From assembly GCF_003664325.1 (NCBI RefSeq), contig NZ_RCDA01000001.1:682001-746000 (forward strand): DNA of 64,000 nucleotides, in the 5' to 3' direction. Position 1 is the first letter of the stretch. The number at the start of each line of letters is the position of its first letter. The DNA is from Alkalispirillum mobile. GTDB taxonomy: Bacteria; Pseudomonadota; Gammaproteobacteria; Nitrococcales; Halorhodospiraceae. Shown one piece after another: positions 1-64,000 of this stretch. A model generated the notes under the pieces. The model saw only the letters and a program-made list of their open reading frames with translations. It ran no database searches and was not told the origin of the DNA. The translations under genes were made by a program, and so were the position numbers.

Positions 1-1089
1 GGTCAGCAGGGATTCATCGAGATTGCCCTCCCCCCAGATCAGCTCGCCGTCCGCGGGCACCGTCTCACCGGGACGAACCAGGACGATATCTCCGGCCTCC
101 AGCTGCGAGACGGGGACCAGTTCCTCGCCCTGCTCGGTGACCCGGGTGGCGTTACTGGGGATCAAGCGCGCCAGCGCATCAGTGGTCTCGTTGGCCTTGT
201 GCCGCGCTGCCATCTCGGCGAAGCGGGCGATGCCGAGGAAGAAGATGAACATGACCACCGAGTCAAAGTAGACCTTTGGCCCGTCGGTCAGGGTCCACCA
301 GACACTGGCACTGTAGGTCAGACCGATGGCCAGGCTGACCGGGACATCCATACCCACGGTACGCGCCCGGATATCGCGCCAGGCGCCGATGAAGAACGGG
401 GCACCGGAGTACAGCAGCACCGGGGTGGCCACCAGCATGCTTATCAGTCGCAGAAATTGTTCATGCACTGAATCCATGCCGTAATGGGCGCCCATGTACA
501 GGCCGATGCCCATCATCATGACCTGCATCATCCCCAGCCCGGAGACGATAAGCCGGCGGAGCGCCTTGCGCCGCTCCTGCTGAGCCATGGATTGCACCTT
601 ATCGGCGCGCAGGGGATGGGCCCGGTACCCCAATCGGGCCATTTCGCGCAGCAGGTAGGACAGCGGTGCCCGGGCCTGGTCCCAGCGGATGACCGCCCGC
701 CCGGTGGCTGCATTGACACGCACATCCAGCACACCGTCCACTTGGCCGAGGAGGTGTTCGATCAGCCAGCCACAGGCCGCACAATAAAGGTTCTCGACGA
801 GAAAGGAGCCCTCGCGTGGCCCGTCCCCGACCTGCACGAAATCGCTCTGGATCTCGTCCCGGTCGTAAGCCGACCACTGGTCAGGGCTGGCGGCGACCGC
901 CTCGTCATCGGGCCGCCCACCCGCGCTGGTGCGGACCTGGTAGAACTTTTCGAGCCCGCTGCCCAGGATCATGTTGGCCACGGCGTGGCACCCGGTGCAG
1001 CAAACCGGCTGCTCCTCTCCCTGAACGGTGACCGTGCGATCCTCCCCCGGCGGGACCACTTCACCGCAGTGGAAGCACTTTTCCGTCAC
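1..1089 (-). CDS. ccoI: Copper-translocating P1B-type ATPase CcoI/FixI, N-terminal part (runs off window)
   Basis: Inner-membrane Cu+ pump of the type that supplies copper for cbb3 oxidase assembly. The visible 363 codons carry a Cys-rich N-terminus (C5-x2-C8 and CCTGC at 30-34), a heavy-metal-associated domain with CAAC at about 103-106, then transmembrane helices and the start of the actuator domain. The phosphorylation motif lies beyond the window edge. The start is taken as GTG, two bases after the ccoH stop, with GGAG about 9 bases upstream; no ATG fits the family N-terminus. It is the last visible gene of the ccoNOQP-ccoGHI operon. The family is certain; the CcoI subtype follows from the N-terminal cysteines and the neighbours. 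Confidence 0.93.
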   Translation of the reverse strand, partial: MTEKCFHCGEVVPPGEDRTVTVQGEEQPVCCTGCHAVANMILGSGLEKFYQVRTSAGGRPDDEAVAASPDQWSAYDRDEIQSDFVQVGDGPREGSFLVENLYCAACGWLIEHLLGQVDGVLDVRVNAATGRAVIRWDQARAPLSYLLREMARLGYRAHPLRADKVQSMAQQERRKALRRLIVSGLGMMQVMMMGIGLYMGAHYGMDSVHEQFLRLISMLVATPVLLYSGAPFFIGAWRDIRARTVGMDVPVSLAIGLTYSASVWWTLTDGPKVYFDSVVMFIFFLGIARFAEMAARHKANETTDALARLIPSNATRVTEQGEELVPVSQLEAGDIVLVRPGETVPADGELIWGEGNLDESLLT

Positions 1090-1091
1090 AC

Positions 1092-1649
1092 TCAGTACTC
1101 CAGGTCAGCAGCGCGCTGCACGTTGGGAATCATATCCCGTCGCGGCTCCATCTCGGCGTGCATTTGCGTGGCATCGAGTTCGCCCGTGATCCGCCAGCCG
1201 GCATCTACCGGTTCCAGATGGAGGTAGCGCCGGTTGGGTACAGCGCGCACCTGGCCGCGGTAGACCCCGTCCGAGCCGAGCTCGAGTTCGGCCGTCACGT
1301 CGTCGGCGCCCGTGCGCGGCTCGAGGGTCAGGTTAAGGCGGTCGGGGCGCGCCTCACCGTTTTTCCCCTGAAGCACCAGTTGCAGCTCACCGCCTTCGCG
1401 GGGCACCTGAACCCGCGCACTCAGCCCCATTTCGTAAGCGACCAGCTCGCGCTCGAAGTTGCGGTAAGTGGCCCGGCCGGTGTCGTAGTGATCGTCGATC
1501 ACCAGCGGGTCCTGGTTGGTGACGGCCGTGTACACCAGCCCGAGCCCCATAGGTACCACCAGGATCGGTGGCGCGAACACGAACCAGCACCAGAACTCCT
1601 TGTACCAGGGCTTGGACTGCGCCTCGTCCGGTTTGCGATTGGTCGTCAT
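1092..1649 (-). CDS. ccoH: Cbb3 oxidase assembly protein CcoH (FixH family)
   Basis: A 185-residue single-pass membrane protein needed for stable assembly of cbb3 oxidase. One hydrophobic helix lies at about residues 19-42 and is followed by a periplasmic beta-rich domain, the FixH layout. The reading frame lies between ccoG and ccoI, as is usual. GGAGG stands about 11 bases before the ATG. FixH proteins vary in sequence, so the call rests on size, topology and position together. Membership of the same transcript as its neighbours is inferred from gaps of under 20 bases. Confidence 0.87.
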   Translation of the reverse strand: MTTNRKPDEAQSKPWYKEFWCWFVFAPPILVVPMGLGLVYTAVTNQDPLVIDDHYDTGRATYRNFERELVAYEMGLSARVQVPREGGELQLVLQGKNGEARPDRLNLTLEPRTGADDVTAELELGSDGVYRGQVRAVPNRRYLHLEPVDAGWRITGELDATQMHAEMEPRRDMIPNVQRAADLEY

Positions 1650-1667
1650 GCTGGCTGTTGCCTCCGG

Positions 1668-3050
1668 TTACTGCGCCGGGCCGTGGAAACGGCTCCTGGT
1701 GGTTGTGGTGACGCTTTCATCGTCGGTGCGCGTGATGGTGAAGTATACATCAGAGGTACGGCCCTCCAGATGCTCGATATTCACCGTCACGGAGGCGATA
1801 ACATCCGCTACACCGCCAGGTTGCACCGTGACTGTCTCCGGACGGAGGGAGAGTTCCATGTTCTCCAGACCGGCCACCTCAACCTCGAACTGCCTGGGCT
1901 CGCTGTCCTTGTTGAGCACTTTCAGCGTGTACACGTTTTCTATGTCGCCGAAACCGGACTCGCGGAACATGGGGTTGCGCTCGGGCAGCACGTCCAGGCC
2001 CACCGGCGAGCGCAGCGCCAATGCCGTGGCGAAAGCGGCCAGCAACAGCAGCAGCAGCGTCCCGTAAATGAGAATGCGGGGCCGGAAGACGCGGCTTGGC
2101 TTGCCCTCCATGGCATTTTCGCTGGAGTAGCGGATCAGCCCCCGCGGGTAACCCATCCGGTCCATTACATCATCGCAGGCATCGATACATGCAGCGCACG
2201 CAATGCACTCGTACTGCAACCCGTTTCGGATATCGATCCCCGTGGGGCAGACCTGAACGCAGATCTTGCAGTCGATGCAGTCACCCAGCCCCTTGGCGCG
2301 GTGATCGATGTCGCGCTTGCGCGGCCCCCGGGGCTCCCCCCGGCTCTCGTCGTACGAGATGATCAGCGAATCGGGGTCAAACATGGCCCCCTGGAAACGG
2401 GCGTAGGGGCACATGTACTTGCAGACCTGCTCGCGCATGTAGCCGGCGTTGCCGTAAGTGGCGAACCCGTAGAACAGCGTCCAGAACGTCTCCCAGGGGC
2501 CGAGGCTGAAGCTGAACAGCCGTGCTGCAAGCTCGGGCGCAGGAGAGAAATAGGCCACGAACGTGAAGCCGGTAAACAACGCGAAGAGCACCCAGATAGC
2601 CTGCTTGGCCGATTTGCGGGCTATTTTTTCTCCAGTCCAGGGCGCCTTGTCCAGCTTCTTGCGCTTATTGGCCGGCCCCTCGGTCCACCGCTCCATCCAG
2701 ACGAATACTTCCGTCCAGACGGTTTGCGGGCAGGCATAGCCACACCAAAGGCGCCCGGCCAGAGCGGTAAAGAAAAACAGGGAGATGGCGGCAATGATCA
2801 GCAGCGCGGACAGGAAATAGAAGTCCTGCGGCCAGAAGACCATTCCGAAGATGTAGAACTGCCGCGACGGCAGATCGAACAGAACGGCCTGCCGACCGTC
2901 CCACTGCACCCAGGGCATTACGTAGTAGAGCCCCAGAAGCAGGAATACTGCCAGTACCCGCAACCGTTGGAACCGCCCGCCAATCTCGCGAGGATGGATC
3001 TTCTCGCTCGACTGGTAGAGCGACTCGCCCGCGTCCGGCTGATTCGCCAT
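1668..3050 (-). CDS. ccoG: Cbb3 oxidase accessory protein CcoG, polyferredoxin-like cupric reductase
   Basis: A 460-residue inner-membrane iron-sulphur protein; CcoG homologues reduce Cu(II) to Cu(I) for delivery to the cbb3 oxidase. Membrane helices lie at about 35-55, 80-105 and 185-205. The motif WCGYACPQ at about 105 and two [4Fe-4S] motifs (CIDCKICVQVCP and CIACAACIDACD) at about 255-300 are intact. The C-terminal third after a further helix (about 335-360) is an Ig-like periplasmic domain. The ATG at 3050 is preferred because AAAGGGG lies 8 bases before it and it sits 4 bases after the upstream stop; an upstream in-frame GTG would overlap that gene. Confidence 0.93.
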   Translation of the reverse strand: MANQPDAGESLYQSSEKIHPREIGGRFQRLRVLAVFLLLGLYYVMPWVQWDGRQAVLFDLPSRQFYIFGMVFWPQDFYFLSALLIIAAISLFFFTALAGRLWCGYACPQTVWTEVFVWMERWTEGPANKRKKLDKAPWTGEKIARKSAKQAIWVLFALFTGFTFVAYFSPAPELAARLFSFSLGPWETFWTLFYGFATYGNAGYMREQVCKYMCPYARFQGAMFDPDSLIISYDESRGEPRGPRKRDIDHRAKGLGDCIDCKICVQVCPTGIDIRNGLQYECIACAACIDACDDVMDRMGYPRGLIRYSSENAMEGKPSRVFRPRILIYGTLLLLLLAAFATALALRSPVGLDVLPERNPMFRESGFGDIENVYTLKVLNKDSEPRQFEVEVAGLENMELSLRPETVTVQPGGVADVIASVTVNIEHLEGRTSDVYFTITRTDDESVTTTTRSRFHGPAQ

Positions 3051-3054
3051 GCCG

Positions 3055-3375
3055 TTACCCCTTTCTGCCACCTTTGTCCCGAGCCTTTTCGGGACGCTTC
3101 ACCAAAACGGCCGTGAGAAAACTGGCGCCAGCACTCACCGCCCAAAACATCAAGAAACCAATGGAGTAACCGGCCTCCCGGCCAATCTCCCAATTCGGGA
3201 ATGTCGCTGCGTGAAGATCGGCCGGATCAATGGCCAGGAAGAAAATCCAGGTCGCAAGCGCGGAGACAAGAAAGGAGGGCCACATCACCGGCCCCAGGAC
3301 CCGGACGAGCCAGTTCGGCTCGTCCGTCCGGGCCTCTTCCGTCTCTAGCTCCGGGAAATCTTTCGGGTCGTTCAT
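3055..3375 (-). CDS. Small two-helix membrane protein between ccoP and ccoG, unknown function
   Basis: A 106-residue protein with an acidic N-terminal tail, two hydrophobic segments (about residues 28-48 and 70-92) and a basic C-terminus. I do not recognise a named family. It lies inside the cco operon, 34 bases after ccoP and 4 bases before ccoG, and GGGAGG stands 8 bases before the ATG, so it is very likely translated. Small membrane proteins at this position (CcoS-like or unnamed) are usually linked to oxidase assembly. That role is inferred from position only. It does not look like ccoS, which is shorter and has one helix. Confidence 0.8.
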   Translation of the reverse strand: MNDPKDFPELETEEARTDEPNWLVRVLGPVMWPSFLVSALATWIFFLAIDPADLHAATFPNWEIGREAGYSIGFLMFWAVSAGASFLTAVLVKRPEKARDKGGRKG

Positions 3376-3409
3376 CGGACCCACCTCCCGAAGGGCAACG
3401 GTGCCCTAT

Positions 3410-4312
3410 TCAGTTGTTGAGGCTGTAGACATAAGCGGCCAGCACATGGATACGGTCCTCGCCGAGGCGCTCCTTGAATGCCGGCATCTCGCCGCTGCGC
3501 CCCTGCAGAATCGTCTCCCGAATGCTCGCCTCATCGCCACCGTAGGTGTACTGCCCCAGGGTGAGGTTCGGCCAGCCCGCCGACTGGTTGCCCTTGCCTT
3601 CAGCGCCGTGACAGGCGATGCATCCCGCATCCTCGTACGCGGAGCGACCGGCGGTGATGGTGTCCTCGTCGATACCCTCGCGACCGCCCAGGTGCTGGAC
3701 ATAGGCCACGAGGTTATCCAGTCCGTCTCCCTCCAGGGCCTCCCGGCCTTCATGCCCAGGCATGTTCGCACTCCGGCCCTCAAGCAACGTGGTGACGATG
3801 TCCTCCGGCTCACCACCCCACTGCCACTTGGCGTTGGAGATATTGGGGAAGCCGCGGGCCCCGCCACCATCCACCCCGTGGCAAACGGCGCACTCGTAGC
3901 CGAACAGGCGGCGGCCGGTGGCCATCGCCTCGTCGTTCTGCGCCAGCTCGGGGATGGACAGTTCGGAGTACTCGGCGAAGATCGGCTCGAGCCGCTCCTC
4001 GATCCGCTCCACCTCGCGGTCATATTGCGCCGCCGAACTCCAGCCGAGCAGCCCGCTGTAGTTACCGAGCCCCGGGTAGAGGATGAGGTAGATCAGACCG
4101 AAGCCGATGGTCAGGTAGAACAGCCACAGCCACCAACGGGGCATGGGGCGGTTGTACTCGGACAGGGTGCCCTCATCCCAGCTGTGACCAGTGGTCTCGT
4201 GCTCGGCGGCCTCCCCCGGTTTTTTCTTCTCCGCGAACTTGATCAGCCACACCATCCCGAGAATGTTTGCCAGTACCAGGATGATGACCCACCAATGCCA
4301 GAAGCTACTCAT
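3410..4312 (-). CDS. ccoP: Cbb3-type cytochrome c oxidase dihaem subunit III
   Basis: A 300-residue dihaem cytochrome c that passes electrons to CcoO/CcoN. Two N-terminal membrane helices (about 5-25 and 60-80) precede two cytochrome c domains. The haem motifs CAVCH (about residue 140) and CIACH (about residue 228) are intact, each with a downstream Met ligand candidate (NMPGH and GEMPAF). The start overlaps the end of ccoQ by 8 bases, suggesting translational coupling. Length and layout are typical of CcoP. Confidence 0.96.
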   Translation of the reverse strand: MSSFWHWWVIILVLANILGMVWLIKFAEKKKPGEAAEHETTGHSWDEGTLSEYNRPMPRWWLWLFYLTIGFGLIYLILYPGLGNYSGLLGWSSAAQYDREVERIEERLEPIFAEYSELSIPELAQNDEAMATGRRLFGYECAVCHGVDGGGARGFPNISNAKWQWGGEPEDIVTTLLEGRSANMPGHEGREALEGDGLDNLVAYVQHLGGREGIDEDTITAGRSAYEDAGCIACHGAEGKGNQSAGWPNLTLGQYTYGGDEASIRETILQGRSGEMPAFKERLGEDRIHVLAAYVYSLNN

Positions 4313-4496
4313 GGCGATTATCCTCGTTACGCTTGTTCTTTTCGCGCTCGTCAGCCTGCTTCAGGTCGTCCTCGTCCAGGGCGAGGCGGGCCGCCTCGTC
4401 GAAATCGTCCTTCTTGCGCGGGTGGTAGGCCCACCAGACCACGCCCAGAAAGAGAATGACCAGTAAAGCAGTTGCGATGCCGTGTACAGTGCCCAT
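4305..4496 (-). CDS. ccoQ: Cbb3 oxidase subunit CcoQ/FixQ
   Basis: A 63-residue single-helix protein: a hydrophobic stretch at about 7-24 ending in WWAYHPRKK, then a highly charged acidic/basic tail. The end of the hydrophobic stretch matches the small CcoQ family, which stabilises the core complex. It sits in the expected slot between ccoO and ccoP, 8 bases after the ccoO stop, and its 3' end overlaps the ccoP start by 8 bases. Confidence 0.92.
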   Translation of the reverse strand: MGTVHGIATALLVILFLGVVWWAYHPRKKDDFDEAARLALDEDDLKQADEREKNKRNEDNRHE

Positions 4497-4504
4497 CTAA
4501 AGCC

Positions 4505-5116
4505 TCAGCGTGTCCGCGAAATGGCGGTACCCAGCCCTTGCAGGTAGGCGATGATGGCGTCCATTTCCGTTTTGCCCTCCAGCTCCTCTGCAGCCGCATC
4601 GAGCATCTCGTCATCGTAGGGCACGCCCAGGAAGCGCTGCTGCATGCGCATGCGGTGAGCCACCTGCTCGCCGTCCAGCTCCCGCTCATTGAGCCATGGG
4701 TAGGCGGGCATGTTGGAGTTCGGCAGCACGTCACGCGGGTTGGTCAGGTGCACTTGATGCCATTCGTCCGTGTAACGACCACCCACCCGGTGCAGGTCAG
4801 GACCGGTCCGCTTGGACCCCCACTGGAAGGGGCGGTCGTAGACGAACTCGCTGGCCAGGGAGTAGTGGCCGTAGCGCTCGGTCTCGGCGCGGAATGGCCG
4901 GACCATCTGCGAGTGGCAGTTGTAGCAACCCTCGCGCACGTAAATGTCACGGCCGGCGAATTCCAGGGGCGGATACGGCTCCACCCCCTCATGCGCCTGC
5001 GTGGTCTCATTCAGGAAGAACAGCGGCACGATCTGCACCAGACCGGCCACGCTGATGACCAGAATGATCAGCACGGCAAGCAGGCCGACGTTCTTTTCAA
5101 CTACCTCGTGATTCAT
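4505..5116 (-). CDS. ccoO: Cbb3-type cytochrome c oxidase monohaem subunit II
   Basis: A 203-residue membrane-anchored cytochrome c subunit. One N-terminal helix (about 8-30) is followed by a periplasmic domain with the haem-c motif [11 protein letters not shown] at about residue 68. Methionines further on can serve as the axial ligand (the SNMPAYPW segment). CcoO takes electrons from CcoP and passes them to the haem b/b3-CuB centre of CcoN. The gene starts 12 bases after ccoN in the same operon. Confidence 0.96.
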
Positions 5117-5128
5117 CCCGCTCCCTCC

Positions 5129-6568
5129 TTACGCGGTCTGGCCGGCGGCAGCCTGGCCGGTGGCCTTGGGGGCCGGCTCGCGGGCCGGGGCACCGGTCAC
5201 CGTCTTGTAGACGTTGTACGCCATCATCAGCATGCCGATGAGGAACAAGACCCCACCCAACAGGCGCACCATGTAGTAGGGATAGGTTGCCACCAGCACC
5301 TCGGAGAAGGTGTAGGTCAGCGTCCCGTCATCGTTGACCGCACGCCACATCAGGCCCTGCATGACGCCAGCGATCCACATGGATGCGATGTAGAGCACGG
5401 TGCCGATGGTGGCGATCCAGAAGTGCCACTCGATCAGCTTGATGCTGTACATGCTTTCGCGGTTGAAGACACGCGGGATCAGCGCGTAGATCGAACCGAA
5501 GGTGATGAATGCCACCCAGCCCAGCGCACCGGAGTGCACGTGGCCGATGGTCCACTCGGTGTAGTGGGACAGCGCGTTCACCGTCTTGATGGACATCATC
5601 GGCCCTTCGAAGGTGGACATGCCGTAGAAGGACAGCGAGACGATGAGGAACTTGAGGATCGGATCGGTGCGCAGCTTATGCCAGGCACCGGAGAGGGTCA
5701 TGATGCCGTTGATCATGCCGCCCCAGGAGGGTGCCAGCAGGATCAGCGAGAAGACCATGCCCAGCGACTGCACCCAGTCCGGCAGGGCGGTGTAGTGCAG
5801 GTGGTGGGGACCGGCCCACATATACAGCGAGATCAGCGCCCAGAAGTGCACGATGGACAGCCGGTAGGAGTAGATGGGGCGCCCGGCCTGCTTAGGCACG
5901 AAGTAGTACATCATGCCCAGGAAGCCCGCGGTCAGGAAGAAGCCCACCGCGTTGTGCCCGTACCACCACTGAACCATGGCATCCACGGCACCCGAGTAGA
6001 TCGGGTAGGACCACATCGGGCCGACCGGAATCACCAGGTTATTGACGATGTGGAGCACCGCCACCGTGAGAATGAAGGCCCCGAAGAACCAGTTGGCCAC
6101 GTAGATGTGCTTGACCTTGCGGACCGCTATGGTACCGAAGAAGTTTATCGCGTAAGCCACCCAGACGGCCGCGATCAGCAGCGCGATCGGCCACTCCAGC
6201 TCTGCGTACTCCTTGCCCATGGTGTAACCCAAGGGAAGCGATATCGCGGCAGCGACGATGACAACCTGCCAGCCCCAGAACGTAAAGGAAGACAGCTTGT
6301 CGGAGAGCAACCGCACCCCGCAGGTACGCTGCACACAGTAATAGGAGGTGGCAAACAGCGCCGAGCCCCCGAACGCGAAGATAACCGCGTTGGTATGCAG
6401 GGGCCGCAGGCGGCTGTACGTCAGCCACGGGTGGTCGAAGTTCAGCGCCGGCCAGATCAGCTGCGCCGCGATCAGTACACCAACCGCCATTCCGACCACG
6501 CCCCAGACGACGGTCATAATGGCGAACTGGCGCACGACTTTCTCGTTATAAGTTGTGCTGGTGTCCAT
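5129..6568 (-). CDS. ccoN: Cbb3-type cytochrome c oxidase catalytic subunit I
   Basis: A 479-residue, roughly 12-helix haem-copper oxidase subunit that reduces O2 to water with high affinity and pumps protons. Conserved His ligands are visible in [12 protein letters not shown] (low-spin haem), [11 protein letters not shown] and GPHHLHY (CuB site) and in [11 protein letters not shown] near the haem-b3 ligand. It is the first gene of the cco operon; the C-terminal tail is rich in Ala, Pro and Gly. An FNR-type box and a matching -10 lie upstream, so induction at low oxygen is likely. Confidence 0.97.
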
Positions 6569-6618
6569 AGCTCCAGATCCGCAAGGTGGTTTGAGATGGA
6601 TTCAGGCGATCCTCTACG

Positions 6619-6667
6619 GGGGTGGATTATCCGCGTCCGGGCACAACCTCGCCTTGATGCAGGTCAA
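6619..6667 (-). promoter_or_regulatory. FNR/ANR-type class II promoter of the cco operon
   Basis: On the plus strand 6654-6667 reads TTGATGCAGGTCAA, one change from the FNR consensus TTGAT-N4-ATCAA. On the minus strand a -10-like GATAAT lies at 6631-6626. The box centre (6660.5) is 32 bases from the -10 centre, which puts the box at -41.5 for a start near 6619, the classic geometry of FNR-activated promoters. It reads toward ccoN about 50 bases downstream. Confidence 0.8.
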
Positions 6668-6815
6668 CACCGATCGCCAACCGTGACAAGATGCCGCACC
6701 CCACAGCTAAAAAATTTGGGGAACTCAGCGTTGGTGCGGCCCGTCCATACGTACTTTTGTTTGCAACTGATTCGCAGTGCCGCCAGTATTCAACGCTCAC
6801 AGCGTCCCGGGAGAC

Positions 6816-7742
6816 ATGGACTTGCGAAAGGATATCGAGCGCTTCCTCGAAGCCGCCAACGAGATCGTTCTGGGCAAGGAGCACGAGGTCCGGCTGGCAC
6901 TGGTCTGCCTCATGGCCCGCGGCCACCTGCTGATAGAGGACCTGCCCGGGGTCGGCAAGACGACCCTGGCCCAGGCCCTGGCCCGGCTGCTGGGGCTAGA
7001 CTTTCAACGGATCCAGTTCACCAGCGATCTGCTGCCTGCCGACATCATCGGTGCCACTGTCTACGAGAAGGCCCAGGGGAGCTTCCGCTTTCACCCCGGC
7101 CCGATCTTCTCCTCCCTGGTTTTAGCCGATGAGGTCAATCGCGCCACCCCCAAGGCGCAGAGTGCGCTGCTGGAGGCCATGGCCGAGCGCCAGGTGAGCG
7201 TGGAAGGAGCAACGCGGGCGCTGCCCGAACCGTTCTTCGTCATCGCCACCCAGAACCCGGAATCACAGCTGGGCACCTTCCCACTGCCAGAGTCACAACT
7301 CGATCGCTTTCTCATGCGGTTGAGCCTGGGCTACCCCGACAGCAGCGCGGAGCGCGCCCTGCTGCGCGGTGAGGATCGGAGCGATCTGCTGCACCGGATC
7401 GACACCCCCGCCCTCCCGGTGGCGCAGCTGGAGGCACTGCAGCAGGCCGTGCCGCGTATCCACGCCTCCGACGCCCTGCTCGACTACCTTCAGGCCCTGC
7501 TGCGCCATACCCGGGAGTCCGGCGCCTTCCGCCACGGCCTCTCCCCGCGCGCGGGCCTGGCGCTGCTGCGCACCGCCCAGGCCTGGGCGCTCTCCCATGA
7601 CCGGGGGGCCGTGCTGCCGGAAGACATCCAGGCGGTGTTCGTGCCGGTAGCGGGCCACCGGCTGGAGCCGCGGGAAGACGGCACGGCCGGGGCCCACGAG
7701 GACCGGGTGCGCGAAGCGCTGGAACAGGTCGCCATCCCCTGA
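6816..7742 (+). CDS. MoxR family AAA+ ATPase
   Basis: A 308-residue AAA+ ATPase. Walker A GVGKTT lies at about residue 45, Walker B LADEVNRA at about 105, followed by a sensor-1 region (VIATQNPES) and an arginine-rich lid. MoxR proteins act as chaperones for VWA-domain or secreted partners. Here it starts a tight operon with a DUF58 protein and a transglutaminase-like protein, a very common trio. The ATG at 6816 is preferred over an upstream GTG because GGGAG precedes it and homologues begin at this MDLRKDI-like segment. The stop overlaps the next ATG by one base. Confidence 0.92.
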   Translation: MDLRKDIERFLEAANEIVLGKEHEVRLALVCLMARGHLLIEDLPGVGKTTLAQALARLLGLDFQRIQFTSDLLPADIIGATVYEKAQGSFRFHPGPIFSSLVLADEVNRATPKAQSALLEAMAERQVSVEGATRALPEPFFVIATQNPESQLGTFPLPESQLDRFLMRLSLGYPDSSAERALLRGEDRSDLLHRIDTPALPVAQLEALQQAVPRIHASDALLDYLQALLRHTRESGAFRHGLSPRAGLALLRTAQAWALSHDRGAVLPEDIQAVFVPVAGHRLEPREDGTAGAHEDRVREALEQVAIP

Positions 7743-8713
7743 TGCGTGCGCTGCGCCGGCTCCGGGCTCTGCTTCGGCAACTCCCCCTGAATCGGGGCAG
7801 GAGTGATTCCGAACAGTTGTCCCTTCACTACCGGCGGATATTCATCCTGCCCACCCGCTACGGGCTGTTCATGGCCCTCGTGGCGGGCCTGGTCTGGCTC
7901 GGGGGCGTGAACTACACCAATAATATGGTGCTGTTACTGTCTTTCCTGTTGGTCGGGCTGCTGGTCATCAGCATTCACCACACCTTCAACAACCTGCACC
8001 GGCTCCAGGTACACGCAGGACCGGCGCAGCCAGTCTTCGCCGGCCAGCCCCTGCGATTCCCGGTCACGGTGCACGACCCGGCAGGCCGCGAGCGACCGGC
8101 GATCACCGTGGACGGCGGCGAAGGGCTGCAAACCGCCGATATCCCCCCGGGGGAGAGCGCCCAGTGGTGGCTGACCGTCCCGACCCGCGAGCGGGGCTGG
8201 CGCCCCCTGCCCCGCTTCCGTATCCAAACCCGTTTCCCCACCGGCCTGTTTATCGCCTGGGCCCTGCCCTCGCTCCAGCAACGCAGCCTGGTTTATCCGG
8301 CCCCGGAGCTAGGCAACGTGCCACCACCCCCGCGGGGGCAGGAGGGCCGCCAGGGTGATCGTCACGGCGAAGGCGATGATGATTTCCACGGCTTGCGCCG
8401 CTACCAGGTGGGTGACCCCAAGGGCCACATCGCCTGGAAGCGCCTGGCGCGAGGCGAGGAGCGGGTTTACACCAAGCAGTTCGCCGGCGCCTCGGGCGCA
8501 CCCCGCTGGCTGGACGAACGGCAACTGGACCCCGCCTTGGGACTGGAGGAGCGCCTCTCCCGGCTCTGCCGCTGGATCATCGACCTGGACAATGGCGGCC
8601 ATCCCTACGGCCTGCGCCTCGGACGGGTCCAGATCGCACCGGGCCGGGGCGAGGCCCACCGGCATGCCTGCCTGCGCGCGCTGGCCCTGCACGGCCAGGA
8701 GTCATCGCCGTGA
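7742..8713 (+). CDS. DUF58 domain membrane protein
   Basis: A 323-residue protein with two adjacent membrane helices (about 40-60 and 62-80) and then a beta-rich cytoplasmic part. The DUF58 signature is visible as a YQVGDPKGHIAWKRLARG stretch at about residue 220. DUF58 proteins are VWA-related partners of MoxR ATPases, but their precise role is unsettled. Start and stop overlap both neighbours (ATG overlaps the MoxR stop by 1 base, the TGA overlaps the next GTG by 4), so the three genes are very probably translated together. Confidence 0.9.
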   Translation: MRALRRLRALLRQLPLNRGRSDSEQLSLHYRRIFILPTRYGLFMALVAGLVWLGGVNYTNNMVLLLSFLLVGLLVISIHHTFNNLHRLQVHAGPAQPVFAGQPLRFPVTVHDPAGRERPAITVDGGEGLQTADIPPGESAQWWLTVPTRERGWRPLPRFRIQTRFPTGLFIAWALPSLQQRSLVYPAPELGNVPPPPRGQEGRQGDRHGEGDDDFHGLRRYQVGDPKGHIAWKRLARGEERVYTKQFAGASGAPRWLDERQLDPALGLEERLSRLCRWIIDLDNGGHPYGLRLGRVQIAPGRGEAHRHACLRALALHGQESSP

Positions 8714-10680
8714 AGACATCCCCCCGCCCGCCGACGCCATTGCCCCGGCAGTCACAGGCATGGATGCTGGGCACCCTGGCGCTGGTGGGGGCGGCACACG
8801 CCCCCTACCTGCCCCTGTGGATCAGTCTGGGCGCGCTCGCCTGCGGCCTGTGGTCCTGGGTCAACCTGAACCGCTGGCGCCGCCTCCCACCCCGCACCCT
8901 GCGCTTTGCCCTCACGCTGTTGGCCATTGGCGGGGTTTACCTCAGTTACGGTGAGCTGCTCGGCCAGGAGGCCGGCACCGCCCTGCTCCTGTGCATGAGC
9001 GCGCTGAAGTTGCTGGAGCTGCGCAGCCGGCGCGATGCGATCCTGCTGATCGGGCTCGGCTTTTTCCTGGTTGGCACCCAGTTCCTGCGCTCGCAGGAGC
9101 TCCCCATGGCGTTCTACCTCGGGTTCTGCACCCTCGGGCTGATCATCAGCCTGATGGGCACCACCCGCGAGAGCGCACCCCGCCACCCGCTCGCCCACGT
9201 GCCACAGGCCGGGGCCATCCTGCTCCAGGCCCTGCCCCTGGCCGCCTTGCTGTTTTTCCTGTTCCCGCGCCTGGATGGACCGTTGTGGGCCATGCCGGAG
9301 GACGACCAGGCTGCCATGACGGGGCTGAGCGACAGCATGGAGCCGGGCAGCATCGGCGAGCTCGCCCAGTCGGATGCGGTGGCCTTCCGCGTGGAGTTCG
9401 ACGGCGACCATCCACAGGCCCCGCAACGCTACTGGCGCGGCCCGGTGTTCGAGGCCTATGACGGCCGTCGCTGGCAAAAGCACGATCAACTCCATGACAT
9501 GACCGAGGCGGCGACCACGGCGGACGACGTCGACAAGTGGCGCTACACCATTACCCTCGAGCCGCACGGCCAGCCCTGGCTGTTCGGCCTGGATCTGCCC
9601 GTCGACCTGGACCTGAACGGGGCCCGGACCCGTGGCGGCCAGACGTGGGAGCGGGACAGGGAGGTCAACCGCCGGATCCGCTACCAGGGTGAAAGCGCAC
9701 TGGATTACGCGCTCGGCGGCTCGCTGGATGACCAGCGCCGCGAGGTCAACCAGCACCTGGAGGGCGACCGCCACCCGGAAACCGTCGCCCTGGCGCAGGG
9801 TTGGCTGGAGGAGACCGAGGACCCGCAGGCCCTGCTCGGCCACGCGATCAGTTTCTTCCGGGAGCAATCGTTCGGGTACACCCTGAGCCCGCCGCTGATG
9901 CAGGCCGACATGGTCGATGAATTCCTGTTCGAACACCAACAGGGCTTCTGCGAGCATTTTGCCGCGGCGTTCGCGGTGATGATGCGCGCTGTGGGTGTCC
10001 CCACCCGCGTGGTCACCGGCTACCTGGGCGGCGAGATGAACCCGGCCGGCGACTACATGATCGTCCGCCAGTCCGATGCCCATGCCTGGAACGAGGTCTG
10101 GCTCGAAGGGGAAGGCTGGGTGCGGGTCGACCCCACCGTGCTGGCCGCCCCGACGCGCCTGGACGAGGGCCTGGAGGCGTCGGTGAGCGACCCCGACAGC
10201 GTGCCCGCGATGGCGCGTTTCGACGCCTCCTGGCTGCGCGGGCTGCAACTGCGCTGGGATGCGGTGAACATGACCTGGCACCGCTGGATGCTCGGCTACG
10301 GGCCGGAGATGCAACGCCAGTGGTTGGAGCGGCTCGGGCTGACCAGCTGGCAACAGGCGGTCATGGCACTGGGTGGCGCACTGGTCGCCCTGTCACTGCT
10401 GCTGGCCTGGATCACCCTCTACCGCGGGGCGCCCCGTCCGTCCGACCCGGCGGTACGCGCCTGGCAGAAGCTGACCCGGAAACTGGGCCGGAAGGGCCTG
10501 CCCCCGCAACCCGCAGAACCGCCCAACCGCTATGCCCAACGAGTGGCCCGGGCACGTCCCGACCTGGCCCCTGGCATCTTGCAACTGGCGCGGCTTTACC
10601 AGCAATATCGGTACGAACCGGCGCCTAGGGAGGCGGACCTGCGCGCCCTCCGGGAGGGGGTGCGAAAACTGCGCCCCTGA
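8710..10680 (+). CDS. TgpA-like membrane transglutaminase (DUF3488 + transglutaminase core)
   Basis: A 656-residue protein of the TgpA type. Residues about 15-180 hold several membrane helices (DUF3488). A periplasmic transglutaminase-like domain follows with the catalytic triad visible as C414 (GFCEHF), H458 (DAHAWNEVW) and D474 (RVDPT). A last helix at about 555-575 precedes a DUF4129-like cytoplasmic tail. TgpA of Pseudomonas aeruginosa is an essential periplasmic transglutaminase-like protein; the substrate here is unknown. The GTG start overlaps the DUF58 stop by 4 bases. It is the third gene of the MoxR operon. Confidence 0.92.
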   Translation: MKTSPRPPTPLPRQSQAWMLGTLALVGAAHAPYLPLWISLGALACGLWSWVNLNRWRRLPPRTLRFALTLLAIGGVYLSYGELLGQEAGTALLLCMSALKLLELRSRRDAILLIGLGFFLVGTQFLRSQELPMAFYLGFCTLGLIISLMGTTRESAPRHPLAHVPQAGAILLQALPLAALLFFLFPRLDGPLWAMPEDDQAAMTGLSDSMEPGSIGELAQSDAVAFRVEFDGDHPQAPQRYWRGPVFEAYDGRRWQKHDQLHDMTEAATTADDVDKWRYTITLEPHGQPWLFGLDLPVDLDLNGARTRGGQTWERDREVNRRIRYQGESALDYALGGSLDDQRREVNQHLEGDRHPETVALAQGWLEETEDPQALLGHAISFFREQSFGYTLSPPLMQADMVDEFLFEHQQGFCEHFAAAFAVMMRAVGVPTRVVTGYLGGEMNPAGDYMIVRQSDAHAWNEVWLEGEGWVRVDPTVLAAPTRLDEGLEASVSDPDSVPAMARFDASWLRGLQLRWDAVNMTWHRWMLGYGPEMQRQWLERLGLTSWQQAVMALGGALVALSLLLAWITLYRGAPRPSDPAVRAWQKLTRKLGRKGLPPQPAEPPNRYAQRVARARPDLAPGILQLARLYQQYRYEPAPREADLRALREGVRKLRP

Positions 10681-10714
10681 CCGCCTGCCGAAGACAGCCA
10701 GGAGCTCCGCGCCC

Positions 10715-11428
10715 ATGCACGACACCCCTTGGCTTATCGCCCATCGCGGCGACATTGAAAGGCACACAGAGAATACCCTGCCCGCCTTTCGCTCCGCCCT
10801 GGACAGGGGGGCGGACGGTATCGAGCTGGACGTTCAGTTCACGGCGGATGGCACACCGGTGGTCTTTCACGACCGGGACCTGCGCCGTATCACCGGACAA
10901 CGCGGGTGCCTGGCGGAGATCGAAGACGCGGAGTTGGCCCGCCGGGGGCTACGCCCCGGCCCGGCACAGGCGGAACAGTTCCACCTCCCCACGCTCAGTG
11001 AGGCCTGTAAGCTGTTGGCCGGTACCAACACCCCGGTGTTCGTCGAAATCAAGACCAATGCACTGGCCCACCATCGCATCCCGCACGCGGTGGACCGGGT
11101 GCTGCAGGACAGCGTGCTCATCGCCAGCCAACGGGTGATCATCAGTTTTAACGACAGTGCGCTGCAGGTAGCCCGGTCGCATGCCCGCGTAGCGGTGGGC
11201 TGGGTCTTGCAGGACTGGGATATCACCTGCCGGGAGCGGGCCGAGGCGCTGAAACCGGACTGGCTCTTCTGTGACGAGCAGTTACTACCGCCTGGCCCGG
11301 CACCGTTATGGACCGGCCCATGGGCATGGGCAATTTACGAGATTAATGAAGCGGGACCGGCCGCAGCGCTGGCACGCCGAGGCGTGAAGGCGGTGGAAAC
11401 GGGAAGGCTGTCGGCCTGGTACCGATGA
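10715..11428 (+). CDS. Glycerophosphodiester phosphodiesterase (UgpQ-like)
   Basis: A 237-residue GDPD-family enzyme that hydrolyses deacylated phospholipids to glycerol-3-phosphate and an alcohol. The catalytic pattern is visible: HRG at about residues 10-12, ENT, then GIELDVQ and VVFHD. There is no signal peptide, so it acts in the cytoplasm as UgpQ does. The ATG at 10715 gives the family N-terminus and has GGAG about 11 bases upstream. It follows the transglutaminase gene by 34 bases and may share its transcript, though no functional link is evident. Confidence 0.92.
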   Translation: MHDTPWLIAHRGDIERHTENTLPAFRSALDRGADGIELDVQFTADGTPVVFHDRDLRRITGQRGCLAEIEDAELARRGLRPGPAQAEQFHLPTLSEACKLLAGTNTPVFVEIKTNALAHHRIPHAVDRVLQDSVLIASQRVIISFNDSALQVARSHARVAVGWVLQDWDITCRERAEALKPDWLFCDEQLLPPGPAPLWTGPWAWAIYEINEAGPAAALARRGVKAVETGRLSAWYR

Positions 11429-11449
11429 CACCAGGCCGAGGGCCGATGC

Positions 11450-11475
11450 GCCCGGGGCGCTCACCCGCCCCGGGC
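11450..11475. terminator. GC-rich hairpin between convergent genes
   Basis: GCCCGGGGC and GCCCCGGGC form a 9-bp perfect stem with an 8-base loop between the convergent glycerophosphodiesterase and iscR genes. There is no T tract on either strand, so it may be a weak or bidirectional 3'-end hairpin and not a full intrinsic terminator. Another 9-bp inverted repeat (TCGGCCTGG / CCAGGCCGA, 11411-11439) overlaps the diesterase stop. Confidence 0.4.
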
Positions 11476-11511
11476 CCACTCCGGCCCACGTCGTAGCGGA
11501 CTGAGGCCCCC

Positions 11512-11985
11512 TCAGCGCACGCTGCGGCGACGGTCCGCCAGCGGCTGCTCGGTCAACCCCTGGCGCTCCGCAACCCGGCGGACAGCCGGCTCCTGCGCCA
11601 ACTGCGCCAGCGTGATGCCGTTCAGGAAGTCGTAGATCTGCCGGCTGAGGTCCATCCAAAGATCATGGGTCAGGCAGCGCTCACCCTCCTGGCAGTCACC
11701 ACGGCCTTTGCACCGCGTGGCGTCGACATTCTCGTCCACCGCAGTGATGATGTCCGCCACCGTGATCTGGTCCGCCGGCTGTGCCAAGCGATAGCCGCCC
11801 CCCGGGCCACGAACGCCCGAGACCAAGGAGTGCTTGCGCAGGCGCGCGAACAGCTGCTCCAGGTAGGACAGCGAGATCCCCTGAGACTCGGAGATATCCG
11901 CCAGGGTAACCGGCCCCTGCCCCTCGTGCAGCGCCAGGTCCATCATGGCTGTGACCGCGTAGCGGCCCTTGGTCGATAGCTTCAT
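11512..11985 (-). CDS. iscR: Rrf2-family iron-sulphur regulator IscR
   Basis: A 157-residue winged-helix regulator. The N-terminal [18 protein letters not shown] and the recognition-helix region [14 protein letters not shown] are diagnostic. Three cysteines in [14 protein letters not shown] (near 92, 98 and 104) plus the following His are the IscR [2Fe-2S] ligands, so it should sense cluster status and not simply be a generic Rrf2 protein. Unusually it is not followed by iscSUA: the next gene downstream is convergent. A strong sigma70-type promoter lies directly upstream. Confidence 0.92.
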
Positions 11986-12033
11986 TACAACCTTCCCGTA
12001 TATCTAGCAAGAAACGCCAAAAACCATTCGTCT

Positions 12034-12062
12034 TTTATAGGCACTAAACCCAGCCGCGTCAA
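12034..12062 (-). promoter_or_regulatory. Sigma70-type promoter of iscR
   Basis: On the minus strand TTGACG (12062-12057) and TATAAA (12039-12034) are separated by exactly 17 bases, near consensus. The predicted start is near 12027, about 40 bases before the iscR ATG. It lies between the DUF1249 gene and iscR, so iscR can be transcribed alone. I saw no clear IscR operator. Confidence 0.75.
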
Positions 12063-12100
12063 GGGAAATTAGCGGCGCCTACGGTTTGCGCGTATGCCGC

Positions 12101-12541
12101 TCAGGCGGTGGGCGAACCAAAGCGATGCCCCTCGCCCAGGCAGAACCGGAGCCAACGGTTGAGGAAGCGATTCGCACGCCAGCGCCATTCCAGCGAGGGC
12201 CCCTGCTCCCGGGCCTGGCCACGGCGGCCGCGGCCGACCACTTCCGCCACCCGGGCATCGTAATAGATGCGAATCCGCAGGGCCGGTAGCGTCTCCCCGG
12301 CCGGGGCTTCTTCTGCCAGGAACTGATGTGTCAGGTAGTACGTCCGCGTATAAGGGGTGGATTCGAGCAACTCCACGTGCAACGCCGCCCCCTTGGCCAG
12401 CGGGCTGACACGGCAGACCCCTTCGCCATCCTCTGGCAGCAACCGCCTCAGAAAGAGGTAATTGGACTCGTAAAGCTCCATCAGACCGCCGAAGCTCGGC
12501 CCGGTGGACTGGGTCTCTAGGATGGCTGGTGAACGCATCAT
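12101..12541 (-). CDS. DUF1249 family protein (YqiB-like)
   Basis: A 146-residue soluble protein of the DUF1249/YqiB family, whose function is not established. The recognisable core is MELYESNYLFLRRLLP at about residue 21, then an acidic beta region and a C-terminal WRANRFLNRWLRFCL segment, as in YqiB. Two adjacent ATG codons (12541 and 12538) are possible starts, with only a weak ribosome site; an internal ATG at the MELYESN segment is a third option. It lies upstream of iscR on the same strand but iscR has its own promoter. Confidence 0.82.
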   Translation of the reverse strand: MMRSPAILETQSTGPSFGGLMELYESNYLFLRRLLPEDGEGVCRVSPLAKGAALHVELLESTPYTRTYYLTHQFLAEEAPAGETLPALRIRIYYDARVAEVVGRGRRGQAREQGPSLEWRWRANRFLNRWLRFCLGEGHRFGSPTA

Positions 12542-12862
12542 AGCTCACGATGCTACCACATGCTGCAACCCGGTACGGCCGCAACGGCGGGCGCCCTGAG
12601 CGCAGCACGCCTCCCTGTCAGCGCTACCAGACCGGCGGCAATGGCGTGCCTGCCTCAGGAAAGGCCCAAGGTTAATAAGCGCTGAGCAACCCCATGATTA
12701 GCGTCGAGGCACTTTACAATTACCCCCATTCAGCCATGACTAACCACCCCAATACTGCCCACAAGCCCCTCTAAATCCCGCTGTGATCCGCCTATCCACG
12801 ACCTGGCATAGCGCTTGCTTTCCTTTAATACCACCTCATGCAATTAGGTCTGGAGGAGCGCT
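12542..12862 (+). other. Intergenic region upstream of the PEP-CTERM gene
   Basis: About 320 bases without a gene between divergent DUF1249 and PEP-CTERM genes, visibly less GC-rich in its right half. It holds the sigma54-type promoter listed separately. The 6-mer AGCGCT occurs three times (near 12679, 12810 and 12857); this may be chance. I see no RNA gene and no open frame of convincing composition. Confidence 0.6.
12804..12818 (+). promoter_or_regulatory. Sigma54 (-24/-12) promoter of the PEP-CTERM gene
   Basis: TGGCAT at 12804-12809 and TTGC at 12815-12818 form a sigma54 promoter with the invariant GG and GC 12 bases apart. The predicted start is near 12830, followed by GGAGGAG and the ATG at 12863. 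Sigma54 control with PrsK/PrsR is known for PEP-CTERM genes, so the pairing is expected; the activator gene is not in this window unless it is the NifA-like protein at 47.5 kb, which is unlikely. Confidence 0.8.
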
Positions 12863-13573
12863 ATGAAACACAAGCTTACCGCGCCGTTGACTATTGTTGG
12901 CATCGCCATTGTCACCTATGGCTTGCCGGCACAGGCAGACATTGTCACGCTGGGCTTCGAGGAGTTTGGGGCCATCGATGGAAATGAAGCTGTCGGGGAC
13001 TTTTACGCAGGCGGCACCAACGAGGCTGGCATCACCGGCCCGGATTATGGCATCACGTTCTCAGAAAACGCCTTGGCATTGACATCCCAGACAACGAATG
13101 AACCCGGGGCTGACGGCAACTTCGAAAACAATCCGGTGGGCGACAACATCCTTTTCTTCCTCGGCGGCGAGGCCGCGACCATGAATGTCGCCGGTGGCTT
13201 TGAAACCGGATTCTCCTTCTATTACACATCGTCCGAACAGGCTTTCGTCAATGTCTATGACGAGCCTGACGGACAAGGGAACATACTCCAATCTCTCGAC
13301 TTATCGCAAAATTGGCAGGACGCCAATTGCACGGACACCGCGAGCACGGACTTCTGCAACTTCAACCCTGTGGGGGTGGAGTTCGATGGGGTTGCCCAAT
13401 CAGTGGACTTCGGTGGCACCATCAACCAAGTCGGTTATGACGCCATCACGCTTGGTACCGATGTCCCCGGCGACCCCACGGAAGTGCCCGAGCCCGCCAC
13501 CTTGACGCTCTTCGCAACGGGCCTGTTGGGCCTGATGGGGCTGACCTTCCTGCGACGGCGCCCTGTGAGCTGA
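12863..13573 (+). CDS. PEP-CTERM sorting-domain exported protein
   Basis: A 236-residue secreted protein. A signal peptide (about residues 1-25, ending PAQA) is followed by an acidic Gly/Asn-rich beta domain with two cysteines in CTDTASTDFC. The C-terminus is a full PEP-CTERM signal: VPEPATL, a hydrophobic helix and a final RRRPVS. Such proteins are processed by exosortase EpsH and are linked to exopolysaccharide and biofilm. Exosortase is not in the window. The central domain is not assigned. GGAGGAG lies 5 bases before the ATG. Codon use and base composition are softer than in the flanking housekeeping genes. Confidence 0.9.
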   Translation: MKHKLTAPLTIVGIAIVTYGLPAQADIVTLGFEEFGAIDGNEAVGDFYAGGTNEAGITGPDYGITFSENALALTSQTTNEPGADGNFENNPVGDNILFFLGGEAATMNVAGGFETGFSFYYTSSEQAFVNVYDEPDGQGNILQSLDLSQNWQDANCTDTASTDFCNFNPVGVEFDGVAQSVDFGGTINQVGYDAITLGTDVPGDPTEVPEPATLTLFATGLLGLMGLTFLRRRPVS

Positions 13574-13671
13574 CCCGGCCACGGGAGTTCCCCCCCACGC
13601 CGGCCGGGCCCGGATCCGCGGGGCCGGCTGGCACCCACCAACCGAGCGCCCGTCGGCACCCGCTCCATCCG

Positions 13672-13703
13672 CCGACCCCCTCGCCCAATTTCGAGGGGGT
13701 CGG
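13672..13703. terminator. Strong 12-bp hairpin between convergent genes
   Basis: CCGACCCCCTCG and CGAGGGGGTCGG form a perfect 12-bp stem with an 8-base loop, between the 3' ends of the PEP-CTERM gene and ppsR. No T run follows on either strand, so termination is probable but not certain. Confidence 0.5.
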
Positions 13704-13753
13704 CCCTGCCGCGCCCCGAAGATCGGCCCTGGGCTGGAAAACCGGGGACACTT

Positions 13754-14578
13754 CTAATAGAGTCGCCGCTCCAGCTTGGCCTCGTGGATGATCTTGGTCG
13801 CGATCTCCTCGATGGACATGGTGGTGGTATTGACGAAGGAGATGCCCTCGCCCTTGAACAGGGCCTCGGCGCGAGCCACCTCGTAGCTGCACTGGCGCAG
13901 CGAGGCGTAGTCGCTGTTCGGCAACCGTCCGGAGCGGATTTTCTGCAGCCGGTCCACGTTGATGGTCAGCCCGTAGAGCTTGCGCTTGTGCTCAACGAGC
14001 TTGCGCGGCAATTTGCCGCGGGTCAGGTCATCCTGGGTCAGCGGGTAATTGGCCGCGTAAATGCCGTACTGCAGCGCCAAGTAGATACAGGTCGGGGTCT
14101 TGCCGCTGCGCGATACGGCGGTCAGGATGACGTCGGCACGGGAGTAGTGATTGGTCACTGCCCCGTCGTCGTGACTGAGCGCATAGTTCATCGCGTCGAT
14201 CCGGACGTCATACATGTTATTATCCACGACCCCGTGGGAGCGCCCGATGACGTGGCTGGACGGCATATGCAGTTCCTGCTCCAGCGGGGCGATGAAGGTA
14301 TCGAAAAAGTCGAAGAGCACGGCGTCGGTGGTCTGCATGACGCGGCGCACGTGGGCATCGACGACGGTGGAGAACACGATGGGCCGCAGGCCACTGCGCT
14401 GGCCGGCGGCGGCGATCTGTTCCACCACCTGGTTCGCCTTCTCTTCGCTATCCACGAAGGGGATGGTGCGCTGCTCGAAATCGAGCGTGAACTGGGTCAG
14501 CAGGCTGTGGCCCAGCGTTTCGGCCGTGATACCGGTGCGGTCGGAGACAAAGTATACGGTACGTCTGGCTTCGGTCAT
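13754..14578 (-). CDS. ppsR: PEP synthase regulatory protein (bifunctional kinase/pyrophosphorylase, DUF299)
   Basis: A 274-residue DUF299 protein that inactivates PEP synthase by ADP-dependent phosphorylation and reactivates it by phosphate-dependent dephosphorylation. The N-terminal VYFVSDRTGITAETLGHSL and the P-loop-like AVSRSGKTPTCIYLA at about 150 are family marks. It is divergent from ppsA, its target, which confirms the assignment. The ATG at 14578 gives the family N-terminus; a further TTG 45 bases upstream is less likely. Confidence 0.93.
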   Translation of the reverse strand: MTEARRTVYFVSDRTGITAETLGHSLLTQFTLDFEQRTIPFVDSEEKANQVVEQIAAAGQRSGLRPIVFSTVVDAHVRRVMQTTDAVLFDFFDTFIAPLEQELHMPSSHVIGRSHGVVDNNMYDVRIDAMNYALSHDDGAVTNHYSRADVILTAVSRSGKTPTCIYLALQYGIYAANYPLTQDDLTRGKLPRKLVEHKRKLYGLTINVDRLQKIRSGRLPNSDYASLRQCSYEVARAEALFKGEGISFVNTTTMSIEEIATKIIHEAKLERRLY

Positions 14579-14698
14579 TGACGATGCGGGCTCCGCTGGA
14601 ATGGGCAGCAAAAAGGTTGCCAAAGCATGCTAGCGGAATTGCCGCCACCCTGCACAGCAACCCGTAGGCAATCGCGAAACATCAAGGGGGACGCAACC

Positions 14699-17074
14699 TT
14701 GCAAGAGTATGTGGTCAACTTCGAGACCCTGGGGATGGGGGATGTGGATCGCGTAGGGGGCAAAAACGCCTCCCTGGGCGAGATGATCAGCCACCTGTCC
14801 GCAGCGGGCGTGAGCGTGCCCGGAGGCTTTGCCACCACCGCGAAGGCCTACTGGGACTTCCTGGACGAGAGTGGCCTTCGCGAGCGCATCAACGGGATGC
14901 TCGACCAGCTCGACGTCGAGGACGTGGATGCGCTGGCCAAGACCGGCGCCGAAATCCGCCAGCTGGTCATCGACACGCCCTTCCCGGCCGAGCTGGAGCA
15001 GGCCATCACCAACGCCTACCAGAAGCTGGAGGATCAAACGACCGGCGAGGCCTCCTTCGCCGTGCGCTCCTCCGCCACGGCCGAGGATCTGCCCGATGCC
15101 TCGTTCGCCGGACAGCAGGAGACCTTCCTCAACGTCCGTGGCCTGGACGGCATCATGGAGGCGGTCAAACACGTCTTTGCCTCCCTGTTCAACGACCGCG
15201 CCATCTCCTACCGGGTGCACCACGGCTTCGAGCACAGCCAGGTGGCGCTCTCCGCCGGCATCCAGCGGATGGTCCGCTCCGACATCGGTGCCGCCGGCGT
15301 CATGTTCACCATGGACACCGAGTCCGGCTTCCGGGACGTGGTGTTCATCACCTCCTCTTACGGCCTGGGCGAGACGGTGGTCCAGGGCGCGGTCAACCCG
15401 GACGAGTTCTACGTCCACAAGCCCACGCTGGAGGCCGGCCGCCCGGCCGTACTGCGCCGCAACCTCGGCAGCAAGGCCATCAAGATGGTCTACTCCGGCG
15501 ACCAGGCCCACGGCAAGACGGTCAAGACCGTGGACGTGGACGAGACTGAACGCCTGCAGTACTCGCTGACCGACGAGGAGGTGCAGGACCTGGCCCGCCA
15601 GGCGCTGATCATCGAAAAGCACTACGACCGCCCGATGGACATCGAGTGGGGCAGAGATGGCCAGGACGGCAAGCTCTACATCCTGCAGGCACGCCCCGAG
15701 ACCGTGAAAAGCCGCGACGGCGGCCAGACGCTGGAGCGCTTCCATCTCAAGGCCCGCGGCGACGTCCTGGTCACCGGCCGCGCCATCGGTCAGCGCATCG
15801 GCGCCGGCCCCGCCCGGGTGGTGGACGGCATCGCCGATATGAACAAGGTCAAGGCCGGTGACGTCCTGGTCACCGACATGACCGACCCGGACTGGGAGCC
15901 CATCATGAAGCGGGCCTCCGCCATCGTCACCAACCGCGGCGGCCGTACCTGCCACGCGGCGATCATCGCCCGCGAACTGGGCATCCCGGCCATTGTGGGC
16001 ACAGGCGAGGGCACCGACCGGATCAAGGATGGCCACGAGGTCACCGTCTCCTGCGCCGAGGGCGATACCGGTTACATCTATTCCGGCAAGCAGGACTACG
16101 AAGTCCGCGAGATCGCCCTGGACAAGCTCCCCGAGCTGCCCTTCAAGATCATGATGAACGTGGGCAACCCGGACCGTGCCTTCGACTTCGCCAGCCTGCC
16201 CAACGCCGGCATCGGCCTGGCGCGCCTGGAGTTCATCATCAACCGGATGATCGGCATCCACCCGAAGGCGCTGCTTGAGTTCGACCAGCAGGACGAGAAC
16301 CTCAAGCAGGTGATCCGCACCCAGGCCGCCGGCTACAGCGACCCGGTGCAGTTCTACATCGACAAGCTGGCCGAGGGTATCTCCACCCTTGCTGCTGCCT
16401 TCACCCCCAAGCCGGTGATCGTGCGGCTGTCCGATTTCAAGTCCAACGAGTACGCCAACCTGATCGGCGGCGAGCAGTACGAGCCCGACGAGGAAAACCC
16501 CATGCTGGGCTTCCGCGGCGCCTCGCGCTACACCGCGGACAACTTCCGCGACTGCTTCGCCCTGGAGTGCAAAGCGCTCAAGAAGGTGCGCGACGAGATG
16601 GGCCTGGACAACGTCTGGATCATGGCGCCCTTCGTGCGTACCGTCGAGGAAGGCAAGGGCGTACTGGCCGAACTGGAGCGCAACGGCCTGAAGAAGGGCG
16701 AGAACGGGCTCAAGGTCATCATGATGTGCGAGCTGCCCTCCAACGCCCTGCTGGCCGACGAGTTCCTGGAGCACTTCGATGGCTTCTCCATCGGCTCCAA
16801 CGACCTCACCCAGCTCACCCTGGGCCTGGACCGCGACTCCAGCCTGATCGCGCACCTGTTCGAGGAGCGCGATGCGGCGGTCAAGAAGCTGCTGTCCATG
16901 GCCATCCAGAGCGCCCGCCGTGCCGGCAAGTACGTGGGCATCTGCGGCCAGGGCCCGTCTGACCACCCCGACCTCGCCCGCTGGCTGATGGACGAGGGTA
17001 TCGAAAGTGTCTCTTTGAACCCCGATTCGGTGGTGGAGACCTGGCTCTACCTGGCCGGGGAAGAAGCCCAATAG
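14699..17074 (+). CDS. ppsA: Phosphoenolpyruvate synthase
   Basis: A 791-residue enzyme converting pyruvate + ATP to PEP + AMP + phosphate for gluconeogenesis. The ATP-grasp part holds [11 protein letters not shown] near the N-terminus and [20 protein letters not shown]; the phosphohistidine domain has [15 protein letters not shown] with the catalytic His at 419 (421 in E. coli); the C-terminal PEP/pyruvate barrel ends with a GICGQGPSD motif. The start is taken as TTG at 14699, preceded by AAGGGGG at 8 bases; it gives almost the E. coli length (792). An ATG 72 bases upstream would add unrelated residues. A good terminator follows. Confidence 0.94.
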
Positions 17075-17102
17075 GCTGACCCCGACCCAGAGCCGCACTG
17101 AG

Positions 17103-17133
17103 AGGGCGCCTCAAAAGGGCGCCCTTTCTTTTT
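17103..17133 (+). terminator. Intrinsic terminator after ppsA
   Basis: AGGGCGCC and GGCGCCCT form an 8-bp stem with a 7-base loop, followed by TTCTTTTT. It lies 28 bases after the ppsA stop. Confidence 0.85.
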
Positions 17134-17134
17134 G

Positions 17135-17170
17135 TGCGCCGCCGGCTTTTTATGCGCCGCCGGCCTTTGT
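17135..17170. repeat. 18-bp tandem duplication after the ppsA terminator
   Basis: TGCGCCGCCGGC followed by a T-rich tail occurs twice in tandem with an 18-base period (17135-17152 and 17153-17170). The first 12 bases are identical and the tails differ slightly. It is a local duplication next to the terminator; no function is evident. Confidence 0.6.
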
Positions 17171-17217
17171 GCCCGCTCACGTAGACCCCTCCCATAAACC
17201 CTTGGAGCGGCCTGTGG

Positions 17218-17436
17218 TCAGCGCCGCCCCGCCGGCTGAATCACCAGCCAATCATCCAGCAGGTCCGCGGGCAGCGTGCTCATGTTGTAGCGCTCCGAAA
17301 GCTGCGCCTTCACCTCGGCCAGAGCCTCGGTCTGGTCCTCCGCCTCCACGGTGAAGGTTTCATCGGCCAGCTTCCCCAGCGAGGCATGGGCATCCTCCAT
17401 CGCCCCGGGCTTAATATAGGCGTTCCAGCGGCTCAT
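17218..17436 (-). CDS. Small hypothetical protein, 72 residues
   Basis: An acidic 72-residue protein with no membrane segment or signal peptide and no Cys. The segment KLADETFTVEAEDQTEALAEVKAQL suggests a small alpha/beta fold. I do not recognise a family. GGAGG lies 8 bases before the ATG, and GC3 is high as in neighbouring genes, so it looks real. It faces away from glcD across a 165-base gap and ends near ppsA on the opposite strand. Confidence 0.65.
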   Translation of the reverse strand: MSRWNAYIKPGAMEDAHASLGKLADETFTVEAEDQTEALAEVKAQLSERYNMSTLPADLLDDWLVIQPAGRR

Positions 17437-17553
17437 AAGACTATCCTCCAGCGCCAGATGGTCTAATCAGTATAGAGAAAGGCTGCTGCCCTTTGGGTCA
17501 TTTTGACCCCAACGGGCCCGAGCGGGTTTCACATCTCGGTCCGATTCCTGATA

Positions 17554-17570
17554 AATTGGTCAGACAACTA
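17554..17570. promoter_or_regulatory. GntR/FadR-type operator upstream of glcD
   Basis: AATTGGTCAGACAACTA resembles the PdhR/GlcC/LldR consensus AATTGGT-N3-ACCAATT, with the left half perfect. It lies just downstream of a weak -10 (GATAAA, with TTTCAC 17 bases before it) and about 30 bases before the glcD start, where a repressor would act. A glycolate- or lactate-responsive GntR regulator is inferred; its gene is not in the window. Confidence 0.5.
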
Positions 17571-17602
17571 GACAATAGCCCACCGTTGAGAGACTCATCG
17601 TC

Positions 17603-19105
17603 ATGAGCGCACACTCCGTTTACTTGGAGGATGATTGCCGCTTCGAGTACAACCGGGAAGACTTGGTCGCCCGGCTGGGCCAGGTGCTGGCCAACCCCGA
17701 AGCGCTGATCACCAACGAAGAGGCCCTGCGAGCCTACGAGACCGACGGCCTCGCCGCGTACCGTCAGTTGCCGGTCGCCGCCGTGCTGCCCGACACCGTG
17801 GAAGAGGTGCAGGCGATCCTGCGCATCTGCAACGAACTGGAGGTGCCGGTCGTTGCCCGGGGTGCAGGCACCAGCCTCTCTGCCGGCGCCCTGCCCCATC
17901 CGCAAGGTATCCTGCTGAGCCTCTCCCGCTTCAACCGCATTTTGGACGTGGACGCGGAACGCCGCGTTGCACGGGTACAGCCCGGCGTGCGCAACCTGGC
18001 CGTCTCCGAGGCCGCCGCGCCCTACGGCCTTTATTACGCCCCCGACCCCTCCTCCCAGATCGCCTGCAGCATCGGAGGCAACGTGGCGGAGAACGCCGGC
18101 GGCGTGCACTGCCTGAAGTACGGCCTGACCATCCACAACGTGCTGGAGGTCACCCTGGTCACCATCGACGGCGAGGTGCTGAAGATCGGCAGCGAGGCGC
18201 CGGATGCCCCCGGCTACGACATGCTCGCCGCCATCATTGGCTCCGAGGGCATGCTCGGCGTGGTGGTGGAGGTCGCCGTCAAGCTACTGCCGGAGCCGCT
18301 GACCAAAAAGGTCATGCTGGCCGCCTTCCCCACGGTGGAGGCCGGCGGTGAGGCCGTGGCCGGCATCATCGGCGACGGGATCATCCCCGGGGGCCTGGAA
18401 ATGATGGACAACGCGGCCATCCGCGCCGCCGAGGACTTTGTCCACGCCGGCTACCCGGTGGATGCCGCCACCATCCTCATCTGTGAGCTGGACGGCAGCG
18501 AGGCCGAGGTCGCCGCCCAGTGCGCCCAGGTGAGCAAGCTGATGGAGAGCTACGGCGCCACCGAGATTCGCATCGCCGAGACCCCGGAACAGGCCCAGGC
18601 TTTCTGGGCCGGCCGCAAAGCGGCCTTCCCCGCCGTGGGTCGTATCTCGCCCGATTACTACTGCATGGACGGCACCATCCCGCGCAAGCACCTGTCCACG
18701 GTGCTCAACCGCATGCAAGCGCTGTCCGAGGAGTACGGACTGCGCGTGGTGAACGTCTTCCACGCCGGGGACGGCAACCTGCACCCGCTGGTGCTTTACG
18801 ACGGGAACGTCCCGGGCGAGCTGGAGCGCACCGAGGAGCTCGGCGGTCGCATCCTGGAGCTGTGCGTGGAGGTGGGCGGCACCGTCACCGGCGAGCACGG
18901 CGTCGGCATGGAGAAGATCAATCAGATGTGCGCCCAGTTCAGTCCGCCGGAGCTGGAGCAGTTCTTCGCCCTCAAGCGGGCCTTCGACCCGAAGGGGCTG
19001 TTGAACCCGGGCAAGGCCATCCCAACGCTGAACCGTTGTGCCGAGTTCGGCGCCATGCATGTGCACAAGGGCGAACTGCCCTTCCCGGATATCGAGCGCT
19101 TCTGA
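17603..19105 (+). CDS. glcD: Glycolate oxidase FAD-binding subunit GlcD
   Basis: A 500-residue FAD-linked oxidase (PCMH-type FAD domain at about 50-230, FAD-oxidase C-terminal domain at about 265-470). The FAD region shows VARGAGTSLSAGALPHP and SIGGNVAENAGG; the C-terminal mark is GTVTGEHGVG. With GlcE and GlcF it oxidises glycolate to glyoxylate and feeds electrons to the respiratory chain. Length matches E. coli GlcD (499). An intrinsic terminator follows directly, before glcE. Confidence 0.94.
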   Translation: MSAHSVYLEDDCRFEYNREDLVARLGQVLANPEALITNEEALRAYETDGLAAYRQLPVAAVLPDTVEEVQAILRICNELEVPVVARGAGTSLSAGALPHPQGILLSLSRFNRILDVDAERRVARVQPGVRNLAVSEAAAPYGLYYAPDPSSQIACSIGGNVAENAGGVHCLKYGLTIHNVLEVTLVTIDGEVLKIGSEAPDAPGYDMLAAIIGSEGMLGVVVEVAVKLLPEPLTKKVMLAAFPTVEAGGEAVAGIIGDGIIPGGLEMMDNAAIRAAEDFVHAGYPVDAATILICELDGSEAEVAAQCAQVSKLMESYGATEIRIAETPEQAQAFWAGRKAAFPAVGRISPDYYCMDGTIPRKHLSTVLNRMQALSEEYGLRVVNVFHAGDGNLHPLVLYDGNVPGELERTEELGGRILELCVEVGGTVTGEHGVGMEKINQMCAQFSPPELEQFFALKRAFDPKGLLNPGKAIPTLNRCAEFGAMHVHKGELPFPDIERF

Positions 19106-19109
19106 GACC

Positions 19110-19151
19110 AGGCCGCCGGTTGCGCCCGCGAGCGCCGGCGGCCTGCTTTTT
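19110..19151 (+). terminator. Intrinsic terminator between glcD and glcE
   Basis: AGGCCGCCGG (19110-19119) and CCGGCGGCCT (19135-19144) form a 10-bp stem, followed by GC and TTTTT. It begins 4 bases after the glcD stop and ends 15 bases before the glcE start, so it would reduce glcEF expression unless read through. Confidence 0.75.
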
Positions 19152-19166
19152 GTCAGGACACCCTTT

Positions 19167-20231
19167 ATGAGTCAGAGCAACGATCACAGCCAGTCGATAC
19201 AGGAGCGGGTGGCAGCGGCCGTCCGGTCCGGTGCCGCCCTGGAGATCCAGGGCAGTGGCAGCAAGCGGTTTCTGGGCCGGACGCCGACCGGCGAACCGCT
19301 CGCCACGACCGAACACACCGGCATCGTCAATTACGAACCGACCGAACTGGTGCTGACTGCCCGCACCGGTACCCGGCTCGCTGAACTGGAACAGATACTC
19401 GCCGACGCCGGCCAAATGCTGCCCTTCGAGCCGCCGCAGTTCGGCGGCGAGGGGACCCTGGGTGGCGCCATCGCCACGGGGCTGTCCGGCCCCGCCCGCC
19501 CCTTCGCGGGCGCGGCCCGCGACCTGGTGCTGGGCTGCCGGCTGGTCAACGGCCGGGGCGAAGACGTGCATTTCGGTGGCGAGGTCATGAAGAACGTGGC
19601 CGGCTACGATGTATCCCGACTGCAGGCCGGTGCCCTGGGCACCCTGGGCGTGCTGCTGGAGGTCTCGCTGAAGGTTCTGCCCCGCCCGGAAAAGGAACTG
19701 GCGCTGGCGCTGGAACTGGACCGCGATGACGCCTTCCGGCAGGTCTCGGACTGGCAGGCCAAGGGCGCGCCGGTCACCGGCAGTGCCCACGACGGCCAGC
19801 GGCTGCACCTGCGGCTCTCCGGGTCGGCCCTGGGCGTGGACGCCGCCCGGGAGATGATCGGCGGTGAGGCGGAGGACCTTCAGTTCTGGCAGGACCTGCG
19901 TGACCATCGCCTGCCCTGGTTCCAGGACCAGGCGCAGCTCTGGCGCGTGGCGCTGCCTCCCGGTCGCCAACTGCCCGAGCAGCTGCTGCACAACGCGCTG
20001 CTGGACTGGAATGGCCAACAGGTCTGGCTCGGTGGCGAGCAGGACTTCAGTGCCCTGCATCAGGCCGCCCGCGCCGTGGGCGGTCACGCCCGCAGCTTCC
20101 GCGGCGGCGACCGCGAGGCGGACGTGCTGCCCAGCAACGGCGGCATCTTCCAGCACCTGCACCGCAACATCAAGAAGGCCTTCGACCCCGAGGGTATCCT
20201 GAACCCGGGCCGACTCTACGCAGACTTCTGA
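19167..20231 (+). CDS. glcE: Glycolate oxidase FAD-binding subunit GlcE
   Basis: A 354-residue subunit with a single FAD-binding domain: GSGSKRFLG near residue 30, then GGEGTLGGAIATGLSGPARP and VMKNVAGYDVSRLQAG typical of GlcE. The last residues (FDPEGILNPGRLY) match the FAD-oxidase C-terminus. The ATG at 19167 has AGGA 8 bases upstream. It is followed after 7 bases by glcF. Confidence 0.93.
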   Translation: MSQSNDHSQSIQERVAAAVRSGAALEIQGSGSKRFLGRTPTGEPLATTEHTGIVNYEPTELVLTARTGTRLAELEQILADAGQMLPFEPPQFGGEGTLGGAIATGLSGPARPFAGAARDLVLGCRLVNGRGEDVHFGGEVMKNVAGYDVSRLQAGALGTLGVLLEVSLKVLPRPEKELALALELDRDDAFRQVSDWQAKGAPVTGSAHDGQRLHLRLSGSALGVDAAREMIGGEAEDLQFWQDLRDHRLPWFQDQAQLWRVALPPGRQLPEQLLHNALLDWNGQQVWLGGEQDFSALHQAARAVGGHARSFRGGDREADVLPSNGGIFQHLHRNIKKAFDPEGILNPGRLYADF

Positions 20232-20238
20232 GGCCGCC

Positions 20239-21453
20239 ATGCAGACCCATATCGCTGATTTCATCAAGGACACCGACGCCGGCAAAGAGGCCGAGCGCAT
20301 CCTGCGCACCTGCACCCACTGCGGCTTCTGCCTGGCCACCTGCCCCACCTACCAGGAGTTGGGCAACGAGCTGGACAGCCCCCGCGGGCGCATCTACCTC
20401 ATCAAACAGGTGCTCGAGGGCCACGAGCCCACTGGGGAGACCCAGCTGCACCTGGACCGCTGCCTCACCTGCCGCGCCTGCGAGAGCACCTGCCCCTCCG
20501 GCGTGGAATACAGCAAGCTGGCCGACATCGGCCGCGAGGTTGTGGAACAGAAGGTGCCGCGCAACGAGAAACGCGCCTTGCGCTGGTTCATCCGTACGGC
20601 TGTGCCCAACCCCAAGGTATTCTCCACGCTGATGACCCTCGGCCAGGCGGCGCGCCCCCTGGTACCCGGCGCGTTGCGCGACAAGCTGCCGGCCAAGGAA
20701 TCGGCCCCGACCTGGCCCGAGGCACCCAAGCAGGCCACGCGCCGCGTGCTGCTCCTGGAAGGCTGCGCGCAGCCGGCCATGACCCCGGCCACCAATCCCG
20801 AGACCGTCCGCCTGTTGGGCGAAGCCGGCATTGAGGTGGTGCGCACACCGAAGGCCGGTTGCTGCGGCGCGCTCCATCAGCACCTGGGCGAGCCGGAAGG
20901 CGCCCACGGTTACATGAAGCGCAATATCGACGCCTGGTGGCCCGAGATCCAGAACGGCGCCGATGCCATCGTCGTCAACGCCAGCGGTTGCGGCGCCCAG
21001 GTCAAGGACTACGGGTATTTCCTGCGCAACGACCCGGACTACGCCGAGAAAGCGGCGGAGGTCGCCCGGCTGGCCGTGGACCCGGTGGAACTGATCGAGG
21101 GCATGGCAGACAGGCTAGCGCCCAGAGCCGATGCCCCCCGGCGTATCGCCTTCCACTGCCCCTGTACCCTTCAGCACGGGCAGAAGATGCCCGGGCGGGT
21201 GGAGGCGGTGCTGCGCAAGGCCGGGTTCGAACTCACGCCCATCGGTGAGCCGCACCTGTGCTGCGGGTCCGCCGGCAGCTACTCGGTCCTGCAACCGGAG
21301 ATGGCCAAACGGCTGCGCCGGCGCAAGCTGGACAATATCGAGCCGGCCAAGCCGGAGATGATCGTCACCGCCAACGTGGGTTGCCAGACCCACTTGGGCG
21401 ACGAGGCCAAGGTCCCCGTGCGTCATTGGGTGGAACTGCTGACGGTCCGCTGA
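20239..21453 (+). CDS. glcF: Glycolate oxidase iron-sulphur subunit GlcF
   Basis: A 404-residue protein with two N-terminal [4Fe-4S] motifs (CTHCGFCLATCPTY at about 24 and CLTCRACESTCPSG at about 75) and two CCG domains (GCCGALHQHLG near 210 and CCGSAGSYS near 340) that bind further clusters. It carries electrons from GlcDE to the membrane. It completes the glcDEF set; there is no glcG or glcB next to it. Confidence 0.94.
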   Translation: MQTHIADFIKDTDAGKEAERILRTCTHCGFCLATCPTYQELGNELDSPRGRIYLIKQVLEGHEPTGETQLHLDRCLTCRACESTCPSGVEYSKLADIGREVVEQKVPRNEKRALRWFIRTAVPNPKVFSTLMTLGQAARPLVPGALRDKLPAKESAPTWPEAPKQATRRVLLLEGCAQPAMTPATNPETVRLLGEAGIEVVRTPKAGCCGALHQHLGEPEGAHGYMKRNIDAWWPEIQNGADAIVVNASGCGAQVKDYGYFLRNDPDYAEKAAEVARLAVDPVELIEGMADRLAPRADAPRRIAFHCPCTLQHGQKMPGRVEAVLRKAGFELTPIGEPHLCCGSAGSYSVLQPEMAKRLRRRKLDNIEPAKPEMIVTANVGCQTHLGDEAKVPVRHWVELLTVR

Positions 21454-21563
21454 CCGCGATCGCCGGCCGGGCGGTGACAGATAACCGACCCGGCCGGTAG
21501 ACTATCGGGTTACGCAATGCCCACGGGCTGACCGATCGTCACGCACCTGAAAGAGGGACCCCC

Positions 21564-22385
21564 ATGGCCGAAGCACTCCCCCTGGTTCTGGAACCCGCGC
21601 AGCTGGAAGCCGCGCTGGCACAGCGCGATGACCTGCTGGTGGTCGATCTCAGCGATGAGAATGACTATGAGCAGGGCCACATCCCCGGGGCAGTGCACCT
21701 GCCGTTCGCTTGTCTGCTCCGTCAGGCCCCGCCGGCCATGGGGCTGCTGCCGGAAATGGACAGCCTGTCCTCGGCCCTGTCGGCGATCGGCCTTACCCCG
21801 GAGACCCACGTGGTGGCGTGCGATCGCAATGGCGGCGGCAGGGCCGGGCGCCTTGTCTGGACCCTGGACCTGCTGGGCCACCCCCATCGCTCCTGGCTCA
21901 ACGGCGGTGTCGTGGCCTGGGCGGGTGAAGGGCACGCCCTGGAGGCCGGGCGGGTCGAGCCCACGCGCAGTGACTATCGGGCCGTGCTGCGACACCCCGA
22001 GTACCGCGCCGAGTGCGGCTGGCTGATGCAGCGGGTGGACAACCCCGACGTGGCGGTGCTGGATGCCCGCTCGGCACCGGAATACCGCGGTGAGGACGTA
22101 CGATCCCAGCGCGGCGGGCATATCCCCGGCGCGGTCAACCTCGACTGGCTGGAAACCATGGACCGGGCCAACCACCTGAAGCTGCTGCCCGACGATACCC
22201 TGCGGGCCATGCTCGACGAGCGCGGCCTCAACCCGGAGCAAGAGGTGGTCACCCATTGTCAGACCCACCACCGTTCTTCGCTCACCTACGTCATGCTGCG
22301 CCACCTGGGCTTTGACAAGGTGCGGGGCTATGACGGCTCCTGGTCGGAATGGGGCAACCGGCCGGATACCCCGGTAGAGGACTGA
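21564..22385 (+). CDS. rhdA: Thiosulfate sulfurtransferase, tandem rhodanese (RhdA-like)
   Basis: A 273-residue two-domain rhodanese. The C-terminal active loop reads HCQTHHRSS, the same CQTHHRS loop known from Azotobacter vinelandii RhdA, with the catalytic Cys at about 232. The N-terminal domain has CDRNGGGRAG at its loop position and is probably inactive. It transfers sulfane sulphur from thiosulfate to cyanide or thiols and may supply sulphur for cluster assembly. It follows glcF by 110 bases and is convergent with dapB. Confidence 0.88.
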   Translation: MAEALPLVLEPAQLEAALAQRDDLLVVDLSDENDYEQGHIPGAVHLPFACLLRQAPPAMGLLPEMDSLSSALSAIGLTPETHVVACDRNGGGRAGRLVWTLDLLGHPHRSWLNGGVVAWAGEGHALEAGRVEPTRSDYRAVLRHPEYRAECGWLMQRVDNPDVAVLDARSAPEYRGEDVRSQRGGHIPGAVNLDWLETMDRANHLKLLPDDTLRAMLDERGLNPEQEVVTHCQTHHRSSLTYVMLRHLGFDKVRGYDGSWSEWGNRPDTPVED

Positions 22386-22412
22386 AGGAGTGGCACGGGA
22401 CGTGCCCGGCCG

Positions 22413-24373
<1,961 letters not shown>

Positions 24374-24415
24374 GATGCAGGTTCCAGGCTTTTCAGGATG
24401 GGCCACAACGGCGAA

Positions 24416-24447
24416 GGCGCAGACCGGTGAGCATACCGGCCTGCGCC
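24416..24447 (-). other. Stem-loop between dnaK and dnaJ
   Basis: On the minus strand GGCGCAGGCCGGT and ACCGGTCTGCGCC form a 13-bp stem with one G-T pair and a 6-base loop. No T run follows, so it is better read as an mRNA processing or partial-attenuation element that lets DnaK exceed DnaJ. Confidence 0.5.
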
Positions 24448-24479
24448 TCGTCCGTCAGCTTTGAGCGCTGAGCGCCGGC

Positions 24480-26432
<1,953 letters not shown>

Positions 26433-26509
26433 AAATTGCTCCTGAATGCTGGTGTCTGTTGACGCTGCCCGGGCGCGCCGCCCGGCTGCTATTCTCTGTC
26501 TGCCCCTTT

Positions 26510-26537
26510 ACATGGGGCCGCGCCCGGACATTTCAAG
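26510..26537 (-). promoter_or_regulatory. Sigma32 heat-shock promoter of dnaK
   Basis: On the minus strand CTTGAAA (26537-26531) and CCCCATGT (26517-26510) are separated by 13 bases, an almost perfect match to the RpoH consensus. The start is predicted near 26502, about 70 bases before the dnaK ATG. Confidence 0.88.
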
Positions 26538-26555
26538 GGCGCGCATGCAAATCAA

Positions 26556-27197
26556 TCAGGCCTGCTCGTCGATGGACCCCGACTGCGGCGGCTCGGGCGC
26601 CTTCTGCGAGACCACCACCATGGCCGGCCGCAGCACCCGGTCATGCAGGGCGTAGCCCTTCTGCATCACGTTGAGCACAGTGTTGGGCTCGTGCTGATGG
26701 GAGGGCTGGGCCGCCACCGCCTCGTGGTATTCCGGGTTGAAGCGCTCACCCTCGGGGTTGACCTCCTCGACGTTGAACCGCTCCAACACCTGGCTGAGCA
26801 TCTTGAGGGTCAGCTCGGAGCCCTCGAGCAGCTTCTGCGGGTCGGCGCCCTCGTCGGTGGCGGCCTTGACCCCCATCTCCAGGCTGTCCTTCACACCGAG
26901 CAGGTCACCGGCGATCTTCTCCACCGCGTACTTGCGCGCCTTCTCCACATCCGCCTGGGCACGCCGCTGGATGTTCTGCATCTCCGCCCGGGCGCGCAGG
27001 CACTCGTTCCAGTTCTCTTCGGCCTTGGCCTGCGCCTGCTCGAGGGCCTGGCGGAGTTCGGCCACCTCGTCTGCAGCCTCCTCCGCCGCCTCGTTGCCCT
27101 CCTCCGGCGTCTGCTCGTCGTTGCCGGCGGTCTGCGCCTCGCTGCGCGCCTCTTCCTCGGCTTGCTTGCGCTCGGCCTCTCGCTGCTTGTCGCTCAT
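26556..27197 (-). CDS. grpE: Nucleotide exchange factor GrpE
   Basis: A 213-residue protein with a long acidic/Gln-rich N-terminal coiled coil (to about residue 110) and the compact C-terminal beta domain; the family marks KYAVEKIAGDLLGVKDSLEMG and LHDRVLRPAMVVVS are visible. It releases ADP from DnaK. It has a sigma32 promoter of its own, overlapping the end of hrcA, and is followed by the dnaK promoter. Confidence 0.96.
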   Translation of the reverse strand: MSDKQREAERKQAEEEARSEAQTAGNDEQTPEEGNEAAEEAADEVAELRQALEQAQAKAEENWNECLRARAEMQNIQRRAQADVEKARKYAVEKIAGDLLGVKDSLEMGVKAATDEGADPQKLLEGSELTLKMLSQVLERFNVEEVNPEGERFNPEYHEAVAAQPSHQHEPNTVLNVMQKGYALHDRVLRPAMVVVSQKAPEPPQSGSIDEQA

Positions 27198-27311
27198 GCT
27201 GGTTCTCCGCGGATTTCAGGTTCGTGTGAACGGCAAAGGGGCCGCTGCCCGACGCCTTGGCGCGCACGGCCCCGCACGCCCCGCCGAGGCAGGGCGCTGG
27301 TCTAGTCAGGC

Positions 27312-27340
27312 ATATGGGGATTCAGCGGGACTGATTCAAG
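27312..27340 (-). promoter_or_regulatory. Sigma32 heat-shock promoter of grpE
   Basis: On the minus strand CTTGAAT (27340-27334) and CCCCATAT (27319-27312) are separated by 14 bases. The -35 part lies inside the last codons of hrcA. The start is predicted near 27304, about 107 bases before the grpE ATG. Confidence 0.85.
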
Positions 27341-28374
27341 GCCGCACCCAGCAACTGGGCGGTCATATCGACGATGGGGATGACCCGCTGGTAGGCCATG
27401 CGGGTGGGGCCGATGACGCCCAGCACGCCCACTGGGCGCCCCTCCACCGCGTAGCGTGCGGTGACCAGGCTGCACCCGTCGAACACGCGGTAGCCGGCCT
27501 CCTGGCCGATGAAGATCTGCACCCCCTCGGCGGACAGGCAGCGGTCCAGCAGGTGCAGGATGTCCTGCTTTTCGTTGAAGGCGCGGAAAAGCTCGCGCAG
27601 CTTGTCCACGTCAGAGAGCTCGGACAGGGCCATCAGGTTGGTCTCGCCGGCCACTACGTAGTCCTCTTCGCCCTCCGCCTCGCTGAAGACCTTTTCGCCC
27701 ATCTCGAAGGCCAGTTGCATCAGCTGGTCCATGCGCTGGCGGTCGTGCTGCATGGCCTCCACCAGGGCCTGGCGCACCCGGTAGACGTCGCAGCCGCCGA
27801 ACTGCGCGTTCAGGTAGTTGCTGATGGCGCGCAACTCGGACTCCTGGTAGGCACGGTCGGTCTCAATGACCCGGTTCTCCACCTCGCTCTCGTTGAGCAC
27901 CACGATGGCGAGCACCCGGTTGCCGGACAGGGGCAGGAAATCGATATGGCGCAGGGCGCGCAGGTCCTGGCGCGGCACCGTGACCACCCCGGCGTAGTGG
28001 GTGAGCCCGGAAAGCAGGCTGGAGGCCGAGCCGAGCAGATCATCGGTGCGCTCACCCCCGTCCAGGCGCAGCGCCAGACGGTCCAGCTCGCGGTTGTCCC
28101 ACGGCCGGGCGGTCAGCAACGTGTCGACGAAAAACCGGTAGCCCTTGTCAGTGGGCTGTCGGCCGGCGGAGGTGTGAGGGGAGCAGACGTAACCCATGTC
28201 CTCCAGCTCGGCCATCACATTACGGACCGTGGCGGAGCTGACCGACAGCCCCGAGGCCTTGAGCAAGGTGCGTGATCCCACCGGCCGGCCATCACTGATA
28301 TAGCACTGCACCAGGGTCCGCAGCAGGTGGCGGGCCCGCGGGGTCAACTCCTTTGTCTCACGTGGCTGGCTCAT
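27322..28374 (-). CDS. hrcA: Heat-inducible transcription repressor HrcA
   Basis: A 350-residue repressor with an N-terminal winged helix (LTPRARHLLRTLVQCYISDG, then SSATVRNVMAELEDMGY) and a GAF-like central domain. HrcA binds CIRCE operators, classically at groESL and dnaK. I see no CIRCE element in this window, so its target is probably groESL elsewhere. The ATG at 28374 gives the family start; the ribosome site is weak. It is divergent from nadK across about 110 bases. Confidence 0.93.
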   Translation of the reverse strand: MSQPRETKELTPRARHLLRTLVQCYISDGRPVGSRTLLKASGLSVSSATVRNVMAELEDMGYVCSPHTSAGRQPTDKGYRFFVDTLLTARPWDNRELDRLALRLDGGERTDDLLGSASSLLSGLTHYAGVVTVPRQDLRALRHIDFLPLSGNRVLAIVVLNESEVENRVIETDRAYQESELRAISNYLNAQFGGCDVYRVRQALVEAMQHDRQRMDQLMQLAFEMGEKVFSEAEGEEDYVVAGETNLMALSELSDVDKLRELFRAFNEKQDILHLLDRCLSAEGVQIFIGQEAGYRVFDGCSLVTARYAVEGRPVGVLGVIGPTRMAYQRVIPIVDMTAQLLGAALNQSR

Positions 28375-28483
28375 AAGGCTATTGTACCCGCGCCCCCGCG
28401 TTGTGACAGCCATGGGGCACAGTCGCCGGTGCCGCGCTGCAAGATTGGCGATACCGCAAGGGCGTGATAACTTTGCCCGCAAC

Positions 28484-29377
28484 ATGAGCACCCCAACCCA
28501 GCATTTCCCCGTCGTTGCCATCACCGGCAAGCCGGATGACCCCAGTATCGCCGAAACGGTGCAGGGCCTGGTGGATCTGCTTCGGAGCCACCAGCGCGAG
28601 GTCATCCTGGATGAGCAGTCCACGGGTCAGCTCGGACTGCAGGGGCTCGCCACCATGGAGCGCCAGGCCCTGGGCCGGGCGGCCGACCTGGTCATCTCGG
28701 TGGGGGGCGATGGCACGCTGTTGAGCACCGCCCGCTCGCTGATCAAACATGACATTGCGATCCTGGGGGTGAACCGCGGGCGGCTCGGCTTTCTGGTAGA
28801 CGTCTCCCCCGCCCGCCTGGCGCCGGAACTCGAGGCCGTGCTGGCCGGCCATTACGTGCGCGACGACCGCACGCTGCTGCTGGCCGAATCGATCAACACC
28901 GATGGCGTCCACAGCCAGGCCATGGCGCTCAACGACGTAGTACTGCACCGCTGGAACACCTCGCGGATGATCGACTTCCGCACCTACGTCAACGGGGAGC
29001 TGCTCAACGACCACCGGTCCGACGGGTTGATCATCTCCACGCCCACCGGCTCCACCGCCTACGCCATGGCCAGCGGGGGCCCGATCACCCATCCGGGAGT
29101 GGATGCCATGGTGCTGGTGCCCGTCTGCCCGCACACCCTGAGCAATCGGCCGCTGGTCATCCCGGGCAACAGTGTCGTGGAGATTGAGCTCAACGAGGGC
29201 AACACCCGGCACATCCGCGTCAGCTGTGACAGCCAGGACGACCTGGCCCTGACCGATAACGGCCGGATCCGGATCCGCAAATTCCCGCAGCAGGCACACC
29301 TCATCCACCCCGCCAGCCACGGCTACTTCGAGATTCTGCGCGCCAAGCTGCGCTGGGGTGATACCAACCTGCGCTGA
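28484..29377 (+). CDS. nadK: NAD kinase
   Basis: A 297-residue enzyme phosphorylating NAD to NADP. The GGDGT motif (SVGGDGTLLSTAR at about 70) is the ATP/NAD site; LNDVVLHR and the TPTGSTAYAMASGGPI loop are conserved. The gene lies next to recN, the standard gammaproteobacterial order. The ATG at 28484 fits family length. Confidence 0.96.
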   Translation: MSTPTQHFPVVAITGKPDDPSIAETVQGLVDLLRSHQREVILDEQSTGQLGLQGLATMERQALGRAADLVISVGGDGTLLSTARSLIKHDIAILGVNRGRLGFLVDVSPARLAPELEAVLAGHYVRDDRTLLLAESINTDGVHSQAMALNDVVLHRWNTSRMIDFRTYVNGELLNDHRSDGLIISTPTGSTAYAMASGGPITHPGVDAMVLVPVCPHTLSNRPLVIPGNSVVEIELNEGNTRHIRVSCDSQDDLALTDNGRIRIRKFPQQAHLIHPASHGYFEILRAKLRWGDTNLR

Positions 29378-29405
29378 CACCAGAGCAAGGGAGCGCTGCC
29401 AGCCG

Positions 29406-31100
29406 ATGCTGAGCCACATCCATATCCGCGACTTCGCCATTGTCGATCAGCTGGAACTGGACTTCGGGCCCGGCATGAATGTGTTGACCGGCGAGACCGG
29501 TGCCGGCAAATCCATCCTGCTGGACGCCCTCGGGCTGTGTCTCGGCGACAAGGCCGAAAGCGGTACCGTCCGCCCGGGTACCCAGCGCGCCGATCTGAGC
29601 GTTGGCTTCCGACTGGCCGACGACAGCCCCGTCCACGACTGGCTTGCCGAGCACGACCTGGACGAGGATGGCGACTGCATCCTTCGCCGCACGATCCACG
29701 AAAGCGGCCGCACCCGCGGCTATATCAATGGCCGTCCGGCGCCGCTGAACCTGCTGAAGGGCCTCGGCGAGCAGCTGGTCGACATTCACGGCCAGCACGC
29801 CCACCAGCTGCTGCTGCGCCGCCACGTGCAACGCCAGATCCTGGACGAACACGGCGAGGAAACCGCGCCCCTGGACCGGGTACGCGACCTCTATCAGCAG
29901 ATCCGCGATGTGGACGAGGAATTGCAGGCGCTGGAGGGCGACCAGGACAGCCACGAGGACCGTATCGCCCTGCTGCGCTACCAGGTCGAGGAACTCACCG
30001 CCCTGGAGCTCACCCGAGAGGGCATCGAAGGGCTGGAGCAGGAGCAAAAGCGGCTGGCCAATGCCGGTGCGCTGATCCAGATGGCCCAGCAACTGCTCAA
30101 TCAACTCTACGACGATGAGCAATCCGCGCAGGCTGCCCTCGGACGGGCGGGCCGGGAATTGGAGGAACAGGCCGGCCTCGACCCGACCCTGGACGAAGCC
30201 CGCGAGCTGTTCGCCAATGCGCTGGTCCAGGTGGAGGAAGGGTGTGATGCGCTGCGCCGCTTCGCCGACCACCTGGAGGTGGACCCGGAGCGCCTGGCCT
30301 GGGCCGAGGAGCAACTTGGCCAACTCAGCGACCTGGCCCGCAAACACCGCTGCCGGCCGGAGGCATTGCCCGAGCGACTCGATACGCTCCAGGCCGAGCT
30401 GGACAAGCTGGAAGGCGCCGGCGAGCGCGTGCAACAACTACGGGAACAGCGGCAGAGCCTGGAGCGGGCCTACCGGGACGCCGCCCTGCAGCTGAGCAAC
30501 AACCGCCAGCAGAGCGCTACCGCCCTGGAAAAGCGTGTTGCCGAGCTGTTGGCGGAGCTGAGCATGGGCGGCGCGGAATTGCAGATCCAGCTCGGTCACG
30601 ACCCGGACGGCGACCCCACCCCGCACGGCTTGGACCAGGTGGAGTTCCTGGTTCGCACCAACCCCGGGCAACCGGCCGGCCCGCTGGCGAAGGTCGCCTC
30701 CGGGGGCGAGCTGTCACGCCTGGGGCTGGCGTTGCAGGTCGCCAGCGCCAAGGGCACCGGCACGCCCACCCTCACCCTGGTCTTCGATGAGGCGGACAGC
30801 GGTATCGGGGGGGCGGTGGCTGAGGTGGTGGGCCGGCTGCTCGCCTCGCTGGGCCGCCGCTACCAGGTCCTGTGCATTACCCACTTGCCCCAGGTGGCGG
30901 CGCAAGCGGGCTGCCATTACCGCGTGAGCAAGCAAACCGAGGCAGAGCAGACCCGCACCCGGGTCACACCGCTGCTCGGCGAGCAGCGCATCCAGGAGGT
31001 TGCCCGCATGCTCGGCGGCGTGGAGATCAGCGACAACACCCTGGCCTCCGCCCGCGAGATGCTGGAGCGCGGCGCGGGGGCCGACACCGCCACGTCTTAG
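29406..31100 (+). CDS. recN: DNA repair protein RecN
   Basis: A 564-residue SMC-like ATPase that acts on double-strand breaks. Walker A GETGAGKS lies at about residues 30-37, long coiled coils fill about 150-370, then the ABC signature ASGGELSRLGLAL and Walker B LVFDEADSGIGG. I see no clear LexA operator in the short gap after nadK. Convergent with fur. Confidence 0.96.
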   Translation: MLSHIHIRDFAIVDQLELDFGPGMNVLTGETGAGKSILLDALGLCLGDKAESGTVRPGTQRADLSVGFRLADDSPVHDWLAEHDLDEDGDCILRRTIHESGRTRGYINGRPAPLNLLKGLGEQLVDIHGQHAHQLLLRRHVQRQILDEHGEETAPLDRVRDLYQQIRDVDEELQALEGDQDSHEDRIALLRYQVEELTALELTREGIEGLEQEQKRLANAGALIQMAQQLLNQLYDDEQSAQAALGRAGRELEEQAGLDPTLDEARELFANALVQVEEGCDALRRFADHLEVDPERLAWAEEQLGQLSDLARKHRCRPEALPERLDTLQAELDKLEGAGERVQQLREQRQSLERAYRDAALQLSNNRQQSATALEKRVAELLAELSMGGAELQIQLGHDPDGDPTPHGLDQVEFLVRTNPGQPAGPLAKVASGGELSRLGLALQVASAKGTGTPTLTLVFDEADSGIGGAVAEVVGRLLASLGRRYQVLCITHLPQVAAQAGCHYRVSKQTEAEQTRTRVTPLLGEQRIQEVARMLGGVEISDNTLASAREMLERGAGADTATS

Positions 31101-31127
31101 CTCCGGCGGGCCGGCCCCGCTTGCGGG

Positions 31128-31550
31128 TCAGCGCCGCTTGGCGGATTGGCAATTGTTGCAGATGCCGTAGAGGATCAACGCATGGTCACGCAGCTCAAAG
31201 CCGTGCTGCATGGCCACCTCGCGCTGACGGATCTCGATCAGGTAGTCCACAAACTCCTCGATGTGACCGCACTCCACGCAGATCAGGTGGTCGTGGTGGC
31301 TGCCATCATCAAGCTCGAAGACCGATTGATTGCCCTCAAAGTTGTGCCGGGTAACGATGCCCGCCGTCTCGAACTGCGTCAGCACCCGGTAGACCGTGGC
31401 CAGACCGATATCCTCGCCGGCGTCCATCAGCGCCTTGTACACGTCCTCGGCCGACATGTGGTCGTCGCGCTTCTGCTCCAGGATCTCGAGGATCTTCACC
31501 CGAGGCAGGGTCACCTTCAGGCCGGCTTTCCGAAGATTGTTGGACTCCAA
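31128..31550 (-). CDS. fur: Ferric uptake regulator Fur
   Basis: A 140-residue iron-responsive repressor. The winged helix (LRKAGLKVTLPRVKILEIL, MSAEDVYKAL, GLATVYRVLTQFE), the HHDHLICVECG metal site and a second CNNC near the C-terminus are typical. The start is TTG at 31550, preceded by GGGGGAAG; no ATG or GTG in frame would keep the conserved N-terminus. It is divergent from bamE, a usual arrangement. Confidence 0.94.
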   Translation of the reverse strand: MESNNLRKAGLKVTLPRVKILEILEQKRDDHMSAEDVYKALMDAGEDIGLATVYRVLTQFETAGIVTRHNFEGNQSVFELDDGSHHDHLICVECGHIEEFVDYLIEIRQREVAMQHGFELRDHALILYGICNNCQSAKRR

Positions 31551-31644
31551 GACTTCCCCCGTTCAGGCTGTGCCACAGCTGCATGAATACGCTAACATCG
31601 GCCCCCACGGCAACGCCCCCCATCCATCACGGCGGAAGACGCAC

Positions 31645-31998
31645 ATGGGCAAACGCACATTATTCGCATTATACATCACCACCACCCTTCTAGTGACCGG
31701 GTGCGCGCAGGTGGACCGCATCCCCTTCACCCATCAGCGTGATGCCCAACAGGGCAACATCATGACACAGGAGATGGTGGATGAATTGCGCCCCGGCATG
31801 TCGCAGCAGCAGGTGCGCCGGATCATGGGCCCCCCCGCTGTAGTCGACCCCTTCCGCACCGACCGCTGGGATTACGTCCATACCCTGCGCCCGGGGGGTG
31901 GCAGCATGGAGAAAAAGCGCATGACGCTGAAGTTCGAGGACGGCCGCCTGGTAGACATCAGCGGGGACTTGCGGCCGGGGCACTGGGAGGACAGCTGA
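31645..31998 (+). CDS. bamE: Outer membrane assembly lipoprotein BamE (SmpA/OmlA)
   Basis: A 117-residue lipoprotein of the BAM complex. The signal peptide ends in the lipobox LVTGC, with Cys about 20 as the lipidated residue. The conserved QQGNIMTQEMVDELRPGMS and the GPP and DRWDYV motifs identify it. It assists insertion of outer-membrane beta barrels. Divergent from fur. Confidence 0.94.
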   Translation: MGKRTLFALYITTTLLVTGCAQVDRIPFTHQRDAQQGNIMTQEMVDELRPGMSQQQVRRIMGPPAVVDPFRTDRWDYVHTLRPGGGSMEKKRMTLKFEDGRLVDISGDLRPGHWEDS

Positions 31999-32011
31999 CC
32001 GGCGGCACCGG

Positions 32012-32299
32012 TCAGTTGCCCGCCGCCCGCCGGCGGCGGGACTCCTTGGGGTCCGCCTGCAGCGGGCGGTAGATTTCCACCCGGTCGTGCGGGCGCAGGG
32101 GCTCATCCAACCCACGCAGCTTACCGAACACACCCACCTTGTTAGCGCCCCCCAGGTCGATATCAGGGAAGCGCTGCAGAATACCCGAGCGTTCGATGGC
32201 CTGGCGCACGCTGGTTGCCGCCGGCACCTCGATGCTCAGCAGCACCTGCTCGTCCGGCAGCGCATAGGCCACCTCCACCGTCATCGGCGCCTCAGCCAT
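32012..32299 (-). CDS. rnfH: RnfH/RatB family ubiquitin-fold protein (UPF0125)
   Basis: A 95-residue beta-grasp protein: VEVAYALPDEQVLLSIEV, then GVFGKLRGLDEPLRPHDRVEIYRPL, typical of RnfH. It is the usual partner of RatA in the ratAB pair. The ATG at 32299 overlaps the ratA stop by 8 bases, indicating coupled translation; an in-frame start 24 bases upstream lies inside ratA. The tail is Arg-rich. Confidence 0.9.
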   Translation of the reverse strand: MAEAPMTVEVAYALPDEQVLLSIEVPAATSVRQAIERSGILQRFPDIDLGGANKVGVFGKLRGLDEPLRPHDRVEIYRPLQADPKESRRRRAAGN

Positions 32300-32723
32300 A
32301 AACCTGCTCGGCGCGGCTGACAAAGGCGTCCACCAGGCGGTTGGCCACCTGGGTGAATACCCGTCCGAACGCCATGCCCATCAGCCGGTTGGAGAACTCG
32401 AACTCCAGGTCGAGCACGATCTTCGAGGCGTCGTCATCCAGCCGCTGGAATCGCCAGTAGCCATCCAGGCGCTTGAACGGGCCCTCCACCAGCCGGATCT
32501 CGATCATCTTGCCGTACTGGCGGCGGTTCAGGGTGGTGAAGCCTTTCTCCAACCCCCCCTTGGCAATGACGATGCGGCCTTTCACCTCGTCACTGTCCCG
32601 GGCCAGCACCTGGCTGTCCGAGCACCAGGGCAGGAACTCCTTGTACCGGTCGACATCATCCACCAGTTCGAACATCGCCTCTGCGGAGTACGGCACCAGG
32701 GCCGTGCGGGAAATGCTGGCCAT
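32292..32723 (-). CDS. ratA: RatA/PasT START-domain ribosome-association toxin
   Basis: A 143-residue START/cyclase-type lipid-binding-fold protein. The N-terminal [30 protein letters not shown] and the C-terminal [27 protein letters not shown] segment are family marks. In E. coli RatA blocks 70S formation, but homologues also act in ubiquinone-binding (COQ10-like) roles, so toxicity is not proven. It is divergent from smpB, as in many gammaproteobacteria. Confidence 0.9.
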
Positions 32724-32833
32724 GTGTCAGCTCGTCCTCAGTTGGGGCCGGGCCGGAAATTGTCAGCGAGCCGACCCGGTCAGCGCAAGACTTGCCCTCC
32801 CCCACTGGCCCCGGACCCGGCCCAGGCCTTACA

Positions 32834-33316
32834 ATGCGCGCCGTGAGCAAGAAAAAGAAAACCCCGGAAAATGTCATCGCCCAGAACCGCAAGGCGCGCT
32901 TCGAGTTCCATATCGAAGACACCATGGAGGCGGGTCTGGCGCTGGAGGGCTGGGAGGTCAAAAGCCTCCGGGCCGGCCGCGTGAACCTGCAGGAGGCCTA
33001 CGTGCTCGTCCGGCGCGGCGAGGCGTGGCTGATTGGCTGCACCATCACGCCGCTGCCCACGGCCTCCACCCACATCAAGCCCGACCCGACCCGCACCCGG
33101 CGCCTGCTCCTGCACAAAAAGGAGATCTCGCGCCTGACCGGTGCCGCGGACCGCGAGGGCTACACCGTGGTGCCGCTCGACCTGCACTGGAAGCGGGGCA
33201 AGGCCAAGCTGAGCATCGGCCTGGCCAAAGGCAAGAAGAAGCACGACAAGCGCGCCGACCAGAAGGAGCAGGACTGGCAGCGCCAGAAGCAACGCCTGAT
33301 GAAACACAAGGTTTAG
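32834..33316 (+). CDS. smpB: tmRNA-binding protein SmpB
   Basis: A 160-residue (or 157-residue) RNA-binding protein that escorts tmRNA to stalled ribosomes. Conserved [47 protein letters not shown] and the C-terminal GKKKHDKR tail are present. The start is ATG 32834 (160 aa, as in E. coli) or GTG 32843, which gives MSKKKK; neither has a clear ribosome site. Its RNA partner ssrA lies 50 bases downstream. Confidence 0.95.
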
Positions 33317-33318
33317 GC

Positions 33319-33347
33319 TTTAACGGGAACTCCCTACCGGCTACACT
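33319..33347 (+). promoter_or_regulatory. Promoter of ssrA (tmRNA)
   Basis: TTTAAC (33319-33324) and TACACT (33342-33347) are 17 bases apart. A start near 33354 would give a short 5' leader removed by RNase P. The -35 overlaps the bases right after the smpB stop. Confidence 0.65.
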
Positions 33348-33366
33348 GTCTGAACAGATAACACAC

Positions 33367-33724
33367 GGGGGCGACTTGGATTCGACGCGGGTCGTGAAAC
33401 CCTAGGTGCATGCCGAGGATGCAGCTCAACCTCGTAAAACCTGCTGCCAACTTAAAATAGTTGCCAACGACGAAAACTACGCTCTGGCGGCGTAAACCCC
33501 GCCAGCCGCATTTGATCCAGTGCTTGTGCTGATCAAATTGCGGTCGTAGCTCACAAGCTAGCCACAGGGCGCTGTCCCGAGCCCTGTCGCGAAACTCAAG
33601 GGACTCGCTGTCGGCAACCTTGCCTACCGGGGTGTCGGCAGTTAAATCAAAGGGTGGGGCTAAGCATGTAGACCCGAAGGTAGATCATCCGCGGACGCGG
33701 GTTCGATTCCCGCCGCCTCCACCA
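33367..33724 (+). ncRNA. ssrA: Transfer-messenger RNA (tmRNA)
   Basis: A 358-nt RNA. The 5' end GGGGGCGACTTGGATTCGAC pairs with the 3' CGCCTCC before an encoded ACCA end, forming the alanine-type acceptor stem with one G-U pair; the T loop GGTTCGATTCCC is intact. The tag reading frame at 33463-33495 encodes ANDENYALAA followed by TAA, identical to the E. coli tag. It rescues stalled ribosomes with SmpB and marks the product for ClpXP. A terminator lies 35 bases after the mature end. Confidence 0.98.
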
Positions 33725-33758
33725 TACAACCACCTTCCGGCGTATCGGACAGGCAAAA

Positions 33759-33790
33759 GCCCTTGGGTCTCTCGCCCCAAGGGCTTTTTT
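33759..33790 (+). terminator. Intrinsic terminator after tmRNA
   Basis: GCCCTTGGG and CCCAAGGGC form a 9-bp perfect stem with an 8-base loop followed by TTTTTT. Confidence 0.92.
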
Positions 33791-33827
33791 GTATGCCGGC
33801 CCCGCTGGTGCCGGAATACAAGGCAAA

Positions 33828-35123
33828 CTAGACGTAGAAATCCAGATCCTCCTGCGCCCTGAGCAACTCCCGCATGGTGATCGGGTCGTCCCCAAAGAAG
33901 AATATCAGGCCCCAGTGCGTACCGAACGCCGAGCGCTCCGGTACCGTCTCCTCGGCCGGCGCCACCAGTTCGTGCGACTCAAAATAGGGATGCTCAATGG
34001 TCTCCTTGGGCATTTCCAGCTTGCTGACCACCCGGCGGCGTGGATACACGCCGAAACAGCCCGCGTAGCCCTTGGCGTCGACCACTTCCCGCGGGAAGAA
34101 GGCATCCACCTCCTCCTTGGTGCTCTTCGGGTCGAAGACCAGCATCGATGCCTGATAGGCGCTGAAACCGTAGGCGCGCTCGATGAGTTCGAACGCCTTG
34201 AACCCGGGGGGGCGATAGGCGACCTCGCCGAAGTACATCTCGCCATCCGCGGTCACAAAATACTCCGGGTGAATCAGACCGAACTGGATGTCGAACGTCT
34301 TGATCAATTTCTCGATCTGCTTGGTGATCGCATCGCGCCAGCTCTCCAACTCCCGCGTGGCAGGCACGAATACCGAGTAGCCCAGAGTCACGTACTCGGA
34401 GATGTTCAGGAACTTGATCTGACCGTCGTGAATCCAGGCCTCGACGGCAAACTCCCAGCCATCGAGGTGGCTTTCCATCAGCAATGGATACTCCTCGTCC
34501 GGGATGAGTTCGATCTCTTCCATGCTCTTGATCATGCGGTGCCCTAGGCACCCTGCCTTGTCAAAGGCCTTAACGTGAATCGGGTCATCGGGGTCGCCGT
34601 CCAGCTTGAGCAGGGTCTGATTGACGCGCTTCATGAATCGGACGACGTCCTCCTTCTCGTGGGCTTCCTCGAATATCCCCACGCGAATGCCGCCTAGCTG
34701 GGCGCGGCGCTTCATTAGCGCCTTGTCGCGGAACAGGATGGACTGTCCGTACATACGGGGATTGTCCAGCAACACGGAATTAATCGCCCCGGCCCATTCG
34801 ACCGTCTCTTCAAACAGAGGGATGGCGACATCAACGCCCTCTTCCTTGAGCCTCTCGGCAATCTCCAGGGAGCGGTCATTCAGGCGCAGGAAATCCCATG
34901 GAATGTGCGGGATCTTGTTCGCCTTACAGAAATCCTCCGCCCAGTCAGGCGCTACAACTACATAACGCCGGTCAAACTGCTGCGCTGCCTTGACGGCGTT
35001 GTAGCTCCAGCCCAGCAGGGCGATGTAGCCCTTGTTCGGGTCCTTGGGTTTCTCGGTGCCGCGGACGGAATCTAGGGTCGGATCCACCCAGGAAGAAAGG
35101 TCAGTTTGTTCCTGATCTGTCAT
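33828..35123 (-). CDS. ATP-grasp domain ligase, unknown substrate
   Basis: A 431-residue protein of the ATP-grasp superfamily (PF13535-like, L-amino-acid ligase/CarB type). Residues about 30-115 form the pre-ATP-grasp domain. KALMKRRAQLGGIRVG (about 135-150), PIHVKAFDKAG and LLMESHLDGWEFAVEAWI are the nucleotide-binding part, and MYFGEVAYRPPG near residue 315 supplies the Mg-binding Glu and Arg. Such enzymes join a carboxylate, activated as acyl phosphate, to an amine or thiol. The C-terminal 100 residues do not match a family I know. AGGAG lies 8 bases before the ATG. Downstream of a zinc peptidase gene; a common pathway is inferred. Confidence 0.78.
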   Translation of the reverse strand: MTDQEQTDLSSWVDPTLDSVRGTEKPKDPNKGYIALLGWSYNAVKAAQQFDRRYVVVAPDWAEDFCKANKIPHIPWDFLRLNDRSLEIAERLKEEGVDVAIPLFEETVEWAGAINSVLLDNPRMYGQSILFRDKALMKRRAQLGGIRVGIFEEAHEKEDVVRFMKRVNQTLLKLDGDPDDPIHVKAFDKAGCLGHRMIKSMEEIELIPDEEYPLLMESHLDGWEFAVEAWIHDGQIKFLNISEYVTLGYSVFVPATRELESWRDAITKQIEKLIKTFDIQFGLIHPEYFVTADGEMYFGEVAYRPPGFKAFELIERAYGFSAYQASMLVFDPKSTKEEVDAFFPREVVDAKGYAGCFGVYPRRRVVSKLEMPKETIEHPYFESHELVAPAEETVPERSAFGTHWGLIFFFGDDPITMRELLRAQEDLDFYV

Positions 35124-35145
35124 TGATTGTGCTCCTCGTGGTTTT

Positions 35146-35173
35146 CGCCATGCCCTCTCCCGAGGGCATGGCG
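35146..35173 (-). other. Perfect intercistronic hairpin between the peptidase and ATP-grasp genes
   Basis: CGCCATGCCCTC and GAGGGCATGGCG form a 12-bp perfect stem with a 4-base loop, 8 bases after the zinc-peptidase stop. On the transcribed strand the 3' side is followed by AAAACC and the AGGAG of the ATP-grasp gene, not by a T run. It looks like an RNA-processing or stabilising hairpin that could give the two genes different expression. Confidence 0.6.
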
Positions 35174-35181
35174 CGTGAACT

Positions 35182-36147
35182 TCAACGGCCCTGCGCACCC
35201 CGCCTTAGCCAGTCATGCACGAACGCCAGCTTGTGGCGGGCGTGGTTTGAAAGCACGAACGGGTAAAGGTCCGGCAACCCCATGGACCGGTTGACGTGGT
35301 TAACACCTACCGAGAGCGACGCCGCCACGTGAATCAGCCTATCCGGATCCGGCTCAGAGTAAGGGTCCCAGCCGGCGTGCGGAAGCTGTGGCAAAGAGAG
35401 CCCTGCGGCCACGAAACTGTCGGTAATGTCTGTCAGGTGCAACAGGTGGGCGGCCGTCTCCGCCCAGTCCTCGTGGGGGTGGGCCGAGGCGTAGGTGGTC
35501 AGGTAATGCTGCCGCCACTCCGGCGGCGGGCCGTTCTCAAAGTAGTACTGGAGCGATGCCCGGTAGTCGATGCGTTCATCGCCGAACATGGCCCGGAACG
35601 CGTCCAGAAAATCCTCGCGCAGGCTCAATCGCCACCACAGCATGTGCGAGATCTCGTGGCGCATGTGCCCGATCATGGTCCGATAGGGCTCTTCCAGTGC
35701 CTCGCGCCGGGCAGCGACCAGCACCGGGTCCACTTCCGCCACACTGATCGTGACCACTCCCTCGGCGTGCCCCATGGGCACGGGTGTCGGCCCCTCGGCG
35801 AGCATGTGAAACACCGGGCGCGCCCCGGGGTCCTCCGGCCGGAACCAGTGCCAGCGCCCCAGGTTATCCAGCGCCCAGCGCTTGGCCGCCTCTGTCTTCG
35901 CCCAGTTGGGGATGGCATCCGGGATAGATGGATCCGGGGCCAGCGCCGTCATGGCGCAGGAGCGGCAGAAAGCCCCCTGCTCCGGCGCGATCCAGTTGCA
36001 GCCAATAATGTCCCGGTTGACGCAGAAAGGCGGCATCGGCAGGAAAGCCCGTGCCTGGGGGTCGTAGGCGACCGGGGTGCCGTCGGCCGTGGCCAGGTTG
36101 TCGAACCAGAGCGAGCCCCCGCCGACCGGGTTGGCGAAAACGCGCAT
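35182..36147 (-). CDS. Putative zinc-binding metallopeptidase (COG4307 type) with N-terminal zinc ribbon
   Basis: A 321-residue protein. Residues 1-55 hold a zinc ribbon: paired cysteines in FCVN...GCNW and in FCRSCAM. The peptidase domain has HEISHMLWW at about residue 185 (HExxH zinc motif) and a downstream EDWAETAAHLLH acidic/His segment as the likely third ligand. This layout matches the COG4307 family, whose substrate is unknown. The ATG at 36147 has AGGAG upstream. First gene of a two-gene operon with the ATP-grasp ligase, divergent from a MarR regulator. Confidence 0.82.
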   Translation of the reverse strand: MRVFANPVGGGSLWFDNLATADGTPVAYDPQARAFLPMPPFCVNRDIIGCNWIAPEQGAFCRSCAMTALAPDPSIPDAIPNWAKTEAAKRWALDNLGRWHWFRPEDPGARPVFHMLAEGPTPVPMGHAEGVVTISVAEVDPVLVAARREALEEPYRTMIGHMRHEISHMLWWRLSLREDFLDAFRAMFGDERIDYRASLQYYFENGPPPEWRQHYLTTYASAHPHEDWAETAAHLLHLTDITDSFVAAGLSLPQLPHAGWDPYSEPDPDRLIHVAASLSVGVNHVNRSMGLPDLYPFVLSNHARHKLAFVHDWLRRGAQGR

Positions 36148-36263
36148 GCACAGAACTCCTGCCAGATTAGATCGTCCCCTCATACTGGGCGCAATGGGCC
36201 GGCCCGTCCAGCCACGCGGCGGCACGCAGCCACCCCCTGTCCCTCTTGAGTCCGAAAAGGACT

Positions 36264-36308
36264 TGCCAACTTGGTTTCGAACCGATACTATTCTTCCAAC
36301 GGTTTCGA
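36264..36308 (+). promoter_or_regulatory. Promoter with repeated GGTTTCGA operator, MarR gene
   Basis: TTGCCA (36264-36269) and TACTAT (36286-36291) are 16 bases apart. GGTTTCGA occurs twice in direct orientation (36273-36280 and 36301-36308, 28 bases start to start); the first is part of the near-palindrome GGTTTCGAACC in the spacer and the second covers the likely +1. This is where a MarR repressor would bind its own promoter. Confidence 0.6.
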
Positions 36309-36327
36309 TTCAAAACGGATAAACACT

Positions 36328-36906
36328 ATGTCCTCTGGTCTGCAACCTGCTGTCGTCGGTGCCCTGATGCGCTACCTAGTGCGCGTCGGCGAGAGCAATG
36401 TCTCGCAGGATCAGGTGACACCGCTGCAGTGGATCGCGCTGAACTACTTCGCGATCGCCAACACGGCATCGCGCACGGTATCCGGCTTCGCGGCGTATAA
36501 CGCCACGTCCAAGGGGACGGCATCGCAGGTGGTCAATGTCCTGGAGCGGCGGGGGCTGGTGAGCAAGACGCGCTCCAGCGAGGATGGGCGAAGTACACGG
36601 ATCGCCGTCACCGAAAGGGGTGCCCGGGCGCTTCGGGACCACCCGGAAAACCGGCTGAACGAGGCGATCGGGCATCTACCGCCGGCCGACCAGGCGGCAC
36701 TGGAGCGAATAGTCTCCGGGCTGCTGACCGAGTTGGAGACCGATAACCCGCAGCTGACGGTCGGCACCTGCCATGACTGCAGCTGTCTGGAGGCGGGCGG
36801 TGACGGCGCAGCCCTCTACTGTTGGCGAAAGGAACAGACCTTGCAGCAAAAAGACCTGAATCAGATTTGTGTCCAGCACGAACCGGTGGTCGGCAAGCGA
36901 AGATGA
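36328..36906 (+). CDS. MarR-family regulator with cysteine-rich C-terminus
   Basis: A 192-residue winged-helix regulator. The HTH is in ATSKGTASQVVNVLERRGLV with the wing SEDGRSTRIAVTERG. After the dimerisation helix a tail carries five Cys: CHDCSC, then YCW and QICVQ (about residues 148-183), a likely zinc or Fe-S site that ordinary MarR proteins lack. It is divergent from the zinc-peptidase/ATP-grasp operon and probably controls it and itself. The ATG at 36328 lies about 30 bases after the predicted transcription start. Confidence 0.82.
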   Translation: MSSGLQPAVVGALMRYLVRVGESNVSQDQVTPLQWIALNYFAIANTASRTVSGFAAYNATSKGTASQVVNVLERRGLVSKTRSSEDGRSTRIAVTERGARALRDHPENRLNEAIGHLPPADQAALERIVSGLLTELETDNPQLTVGTCHDCSCLEAGGDGAALYCWRKEQTLQQKDLNQICVQHEPVVGKRR

Positions 36907-36992
36907 AGCCGTGGGGCGACCTACAGCGCCTCGTGCCGGGAACAGCCACTGATCGCACCAGAACCACCGCCGCACCAAATTGGGGGGGCACC

Positions 36993-37580
36993 ATGAGCAA
37001 GCAAATCCACCAACCCCTGGGTGAACGACTCGCCTCGGCGCCGGTTACCGACAGCCGCTCCGCGCCCAGCTCCGGCTGGAACAACACCTGGACGGTTGAG
37101 CGCCAACTCTGGGAACAGCTCGGATACGGGCCCAAGGACGTTTCGGCTGAAGCCGCCAACCATGACGCCGACATCATGACGCCCTCCGCAGTCGGTCACC
37201 GGGTCCCGCCCGCCATCCGGCTGCTGACCCGATCAGTGCTGCTGCAGGCGGCCCGTGAGCGGCGGCTGGTCTCGGAAAGCGAGCTGCTGCGGGCGGTCCG
37301 CCGCTGGGTACCGGAGGCCAGTCACAGCGCCGTAGACCGGGCCCTTGAGGCCTCGGTAGAGGACGACGGCCAGAGCGGACGCCCACTGCTGGCCTCGCTG
37401 GTGACCGACGACAGCCGCGCCTGGCCCTGGCCGGGGCTGGTGGACGGGCTGGTTCGGTTCCGCCGCCCCCTGCCGCAGGCCGAACTGGAAGACTGGCCGC
37501 TGCGGGCCACCACCGAACGGCTCGCCACACTGGATTACTACGGCGCCCGCCGGGTCCCTATATCGGACCTGAGCGGCTGA
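36993..37580 (+). CDS. Hypothetical protein downstream of the MarR gene
   Basis: A 195-residue soluble protein, rich in Arg, Ala and Trp, with no Cys, signal peptide or membrane segment. A helical stretch at about 70-125 (LLTRSVLLQAARERRLVSES and following) is visible. I do not recognise a family. Two starts are possible: ATG 36993 after a G-rich stretch, or ATG 36903 overlapping the MarR TGA (30 residues longer). Co-transcription with the MarR gene is likely; a strong terminator follows. Confidence 0.65.
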   Translation: MSKQIHQPLGERLASAPVTDSRSAPSSGWNNTWTVERQLWEQLGYGPKDVSAEAANHDADIMTPSAVGHRVPPAIRLLTRSVLLQAARERRLVSESELLRAVRRWVPEASHSAVDRALEASVEDDGQSGRPLLASLVTDDSRAWPWPGLVDGLVRFRRPLPQAELEDWPLRATTERLATLDYYGARRVPISDLSG

Positions 37581-37650
37581 CCGCACCACCGGGCTCACGG
37601 AGGCAACCACGCCTGCCTCTCCTCCGGCGGCCAGCAAGGCCTGCCGCTTG

Positions 37651-37675
37651 CCCCCCGACTCGGGGGGTTTTTTTT
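37651..37675 (+). terminator. Intrinsic terminator after the MarR operon
   Basis: CCCCCC, a 5-base loop GACTC, GGGGGG and then eight T. It closes the plus-strand MarR operon and lies 11 bases from the 3' end of modC. Confidence 0.88.
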
Positions 37676-37686
37676 GTCCGGTGCAT

Positions 37687-38811
37687 TCAGCGCATGGGGG
37701 GTTGCGCGTCCGGCTCCGGTGCCATCAGGTGGATACCGTCGGCCAGCAGCGACACCCGCGCATCAACACCGGGGGCCAAGCCATTGCGACGCGCCGCGTG
37801 GGTGCCCACGGTAAAGTTGAGCGGCTCACCGCCGCTCAGTGCCAGCGTCACGCTGGTCTGCTCACCCAGCACCACCAGCTCGCGAACCACCCCGTCTACC
37901 GGGTTCTCCCGTTCGCCGAGCGACGGCCGCCCGCGCCGGTGCAGCAGCACGTGGGACGCCGGCGCCAACCAGCTCACGTCGCTGCCCGGCGGAAAGGCCG
38001 GGTTGTAGCCGGTCTCCAGGGTCTGTCCCTGCCACTCCAGCCAGAGCCGACCGCTGGCGGCGTTGCTGGCCAACACACGCCCGCGGAACAGGTTTTGATG
38101 GCCCACCAGGCGCGCCACGTCGGTGGAGGCCGGGTGCAGTATGAGTTCGTCCGGTGGGGCGGTCTGCAAGGTCGCACCCCGGTGCAGCACGGTGATCCGG
38201 TCCGCCAGCCGGACCGCCTCGTCCAGGTCGTGGGTGACCAGCACCAGCGGGATGGAGAGATCACTACGCAGCAACGCCAGCTCGCGCTGCAGTTTCCGCC
38301 GGGTGACCTGGTCCACCGCCGAGAAGGGCTCGTCCATCAGCAGCACCTCGGGGTCGCGGGCCAGCGCCCGTGCCAGGGCCACCCGCTGGCGCTGGCCGCC
38401 GGATAGCTCTGCCGGGAACCGGGCCTCCAGCCCCTCCAGGTGCACCTGCGCCAACAACGCCGCCGCCCGCTGCTTGCGCTCGGCCCGGGGCCGGTGCCCC
38501 ATGGCCGCCACCAGGTTCTGCAGCGCGGTCAGGTGGGGGAACAGCGCGTAGTCCTGGAACACCACCCCGACCCGGCGCCGTTGCGGCGGCAGGCTGAACC
38601 CCCTGGCCGCATCAAACCAGGTGTGCTGATTGCAGCGGATGTGCCCGGCGGTGGGCCGGTAGAGCCCGGCGATGCTGCGCAGCAGAGTGGTCTTGCCGCT
38701 GCCGGAAGGCCCCACCAGCGCCAGTAACTCGCCCGGCGCACAGTCCAGTGCCGCGTCCAGCGGGATCGGCGTACGCTGGCCGAGGGTGACCGCCAGCCCC
38801 TGCTCAGACAC
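37687..38811 (-). CDS. modC: Molybdate ABC transporter ATP-binding protein
   Basis: A 374-residue ABC ATPase. Walker A GPSGSGKTT (about 33-41), signature LSGGQRQRVALARAL, Walker B LLMDEPFSAVD and the His switch VTHD are intact. The C-terminal part (about 240-370) has TOBE/Mop-like beta repeats that bind oxyanion in ModC. The GTG start overlaps the modB stop by 8 bases. Energises molybdate uptake. Confidence 0.95.
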   Translation of the reverse strand: MSEQGLAVTLGQRTPIPLDAALDCAPGELLALVGPSGSGKTTLLRSIAGLYRPTAGHIRCNQHTWFDAARGFSLPPQRRRVGVVFQDYALFPHLTALQNLVAAMGHRPRAERKQRAAALLAQVHLEGLEARFPAELSGGQRQRVALARALARDPEVLLMDEPFSAVDQVTRRKLQRELALLRSDLSIPLVLVTHDLDEAVRLADRITVLHRGATLQTAPPDELILHPASTDVARLVGHQNLFRGRVLASNAASGRLWLEWQGQTLETGYNPAFPPGSDVSWLAPASHVLLHRRGRPSLGERENPVDGVVRELVVLGEQTSVTLALSGGEPLNFTVGTHAARRNGLAPGVDARVSLLADGIHLMAPEPDAQPPMR

Positions 38812-39472
38812 GCACCCCCCTCCGGCGCCCGGCCAACCCGTAGACGATGCCGATGGTAATGAAGGAAATCAGCAGCAACAGCACGGACATGTTGCCCGCC
38901 GCCGCCTCGTCGAAGGCCTGCACCCGGTCGTAGATGGCGATGGCGATGGTCTTGGTTTCGCCGGAGATGCTGCCGCCCACCATGAGCACCACGCCGAACT
39001 CACCCAGGGTGTGGGCGAAGGTGAGGGCCACGGCGGAGATCAGCCCCGGCCAGGCCAGCGGCAGTTCCACCCGCCAGAAGGTCTGCCAAGTGGACAGCCC
39101 GCTGCACCAGGCCGCTTCGCGCACCTCGTGGGGGATGGCCTCGAAGGCACGCTGCAGCGGCTGCACCGCAAAGGGCAGGTTGAAGATAATCGAGGCGATG
39201 AGGATGCCTTCGAAGGTAAAGACCAGGCTCCCGCCGGTCAGCCATTGCCAGAACTGGCCGATGGGCCAGTCGCTGCCAAAGGAGACCAACAAGTAGAAGC
39301 CGAGCACGGTCGGCGGCAGCACCAGCGGCAGAGCGACCAGCGCCTCCACAAACCCCCGCCCCCGGAACCGCCGCCAAGCCAGCTGCCGGGCCACGATAAT
39401 GCCCACCGGAGTGAGCACCACGCAGGTCCAGAAGGCCAGCCATAGCGAGACCTCGAGTGCCTCCCAATCCAT
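38804..39472 (-). CDS. modB: Molybdate ABC transporter permease
   Basis: A 222-residue permease with about five membrane helices. The EAA loop is visible as AIPHEVREAAWCSGLSTWQTFWRVELPLAWPGL, here read at about residues 113-145. It forms the molybdate channel with ModC. The overlap with modC shows one operon. Confidence 0.95.
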   Translation of the reverse strand: MDWEALEVSLWLAFWTCVVLTPVGIIVARQLAWRRFRGRGFVEALVALPLVLPPTVLGFYLLVSFGSDWPIGQFWQWLTGGSLVFTFEGILIASIIFNLPFAVQPLQRAFEAIPHEVREAAWCSGLSTWQTFWRVELPLAWPGLISAVALTFAHTLGEFGVVLMVGGSISGETKTIAIAIYDRVQAFDEAAAGNMSVLLLLISFITIGIVYGLAGRRRGVRV

Positions 39473-39516
39473 CTACTGCACGCCCCCTGCTAGAGCAGTT
39501 GTCACCCCCGCGTTGC

Positions 39517-40362
39517 TCACTCCTCCTCCGGGGTGATGAAGCCATATTCGGCCAGCACTGCTCGCCCGGCCTCACTGAGCACGAAGTCGTAAAAGGCCCG
39601 GGCCGTCTCCCCCGCGCCCTTTACCAGCGCCATCCGTTGGCGCAGCGGCTCGTGCGCCTCCTCGGGCAACAGCGCCCAGTCCGACCGCCGGTCCAGCGCC
39701 GGTGCCAGCGCCAGCGACCAGGCCACAATGCCGCCATCCGCCTCCGTGGACAGCGCGAACTGCGCCGCCTGCGAGACGTTCTCGCCGAACACCAGGTGGG
39801 GCCGGATGGCCTCCCACAGGCCTGCGGACTGCAGGGCCTGCTTGGCCGCCACGCCGTAAGGCGCATGCTCCGGGTTGGCGATAGCAAAACGGCGGATCTC
39901 GCCCGCTTCCAGCGCCTCGGCCAGGCCGTCCAACCCCGCCTCCGGGTCCAGGCCGCCCTGCTTGCGCGTCATTAGCACCACCCGGCCGATGGCGTAGAGA
40001 TCGCCGCCATCCTCCAGGTGACCCGACTGGTGTAGGGCGGCCACGTAGGCCTCGTCCGCCGACATGTAGACCTCGAAGGGCGCACCTTGGGCAATCTGGC
40101 GTCGGAAGTTGCCTGATGAGCCGAAGTTCAGCCGCACGCGCTGGCCGGTCTCCTCAGTGAAGCGCCCGGCCAGGTCCTCGATAGCGAACTGCAGGTCGGA
40201 GGCGGCCGCCACAGTGGGCGGGCGCTCGGCCAGGGTCGGCGTGGTCACACCGACCAGCAGCCCTGCCAACAGCGCCAGCCCCGCATACCGTAGCCGGCGA
40301 TGAAGCCGGGCCCACGTGCGGCCCGCGTTAACCCATGCGCTCTGCGCAACAACCCCTGCCAT
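39517..40362 (-). CDS. modA: Molybdate-binding periplasmic protein
   Basis: A 281-residue substrate-binding protein with a longer-than-usual N-terminus and a hydrophobic signal segment at about 25-45 (ALLAGLLVGVTTPTLA). The mature part begins near TVAAASDLQFAIEDLAGRF, and NFGSSGNFRRQI supplies the oxyanion-binding Ser residues. First gene of modABC. No ModE operator was found upstream. Confidence 0.93.
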   Translation of the reverse strand: MAGVVAQSAWVNAGRTWARLHRRLRYAGLALLAGLLVGVTTPTLAERPPTVAAASDLQFAIEDLAGRFTEETGQRVRLNFGSSGNFRRQIAQGAPFEVYMSADEAYVAALHQSGHLEDGGDLYAIGRVVLMTRKQGGLDPEAGLDGLAEALEAGEIRRFAIANPEHAPYGVAAKQALQSAGLWEAIRPHLVFGENVSQAAQFALSTEADGGIVAWSLALAPALDRRSDWALLPEEAHEPLRQRMALVKGAGETARAFYDFVLSEAGRAVLAEYGFITPEEE

Positions 40363-40491
40363 ACCCGGACGGCCCTCCCCTGCCCACTGACCGACGCCCG
40401 ACTACCCAAAATAAGCGGAACCGCCGGGATCATGCGATGATCACCGGTGAACGAGCTTTCGCTTAGCAGCGTACCCGAACCCGGCATCGAC

Positions 40492-40959
40492 ATGACACCT
40501 GCAATCATCCAGGCCCGCAAGGCGGGTATCTATTTTCGCACCCACCGCTACGTGCACGAGCCCGATGCTGCCAGCTACGGGCTGGAGGCCGCGGACAAGC
40601 TGGGGCTGGACCCGGCGCGGGTCTTCAAGACACTGGTAGCGGTTATGGACAACAGGCGACTGGTAATGGCCATGGTACCGGTGGCGCGGCAGCTGGACCT
40701 GAAGGCGCTGGCCCGGGTGGACGGCGCCAAGAAGGCCACCATGGCCCCGCCCCGGGAGGTGGAACGGGCCACAGGCTATGTGCTGGGCGGGGTGAGCCCG
40801 CTGGGGCAGAAGCGCCCGCTAGCCGCCTTCCTGGACGAGTCCGCCATGGGCTATGCCACGGTACACGTCAGCGGGGGGCGGAGGGGCCTGGAGATCGAGT
40901 TGGCGCCGGCGGACCTGCTGTTGCTCACCGGCGGCCAGAGCGCGCCGGTGAGCCTGTAA
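40492..40959 (+). CDS. ybaK: Cys-tRNA(Pro)/Cys-tRNA(Cys) deacylase YbaK
   Basis: A 155-residue trans-editing enzyme that removes Cys from mischarged tRNAPro. The N-terminus MTPAIIQARKAGI, DPARVFKTLVAVMD with the essential Lys, PVARQLDLKAL, GAKKATMA and GYVLGGVSPLGQK match E. coli YbaK closely. The ATG at 40492 fits the family start although its ribosome site is poor; an upstream GTG at 40447 is an alternative. Confidence 0.94.
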   Translation: MTPAIIQARKAGIYFRTHRYVHEPDAASYGLEAADKLGLDPARVFKTLVAVMDNRRLVMAMVPVARQLDLKALARVDGAKKATMAPPREVERATGYVLGGVSPLGQKRPLAAFLDESAMGYATVHVSGGRRGLEIELAPADLLLLTGGQSAPVSL

Positions 40960-40983
40960 GGGATATACCTCCCCTCTATTAAG

Positions 40984-42369
40984 TCAGCCCGACTGCCCCA
41001 GTCGCGACTCGAAATGGCTCGCCTCACGGGTGAAGGCACCGCTCAATGCAAACCCGTTGAGACGCCCCGTGCGACCCCGGTGCTCCATCACCACGGCGCT
41101 GCCCTCGCGCTGCGCCTCCTGCCACTCTCCCGGCGCGGTGGGCGGGAAGACGACCAGCGGGTAGGCCGGAGTCTTTATCGTGATGGTCCCCGCATCGGGG
41201 TGGTAACGCGCCTCCGTACCCGTCAGGTTATCGGCAATCACCTCCGCCTGCGCCCGCAGGGGCCGGACGTAAGGCAGCAGCCGGCCGTCGTGCTCGCTGC
41301 AGTCGCCCAGCGCGAAGACATGCGGGTTGGTGGTCCGCAGGCTGGCGTCGACCCGGATGCCCTTGTCGACCGCCAGACCGGACCGGCGTGCCAGCTCGAT
41401 GTTCGGCTGGAGGCCCAGGGCGCTGACCACCACGTCCGCGGTCACCGTCTGCCCGTCATTCAGCCGCACCCTCAGGGCATCGCCCTGCACGGCCCGTTCG
41501 ACCGCCTCCACCGTATGTCCGACCCGGAGGGCGACACCCCGCCCCGCCAGCGCCTCGGTGAGCCCCGCGCTGAGGGGTTCCGGCAACAGCCGGGCCAACG
41601 GCCGGTCAGCCAGGTCCACCAGCGTGATCTGATGCCCAGCAGCGGACAGATCATCGGCGAATTCGCAGCCAATGAGCCCGGCGCCCATGATCAGCACCCG
41701 GGCCTTGTCCAGGGCATCCACCCGTGAGCGCAGCGCCCGGTAGCTAACGAGATCATTCACCTGCAGCACCTCGCCGGCGGCATCCCCGCGGAGCGCCGGT
41801 TTGGGTTGGTGGGCACCGGAGGCGAGCACCAGCTCGCCGTAAGGCACGCCGCCCCTGGGGGTGATCACGCGCTTTCGATCGGTATCAATGCGCAGCACGC
41901 GGGTACGCGCCATCAGCCCGACCCCGAGGGTGGCCGCACGGTCCGGCCCGGACTGGGTGATCAGATCATCCGCACTGCGACGGCGAGCCGCCGCCGCTGA
42001 CAGCTGCGGCTTGGGATAGACATCCCCGTTGCAGCGGGCAATCAGCGTGATTGCCCGCTCCGGATCGCGGGCCCGAATGGCCTCTGCCGCGGCCCAGGCC
42101 GCCATGCCCCCACCGACGATGACCACCTGCTCCGGGTCCATGGCGGTCGTGCCGGACTGCGCTGCCGGCGCCCGCTCGAACTCGGCGTCGCCCTCCGGTA
42201 GCAGTTCGAAGTCGGCCTTGCTCACGCCGCAGTCCGGGCACTCCCAGTCATCCGGGATATCCTCGTAGCGGGTGCCGGGTGGCAGGCCCCCGTCCGGGTC
42301 GCCCTTGGCCTCGTCGTAAATAAAGCCGCAGGTCCGGCACAGGTAACGTCGGTAGGGTTGCTCACTCAT
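40984..42369 (-). CDS. Rubredoxin fused to FAD/NAD(P)-dependent rubredoxin reductase
   Basis: A 461-residue fusion. Residues 1-55 form a rubredoxin with both CxxC pairs (CRTCGF and CPDCGVSK) around [16 protein letters not shown]. After a short linker comes a pyridine-nucleotide-disulphide oxidoreductase: FAD motif [17 protein letters not shown] at about 77, NAD(P) motif [17 protein letters not shown] at about 225 and [12 protein letters not shown] at about 350. It can pass electrons from NAD(P)H through FAD to the iron centre and on to a partner oxygenase or peroxidase. It is the last gene of the sigma54-controlled leftward operon, 12 bases after the acyl-CoA-dehydrogenase-like gene. Confidence 0.9.
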
Positions 42370-42381
42370 GGCTCTGCTCCC

Positions 42382-43503
42382 TCAGGCGGCGTCGAGCCGC
42401 TCCAGTTCCTTGCGAATGTGTTTGATCGCCGGGGTGACGATGGCCACGAAGTAGGACTCGCGCAGCTTGCGTTGCGCGGGTGCGTCGGCCAGGTACCCCC
42501 GGGCGCCGGCGTGCAGCATGGCCGCCTGGGAGGCCTTGAGGGCCAACTCGGAGCCCCCGTGGCGCAGTTGCAGCACGTCGGCAAACAACTCGTCGGAGTC
42601 GTCCTCCACCTCAAGCCCCAGGGTGTAGGTGGCATCGCGGGCATCGGCCAGCGCCTCCTCCAGGTCCTCGGGCTGGTCGTCCAGGTAGCGGTTCACGTGG
42701 CCGTGGGTCTGTCGCATCTCACGCATGATGTCGATGCAGCCCTGGACCAGGCCCAGCCCCATGCCCATCTGCAGCAGCACGAAGCCGGCACGGATACGGG
42801 GGACCAGCCCGGGGACGTGGTCACTGATCACGTGCTCGTCGGGGATGAAGCTGTCGCTGAAATGGCAGGCGTAGGTGCCACTGCCCTCCAGGGCGGTGAA
42901 CTCGGCGCACTGTTGCAGCCGGAAGCCGGGCTGTTGGCAGTGCACCACGGCCATCAGCTTGCCGGCACCGTCCTCGCGCTCAAAGATGGCCGCGAAGGCG
43001 TGGTCGCTGGCGAGATTCGAGACCCAGGGCAGCGTGCCGTTGGCCACCCAACCGCCCGAGACGCGCCGCACGCGGATTTTCAGCGGCTCGATGGCAGCAA
43101 AGTGCTTCATGGCGTTGGACAGCCCGGTACCGCCCAGCGCCCGGCCGTCGGCCAGATCGGGCAGTAGCAGGTCGCGGGCCCGCGCATTGTCGGCGTTCTC
43201 CAGGTACCAGCACAGGGCATCCTGACACCAGACGCAAAAACCGGTGGACATGCACTCGCGGGACACCGCTTCCATGGCGCGGATGGCCTCGGCAAAGTCC
43301 GGCTGGCCGTCCGCCCGCTGCGATGCCAGGTGCTGGCGATAAGCCCCGGCCATGCCCGCCTTGTGCATGAAGGTGGCCGGGTAATGGCCCTCGCGGTCCA
43401 CCGCGACGGTGTGGGGGGCGAGCTCCGACCGAACCAGGCGGGCGACCTGCTCGTTGACACTCGGGGTCTCGGGTTGGGAAACAACTCGGGCGATGGCAGA
43501 CAT
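42382..43503 (-). CDS. Acyl-CoA-dehydrogenase-superfamily flavoprotein
   Basis: A 373-residue protein with the acyl-CoA dehydrogenase fold: helical N-terminus, FAD-binding beta domain (GGTGLSNAMKHF and GGWVANGTLPWVSNLA at about 135-180) and helical C-terminus. Members of this branch include flavin monooxygenases such as SfnC and DszC. I cannot see the catalytic Glu of true acyl-CoA dehydrogenases, so monooxygenase activity is possible. The neighbours (OsmC, rubredoxin reductase, sulfonate/nitrate-type importer) favour use of an N- or S-containing organic compound. The start at 43503 has GGAG upstream. Confidence 0.8.
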   Translation of the reverse strand: MSAIARVVSQPETPSVNEQVARLVRSELAPHTVAVDREGHYPATFMHKAGMAGAYRQHLASQRADGQPDFAEAIRAMEAVSRECMSTGFCVWCQDALCWYLENADNARARDLLLPDLADGRALGGTGLSNAMKHFAAIEPLKIRVRRVSGGWVANGTLPWVSNLASDHAFAAIFEREDGAGKLMAVVHCQQPGFRLQQCAEFTALEGSGTYACHFSDSFIPDEHVISDHVPGLVPRIRAGFVLLQMGMGLGLVQGCIDIMREMRQTHGHVNRYLDDQPEDLEEALADARDATYTLGLEVEDDSDELFADVLQLRHGGSELALKASQAAMLHAGARGYLADAPAQRKLRESYFVAIVTPAIKHIRKELERLDAA

Positions 43504-43567
43504 AGTGTTCTCCTGCTGCGGCGGTGGGTCGGCGGGCGCGACGCGCTGTGGCCTCGCGCCCGGCAGG

Positions 43568-43607
43568 CCGGTCCCGGTCCGGGGCAGACGCCCGGGGCCG
43601 GGACCGG
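43568..43607 (-). other. Intercistronic hairpin between the OsmC and dehydrogenase genes
   Basis: CCGGTCCCGG and CCGGGACCGG form a perfect 10-bp stem with a 20-base GC-rich loop in the 110-base gap. No T run on the minus strand; probably an mRNA-stability or processing element. Confidence 0.45.
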
Positions 43608-43613
43608 TGGCGA

Positions 43614-44153
43614 TCACGCCAGGCTCACGTGCGTGGTCACCGGGTTGCGCATGGTGTTGGCCACGGGGGACCACTTGTCGGACCACTCGATCAACTCCTG
43701 CAGCTCTTCGCGGGAGCAATCGGCGTCGATATCGAACTTCACCCGGATCTCGGTGAACCCGAGCCGCTTCTCGCTGGTGTCACCGACGCCCCAGACACTG
43801 CTGATGTTGATATCCCCTTCGAGATCGGCCTCAAGCTTATAGAGGGTGATACCGCGATAGGTGGCGTTGGCGTGGATCCCCACCAGCAGGCAGGAGGCGA
43901 GCGCCGCCAGCCCCGCCTCGGAGGGGTTCGGGGCGTTGTTCTCGCCCAGCAGGGTTGGCGGCTCGTCGATCAGGTGACCGTCCAGGTCCCGGCAGTAGGT
44001 CATCATGCGGAAGATACCCTCGCACTCGGTGTGCGCCTTGAGGGTGTTGACCTTGGTCGGGTCCATCTTCGCTTTGGCACCCAGGGACTTCAGCCCCTCC
44101 AGGTCGATGGGGCGCAGGGGCTTGCGGTCGGTCTTCTCGGCTACGTTGCTCAT
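43614..44153 (-). CDS. OsmC/Ohr-family protein
   Basis: A 179-residue protein of the OsmC fold. The two redox Cys positions are visible in MMTYCRDLDGH (about 54) and LASCLLVGIHANATYRG (about 87). Classical OsmC/Ohr proteins reduce organic hydroperoxides; the substrate here is unknown, and it could protect against by-products of the adjacent flavoenzyme. AGGA precedes the ATG. First gene of the leftward operon; a strong sigma54 promoter lies about 60 bases upstream. Confidence 0.87.
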   Translation of the reverse strand: MSNVAEKTDRKPLRPIDLEGLKSLGAKAKMDPTKVNTLKAHTECEGIFRMMTYCRDLDGHLIDEPPTLLGENNAPNPSEAGLAALASCLLVGIHANATYRGITLYKLEADLEGDINISSVWGVGDTSEKRLGFTEIRVKFDIDADCSREELQELIEWSDKWSPVANTMRNPVTTHVSLA

Positions 44154-44214
44154 AAGGTCCTCGTCGTCATTGTTGGCTTGGCAGGCAATGAACCCGCGGG
44201 CTCGACGACGTATT

Positions 44215-44230
44215 TGCACGGCCCGTGCCA
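44215..44230 (-). promoter_or_regulatory. Sigma54 promoter, leftward (OsmC operon)
   Basis: On the minus strand TGGCACGGGCCGTGCA: the -24 TGGCACG is perfect, GG and GC are exactly 12 bases apart, and the -12 reads GTGCA in place of TTGCA. The start is predicted near 44204, about 50 bases before the ATG. Confidence 0.85.
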
Positions 44231-44255
44231 GCCAGAAACGATTGCGCTAGGCAAC

Positions 44256-44332
44256 TGTTCCCACGAACAATTTCCCCTTCCCCAAGATTTTCCCGACCGT
44301 TCCGCCCGCTACCCAAAGTCGACATTGTCGAC
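44256..44332. promoter_or_regulatory. Candidate enhancer sites between the divergent sigma54 promoters
   Basis: TGTTCCCACGAACA (44256-44269) is a perfect inverted repeat with a 4-base spacer. GTCGACATT followed by GTCGACACT (44318-44335) is a 9-base tandem repeat that contains the palindrome TGTCGACA. Neither fits the NifA site TGT-N10-ACA. They lie within 30-150 bases of both promoters, where a sigma54 activator would bind. Confidence 0.5.
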
Positions 44333-44406
44333 ACTGTCCTCATTGTTGCCCGCACCCGGGAGCCCCCTGTCCACGTAACCGCCCGTTTCGCCGTCCCTTT
44401 TAGAAG

Positions 44407-44422
44407 TGGTCCGTGTTTTGCA
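44407..44422 (+). promoter_or_regulatory. Sigma54 promoter, rightward (ABC importer operon)
   Basis: TGGTCCGTGTTTTGCA: GG and GC are 12 bases apart, the -12 TTTGCA is strong and the -24 differs from TGGCAC at two positions. Start predicted near 44433, 65 bases before the ATPase ATG. Confidence 0.75.
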
Positions 44423-44497
44423 GCGCATCAATCAGGGTGGGCGCCGCACTGGCATCACGCCCACACCAAGAAAGGCTGGATAAGGAGGCAAAGCGCG

Positions 44498-45319
44498 ATG
44501 GGCGCAGCAATTCAGATCAACGGCATCTCCCACCAGTTTTCGCCCAAGGCGGAACGGGTGCTGGAGGAACTCATGCTCGACATCCCCGCCGGCCAGAGCG
44601 TAGCGCTGATCGGCGAGAGCGGCTGTGGCAAGTCCACGCTGCTGCATATGCTCGCCGGGCTGCTGCTGCCCAGTGAGGGCTGTGTGCGCATCAATACCCG
44701 CCAGGTGACGCGGCCGCACGCCGAGTGGAACATGATGTTCCAGCGCCCGGGCCTCTACCCCTGGCTCAACGTGCGCCAGAACGTGGCCCTGGGCCTGCAG
44801 TTCACCGGCCAGACCGCCAACCTCAAGGCCCGGGTGGCGGAGATGCTCGAACTGGTCGGCCTGAGCGACAAGGCCTCGGCAGCGGTGCAGGACCTCTCCG
44901 GCGGGCAGCAGCAGCGGGTGGCACTCGCCCGTTCCCTGGCCGTGGAGCCGGAGCTGATTCTGCTGGACGAGCCCTTCTCCGCGCTGGATGCCTTCACCCG
45001 GCGCAACCTGCAGCTGGAGGTGAGCCAGATCGCCCAGGACAAGGGCATCACCCTGGTGCTGGTCACCCACGACATCGACGAGGCCCTGACCATGGGCGAA
45101 CGGGTGGTCGTCATGGGGCGCAACCCCGGCACCTTCCGCCACGAGATGAACGTGGAACTGCCCTTCCCCCGCAACCCGATGAGCCGGGAGTTCGCGGCCC
45201 TGCGCGAGTCGCTGATGGCCCGCTTCCGCGAGTCGGTGCACCCGGCGGGCACACCAGCCGAGGACGCACCCCGTGAACCCGACCAGACCCTGCCGCCCAA
45301 GGAGGCCGCCCATGTGTAA
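44498..45319 (+). CDS. ABC importer ATP-binding protein (nitrate/sulfonate/taurine type)
   Basis: A 273-residue ATPase of the SsuB/TauB/NrtD group. Walker A GESGCGKST (about 38-46), a Q-loop in MMFQRPGLYPW, signature LSGGQQQRVALARSL, Walker B LILLDEPFSALD and VTHDIDEA are intact. AAGGAGG lies upstream of the ATG. The stop overlaps the next start by 8 bases, so the ATPase, binding protein and permease are one operon. The substrate is not visible from this subunit. Confidence 0.92.
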   Translation: MGAAIQINGISHQFSPKAERVLEELMLDIPAGQSVALIGESGCGKSTLLHMLAGLLLPSEGCVRINTRQVTRPHAEWNMMFQRPGLYPWLNVRQNVALGLQFTGQTANLKARVAEMLELVGLSDKASAAVQDLSGGQQQRVALARSLAVEPELILLDEPFSALDAFTRRNLQLEVSQIAQDKGITLVLVTHDIDEALTMGERVVVMGRNPGTFRHEMNVELPFPRNPMSREFAALRESLMARFRESVHPAGTPAEDAPREPDQTLPPKEAAHV

Positions 45320-46544
45320 TTGCAATCACGATGGCGACAGCAACGTCGACTACACCATCAACGAAGGCCGTCGCCGCTTCCTGCTGGACAGCCTGGCCGC
45401 CGGCGGACTCGCTGCCACGCTGGGCCTGCCGGGGGTGCTGAACACCGCCATGGCCCGGACCGACGACGTGGTCCGGATCGGCTATCTGCCCATCACCGAC
45501 GCCACCCCGTTGTTGGTCGCCCACAACCGCGGCTACTTCGAGGACGAGGGCCTGGAGGTGGCCCAACCGGAGCTGATCCGTGGCTGGTCACCGCTGGTGG
45601 AGGGCTTCACCCGGGGCCGCTACAACCTGGTGCACCTGCTAAAGCCCATTCCGGTCTGGATGCGCTACAACAACAATTTCCCGGTCAAGATCATGGCCTG
45701 GGCCCACACCAACGGCTCCGCTGTGCTGATGAGCCAGGCCAGCGGGGCCAAGGAGTTCGCCGACCTGGGCGGCACCCAGATCGCCGTACCGTTCTGGTAC
45801 TCGGTGCACAACGTGCTGCTGCAGATGGCGCTGCGCCAGGCCGGGCTGGAGCCGGTCATCCAGGATCAGTCCGCCGAGTTGGCGCCCAACCAGGTGAACC
45901 TCGCCATCATGCCGCCAGCGGACATGCCGCCGGCCCTGGCCGCCGGGCGCATCGACGGCTTTACCGTGGCCGAGCCGTTCAACGCAGCCGGTGAACTACT
46001 GGCCAACGGCTCCTTGCTGCGCTTCACCGGGGATATCTGGAAGAACCACCCCTGCTGCGTGCTCTGCATGAACGAACAACAGGTGGAGGCCAACCCGGAG
46101 CGCACCCAGAAGGTCCTCAATGCGCTGGTGCGCGCCGAGCTCTACGCCCAGCAGAACAAGGCCGAGACGGCGGAGATGCTCTCCCGGGACGGCGAGGGCT
46201 ACCTGCCCATGCCCGCCAACGTGGTGCGCCGGGCCATGACCCACTACGACACCGACTACTACGACGAGCCACACGCTATCCGCCACGCGGAGTGGGGTGT
46301 CGGCCGGATCGATTTCTCGCCCTACCCCTTCCCCTCCGCCACGCGAGAGCTGGTGCGGGCCATGAACAAGACGCTGGTCGGCGGCGACAAGACCTTCCTC
46401 GAAGACCTCGACCCGGACTACGTGGCTAACGACCTGGTGGATGACCGGTTCGTGCGCCGCGCCCTGGAGAAGTACCCCGACGCCCACCCGCTGGACCTCT
46501 CGGGCGAAAACCCCTGGGAGCGTGAGGAGGAGATCTCGGTATGA
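45312..46544 (+). CDS. ABC importer substrate-binding protein, Tat-exported (NrtA/SsuA type)
   Basis: A 410-residue periplasmic binding protein. A short Cys/Asn-rich head (MCNCNHDGDSN) precedes a twin-arginine signal (GRRRFLLDSLAAGG) that ends in AMA at about residue 49. The mature part starts with VRIGYLPITDATPLLVA as in NrtA/SsuA/CmpA proteins. Tat export suggests it folds before export, perhaps with a bound cofactor or ligand. The head with two Cys before the signal is unusual. Length is typical of NrtA, not of short SsuA proteins. Confidence 0.9.
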   Translation: MCNCNHDGDSNVDYTINEGRRRFLLDSLAAGGLAATLGLPGVLNTAMARTDDVVRIGYLPITDATPLLVAHNRGYFEDEGLEVAQPELIRGWSPLVEGFTRGRYNLVHLLKPIPVWMRYNNNFPVKIMAWAHTNGSAVLMSQASGAKEFADLGGTQIAVPFWYSVHNVLLQMALRQAGLEPVIQDQSAELAPNQVNLAIMPPADMPPALAAGRIDGFTVAEPFNAAGELLANGSLLRFTGDIWKNHPCCVLCMNEQQVEANPERTQKVLNALVRAELYAQQNKAETAEMLSRDGEGYLPMPANVVRRAMTHYDTDYYDEPHAIRHAEWGVGRIDFSPYPFPSATRELVRAMNKTLVGGDKTFLEDLDPDYVANDLVDDRFVRRALEKYPDAHPLDLSGENPWEREEEISV

Positions 46545-47365
46545 GTGCCCGTGTCGATGTCGTGACCGCCGCCCTGCCAGCACCCGCCCGCCGCTGGGCG
46601 CAGGCGCTGGCCGGGCGGCTGGGCTACCCGCTGGCCGGTCTGGCGCTGCTGCTCGCGCTGTGGTGGCTGGGCGGGTATGCCATTGCAGCCAACCCCAGCA
46701 CCCAGGCCTTCTCCGGGTTCGGCCCCCAGTACGCGATTCCGGTGGCCTGGGAGTTGCTGATTTCCGGCCAGGCCTGGCACCACGCCGCCCCCAGCCTGAA
46801 CCGCATTGGCCAGGGCCTGCTCTACGCCACGCTGGTGGCCATTCCCATCGGCATCCTGGTGGGCGCCCTGCCGGTGGTGCGTCAGATCACCAGCTTTCCC
46901 TTCCAACTGCTCCGGATGGTCAGCCCGCTGGCCTGGATGCCCATCGCCGTGCTGGCCTTCGCCACCTGGGATGGGGCCATCATCTTCCTGATCTTCATGG
47001 CCGCGCTCTGGCCGGTGCTGTTCTCCACGGCCTTCGCCGTGCAGCGGATCGACCCCATGTACTTCAAGGTGGCGCGCAACTTCGGGGCAACCCCTTGGGC
47101 CAGCCTGCGGCGACTGGTGCTGCCCGCGGTGGCGCCGGACATCCTCGCCGGGTTCCGGCTGGCCCTGGGGATCGCCTGGGTGGTGCTGGTACCCGCCGAA
47201 TACCTCGGGGTCACCAGCGGGCTGGGCTATGCCATCAACGATGCCCGCGACATCCTCGCCTACGACCTGCTGGCGGCGCTGGTGTTGCTCATCGGCATCA
47301 TCGGGTACCTGCTGGACTCGGCGGTAGTGGCGCTGATCCGCTACCTGGGCTGGCAGGGCAGCTGA
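46541..47365 (+). CDS. ABC importer permease (nitrate/sulfonate/taurine type)
   Basis: A 274-residue BPD permease with about six helices. The EAA loop is present as KVARNFGATPWASLRRLVLPAVAPDILAG, read at about 177-205. The ATG overlaps the binding-protein stop by 4 bases. It completes the importer; an inverted repeat (GCCGGTGCAG / CTGCACCGGC) follows the stop. Confidence 0.92.
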   Translation: MSARVDVVTAALPAPARRWAQALAGRLGYPLAGLALLLALWWLGGYAIAANPSTQAFSGFGPQYAIPVAWELLISGQAWHHAAPSLNRIGQGLLYATLVAIPIGILVGALPVVRQITSFPFQLLRMVSPLAWMPIAVLAFATWDGAIIFLIFMAALWPVLFSTAFAVQRIDPMYFKVARNFGATPWASLRRLVLPAVAPDILAGFRLALGIAWVVLVPAEYLGVTSGLGYAINDARDILAYDLLAALVLLIGIIGYLLDSAVVALIRYLGWQGS

Positions 47366-47471
47366 GCCGTCCCGCCCGGCGCCGGTGCAGCCGCCCCCTT
47401 CGCCGGCGGGCCCTGCACCGGCCTGGGGCGGTTTCGTCGGGCACGCCCGCTGATTGGCGGGCCTGCCCGCA

Positions 47472-47487
47472 TGGTATCCGTCTTGCT
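47472..47487 (+). promoter_or_regulatory. Sigma54 promoter of the NifA-like activator gene
   Basis: TGGTATCCGTCTTGCT: GG and GC are 12 bases apart and the -12 TTGCT is perfect. A start near 47498 lies 24 bases before ATG 47522. It also shows that upstream in-frame starts in this stretch are not real. Confidence 0.65.
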
Positions 47488-47521
47488 TCAGCACGGATGG
47501 CCCCTAGTAGAGCGATCGCGC

Positions 47522-49162
47522 ATGGCTGAACTGATGACCACGGAACAGACCGACCACGACGCCCCGAACCAGGAGGCGCTGCTGCTCTCCGAAGCCGCCT
47601 CCCTGCTCAGTCGCTCGCTCGACCCGGACACCAACATCCCCGCCGTGCTGCGCCTGCTCTCTCAGTTGGTAGGGCTCAACCGCGGGCGGGTGGTACTGCC
47701 CGACGACAGCGATGACTGCTGCCTGCGCATCCGCTACGCCTACGGACTCCGCCCGGAGGAGCGCGCCCGCGGGACCTATCGGCTGGGCGAGGGCATCACC
47801 GGCCGCGTCATGCAGTCGGCAGGGCCCTGCATCGTGCAGGACGTGGACAGCGACGCCGACTACCTGTTTCGCGCCGTGGACCGGCCCACCCTGCCCGACG
47901 AGACGGTCTGCTTTATCGCCGTGCCGATCATGCTGGATGGCACGGCCATGGGGGTGCTCGGCTGCCACCGCCTGCGCAACCGCCCCCGCCCCTTCGAGGC
48001 GGATATCCACCTGCTGCGCATTCTCGCCGCCATGATCGGCCAGACCCTGCGCATCCAGGCCCTGATCCGCCAGCACACCGCCTGGCTGGAAGACCGCAAC
48101 CAGTCCCTGCGCTCGGCCCTGCAGCGCCACGGCGGCCAGCACGGGGTGCTCGGCGAGAGCCCGATGCTGCGCGAGGCGCTGGACGAGGCCATCCAGATTG
48201 CCGGCAGCGACGCCACCGTGATGCTGCTCGGCGAATCCGGCACCGGCAAGGAGAAGTTTGCCCGCCTCATCCATACCCACAGCGGCCGCCATGAAAAGCC
48301 GTTCATCTGCATCAACTGCGCCGCCATACCGGCTCAACTGCTGGAGGCGGAGCTGTTCGGCCACGAGCGGGGTGCGTTTACCGGAGCGGTCCGCGGACGC
48401 GCCGGCAAGGTGGAGATGGCCCAAGGGGGTACGCTTTTCCTGGACGAGATCGGCGACCTGGGCCTGGAGTTGCAGGCAAAACTGCTGCGCCTGCTGCAGG
48501 AGCGCACGGTGCAGCGGGTCGGGGGCGACCGGGACATCCCGGTGGATATCCGGGTGATCACCGCCACGCACCAGGATCTGCAGGTGGCCGTCAACGAGGG
48601 TCGCTTCCGGCTGGATCTGTTCTACCGGCTGAACGTGATCCCGCTGCGGTTGCCGGCGTTGCGGGAGCGGACCGGGGACGTGGTGCTGCTGGCGCGGCAC
48701 TTCCTCGACCGCTTCAACCACCAGCACACGCGCAACCTGAACATTGGCGCCGGGGTGTTGAATCGACTGCAGAGCTACCCCTGGCCGGGCAATATCCGCC
48801 AGTTGGAAAACGTCCTGGAGCGCGCCGTGCTTACCGCCAGGGGGCATGCCATCAGCGCGGAGGAGATCGAGCATATCCTCCATGAGGAATCGCTCATTGC
48901 CGAACGCGGCAAGCCAGCGCCGCCGGACGAGGCCCTTTCGCCCGCGCCGCTTCCGGGACCCACCGCGTCGGCGGCAATGGCCGGCCGCCCCTACCAGCGC
49001 GTCAGCGAAACCGACGTGGACCGGGTGATGGCCGCATTGCGGCAGTGCCGGGGCAATAAAACGGAGGCGGCAAGGCTGCTGGGCATGAGCCCCAGGCAGC
49101 TGTACTACCGGCTGGATAAGCTGGGGCTAAGAACCCCGAATCAGGGGAATTGGAGCGATTGA
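47522..49162 (+). CDS. Sigma54-dependent activator, NifA-like (GAF-AAA+-Fis)
   Basis: A 546-residue enhancer-binding protein. Residues about 30-185 form a GAF sensor; the stretch GTYRLGEGITGRVMQSAG closely resembles NifA. The AAA+ domain (about 205-435) has Walker A GESGTGKE, the sigma54-contact loop GAFTGA and Walker B GTLFLDEIGDL. The C-terminal Fis-type HTH reads TEAARLLGMSPRQLYYRL. The interdomain linker lacks the Cys cluster of oxygen-sensitive NifA proteins. It follows the ABC operon and probably drives the divergent sigma54 promoters and its own. No nif genes are in the window, so it may be a NifA paralogue with another signal. Confidence 0.9.
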   Translation: MAELMTTEQTDHDAPNQEALLLSEAASLLSRSLDPDTNIPAVLRLLSQLVGLNRGRVVLPDDSDDCCLRIRYAYGLRPEERARGTYRLGEGITGRVMQSAGPCIVQDVDSDADYLFRAVDRPTLPDETVCFIAVPIMLDGTAMGVLGCHRLRNRPRPFEADIHLLRILAAMIGQTLRIQALIRQHTAWLEDRNQSLRSALQRHGGQHGVLGESPMLREALDEAIQIAGSDATVMLLGESGTGKEKFARLIHTHSGRHEKPFICINCAAIPAQLLEAELFGHERGAFTGAVRGRAGKVEMAQGGTLFLDEIGDLGLELQAKLLRLLQERTVQRVGGDRDIPVDIRVITATHQDLQVAVNEGRFRLDLFYRLNVIPLRLPALRERTGDVVLLARHFLDRFNHQHTRNLNIGAGVLNRLQSYPWPGNIRQLENVLERAVLTARGHAISAEEIEHILHEESLIAERGKPAPPDEALSPAPLPGPTASAAMAGRPYQRVSETDVDRVMAALRQCRGNKTEAARLLGMSPRQLYYRLDKLGLRTPNQGNWSD

Positions 49163-49180
49163 ACCCGGATCTTTTCTGAG

Positions 49181-49450
49181 TCAGACCCGGATCACGCCCG
49201 CTTTACGGCCCCGTTCGTAGTCCTGAATCTCGCGCAGCAGGCTTTCTTCGAGCGCAGCGAGATTCTCCTCCGCGGGTTTCTCGTTAGCCACCTTGCGCAC
49301 TTGCTTACCGCGCTGGGTCTTGGCAGCCTTTTTATTCAGTGCCCGCTGCTCCAGCTCCCGGTCCACCTGGCTCGATAACTCGCGCAGCTGGTCCAGTGAC
49401 CACTTGCTGGAATCTGAAATCTCCAGGCTGGCACCTGGTCGCTTTGCCAT
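49181..49450 (-). CDS. Small charged helical hypothetical protein
   Basis: An 89-residue protein, highly charged and predicted mostly helical, with coiled-coil-like stretches at about 18-40 and 58-80. Basic (KKAAKTQRGKQVRK) and acidic segments alternate; no Cys, no membrane segment. I do not recognise a family. GAGG lies about 9 bases before the ATG. Convergent with the sigma54 activator gene and divergent from dgt. It could be a nucleic-acid-binding protein, but that is a guess. Confidence 0.6.
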   Translation of the reverse strand: MAKRPGASLEISDSSKWSLDQLRELSSQVDRELEQRALNKKAAKTQRGKQVRKVANEKPAEENLAALEESLLREIQDYERGRKAGVIRV

Positions 49451-49671
49451 CTTCTCTTCCCTCCTCAAAACCGGCCCTACGGGCCACTCACAGGCATGGT
49501 TAAATGATCTGACCACAGAATGCCAAGAGGGTGCCATCGGCTGCAACAAAAATTTGCAATTCGTTTCCGCGCCGAATCAACGTATTAAGGCTGGCGCCCG
49601 CCAGCCCTTTGCAGGCAGACTGGACCGGAACGGTCCACCGAAATGGTGGCAATAAAGCCGACGGAGGTGCA

Positions 49672-51078
49672 ATGGCGTCCTGCCCCGAAAAGATGGACTG
49701 GGAAGACCTGCTGAGCAAGCAACGGCTGGGCCGGCCGGAGGACGACGGCCATGTCGGCTTTCGCACCGATTTCCAGCGCGATTTCGACCGCCTGGTATTC
49801 TCATCGGCGTTCCGTCGCCTGCAGGACAAGACCCAGGTCTTCCCGTTGGCAGAGAGTGATTACGTGCGCACCCGGCTGACGCACAGCCTGGAGGTCTCCT
49901 GCGTCGGGCGCTCGCTCGGCACCCGCGTGGGCGAGGAGATCGTCCAGCGCGAGGGCTTTCGTGAAATCGCTCCCGGGGATATCGGCGCGATCGTGGCCGC
50001 CGCCTGCCTGGCCCACGATATCGGCAACCCGCCCTTCGGCCACGCCGGCGAGGACGCCATCCGCCACTGGGTGCGGACCAGTCGGGTGGCCCGCCGGGCC
50101 CTGGATGAACTCACGCCGGAACAGCGGGCCGAGTTTGAGCACTTCGAGGGTAATGCGCAGGGCTTTCGGGTAGTCAGCCGCTTGCAAAACCCGGACAACG
50201 AGGGTGGGTTGCAACTGACCCACGCCACGCTGGGGGCCGCGCTGAAGTATCCCTGCCCGGCGCACGCCATCGACGCGGGCCGGGGTATCAGCCGCAAGAA
50301 GTACGGCTACTTCGAGGCCGAGGCCCCGTTGTTCGAGCAGGTGGCGCAAACCGTGGGGCTGCTCCCCCAGGGTGAAGGCATTTACAGCCGCCACCCCCTG
50401 GCCTTCGTGATGGAGGCGGCCGACAACATCGCTTACCTGATCGTCGATTTCGAAGACGCCTTCCGCCTCGGCATCCTCGACTACGCCACCGTTCACGACC
50501 ATTTCCGGGCCCTGCTCCAGGGCCGGGGCCAGGCGACGTTGGATCAGCGCCTGGCCCGGTTGCGCGATGACAAGGAGCGGGTGGAGTACCTGCGCGCCAG
50601 GGCCATCAACGAACTGGTCGAGGCCAGCGCCCAGGCCTTCGTGGACCACGAGCAGGCCATCCTGGCCGGCCGGTTCACCGAGGAGTTGACCGACACGCTG
50701 CCCTTCAGCGAGGCGCTGAACGCCATCTCGCAGCACTCCCAGGAGAAGATCTACGACCACCTGGAGGTCCAGGGGGTATGCGCCGCGGGCTACAGCGTTA
50801 TCGGCGGGCTGCTGGATCTCTTCCACGAGGCCGTGCACGAGACCGCCGTGGCGATACGTGAGGGCGAGCGCCCCTCACCTCGCGCCCGCACCATCACCAA
50901 TCTGGTCCCGGCGCAGTTCCTTTACCAGTACACGCCCGACACCAGAGCCCCGGAACGGATCACGGCCCCTTACCCGCTGCTGCTCAACCTCACGGACTTT
51001 ATTGCCGGCATGACCGACGGCTACGCCGTCTCGCTCTACAAGAAGCTCACCGGCATGGCCCTGCCCCACCACGGTTGA
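49672..51078 (+). CDS. dgt: Deoxyguanosinetriphosphate triphosphohydrolase (dGTPase)
   Basis: A 468-residue HD-domain enzyme that hydrolyses dNTPs to nucleoside and triphosphate. The HD metal site is visible: TRLTHSLEVSCVGRSLG (about 70) and AHDIGNPPFGHAGEDAI (about 118), with the family QDKTQVF segment before them. GGAGG lies just before the ATG. Sequence family is secure; preference for dGTP over other dNTPs cannot be read. Confidence 0.92.
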   Translation: MASCPEKMDWEDLLSKQRLGRPEDDGHVGFRTDFQRDFDRLVFSSAFRRLQDKTQVFPLAESDYVRTRLTHSLEVSCVGRSLGTRVGEEIVQREGFREIAPGDIGAIVAAACLAHDIGNPPFGHAGEDAIRHWVRTSRVARRALDELTPEQRAEFEHFEGNAQGFRVVSRLQNPDNEGGLQLTHATLGAALKYPCPAHAIDAGRGISRKKYGYFEAEAPLFEQVAQTVGLLPQGEGIYSRHPLAFVMEAADNIAYLIVDFEDAFRLGILDYATVHDHFRALLQGRGQATLDQRLARLRDDKERVEYLRARAINELVEASAQAFVDHEQAILAGRFTEELTDTLPFSEALNAISQHSQEKIYDHLEVQGVCAAGYSVIGGLLDLFHEAVHETAVAIREGERPSPRARTITNLVPAQFLYQYTPDTRAPERITAPYPLLLNLTDFIAGMTDGYAVSLYKKLTGMALPHHG

Positions 51079-51119
51079 GCCCGTGGGGGGCAGGCGGCTC
51101 GGCGCTGAATCGGCAGGTG

Positions 51120-53369
51120 TCAGGAGGCGGCGGAGCTGAGACCCGCCTTCTCGACCAGTTGCGCCAGCGGCATGGGGTGGGCGAACAGGTACCCCTGCAG
51201 CAGGTCGCAGTCGCGGCCCCGCAAGGCCTGCCACTGCGCTTCCGTCTCGATGCCCTCCGCCACTACCTCGAGCGAAAGGTGATGGGCCATGGTGATCACG
51301 CCCTGCACGATGGCCGCGGACCCCCGACTGTCCATCATGTCGCTGATAAAGCTGCGGTCGAGCTTGACCTTGTTGATGGGCAGGTAACGCAGGTAGCTGA
51401 GGCTGGAGAAACCGGTACCGAAATCGTCAATGGCCGCGTGCACGCCCAGCTCCCGTAGCGCCTTGAGACTCGCTATGGCGCCATCGGCATCGGCCATGAG
51501 CACCCCTTCGGTAAGCTCCAGCTCCAGGAGGTGCGCCGGCAACCCCGTCTCCGCCAGCACCTGCGCGAGATTCGCCACAAAGCTGGGCCTGGCAAACTGC
51601 AGGGGCGAGATATTGACGGCCACCGGGATGGGCTGCACCCCCTGCCCCTGTAGCGCCATCATATCGCTGCAGGCCCGGCGGAGAATCCACTGGCCGATCT
51701 CGATAATCTGCCCGGTCTGCTCCGCCAGCGGAATAAACACCCCCGGCGAGAGGGTCCCCCGCTCGGGATGGTGCCAGCGAACCAGGGCCTCGATACTGCG
51801 CAGCTCACCGGAGGTGGCATCCACCACCGGCTGATAGTGCAGGCTCAGCTGATCGTTGCTGATGGCCTCCTGCAGGTCGCGCCGCAGGCTGACGTTCTCC
51901 CCGGGCTCCGCCCCGTCCCCACCCGCATAGCGCCGCCAGGTGTTGCGGCCCTGGCGCTTGGCCTGCTGCATCGCACGGTTGGCAAATTGGACCAACTCCT
52001 CGGGACTGCGCACATCGTCGTGGCTGAAAGCGATACCGACGCTGGCGCTGATATGCACCTGCTCCGTGCCCAAGGTGTGGGAGCGAGAGAACAGCCCGAG
52101 CACGCGCTCCGCCAGGGCCAATGCCTCCTGCTCGTCGGCCAGACTGGGCAGCAGCAGGACAAACTCGTCTCCCCCGAACCGGGAGAGGGTATCCCCGGGC
52201 CCCAGCAGCTTCTCCAACCGCCTTGCCGTGGCGACCAGCAGCCTATCGCCGAAGGCATGCCCGAGACTGTCGTTCACCGGCTTGAAGTCGTCCAGGTCGA
52301 TGTACAAAACGGCCAGAGGCTGGCGGTGCCGGCGGCAGAGCTCAAAGTCGTGGGCCAGCCGTGACTCGAACTCCCGCCGGTTGGGCAGCCCGGTGAGGGC
52401 ATCGTGGCTGGCGTAATAGGCCAGGCGCGCCTCGTACTGCTTGCGCAGGGTGATATCCCGGGCAATGCCATAGATACCGATGACCTGGTCATCAACGATG
52501 ATGGGCAGGTTGGTGATATCCAGAGCGACCGGCTGGTCCGCATTCGCCCGATACGCCTTGATCTCGTAGTGTTGCGGCTCGCCACGGACCGCCGCGGCGA
52601 AGGCCTCCTCACAGCGTTGCCGGCAGTCCTCGGTGACCAGGTCGTTGTAGTGTCGGCCAAGCAAACGAGATTCGGGCAACCCCAAGATGTCCCCGGCCGC
52701 CCGGTTTAGGGCACATAGGCGCCCGGCCATGTCGATTTGGAAAACGGCATCGGGATGCTCGGTAAACAGTGACCGGTACCGCTGTTCCGTCTCCTCGAGC
52801 GTACGCCGCTCCTGGTGGCGTTCCACCGCCAGGGCCACCAGGCCGGCGGCCCGGTTGATATGCGCCTGATCGGCCTCGTCCGGCACGCCGGGCCCGCGGT
52901 AATAGGTGGCAAAGGTGCCCAGCAGGGCACCGTCCCGGCCGAGCACCGGCATGGACCAGCAGGCCCGCACCCCCTCCGCCCGGGCGAGCGCATGGAAACC
53001 GCGCCAGGCATCCGACTCGGCAATATCCTCGGTGATCACCAGCTGCCGCAGATAAGCGGCTGAGCCGCATGAGCCGACATGGGGACCGATCGGGATATCC
53101 TGCATGGCAGCGCGGTAAGCCGGTGACAGACTGTCGCCTCCCGCCAGCGTAAGCGACTGGCGTTCGGCATCGAACAGCATGATGGAGACCAGCGCCCCTG
53201 GGAGCAGCTGTTCGCCCATCCGACTGATTGCGGCCAAGGTGGTTTCGAGAGGCGCATGCCGCGCAATCAAGTCCTGAATCCGCTGCTGGGCCTCAAGTTG
53301 TGCACGGACGTCGGCCACCGGTAAGTGCCCACCCTCGCGCTTTGGGGATAAAGACGGGTCACCTACCAT
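51120..53369 (-). CDS. Cyclic-di-GMP signalling protein, GAF-PAS-GGDEF-EAL
   Basis: A 749-residue cytoplasmic sensor. GAF at about 25-190, PAS at about 195-320, GGDEF at about 330-490 and EAL at about 505-740. The cyclase site RFGGDEF is intact, but the usual inhibitory RxxD upstream is absent (GPGD). The EAL motif (EALVRWHHPE), NISPLQF, DDFGTGFSSL and VVAEGIET indicate an active phosphodiesterase. Both activities are possible. It starts 2 bases after a DUF2237 gene and is convergent with dgt. Confidence 0.95.
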   Translation of the reverse strand: MVGDPSLSPKREGGHLPVADVRAQLEAQQRIQDLIARHAPLETTLAAISRMGEQLLPGALVSIMLFDAERQSLTLAGGDSLSPAYRAAMQDIPIGPHVGSCGSAAYLRQLVITEDIAESDAWRGFHALARAEGVRACWSMPVLGRDGALLGTFATYYRGPGVPDEADQAHINRAAGLVALAVERHQERRTLEETEQRYRSLFTEHPDAVFQIDMAGRLCALNRAAGDILGLPESRLLGRHYNDLVTEDCRQRCEEAFAAAVRGEPQHYEIKAYRANADQPVALDITNLPIIVDDQVIGIYGIARDITLRKQYEARLAYYASHDALTGLPNRREFESRLAHDFELCRRHRQPLAVLYIDLDDFKPVNDSLGHAFGDRLLVATARRLEKLLGPGDTLSRFGGDEFVLLLPSLADEQEALALAERVLGLFSRSHTLGTEQVHISASVGIAFSHDDVRSPEELVQFANRAMQQAKRQGRNTWRRYAGGDGAEPGENVSLRRDLQEAISNDQLSLHYQPVVDATSGELRSIEALVRWHHPERGTLSPGVFIPLAEQTGQIIEIGQWILRRACSDMMALQGQGVQPIPVAVNISPLQFARPSFVANLAQVLAETGLPAHLLELELTEGVLMADADGAIASLKALRELGVHAAIDDFGTGFSSLSYLRYLPINKVKLDRSFISDMMDSRGSAAIVQGVITMAHHLSLEVVAEGIETEAQWQALRGRDCDLLQGYLFAHPMPLAQLVEKAGLSSAAS

Positions 53370-53371
53370 GG

Positions 53372-53752
53372 TTACAGCGAGACCGGGCCCACCGCATGAG
53401 CCTTCAGGTCTTTCAGCGAGGCGACTTGCAGGGCGGATTCGTGCGTGGCCTCGAGGATGACCGGCGGGGCACAGCCCGCATGGCAGGCCTCAGACCAACG
53501 TGCCGCACACAGACACCAGCGATCACCGGCCTGCAGCCCGGGAAACCCGAACTCCGGGCGCGGTGTCTGCAGGTCGTTACCCCGTCGAGCGGAAAAGGCC
53601 AGGAAATCGTCCGTGACCAGGGCACAAACAACGTGCAGTCCGGCATCCGTGGCGTCGGTATGGCAGTAACCGTCGCGAAAATACCCCGTCATGGGATCAC
53701 GACAACAGGATTGCAGGGGCGTACCCAGCACATTCACCGCGTCACTGCTCAT
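53372..53752 (-). CDS. DUF2237 family protein
   Basis: A 126-residue Cys-rich soluble protein. The family core is visible: NVLGTPLQSCCRDPMTGYFRDGYC, VCALVTDDFLAFS, then WCLCAARWSEACHAG. Eight or more Cys suggest metal binding or disulphides. The function of DUF2237 is unknown. The start is at 53752 because homologues begin at this NVLG segment; the frame stays open further upstream. It precedes the GGDEF-EAL gene with a 2-base gap. Confidence 0.85.
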   Translation of the reverse strand: MSSDAVNVLGTPLQSCCRDPMTGYFRDGYCHTDATDAGLHVVCALVTDDFLAFSARRGNDLQTPRPEFGFPGLQAGDRWCLCAARWSEACHAGCAPPVILEATHESALQVASLKDLKAHAVGPVSL

Positions 53753-53868
53753 GCTGCACCTCGGGTTGCCATTACCGCCAGTCGGCGTCAGCCCACACAC
53801 TAACGCCCTTCGAGCATGGTAGCCCAGTCGCAGCGAACTTGTCTCAGGTTGGGCGAAGGGTTCAGCCG

Positions 53869-54282
53869 TTACCGGTCATGCCCGTGCGCGACCGGACTGC
53901 CTGCCCCTCCCTTGGCGTCGGACTGCAACTGCCCGACCAGCTGCGGGAAAATCTTGTCCGCTGCCGCTTCCGACCAGGGCTTGCGGTATTGCTTCCGGAC
54001 ACCATGGTCGGTGAGCAACTCATGCCAGGTCGGTTGAATGCCGTGGCGGGCCAGGCTGTGCCGCACACACTGAAGCTGGCAACCATCGAGCGCGAGGATC
54101 GGCCGCCCGGACTTGGCCTTTTTCACCAGGGACGGGACATCGCCCCCGACCCCGGCGATGCAGGACATCTCCGCCACCCCTTCCGATTGCAGGCGGAGGG
54201 CCAGGTGGTTGGCCAGCTGGGCGACACTGGAACAACCGGAACAGGAATAGACCAGGGGCTTTTCGTTAGTGAAACGACTCAT
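53869..54282 (-). CDS. DGC-domain putative zinc-binding protein
   Basis: A 137-residue protein of the DGC family: YSCSGCSSVAQLANHLA at about 12-28, CIAGVGGDV at about 41, then the ALDGCQLQCVRHSL signature at about 64-77. Four or more conserved Cys suggest zinc or another metal. Biochemical role is unknown. It is divergent from nnrS and shares its upstream region with an NsrR-like site, so a link to NO or metal stress is inferred. Confidence 0.88.
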   Translation of the reverse strand: MSRFTNEKPLVYSCSGCSSVAQLANHLALRLQSEGVAEMSCIAGVGGDVPSLVKKAKSGRPILALDGCQLQCVRHSLARHGIQPTWHELLTDHGVRKQYRKPWSEAAADKIFPQLVGQLQSDAKGGAGSPVAHGHDR

Positions 54283-54362
54283 TCAGGCCTCGCTCGGCAG
54301 AGGGACTTCGCCCGCAGGCTGCCTCATTTAGGGCCCGATGTGCGTTGATGCGCGGCAACATT

Positions 54363-54385
54363 AAGATGCATTCTATTTGTTCTTT
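54363..54385. promoter_or_regulatory. NsrR-like operator upstream of nnrS
   Basis: AAGATGCATTCTATTTGTTCTTT at 54363-54385 has a perfect left half (AAGATGCAT) of the NsrR consensus and a degenerate right half. A weaker Fnr/Dnr-like TTGATGCGCGGCAA lies at 54345-54358. The site lies about 30-50 bases before nnrS. Confidence 0.5.
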
Positions 54386-54414
54386 ATCCACCTTGGCCCT
54401 AAAGTGCCTTAGCC

Positions 54415-55554
54415 ATGTCCCAGACTCACAGCACGCCCCAGACCCGCCGTCGCCGGTATCACAAGGCCGACACCTTCTTCTTCCCTGCCGCGGTCCTCTT
54501 TGCCCTGATCGCGGTCCCGCTCTCCGTCCAGGGAATCTACCACCATCAGCCCCTGGCACCCGGTCTGGCCACACCGCTGGATCACGGCCAGGAACTGCTG
54601 TTCGGTTATGGCCTCGCGCTGGTCACCGGTTTCATGGCAACCCGCGTCACCTTACCCACCCTGCTCACCCTGGCCACGCTCTGGCTCGCCGCACGGGTCA
54701 GTGGCGCGGTAATGCCCCACGGGGCGCTGCCCGCGCTGCTCAACGGACTATTCGTCTTTCTGCTGGCCACGCAGATCCTGCCGCCGCTGCTTCGCAGTGC
54801 GAAAAAGTGGCGCAACCAGGCCTTTGGCTGGCTGCTGCTGGCCCTCTGCGGGGTGGCTGCCCTCTACCACCTGGCCCGGGGCCTGGATCACTACGGCGTC
54901 AGCTGGCTGTTGCTCCGCGAATCGGTGCTGTTGTTTGCCCTGCTGATGCTCTTTGTCGGGGGGCGGATAATCGCCCCGGCCGTAGCGGGCGCGATCGAGC
55001 GCCAGGGCGGGCGGCTGGAAGCCCGGGTGCAACCCCGCCTGGAGGCGGCCCTGCTCCTGCTCATGGCGCTGGCCATCGTGTGTGCGGCCATACCCGGCCT
55101 TGGCCTGCCGGCTGGCCTGGCCCTGTTGGCCACGGCAGGCGTGGCCGCGGCGCGCCTGTTCCGCTGGCAGCTCTGGCGCTGCATCCACCGCCCAGACCTG
55201 GTCGCGCTCGGGGTCGGTTACGGCTGGCTGGTGGCGGGCACCCTGCTGCTCGGTGCGGTTCAGTTCGGATGGCTCGCGCCGGGCACCGCCACCCACGCCA
55301 TCACAGTCGGTGCGCTAGGGGCTCTGAGTACCGCGGTCATCACCCGGACCTGGGGCCATCGCCACCGCTGCTTGCCCGGGTTCTATCGCTGGCTGCTGCT
55401 CGTGACCGCGTTGGTCAGCCTGAGTGCGCTGCTGCGGATCCTCTGGGCCGATACCCTGATCGGACTCTGGTCGGCAGCAGCACTATGGACTGGCGCAATG
55501 GTATTCCAGTTAGCGCTACTGCTCTGGGTCGTCATGCCGCGGGGGCAACACTGA
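54415..55554 (+). CDS. nnrS: NnrS family haem-copper membrane protein
   Basis: A 379-residue protein with about 12 helices. NnrS proteins relieve nitrosative stress. Family marks are HKADTFFFPAAV near the N-terminus, DHGQELLFGYGLALVTGFM and HAITVGALGALSTAVITRTWGH with conserved His. The gene overlaps the LysR gene tail to tail by 39 bases. Upstream NsrR-like site supports NO control. Confidence 0.92.
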   Translation: MSQTHSTPQTRRRRYHKADTFFFPAAVLFALIAVPLSVQGIYHHQPLAPGLATPLDHGQELLFGYGLALVTGFMATRVTLPTLLTLATLWLAARVSGAVMPHGALPALLNGLFVFLLATQILPPLLRSAKKWRNQAFGWLLLALCGVAALYHLARGLDHYGVSWLLLRESVLLFALLMLFVGGRIIAPAVAGAIERQGGRLEARVQPRLEAALLLLMALAIVCAAIPGLGLPAGLALLATAGVAAARLFRWQLWRCIHRPDLVALGVGYGWLVAGTLLLGAVQFGWLAPGTATHAITVGALGALSTAVITRTWGHRHRCLPGFYRWLLLVTALVSLSALLRILWADTLIGLWSAAALWTGAMVFQLALLLWVVMPRGQH

Positions 55555-56397
55555 CTCAGCGAACCGCTGCAGGGTCGGGGTCCAGCATTCTTGGGAGCGG
55601 GCAACGAACCAGGTATCCACCGCGCCGATTTCCTCCGGCAGCAGACAGGCATGAATGCCAAAACGATCGGCGTGGGCCTCGACCACGGCCTGCGGGAGCA
55701 GGGCATAACCCATCCCGGCGGCCACGCACCCCAAAATGGCATCCAAGGTGCCAAAGTCGAAAATTCTGGCTGAGGATATCCCGTGGCTCGCGAGCAGGAG
55801 CTCAACGCGCTGCCGGTAGCTGCAGCCCTGGCGGAAGGCCAAAAAGGTCGAACCTTGCAATTGTTCTGAGGAGGGCAACGTACTGAGGGGGTGCCCGGCT
55901 ACCAGCGCTAGCCGCTCATTGAATGCAACGGCCTGGTAAAGCCGCGGATCTTCCACCCGGCCTGCGACAAACGCGCAGTCCAGGCGTCCCGCAGCCATCG
56001 CCTCGACCAGGTCAGCAGTGGGCCCGGTCCGAACCCGCAGGTCGACGTCTGGGTATTGGGCATGGAACGCGGCCAGCGGGGCCGGCAGGCGCAAGGCCAT
56101 TGTGGTCTCCATGGCCCCGAGGTGAAGCGCACCGCTGGGCGAGCACTGCCCTTGGAAGGCTGCAATCGCTTCATCATGCGCACCCACAATACGCTCAGCG
56201 TGTGCCACCAAACTCCGGCCCGCGGGGGTCAGGCGGACCCTGGCCTGGCGGTCCAGAAGGCGAGCATCGAGTTCTTGCTCTAAGCGCTTGATATGCGCTG
56301 TGACATTAGACTGCACGGTGTGCATCCGCTCCGCCGCCGCAACAAAACTGCCACTCTCCACCACCGCCAAAAACAGACGTAACGACTTGATTTGCAT
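55516..56397 (-). CDS. LysR-family transcriptional regulator
   Basis: A 293-residue regulator. The HTH at 1-60 reads MQIKSLRLFLAVVESGSFVA then AERMHTVQSNVTAHIKRLE; the effector domain follows (about 90-290). The ATG at 56397 is chosen over the preceding TTG. It is divergent from an MFS transporter and GST gene and probably controls them through the palindrome between them. The effector is unknown. Confidence 0.93.
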   Translation of the reverse strand: MQIKSLRLFLAVVESGSFVAAAERMHTVQSNVTAHIKRLEQELDARLLDRQARVRLTPAGRSLVAHAERIVGAHDEAIAAFQGQCSPSGALHLGAMETTMALRLPAPLAAFHAQYPDVDLRVRTGPTADLVEAMAAGRLDCAFVAGRVEDPRLYQAVAFNERLALVAGHPLSTLPSSEQLQGSTFLAFRQGCSYRQRVELLLASHGISSARIFDFGTLDAILGCVAAGMGYALLPQAVVEAHADRFGIHACLLPEEIGAVDTWFVARSQECWTPTLQRFAESVLPPRHDDPEQ

Positions 56398-56423
56398 CAA
56401 CGCCCCGCGAGATTCATAAAAAG

Positions 56424-56448
56424 CGATAATTGCAATCGCAATTTATCG
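56424..56448. promoter_or_regulatory. LysR-type operator, 25-bp palindrome
   Basis: A near-perfect inverted repeat: CGATAATTGC, the centre AATCG and CAATTTATCG. It contains TTGC-N4-GCAA and thus the T-N11-A pattern of LysR boxes, and lies about 27 bases from the LysR ATG and 65 bases from the MFS start, in an AT-richer stretch. Confidence 0.75.
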
Positions 56449-56512
56449 TTTTTAAGCATTCTCTACCAGCCGTACCCTGCGCTCTGTCCATGACGTGGTA
56501 GGGAGCACTTGA

Positions 56513-57721
56513 TTGCGAATGTTCCAGAAAGACCTACCGGCACTGGCTGTCGGCTTTGCGGCGACATTGATCGGCGTCGGTTTGGCACGCTTCGCCTACA
56601 CCCCACTAGTACCCGCTGTCATAGAGGCCGAGTGGTTTCCGCCGGCTCAAGCGGCTTACCTGGGTGCAGCCAATTTGCTGGGGTACTTGCTTGGCGCAAT
56701 CACCGCGAATCACCTGGCATCCCGGGCCGGTGCACATAAGGTCATTTGGATGGCTGCCATGGTGGCTATTCTCAGCTTTCTGTGTAGCGCCCAGTCCGCG
56801 CCCTTCGCCTGGTTCTTTGGCTGGCGCCTGGCTGCCGGCATTGCTGGAGGCGTGCTCATGGTGGTGGGGCCATCGCTTGCGCTCTCGGTCACACCCGTTG
56901 AACGGCGTCCCCGGGTGGCGGGCTTGATCTTCACGGGGATAGGCGTTGGGGCCCTGCTATCCGCGACCCTGATCCCCTGGCTCTTGCAGGTCAGCCTGGC
57001 GTGGACGTGGCTGCATCTCGGCGCCCTTTGCCTGATCGCAGGGCTCGCAAGCCAATGGGGTCTTCGCCATATGGAGCGACCACCCCTTGCTCAAGAAACC
57101 GGTTCTCCCACTGGGCCCAAAACCGGCTTACCGATGGCGGTCATTGTGCTGGTCATCGCCGCGTACAGCATGGATGCGATCGGATTCGTGCCCCATACCG
57201 TCTTCTGGGTTGATTTCATTGCCCGGGAGGCAGCGCTGGGCCAGACCCTGGCGGCACAGCAATGGGCTCTGTTCGGATTGGGGGCGATTCTCGGTCCGCT
57301 TGTCGCTGGCCTTGCCGCCCAATGGCTGGGTTGGGCTACCTCTCTGCTACTCGCTCTTCTCACCAAGGGGGTCGCTGTCGCACTCCCACTGTTATCGGTC
57401 AGCCCATTCAGCTTGGCTATCTCATCATTCGTCGTCGGCGCACTTGTGCCCGGAATTGTTACGCTAACCTCCGGTCGCCTCTCTGAACTCGTGGGACCTC
57501 AAGCGCATCGACGATACTGGGGCATCGCGACTACAAGCTTCGCCGCGGCGCAGGCGGCAGCTGGCTTGGGCATGTCGGCCTATTACGATGCACAGGGGCA
57601 TTATATGCCGCTGTTCCTTCTGGGAAGCCTCGTATTGATGGCCGCCACCCTGCTCGTCCTCACCAGCAAGGTCGCTTTTCCGATCTACACCATCACACCT
57701 GAAACCGCCCGGAGGCAATAA
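56513..57721 (+). CDS. YbfB/YjiJ-family MFS transporter
   Basis: A 402-residue, 12-helix transporter. The start of the first helix (ALAVGFAATLIGVGLARFAYTPLVP) and the sequence GVLMVVGPSLALSV are family marks of the YbfB/YjiJ branch. Substrate unknown; drug or metabolite export is common. TTG 56513 has GGGAG at 7 bases, while ATG 56519 has it at 13, so TTG is favoured. Followed by a GST gene 2 bases on, in the same operon. Confidence 0.85.
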   Translation: MRMFQKDLPALAVGFAATLIGVGLARFAYTPLVPAVIEAEWFPPAQAAYLGAANLLGYLLGAITANHLASRAGAHKVIWMAAMVAILSFLCSAQSAPFAWFFGWRLAAGIAGGVLMVVGPSLALSVTPVERRPRVAGLIFTGIGVGALLSATLIPWLLQVSLAWTWLHLGALCLIAGLASQWGLRHMERPPLAQETGSPTGPKTGLPMAVIVLVIAAYSMDAIGFVPHTVFWVDFIAREAALGQTLAAQQWALFGLGAILGPLVAGLAAQWLGWATSLLLALLTKGVAVALPLLSVSPFSLAISSFVVGALVPGIVTLTSGRLSELVGPQAHRRYWGIATTSFAAAQAAAGLGMSAYYDAQGHYMPLFLLGSLVLMAATLLVLTSKVAFPIYTITPETARRQ

Positions 57722-57723
57722 CC

Positions 57724-58338
57724 ATGCAGCTTTTCCTGAACGCGACCTCACCTTACGCCCGCGTGGCCCGCATCGCAGCCCTGGAGAAGGGCCTGGCGGA
57801 CCGGGTCGAACTGATCTGGTGCGACCCATGGAGTGACGATGAGGCGCTGCTTGCGGTGAACCCGGTGGGTCGGGTGCCGGCACTGACCACCGATGACGGC
57901 ACGGCGTTGGTCGAATCGCCGTTGATTGCCATGCACCTGGATGCCGTTGGCCAAGGCCCCGACCTGGTGCCGGGGGCGCAACAATCGGAGGTACTGCACC
58001 GGGCCGGTCTGGGCCAAGGCCTGATGGAGGCGGCGTTCAATTCCGTGATTGGGCGCAAACACCAGGGCGCGGCGGCCGATGACTCCGTTCTGGGTCAACG
58101 CCGGGCGCGGGCGATAGCACGGACATTGGCGGCACTGGACAATGAGGTAATTGAGGGCGGGGACAATCCGGACAACAGGGGCACCGTGACCCTGGGCGAT
58201 ATCGCCGTGGCCGTGGCCCTGGACTACCTGCTCTTCCGCATGCCGGAAATCGACTGGCAGCCCCGTCACCCGGCCCTCGCGGACTGGCATGAGGCCGTTA
58301 TTGCCCGGGAAAGCTTCCGTACCACTCGCTTTCAGTAA
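57724..58338 (+). CDS. Glutathione S-transferase family protein
   Basis: A 204-residue GST. The thioredoxin-like N-terminus begins MQLFLNATSPYARVARIAAL with the Ser at the active position, then NPVGRVPAL (cis-Pro) and VESPLIAMHLD; a helical C-terminal domain follows (about 90-200). It joins glutathione to electrophiles or acts as a reductase. It forms an operon with the MFS gene, suggesting detoxification and export, controlled by the LysR protein. Confidence 0.9.
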   Translation: MQLFLNATSPYARVARIAALEKGLADRVELIWCDPWSDDEALLAVNPVGRVPALTTDDGTALVESPLIAMHLDAVGQGPDLVPGAQQSEVLHRAGLGQGLMEAAFNSVIGRKHQGAAADDSVLGQRRARAIARTLAALDNEVIEGGDNPDNRGTVTLGDIAVAVALDYLLFRMPEIDWQPRHPALADWHEAVIARESFRTTRFQ

Positions 58339-58368
58339 CGCGCCTTAAAACAAAAACCACCCGGAGAC

Positions 58369-58402
58369 AAAAAGCCCCACCCGGCTTTCACCAGGTGGGG
58401 CA
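58369..58402 (-). terminator. Intrinsic terminator of the small RNA
   Basis: On the minus strand CCCCACCTGG and CCGGGTGGGG form a 10-bp stem with one T-G pair and a 6-base loop (TGAAAG), followed by CTTTTTG. It would also protect the convergent GST operon end. Confidence 0.85.
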
Positions 58403-58531
58403 CATAGCCTTCCGGCTCTCCTGACCGCGCCCTCCGCTAGCACGGACGGGGCTTCCCTGCTGCGCTTCTTGGTGCATCCTGCTGAAGTTATTGGCCGTTG
58501 CCTCCGTGCAACGGTAGACATCCTTGTCTGA
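58370..58531 (-). ncRNA. Candidate CsrB/RsmY-like CsrA-sequestering small RNA
   Basis: An approximately 162-nt RNA gene in the 290-base gap before the SLC13 transporter gene, with no convincing reading frame. Transcribed leftward from a predicted start at 58531, it has seven GGA motifs: AAGGA, ACGGAG, CAGGATG, CAGGGA, GCGGAG, CAGGAG and CCGGAAGG. Three sit in loops of perfect hairpins: AGACA-AGGA-TGTCT (58528-58515), CCGTTGC-ACGGAG-GCAACGG (58514-58495) and AGCC-GGAA-GGCT near 58415. AGACAAGGATGTCT contains ACARGGAUGU of the CsrA SELEX consensus. It ends in a strong terminator. CsrB/RsmYZ RNAs bind and sequester CsrA. Function is inferred; no homologue has been compared. Confidence 0.68.
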
Positions 58532-58537
58532 GGACGT

Positions 58538-58579
58538 AAGCTACTCCCATCGCCGGCCCGTTGAATTGACTTAGGTCAA
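58538..58579 (-). promoter_or_regulatory. Crp/Fnr-type box and -10 upstream of the small RNA
   Basis: On the minus strand TTGACCTAAGTCAA (58579-58566) is a perfect inverted repeat TTGAC-N4-GTCAA. A weak -10 (TAGCTT, 58543-58538) lies 32 bases away centre to centre, which puts the box at -41.5 for a start at 58531, the same geometry as at ccoN. The regulator could be FNR/ANR or an NO-type Dnr/HcpR. Confidence 0.65.
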
Positions 58580-58631
58580 GCGAAGCCTACCCTTGAGACA
58601 TTCCAAAAACGTGATTTGTGATCTGCATCGA

Positions 58632-60113
58632 TCAGCCCCCACCCGAAAAGAGGGGGACAACCGCAATAGTACTCACCACCACCAGGACCGGTAACGCAAA
58701 CAGGGTCACCCACGCCCCGGCATAGACCATGTCCGTGACCCGCAACCGCTCGCTACCGAAGATAATGGCGTTCGGTGGCGTCGCCACCGGAAGCATGAAG
58801 GCGCAGGAGGCGGCCAGGGCCACCGGCACGGCCAGCAGGAGCGGGTCCACCTCCAGCATCAGGGCCAACGATACCATCAGGGGCAGCAACGTGGCGGCCG
58901 TCGCCGTGTTGCTGGTGACATGGCTCAGCAGCAGCGTCAGGGTCGCGATCACCGCGATCAGCGACCAGATCGGCCAGCCCGCCAGATCCACCAACGTCAG
59001 GGCGATCGCGTGGGACAGCCCGCTGTCCTCGATGGCCACCCCGAGGCTGAGCCCACCCCCGACCAGGATCAACACCCCCCAGGGCAACTCCCGGGTGGCC
59101 TGCCACTCCATCAGGAACTGTTGTCGCCGCCAGTCCACCGGCACCAGGAAGAGGGCGACCCCCGCCGCCAGGGCGATGCCGGCGTCGCTGAGTTCCCCCC
59201 ACGGCCAGACCGCCTGGAGCAGCGGCCGGCACACCCAGGCCAGTGCCGTAAGCGCGAAGATCATCGCCACCCGGCGCTCCCCCCGACTGATCCGCCCGAG
59301 TGCCTTGCGCTGGGATTCGATCAACTCGGAAACACCCTGCATGGACTGGCGGCGGACCTGGTAGACCTTGTGGGTCAACAACCACCAGGTACCGGCCAGT
59401 AGGGTCAGCGCCAACGGCACGCCGAGGATCATCCACTGGGCAAAACCGATCTCAAGCCCCTGGCGTTCGGAAAGGAACCCGGCCAACAAGGCGTTGGGCG
59501 GTGTTCCGATCAGGGTCCCCATACCGCCGATATTCGCAGCAAATGCGATACCGATCAGCAGCCCGAGGATGAAGTCACGCTCAATCTTGCCGCTCTGGTC
59601 CTCCAGCAGCGCGATGACCGAAAGCCCGATGGGCAGCATCATCGCAGCGGTGGCGGTATTGCTGACCCACATGCTCAGGCCTGCCGTGGCGGCCATAAAA
59701 CCGCCGATCAGCAGATCCGGCCGGCGCCCGGAAACGCTCAGGATGGTGATGGCAATGCGCCGGTGCAGGTTCCAGCGCTGAATCGCCAGCGCCAGCAGAA
59801 AGCCACCGAGAAAGAGGAATACCAGGGGATTGGCATAGGGGGCCGCCGCGCTCTCCACGCTGCTGACCCCGAGCATGGGCAGCATCACCATGGGGAGCAT
59901 GGCCGTGACCGGCAGGGGCAGGGCCTCACTCACCCACCAGGTAGCCATCAGCAGGGTCAATGCGGCTACCCGCCAGGCCTCGACCGACAGCTCACCGGGT
60001 GGCCCGATCCAAAGCATCACGGCGAAAATGGCCGGCCCGGACAGAAACCCGAACACCCGGCGCCAATGGTGGGCCGGGCGTTCGGGCTGCTGGCTGGCGG
60101 ACGGTGGGCTCAC
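58632..60113 (-). CDS. SLC13/DASS-family anion:Na+ symporter
   Basis: A 493-residue transporter with about 11-13 helices. The family marks are visible: FLFLGGFLLALAIQRWNLH near 95, MWVSNTATAAMMLPIG near 150 and SHVTSNTATAATLLPLM near 390, the two inverted SNT motifs. Members import dicarboxylates, citrate or sulfate with Na+; which one cannot be told. GTG start. The gene is 7 bases after the chemoreceptor gene, with which it may be co-transcribed. Confidence 0.9.
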   Translation of the reverse strand: MSPPSASQQPERPAHHWRRVFGFLSGPAIFAVMLWIGPPGELSVEAWRVAALTLLMATWWVSEALPLPVTAMLPMVMLPMLGVSSVESAAAPYANPLVFLFLGGFLLALAIQRWNLHRRIAITILSVSGRRPDLLIGGFMAATAGLSMWVSNTATAAMMLPIGLSVIALLEDQSGKIERDFILGLLIGIAFAANIGGMGTLIGTPPNALLAGFLSERQGLEIGFAQWMILGVPLALTLLAGTWWLLTHKVYQVRRQSMQGVSELIESQRKALGRISRGERRVAMIFALTALAWVCRPLLQAVWPWGELSDAGIALAAGVALFLVPVDWRRQQFLMEWQATRELPWGVLILVGGGLSLGVAIEDSGLSHAIALTLVDLAGWPIWSLIAVIATLTLLLSHVTSNTATAATLLPLMVSLALMLEVDPLLLAVPVALAASCAFMLPVATPPNAIIFGSERLRVTDMVYAGAWVTLFALPVLVVVSTIAVVPLFSGGG

Positions 60114-60120
60114 GCGACTG

Positions 60121-61746
60121 TCAGACCTTGAACTGCCCGACCAGTTGCTTCAGCTCACGGGCCAACTTGGCCAGTTCATCGCCGGCGCTGGCGGTCTCCC
60201 GCGAACCGGCCGCGGTCTGCTCGGCACCGTCGGTAATGCTGGTGATGTTGCGGTTGATCTCCTCGGCCACAGCACTCTGCTGCTCCGCGGCGCTGGCGAT
60301 CTGCTCGTTGGAGCTGCTGATGGTCTGCACCGAGGAGGCGATCTCCTGGAGCGACTCACCGGCCTCGCCGGCCTGCGCCACGGTCTGTTGGGTTTGCTGA
60401 TAGCCCGACTCCATGACCTGCACGGCGGATTGAGTCTCTTCCTGCAGGCCACTGATCATCTCCTGGATGCTCTGCGTGGACTCGTGGGTGCGGCTGGCCA
60501 GCGAGCGCACCTCGTCGGCCACCACGGCGAAGCCGCGGCCGGCATCGCCGGCACGGGCGGCCTCGATGGCGGCGTTAAGGGCCAGCAGGTTGGTCTGCTC
60601 CGCGATCTCGCGAATCAGCTCCGAGACCTCCCCGATGCGCTCACTGTCGGCCGCCAGCTTGCGGATTACCTCGGAGGCCTTCTGGACCTCCTCGGCCAGC
60701 CGGTCGATGCTGCCAATGGTCCGCTCCACCACGTCCCGCCCGCGATCGGAGGCATCGGCACCGGAACGGGTAGCGTGGGCCGCATCCTGGGCGTTACGCG
60801 CCACCTCCTGGGCCGTGGCAGTCATCTCGTTCATGGCGGTGGCGACCTGCTCGATCTGCTCGCGTTGCGCCTGTACGCCCTTGTTCGTCTGCACCGTCAC
60901 GGTGGAGACACGGTCTGCCGCATCGGTCAGCCGGCTGGCAGAGGTCACCACGCGGCTCACCAGGTCGTGGAACTTGTCCATGGTGTGGTTGAAAGCGTTC
61001 GACGCCCGGCCGATTTCATCCTCCCCGCGTTCCGGCAACCGCCGCGTCAGATCGCCGTCGCCGCTGGCAATGTCCTCCAGCCGATCGGTCATGTCGCCAA
61101 GCGGCGCCGAGACAAAGCGCTTGATGAACAGGTAGACCACGCCAAGCAGCGGCACGCTCAGGAGCACCGCCAGCCCGAAGACCATGGTGCCAAAACGGAA
61201 CACCGCCTCGTTCACCTCGTGCAGCCCGATGCGCATGCTGACCGCGCCGAGCACCTCGCCCTCGTCGGCCATGGCGTGGCACGCCATGCAGTTCTTGCCG
61301 AGGTAGTCCTGCACGTTGCGGTTGGGGATCACGGCGTAGAGGTAATCACCGCCCTCTTCCACCTCGAAATGCGACTCACCGGTCTCCAGCACCTGCGCCT
61401 CGATATCATTGGCCGGCTGACTGATATCGAGCCCCTCGCCGAACTGCCGGCTGACGGCCTCGCTCCGCAGGACACGCAGGTCCTCCATGTTGTGCAGGGC
61501 CAGGATCTGGTCCAGGAACTCATCGCGCTCGTCCATTTCCCAGAGGATCATCAGCGTGGTGAGCCCGGCCATGGTCATCTCGTTCATGGTCTCGCTGAAC
61601 GTGACCGCCTGATTCAGGGCGGTGTTCCGCTGCTCGTAGACCGACCACGCGATCAACGTGCTCCAGGCGACCACCAGCATCAGCCAGATGGCCAGCAGCA
61701 GTCGCACCCAGATCGGCCAGTTGTTGAACCGTTTGACGAGATTCAT
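60121..61746 (-). CDS. Methyl-accepting chemotaxis protein with periplasmic haem-c domain
   Basis: A 541-residue chemoreceptor. Helix 1 at about 16-36, periplasmic domain about 40-185, helix 2 at about 187-207, HAMP to about 260 and a full signalling domain with [20 protein letters not shown]. The periplasmic part carries CMACH (Cys153, Cys156, His157), a c-type haem site, followed by MADEGEVLG; this resembles the DUF3365/Tll0287 haem sensor. A redox, NO, O2 or CO signal is likely. Upstream sigma28-type promoter. The last residues carry no clear NWETF-type CheR-docking pentapeptide. Confidence 0.9.
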
Positions 61747-61858
61747 GCAGCACCTGCCCCGTAAGGTCTTCGCTTGTTATGGCTTTGTAATGGGCCCGCG
61801 GCCTTCCTACGGCCAGCCCCGCGGACCGGCAGGGAAACCCCACGCGCCGTGTACCATA

Positions 61859-61885
61859 ACATCGACTACTTACGAGGGAACTTGA
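61859..61885 (-). promoter_or_regulatory. Sigma28 (FliA) promoter of the chemoreceptor gene
   Basis: On the minus strand TCAAGTTC (61885-61878), exactly 11 bases, then GTCGATGT (61866-61859). The consensus is TAAAGTTT-N11-GCCGATAA; the core AAGTT and CGAT agree. Start predicted near 61851, about 105 bases before the ATG. Implies co-regulation with flagellar genes. Confidence 0.68.
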
Positions 61886-61908
61886 GCGGGTGCGGCAAAG
61901 GCCCCCCT

Positions 61909-63288
61909 CTAGAAGCCCCCCATGCCCGGTGGCAGCTGCCCACCGCCGCCGCCTCCGCCAAGCTGGCGCATCATCTTCTGCATGCCGCCCTTTTTCTTCA
62001 TCTGCTTCATCATCTTCTGCATCTGCTTGAATTGCTTGAGCAGACGGTTGACCTCCTGCACCTGGGTGCCGGAGCCCTGGGCGATGCGGCGCTTGCGCGA
62101 GCCGTTGATGACCTCCGGGCGGCGACGCTCATCGGGGGTCATGGAGTTGATGATGGCGACCAGGCGGCGGACCTGCTTGTCGTCCATCTTGCCCTTGATC
62201 TGCTCGGACATGTTGCCCATCCCGGGCATCTTGTCCATCAGCCCACCGATGCCGCCGAGCTTGTTGACCTGCTCCATCTGGGACTTGAAGTCCTCCAGGT
62301 CGAATCCCTTGCCCTTCTTGAGCTTTTTGCTGAGCTTCTCCGCCTCGCTGCGATCAACCTTGCGCTCCACCTCCTCGACCAGCGAGAGCACGTCGCCCAT
62401 GCCGAGGATCCGGGAGGCGACCCGCTCCGGGTGGAAGGGCTCCAGGGCGGAGGTCTTCTCACCCACGCCCAGGAACTTGATCGGCTTGCCGGTGATATGA
62501 CGGATGGAAAGCGCCGCACCGCCGCGGGCATCACCATCGGTCTTGGTCAGCACCACGCCAGTGAGCGGCAGGGCGTCGTGGAAGGCCCGGGCCGTGTTCG
62601 CCGCGTCCTGACCGGTCATGCTGTCCACCACGAACAGCGTTTCCACCGGGTCGAGCGCCTTGTGCAGCCGCTGGACCTCGTCCATCAGGTCCTGGTCGAT
62701 GTGCAGGCGCCCGGCCGTGTCCACCAGCAGCACATCAAAGAATTGCTTGCGGGCGTGGTCCAGCGCGGCCTTGGCGATCTTCTCCGGGTCCTGCTTTGCC
62801 TCGCTGGGGAACCACTCCACGCCCACCTCGCCGGCGAGGGTGCGCAGCTGCTCGATGGCGGCGGGCCGGTAGATGTCACAGCTTACGACCAGAACCTTTT
62901 TCTTCTCGCGCTCCACCAGGTAGCGGGCCAGCTTGGCGGTGCTGGTGGTTTTACCCGAGCCCTGCAGGCCGGCCAACAGGACCACCGCCGGTGGCTTGGC
63001 GGCCAGGTCCAGGGCGTCATTCTCCTCGCCCATCACCTGGACCAGCTCGTCCTTGACGATCTTGATCAGCGCCTGGCCGGGGGTAAGGCTCTTCATTACC
63101 TCGGCGCCCATGGCCCGCTCGCGGACCTGGGCAATAAACTCGCGCACCACCGGCAGCGCGACGTCGGCCTCAAGCAGGGCCATGCGCACTTCGCGCAGCG
63201 TGTCCTTGATGTTGTCCTCGGTCAGCCGCCCCTTGCCGCGCAGGCGGTTCATGGCTTCTGACAGGCGTCCACTGAGGTTGTCGAACAT
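61909..63288 (-). CDS. ffh: Signal recognition particle GTPase Ffh (SRP54)
   Basis: A 459-residue SRP protein. The N domain begins MFDNLSGRLSEAMNRLRGKG; GTPase motifs GLQGSGKTTSTAKLA (about 105), DTAGR (about 187) and TKTDGDARGG (about 245) are intact; the Met-rich M domain (about 300-440) binds 4.5S RNA and signal peptides. It ends in a Gly-rich MGGF tail. ATG 63288 is the standard start. Divergent from the CcsA-like gene, as is usual. Confidence 0.97.
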   Translation of the reverse strand: MFDNLSGRLSEAMNRLRGKGRLTEDNIKDTLREVRMALLEADVALPVVREFIAQVRERAMGAEVMKSLTPGQALIKIVKDELVQVMGEENDALDLAAKPPAVVLLAGLQGSGKTTSTAKLARYLVEREKKKVLVVSCDIYRPAAIEQLRTLAGEVGVEWFPSEAKQDPEKIAKAALDHARKQFFDVLLVDTAGRLHIDQDLMDEVQRLHKALDPVETLFVVDSMTGQDAANTARAFHDALPLTGVVLTKTDGDARGGAALSIRHITGKPIKFLGVGEKTSALEPFHPERVASRILGMGDVLSLVEEVERKVDRSEAEKLSKKLKKGKGFDLEDFKSQMEQVNKLGGIGGLMDKMPGMGNMSEQIKGKMDDKQVRRLVAIINSMTPDERRRPEVINGSRKRRIAQGSGTQVQEVNRLLKQFKQMQKMMKQMKKKGGMQKMMRQLGGGGGGGQLPPGMGGF

Positions 63289-63467
63289 AGGTATCTCGTC
63301 CCGTTTACCGGGGGCAGGCACCGGGCCTACCCGGAGTTTGGCCACAGTATATCGTCACCAGCCGCCGCTGACTTCCCGTGTCTGGCCTTGTATGCGATGA
63401 TCAGCGCAGATTCACCGTCCAAATCCCCCTGCTTCCCGGGGGTTGCCCGGAGAGTTTTCACCTGACC

Positions 63468-64000
63468 ATGCTGTTTTTCATCGCCATCCTGGCAGCGGCG
63501 CTTTACCTCGTGGCCGGTGGTCTGCTGCTCCAGGGGTTGGTACGCGGCAAGACGGATGCCTTGCGCCGAAACCTGCCCCTGTGGCTTGCCGCTGGCGGTG
63601 CACTGCTCCATGCGATCGTCGCTTGGTCGGCGGTATGGACCGACGCCGGACTCAACCTGGGCTTTTTCAATGCCTGGGCGGTGGTCAGCCTATTCATGGT
63701 GGCGGGGATGCTGGTGGCCACCAGCCGCCTGCCCGTCTGCCACCTGGGGATCATCCTGCTGCCCATGGCCGCCCTGGGCGTTTTACTGGCCTGTACCGCG
63801 GACTGCGGCACGCCGGTGCCCCGCGAGCCTGGGGTGGACGCCCACATCATCAGCTCCATGTTGGCCTACAGCACCCTGGGCCTCGGGGCCATACAGGCGG
63901 TGATCCTCGCCGTGCTGGATTACCGCCTGCGCCACCGCCAGATGGGCGGTTTCGTGCGCCAACTCCCCGCCCTGCACACCATGGAAAAGCAGCTGTTCGG
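63468..64000 (+). CDS. CcsA/HemX-family inner-membrane protein, N-terminal part (runs off window)
   Basis: About 177 codons are visible from the ATG at 63468. The protein starts with a hydrophobic helix (MLFFIAILAAALYLVAGGLL), then a basic loop and further helices at about 40-58, 68-85 and 90-110, with AYSTLGLGAIQAVILA near 135-155. This is the YpjD/CcsA-like layout of the protein usually divergent from ffh. Annotated as a cytochrome c assembly protein, though the E. coli relative YpjD/CorE is unresolved. The WWD motif, if present, would be beyond the edge. Confidence 0.82.
   Translation, partial: MLFFIAILAAALYLVAGGLLLQGLVRGKTDALRRNLPLWLAAGGALLHAIVAWSAVWTDAGLNLGFFNAWAVVSLFMVAGMLVATSRLPVCHLGIILLPMAALGVLLACTADCGTPVPREPGVDAHIISSMLAYSTLGLGAIQAVILAVLDYRLRHRQMGGFVRQLPALHTMEKQLF

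Follow-up and report, generated by a model that had tools for sequence, protein, structure and literature searches.

We found that the gap between an SLC13-type symporter gene and a glutathione S-transferase (GST)-like gene of Alkalispirillum mobile contains what is, on balance, probably a gene for a CsrA-titrating RNA under the control of an FNR-type protein. A more specific reading has FNR (or DNR) directly controlling a dedicated CsrA sponge of high capacity, which works in parallel with one that GacA controls within the same cell and writes oxygen or NO status straight into the Csr network. We rate this more specific reading as possible, a little short of probable. The DNA that we analyzed, here called the window, is a stretch of 64,000 nt (NZ_RCDA01000001.1, positions 682,001-746,000); positions are numbered within the window.

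Results

Anatomy of the candidate RNA

The features of the locus are collected in Table 1. An earlier note on this DNA had described seven GGA motifs in about 162 nt, three of them in the loops of perfect hairpins, one site matching the CsrA SELEX core, and a strong terminator. All of this is borne out: the seven motifs are all on the minus strand, the match to the SELEX core is exact, and the three perfect hairpins with a GGA in the loop are SL1, SL2 and SL7. The centroid fold of the RNA starting at 58531 consists of exactly these three hairpins and the terminator. In SL1, which holds the SELEX core ACAAGGAUGU, the ACA and UGU are paired and AGGA forms the loop. The fold of the RNA is stable (z -2.8 and z -3.6 in two computations). 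The GGA motifs in the middle of the RNA are paired in many alternative folds.

Table 1. Positions of the candidate RNA, its parts, its neighbors, and the other loci discussed in the text
Feature	Position	Strand	Remarks
Candidate RNA element	intergenic, between the SLC13 and GST-like genes	minus throughout	
SLC13/DASS sodium-coupled anion symporter	58632..60113	(-)	upstream neighbor; box begins 52 nt after gene end
Glutathione S-transferase-like protein	57724..58338	(+)	downstream neighbor, convergent
Predicted noncoding RNA	58369..58531	(-)	~163 nt, seven GGA, candidate CsrA-binding sponge
Crp/Fnr-type box TTGACCTAAGTCAA	58566..58579	(-)	perfect TTGAC-N4-GTCAA palindrome, center 58572.5
-10-like hexamer TAGCTT (TAnnnT)	58538..58543	(-)	22 nt after box
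Predicted transcription start	58531	(-)	box center at -41.5
GGA motifs (starts)	58523, 58505, 58479, 58456, 58435, 58421, 58413	(-)	seven
SL1 AGACA-AGGA-UGUCU	58516..58529	(-)	5-bp perfect stem; GGA in loop
SELEX core ACAAGGATGT	58518..58527	(-)	exact match to CsrA SELEX core ACARGGATGT
SL2 CCGUUGC-ACGGAG-GCAACGG	58495..58514	(-)	7-bp perfect stem; loop GGA
GCAGGAUGC	58474..58482	(-)	weak 2-bp GGA hairpin, CAGGA context
SL5 CCGUGCU-AGCGGAG-GGCGCGG	58425..58445	(-)	7 pairs including two G-U; loop GGA; other folds compete
SL7 AGCC-GGAA-GGCU	58406..58417	(-)	4-bp perfect stem; GGA in tetraloop
Intrinsic terminator	58374..58401	(-)	12-bp stem, then TTTTT; directional for minus strand
FNR-type site TTGACCTGCATCAA (ccoN yardstick)	6654..6667	(-)	upstream of gene read as ccoN, other end of window
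tmRNA gene	33367..33724	(+)	Rfam RF00023
GacA/UvrY relative	L173:8995-9632 = G000:C1 ~213995-214632		diverged; uvrC synteny
dtd-linked RNA of A. mobile	L266:984-1178 = G000:C3 ~6883-7077	(-)	degenerate site ATTCAGAAAAATCCTACA
dtd-linked relatives	L222-L227, L229-L231, L234, L236, L246, L248, L254-L257, L259-L265, L267		order genomes

A promoter with an FNR-type box

The sequence upstream of the candidate RNA fits the class II pattern for FNR/ANR, that is, TTGAY-N4-RTCAA near -41.5 plus a -10 element. The earlier note had reported a perfect TTGAC-N4-GTCAA box at -41.5 with the same geometry as the FNR site of ccoN, and we found both statements to be correct. The order at ccoN is TTGACCTGCATCAA, 22 nt, GATAAT, and that at the candidate RNA is TTGACCTAAGTCAA, 22 nt, TAGCTT; the two boxes also have the left half TTGACCT in common. 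TAGCTT has 3/6 of the consensus -10 bases, and a promoter scan detected no sigma-70 site at the candidate promoter. The box is flanked by the 3' end of SLC13 and by the candidate RNA, and no other gene in this convergent gap is placed to use the promoter.

The genome encodes FNR, with the cysteines C-X2-C-X5-C, a fourth cysteine in SSICEIPF, and the recognition helix PETMSRL (E..SR type); its match to NF008365 scored 290 bits (cut-off 228). FNR is the member of the superfamily that most likely acts at TTGACCTAAGTCAA, an identity that we infer. The genome also encodes a second FNR-like protein, in which the Fe-S cysteines are kept but the recognition helix is altered. A DNR/NnrR-like regulator is encoded too, beside genes interpreted as those of a cytochrome and a NosR-like protein. 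These two regulators are at L135 and L136 (G000:C5 and C2). Because all three regulators are encoded, control by oxygen is not separable from control by NO. The proposal in the earlier note of a switch by oxygen or NO thus holds in part: Crp/Fnr-type control best fits the anatomy and FNR is encoded, but the two signals are not told apart.

CsrA-type sites are enriched in the candidate RNA

At least seven GGA motifs per 162 nt were found in approximately 2.8% of windows in the local G-rich DNA. For three or more GGA motifs in short hairpin loops, the figure was approximately 7%. Raw counts of GGA motifs and hairpins by themselves prove little. Since several of the single features are weak, the combination was tested on 464 kb of the same genome (the window plus 20 sampled stretches), and it is the combination that is unusual.

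The context of the GGA motifs sets the candidate RNA apart. Five of its seven motifs are preceded by CA or CA-N, here written CA(N)GGA, compared to 13.7% of noncoding GGA motifs (binomial P ~8e-4; the tests were devised after the locus was seen and the P values are therefore optimistic, although the properties tested are largely independent). Among the fully noncoding 163-nt windows in the 464 kb, the candidate RNA ranks first for CA(N)GGA, and no other reaches five. Of the noncoding stretches that came next in CA(N)GGA content, those that we inspected were genes or did not have the features. Of the two occurrences of ACARGGATGT in the 464 kb, only the one in SL1 is noncoding.

We also compiled the intergenic terminators in the 464 kb that are preceded by 150 or more noncoding nt; there were 14, including that of the candidate RNA. 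The candidate locus had the highest number of GGA motifs upstream of the terminator (eight; the others had at most five). It was also alone among the 14 in having an exact (10/10) TTGAY-N4-RTCAA box, the best of the others reaching no more than 8/10.

These comparisons bear on the alternative that the locus does encode a small RNA activated by FNR, but one that works through base pairing, with CsrA binding weak or absent and the GGA motifs a by-product of G-rich loops or of Shine-Dalgarno-like GGAGG. There is a precedent in FnrS of E. coli, which is driven by FNR and acts mainly by base pairing (PMC10729762). Moreover, the evidence for the promoter is at least as strong as that for CsrA, two of the loops contain GGAGG, and the raw density of GGA is common in this DNA. 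Points against it are the enrichment of CA(N)GGA, an exact SELEX core inside a perfect hairpin, and a number of sites similar to that of the dtd-linked Csr RNAs described below. We consider this alternative unlikely, though it deserves some weight.

Another possibility is that the sequence is only the 3' UTR and terminator of the SLC13 mRNA, without a promoter of its own and next to a chance palindrome. The terminator is on the same strand as SLC13, approximately 230 nt past its stop, and a scan found no intrinsic terminator in between. A shuffled window predicts ~0.05 perfect palindromes per 64 kb, or ~2 per genome, so the mere presence of one, the number found in the 2.95-Mb genome, is not unusual. 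In contrast, an exact Crp/Fnr box in the gap at a ccoN-like spacing to TAnnnT is improbable, since only ~0.0005 exact boxes are expected per 260 nt. The SLC13 relatives in the family have no comparable box downstream. (The one box close to an SLC13 relative, L023, is separated from it by a phasin-like gene.) A 3' UTR without its own promoter is, in our judgment, quite unlikely.

The candidate RNA appears to be restricted to its lineage

We found no homologue of the candidate RNA by blastn in 40 relatives. A covariance model made from the single sequence (R1) likewise detected none in 54 genomes of the order, in which A. mobile was the sole genome of its genus. Of the 14 off-locus matches to R1 (down to E 8e-4), 12 had no GGA array or matched the terminator only; the other two (L120 and L127) were weak and on short contigs. 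In a search for a paralogue elsewhere in the A. mobile genome, the only match was to the terminator. We also searched 12 genomes of the family with a composite pattern (box plus two GGA motifs). The matches that were fetched were upstream regions of genes or coding DNA and had no terminator-ended GGA array.

The candidate RNA had no match in Rfam at the gathering cut-off (CsrB, CsrC, RsmX, RsmY, PrrB_RsmZ and FnrS). The best Csr-like match was to rsmX (11.4 bits, E 8, gathering 56), and FnrS was also absent from the matches with E<=10.

The earlier note had said that a lack of conserved GGA hairpins in related species would speak against the RNA, and the covariance search, with one genome of the genus, indeed found none for this locus. 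With a single genome, this is absence of evidence at the level of the genus and evidence for lineage restriction at the level of the family. Without a homologue, no test of covariation is possible. Our best reading is that the candidate RNA is specific to its lineage, the family's other named genus being Halorhodospira.

A separate arrangement was seen in three Halorhodospira genomes (L194, L195 and L196). A conserved TTGAT-N4-ATCAA box, followed by a hairpin of the CCGTACGGT type, lies upstream of a gene for an ArsR-like regulator.

A. mobile also has a GacA relative and, it appears, a dtd-linked Csr RNA

The A. mobile genome encodes CsrA, with a score above the curated cut-off. It also encodes a relative of GacA/UvrY; the genes that come after it are a uracil-DNA-glycosylase-like gene and uvrC (uvrC synteny). 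The exact GacA-type site, TGTAAG-N6-CTTACA, of which the earlier note saw no copy, is absent from the whole genome. There is also no GacA-like site upstream of the candidate RNA, and the nine sites with two mismatches all lie elsewhere (0/9 at the locus). In the family, degenerate sites (up to two mismatches) are about as frequent as a reversed control and are thus uninformative.

Exact GacA-type sites are present in 3/54 genomes of the order. In all three, one site adjoins dtd and is placed to drive a GGA-rich, terminator-ended RNA away from dtd. In one genome (G034), a second exact site on the minus strand of L143, from 1501, is followed by 18 GGA motifs in 300 nt, a CsrB-like arrangement.

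Using dtd as an anchor, we found the RNA, divergent from dtd, in approximately 26 genomes of the order. Its site has a clade version, TGTMRGAAAATTCYTACA, of the type TGTMRG-N6-CYTACA. The RNA has 5-14 GGA motifs, often in CA(N)GGA context, and the loop of its terminator usually contains a GGA. None of 20 loci scanned had a match in Rfam. A. mobile has this RNA as well, with a site three bases off the clade consensus. It thus appears that A. mobile carries an ordinary GacA-type Csr RNA and that the candidate RNA in the window is additional.

Two observations were made on these RNAs in other genomes. First, a conserved block, GCGCAGATCACCTCCAGCCAAGTGA, just before the terminator resembles the 3' end of 16S rRNA, GGAUCACCUCC (L225, L226, L229, L255, L257, L265 and others); to judge from its sequence, the block may base-pair with Shine-Dalgarno sequences or else with GGA motifs of the same RNA. 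Second, a genus with small genomes (g10, ~1.2-2.2 Mb) has no close match to GacA/UvrY, and its dtd loci that were inspected have no GacA-type site; the two parts of the Gac-Csr RNA circuit appear to have been lost together.

These findings change one claim of the earlier note, that the RNA would be a CsrA sponge switched by oxygen or NO instead of GacA. A CsrA sponge under Crp/Fnr control still fits the anatomy best, and both CsrA and FNR are encoded. The replacement of GacA is unsupported: a GacA relative with uvrC synteny and a dtd-linked RNA of the GacA type are both present in the genome, and "instead of GacA" therefore becomes "besides GacA".

The candidate RNA resembles the dtd-linked RNAs in the number of GGA motifs per length, CA(N)GGA context, GGA loops and terminator, and both its GGA count and the accessibility of its motifs are within their range. 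It might be a second copy or local version of the dtd-linked RNA, with a changed site through which a diverged GacA controls it. The GacA relative is indeed diverged, scoring 247 bits against an NCBIfam cut-off of 280, and its recognition helix is SGKTVSTFRHRLY rather than the SPKTVSTYRYRLY of most others read (nine other members of the order; the Halorhodospira copies were left out). However, A. mobile still has the dtd-linked RNA itself, with a recognizable GacA-type site. In addition, the candidate RNA lies between the SLC13 and GST-like genes and has an FNR-type box where the dtd-linked RNA has a GacA-type site. Finally, the family model (R2) misses the candidate RNA even though it detects Halorhodospira members that had been held out. 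R2 also misses the dtd-linked RNA of A. mobile, and Csr RNAs evidently diverge fast. Taken with the absence of a GacA-like site upstream, these differences make a local copy very unlikely.

A small protein gene is strongly disfavored to the point of near dismissal: a 58-aa ORF from 58521 is open through the region, but its codon log-odds are -0.44 per codon (gene mean +0.41, 5% quantile 0.03), it has no Pfam match and no spaced Shine-Dalgarno sequence, and it runs through the terminator.

Discussion

Starting from the observed anatomy and statistics, and from the presence of CsrA, FNR, GacA and a second Csr RNA in the genome, we infer the following steps of transcription, FNR activation, CsrA binding and physiological outcome. 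The SLC13-GST gap would contain, on its minus strand, a small RNA gene that stands alone. The activator would be a protein of the FNR type, most likely the FNR with four cysteines, which is active when oxygen is low; it would bind TTGACCTAAGTCAA in the class II position and recruit RNA polymerase to TAGCTT. The transcript of ~163 nt would stop at the intrinsic terminator, and the loops of SL1, SL2 and SL7 and the other CA(N)GGA sites would bind CsrA dimers. CsrA would thus be titrated off mRNAs as oxygen falls, or as NO appears if the DNR-like protein acts. The RNA would work alongside the dtd-linked RNA of the GacA type and would not replace it.

Like CsrB/CsrC and RsmX/RsmY/RsmZ, the candidate RNA is intergenic and terminator-ended, with GGA hairpin loops, one site with the SELEX consensus, and CsrA encoded in the genome. 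It differs from them in having a Crp/Fnr-type box at -41.5 and no GacA/UvrY site, no Rfam match, and no relative found outside its genome. FnrS is similar in its FNR-type promoter and as a possible CsrA sponge. It has been reported as a potential weak sponge, with an effect of ~1.2-fold in plasmid assays compared to ~9-fold for CsrB, unconfirmed under native conditions, and it has at most four GGA-type sites (PMC10729762). In contrast, the candidate RNA has seven GGA motifs, one of them in a SELEX-type hairpin, and matches no Rfam model at the gathering cut-off.

There are also precedents for control of Csr RNAs by the Crp/Fnr superfamily. CRP controls CsrB/CsrC in Salmonella (PMC7591399) and Yersinia (PMC3523269). 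Those RNAs, tuned by CRP-cAMP, are also in the BarA/UvrY circuit, whereas the only recognizable control site of the candidate RNA is the FNR-type box. Low oxygen is tied to Csr RNAs in Pseudomonas aeruginosa, where it represses rsmY/rsmZ indirectly, with Anr acting through NarL (O'Callaghan 2011, as described in PMC3603453); the prediction here, by comparison with that description, is of direct activation by an FNR-type protein. In the literature searched, most subscription papers being outside it, we found no Csr-type RNA that combines multiple sites with direct control by an FNR-type promoter.

The known links that feed respiratory state into the Csr/Rsm system are indirect (Anr-NarL repression of rsmY/Z) or weak (FnrS). 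The conserved dtd-linked Csr RNA, which has escaped Rfam, is a ready yardstick across the order. If the candidate RNA functions as we propose, it would be a direct wire from oxygen sensing to a global post-transcriptional regulator, and it would be an example of a Csr RNA that arose outside the Gac circuit.
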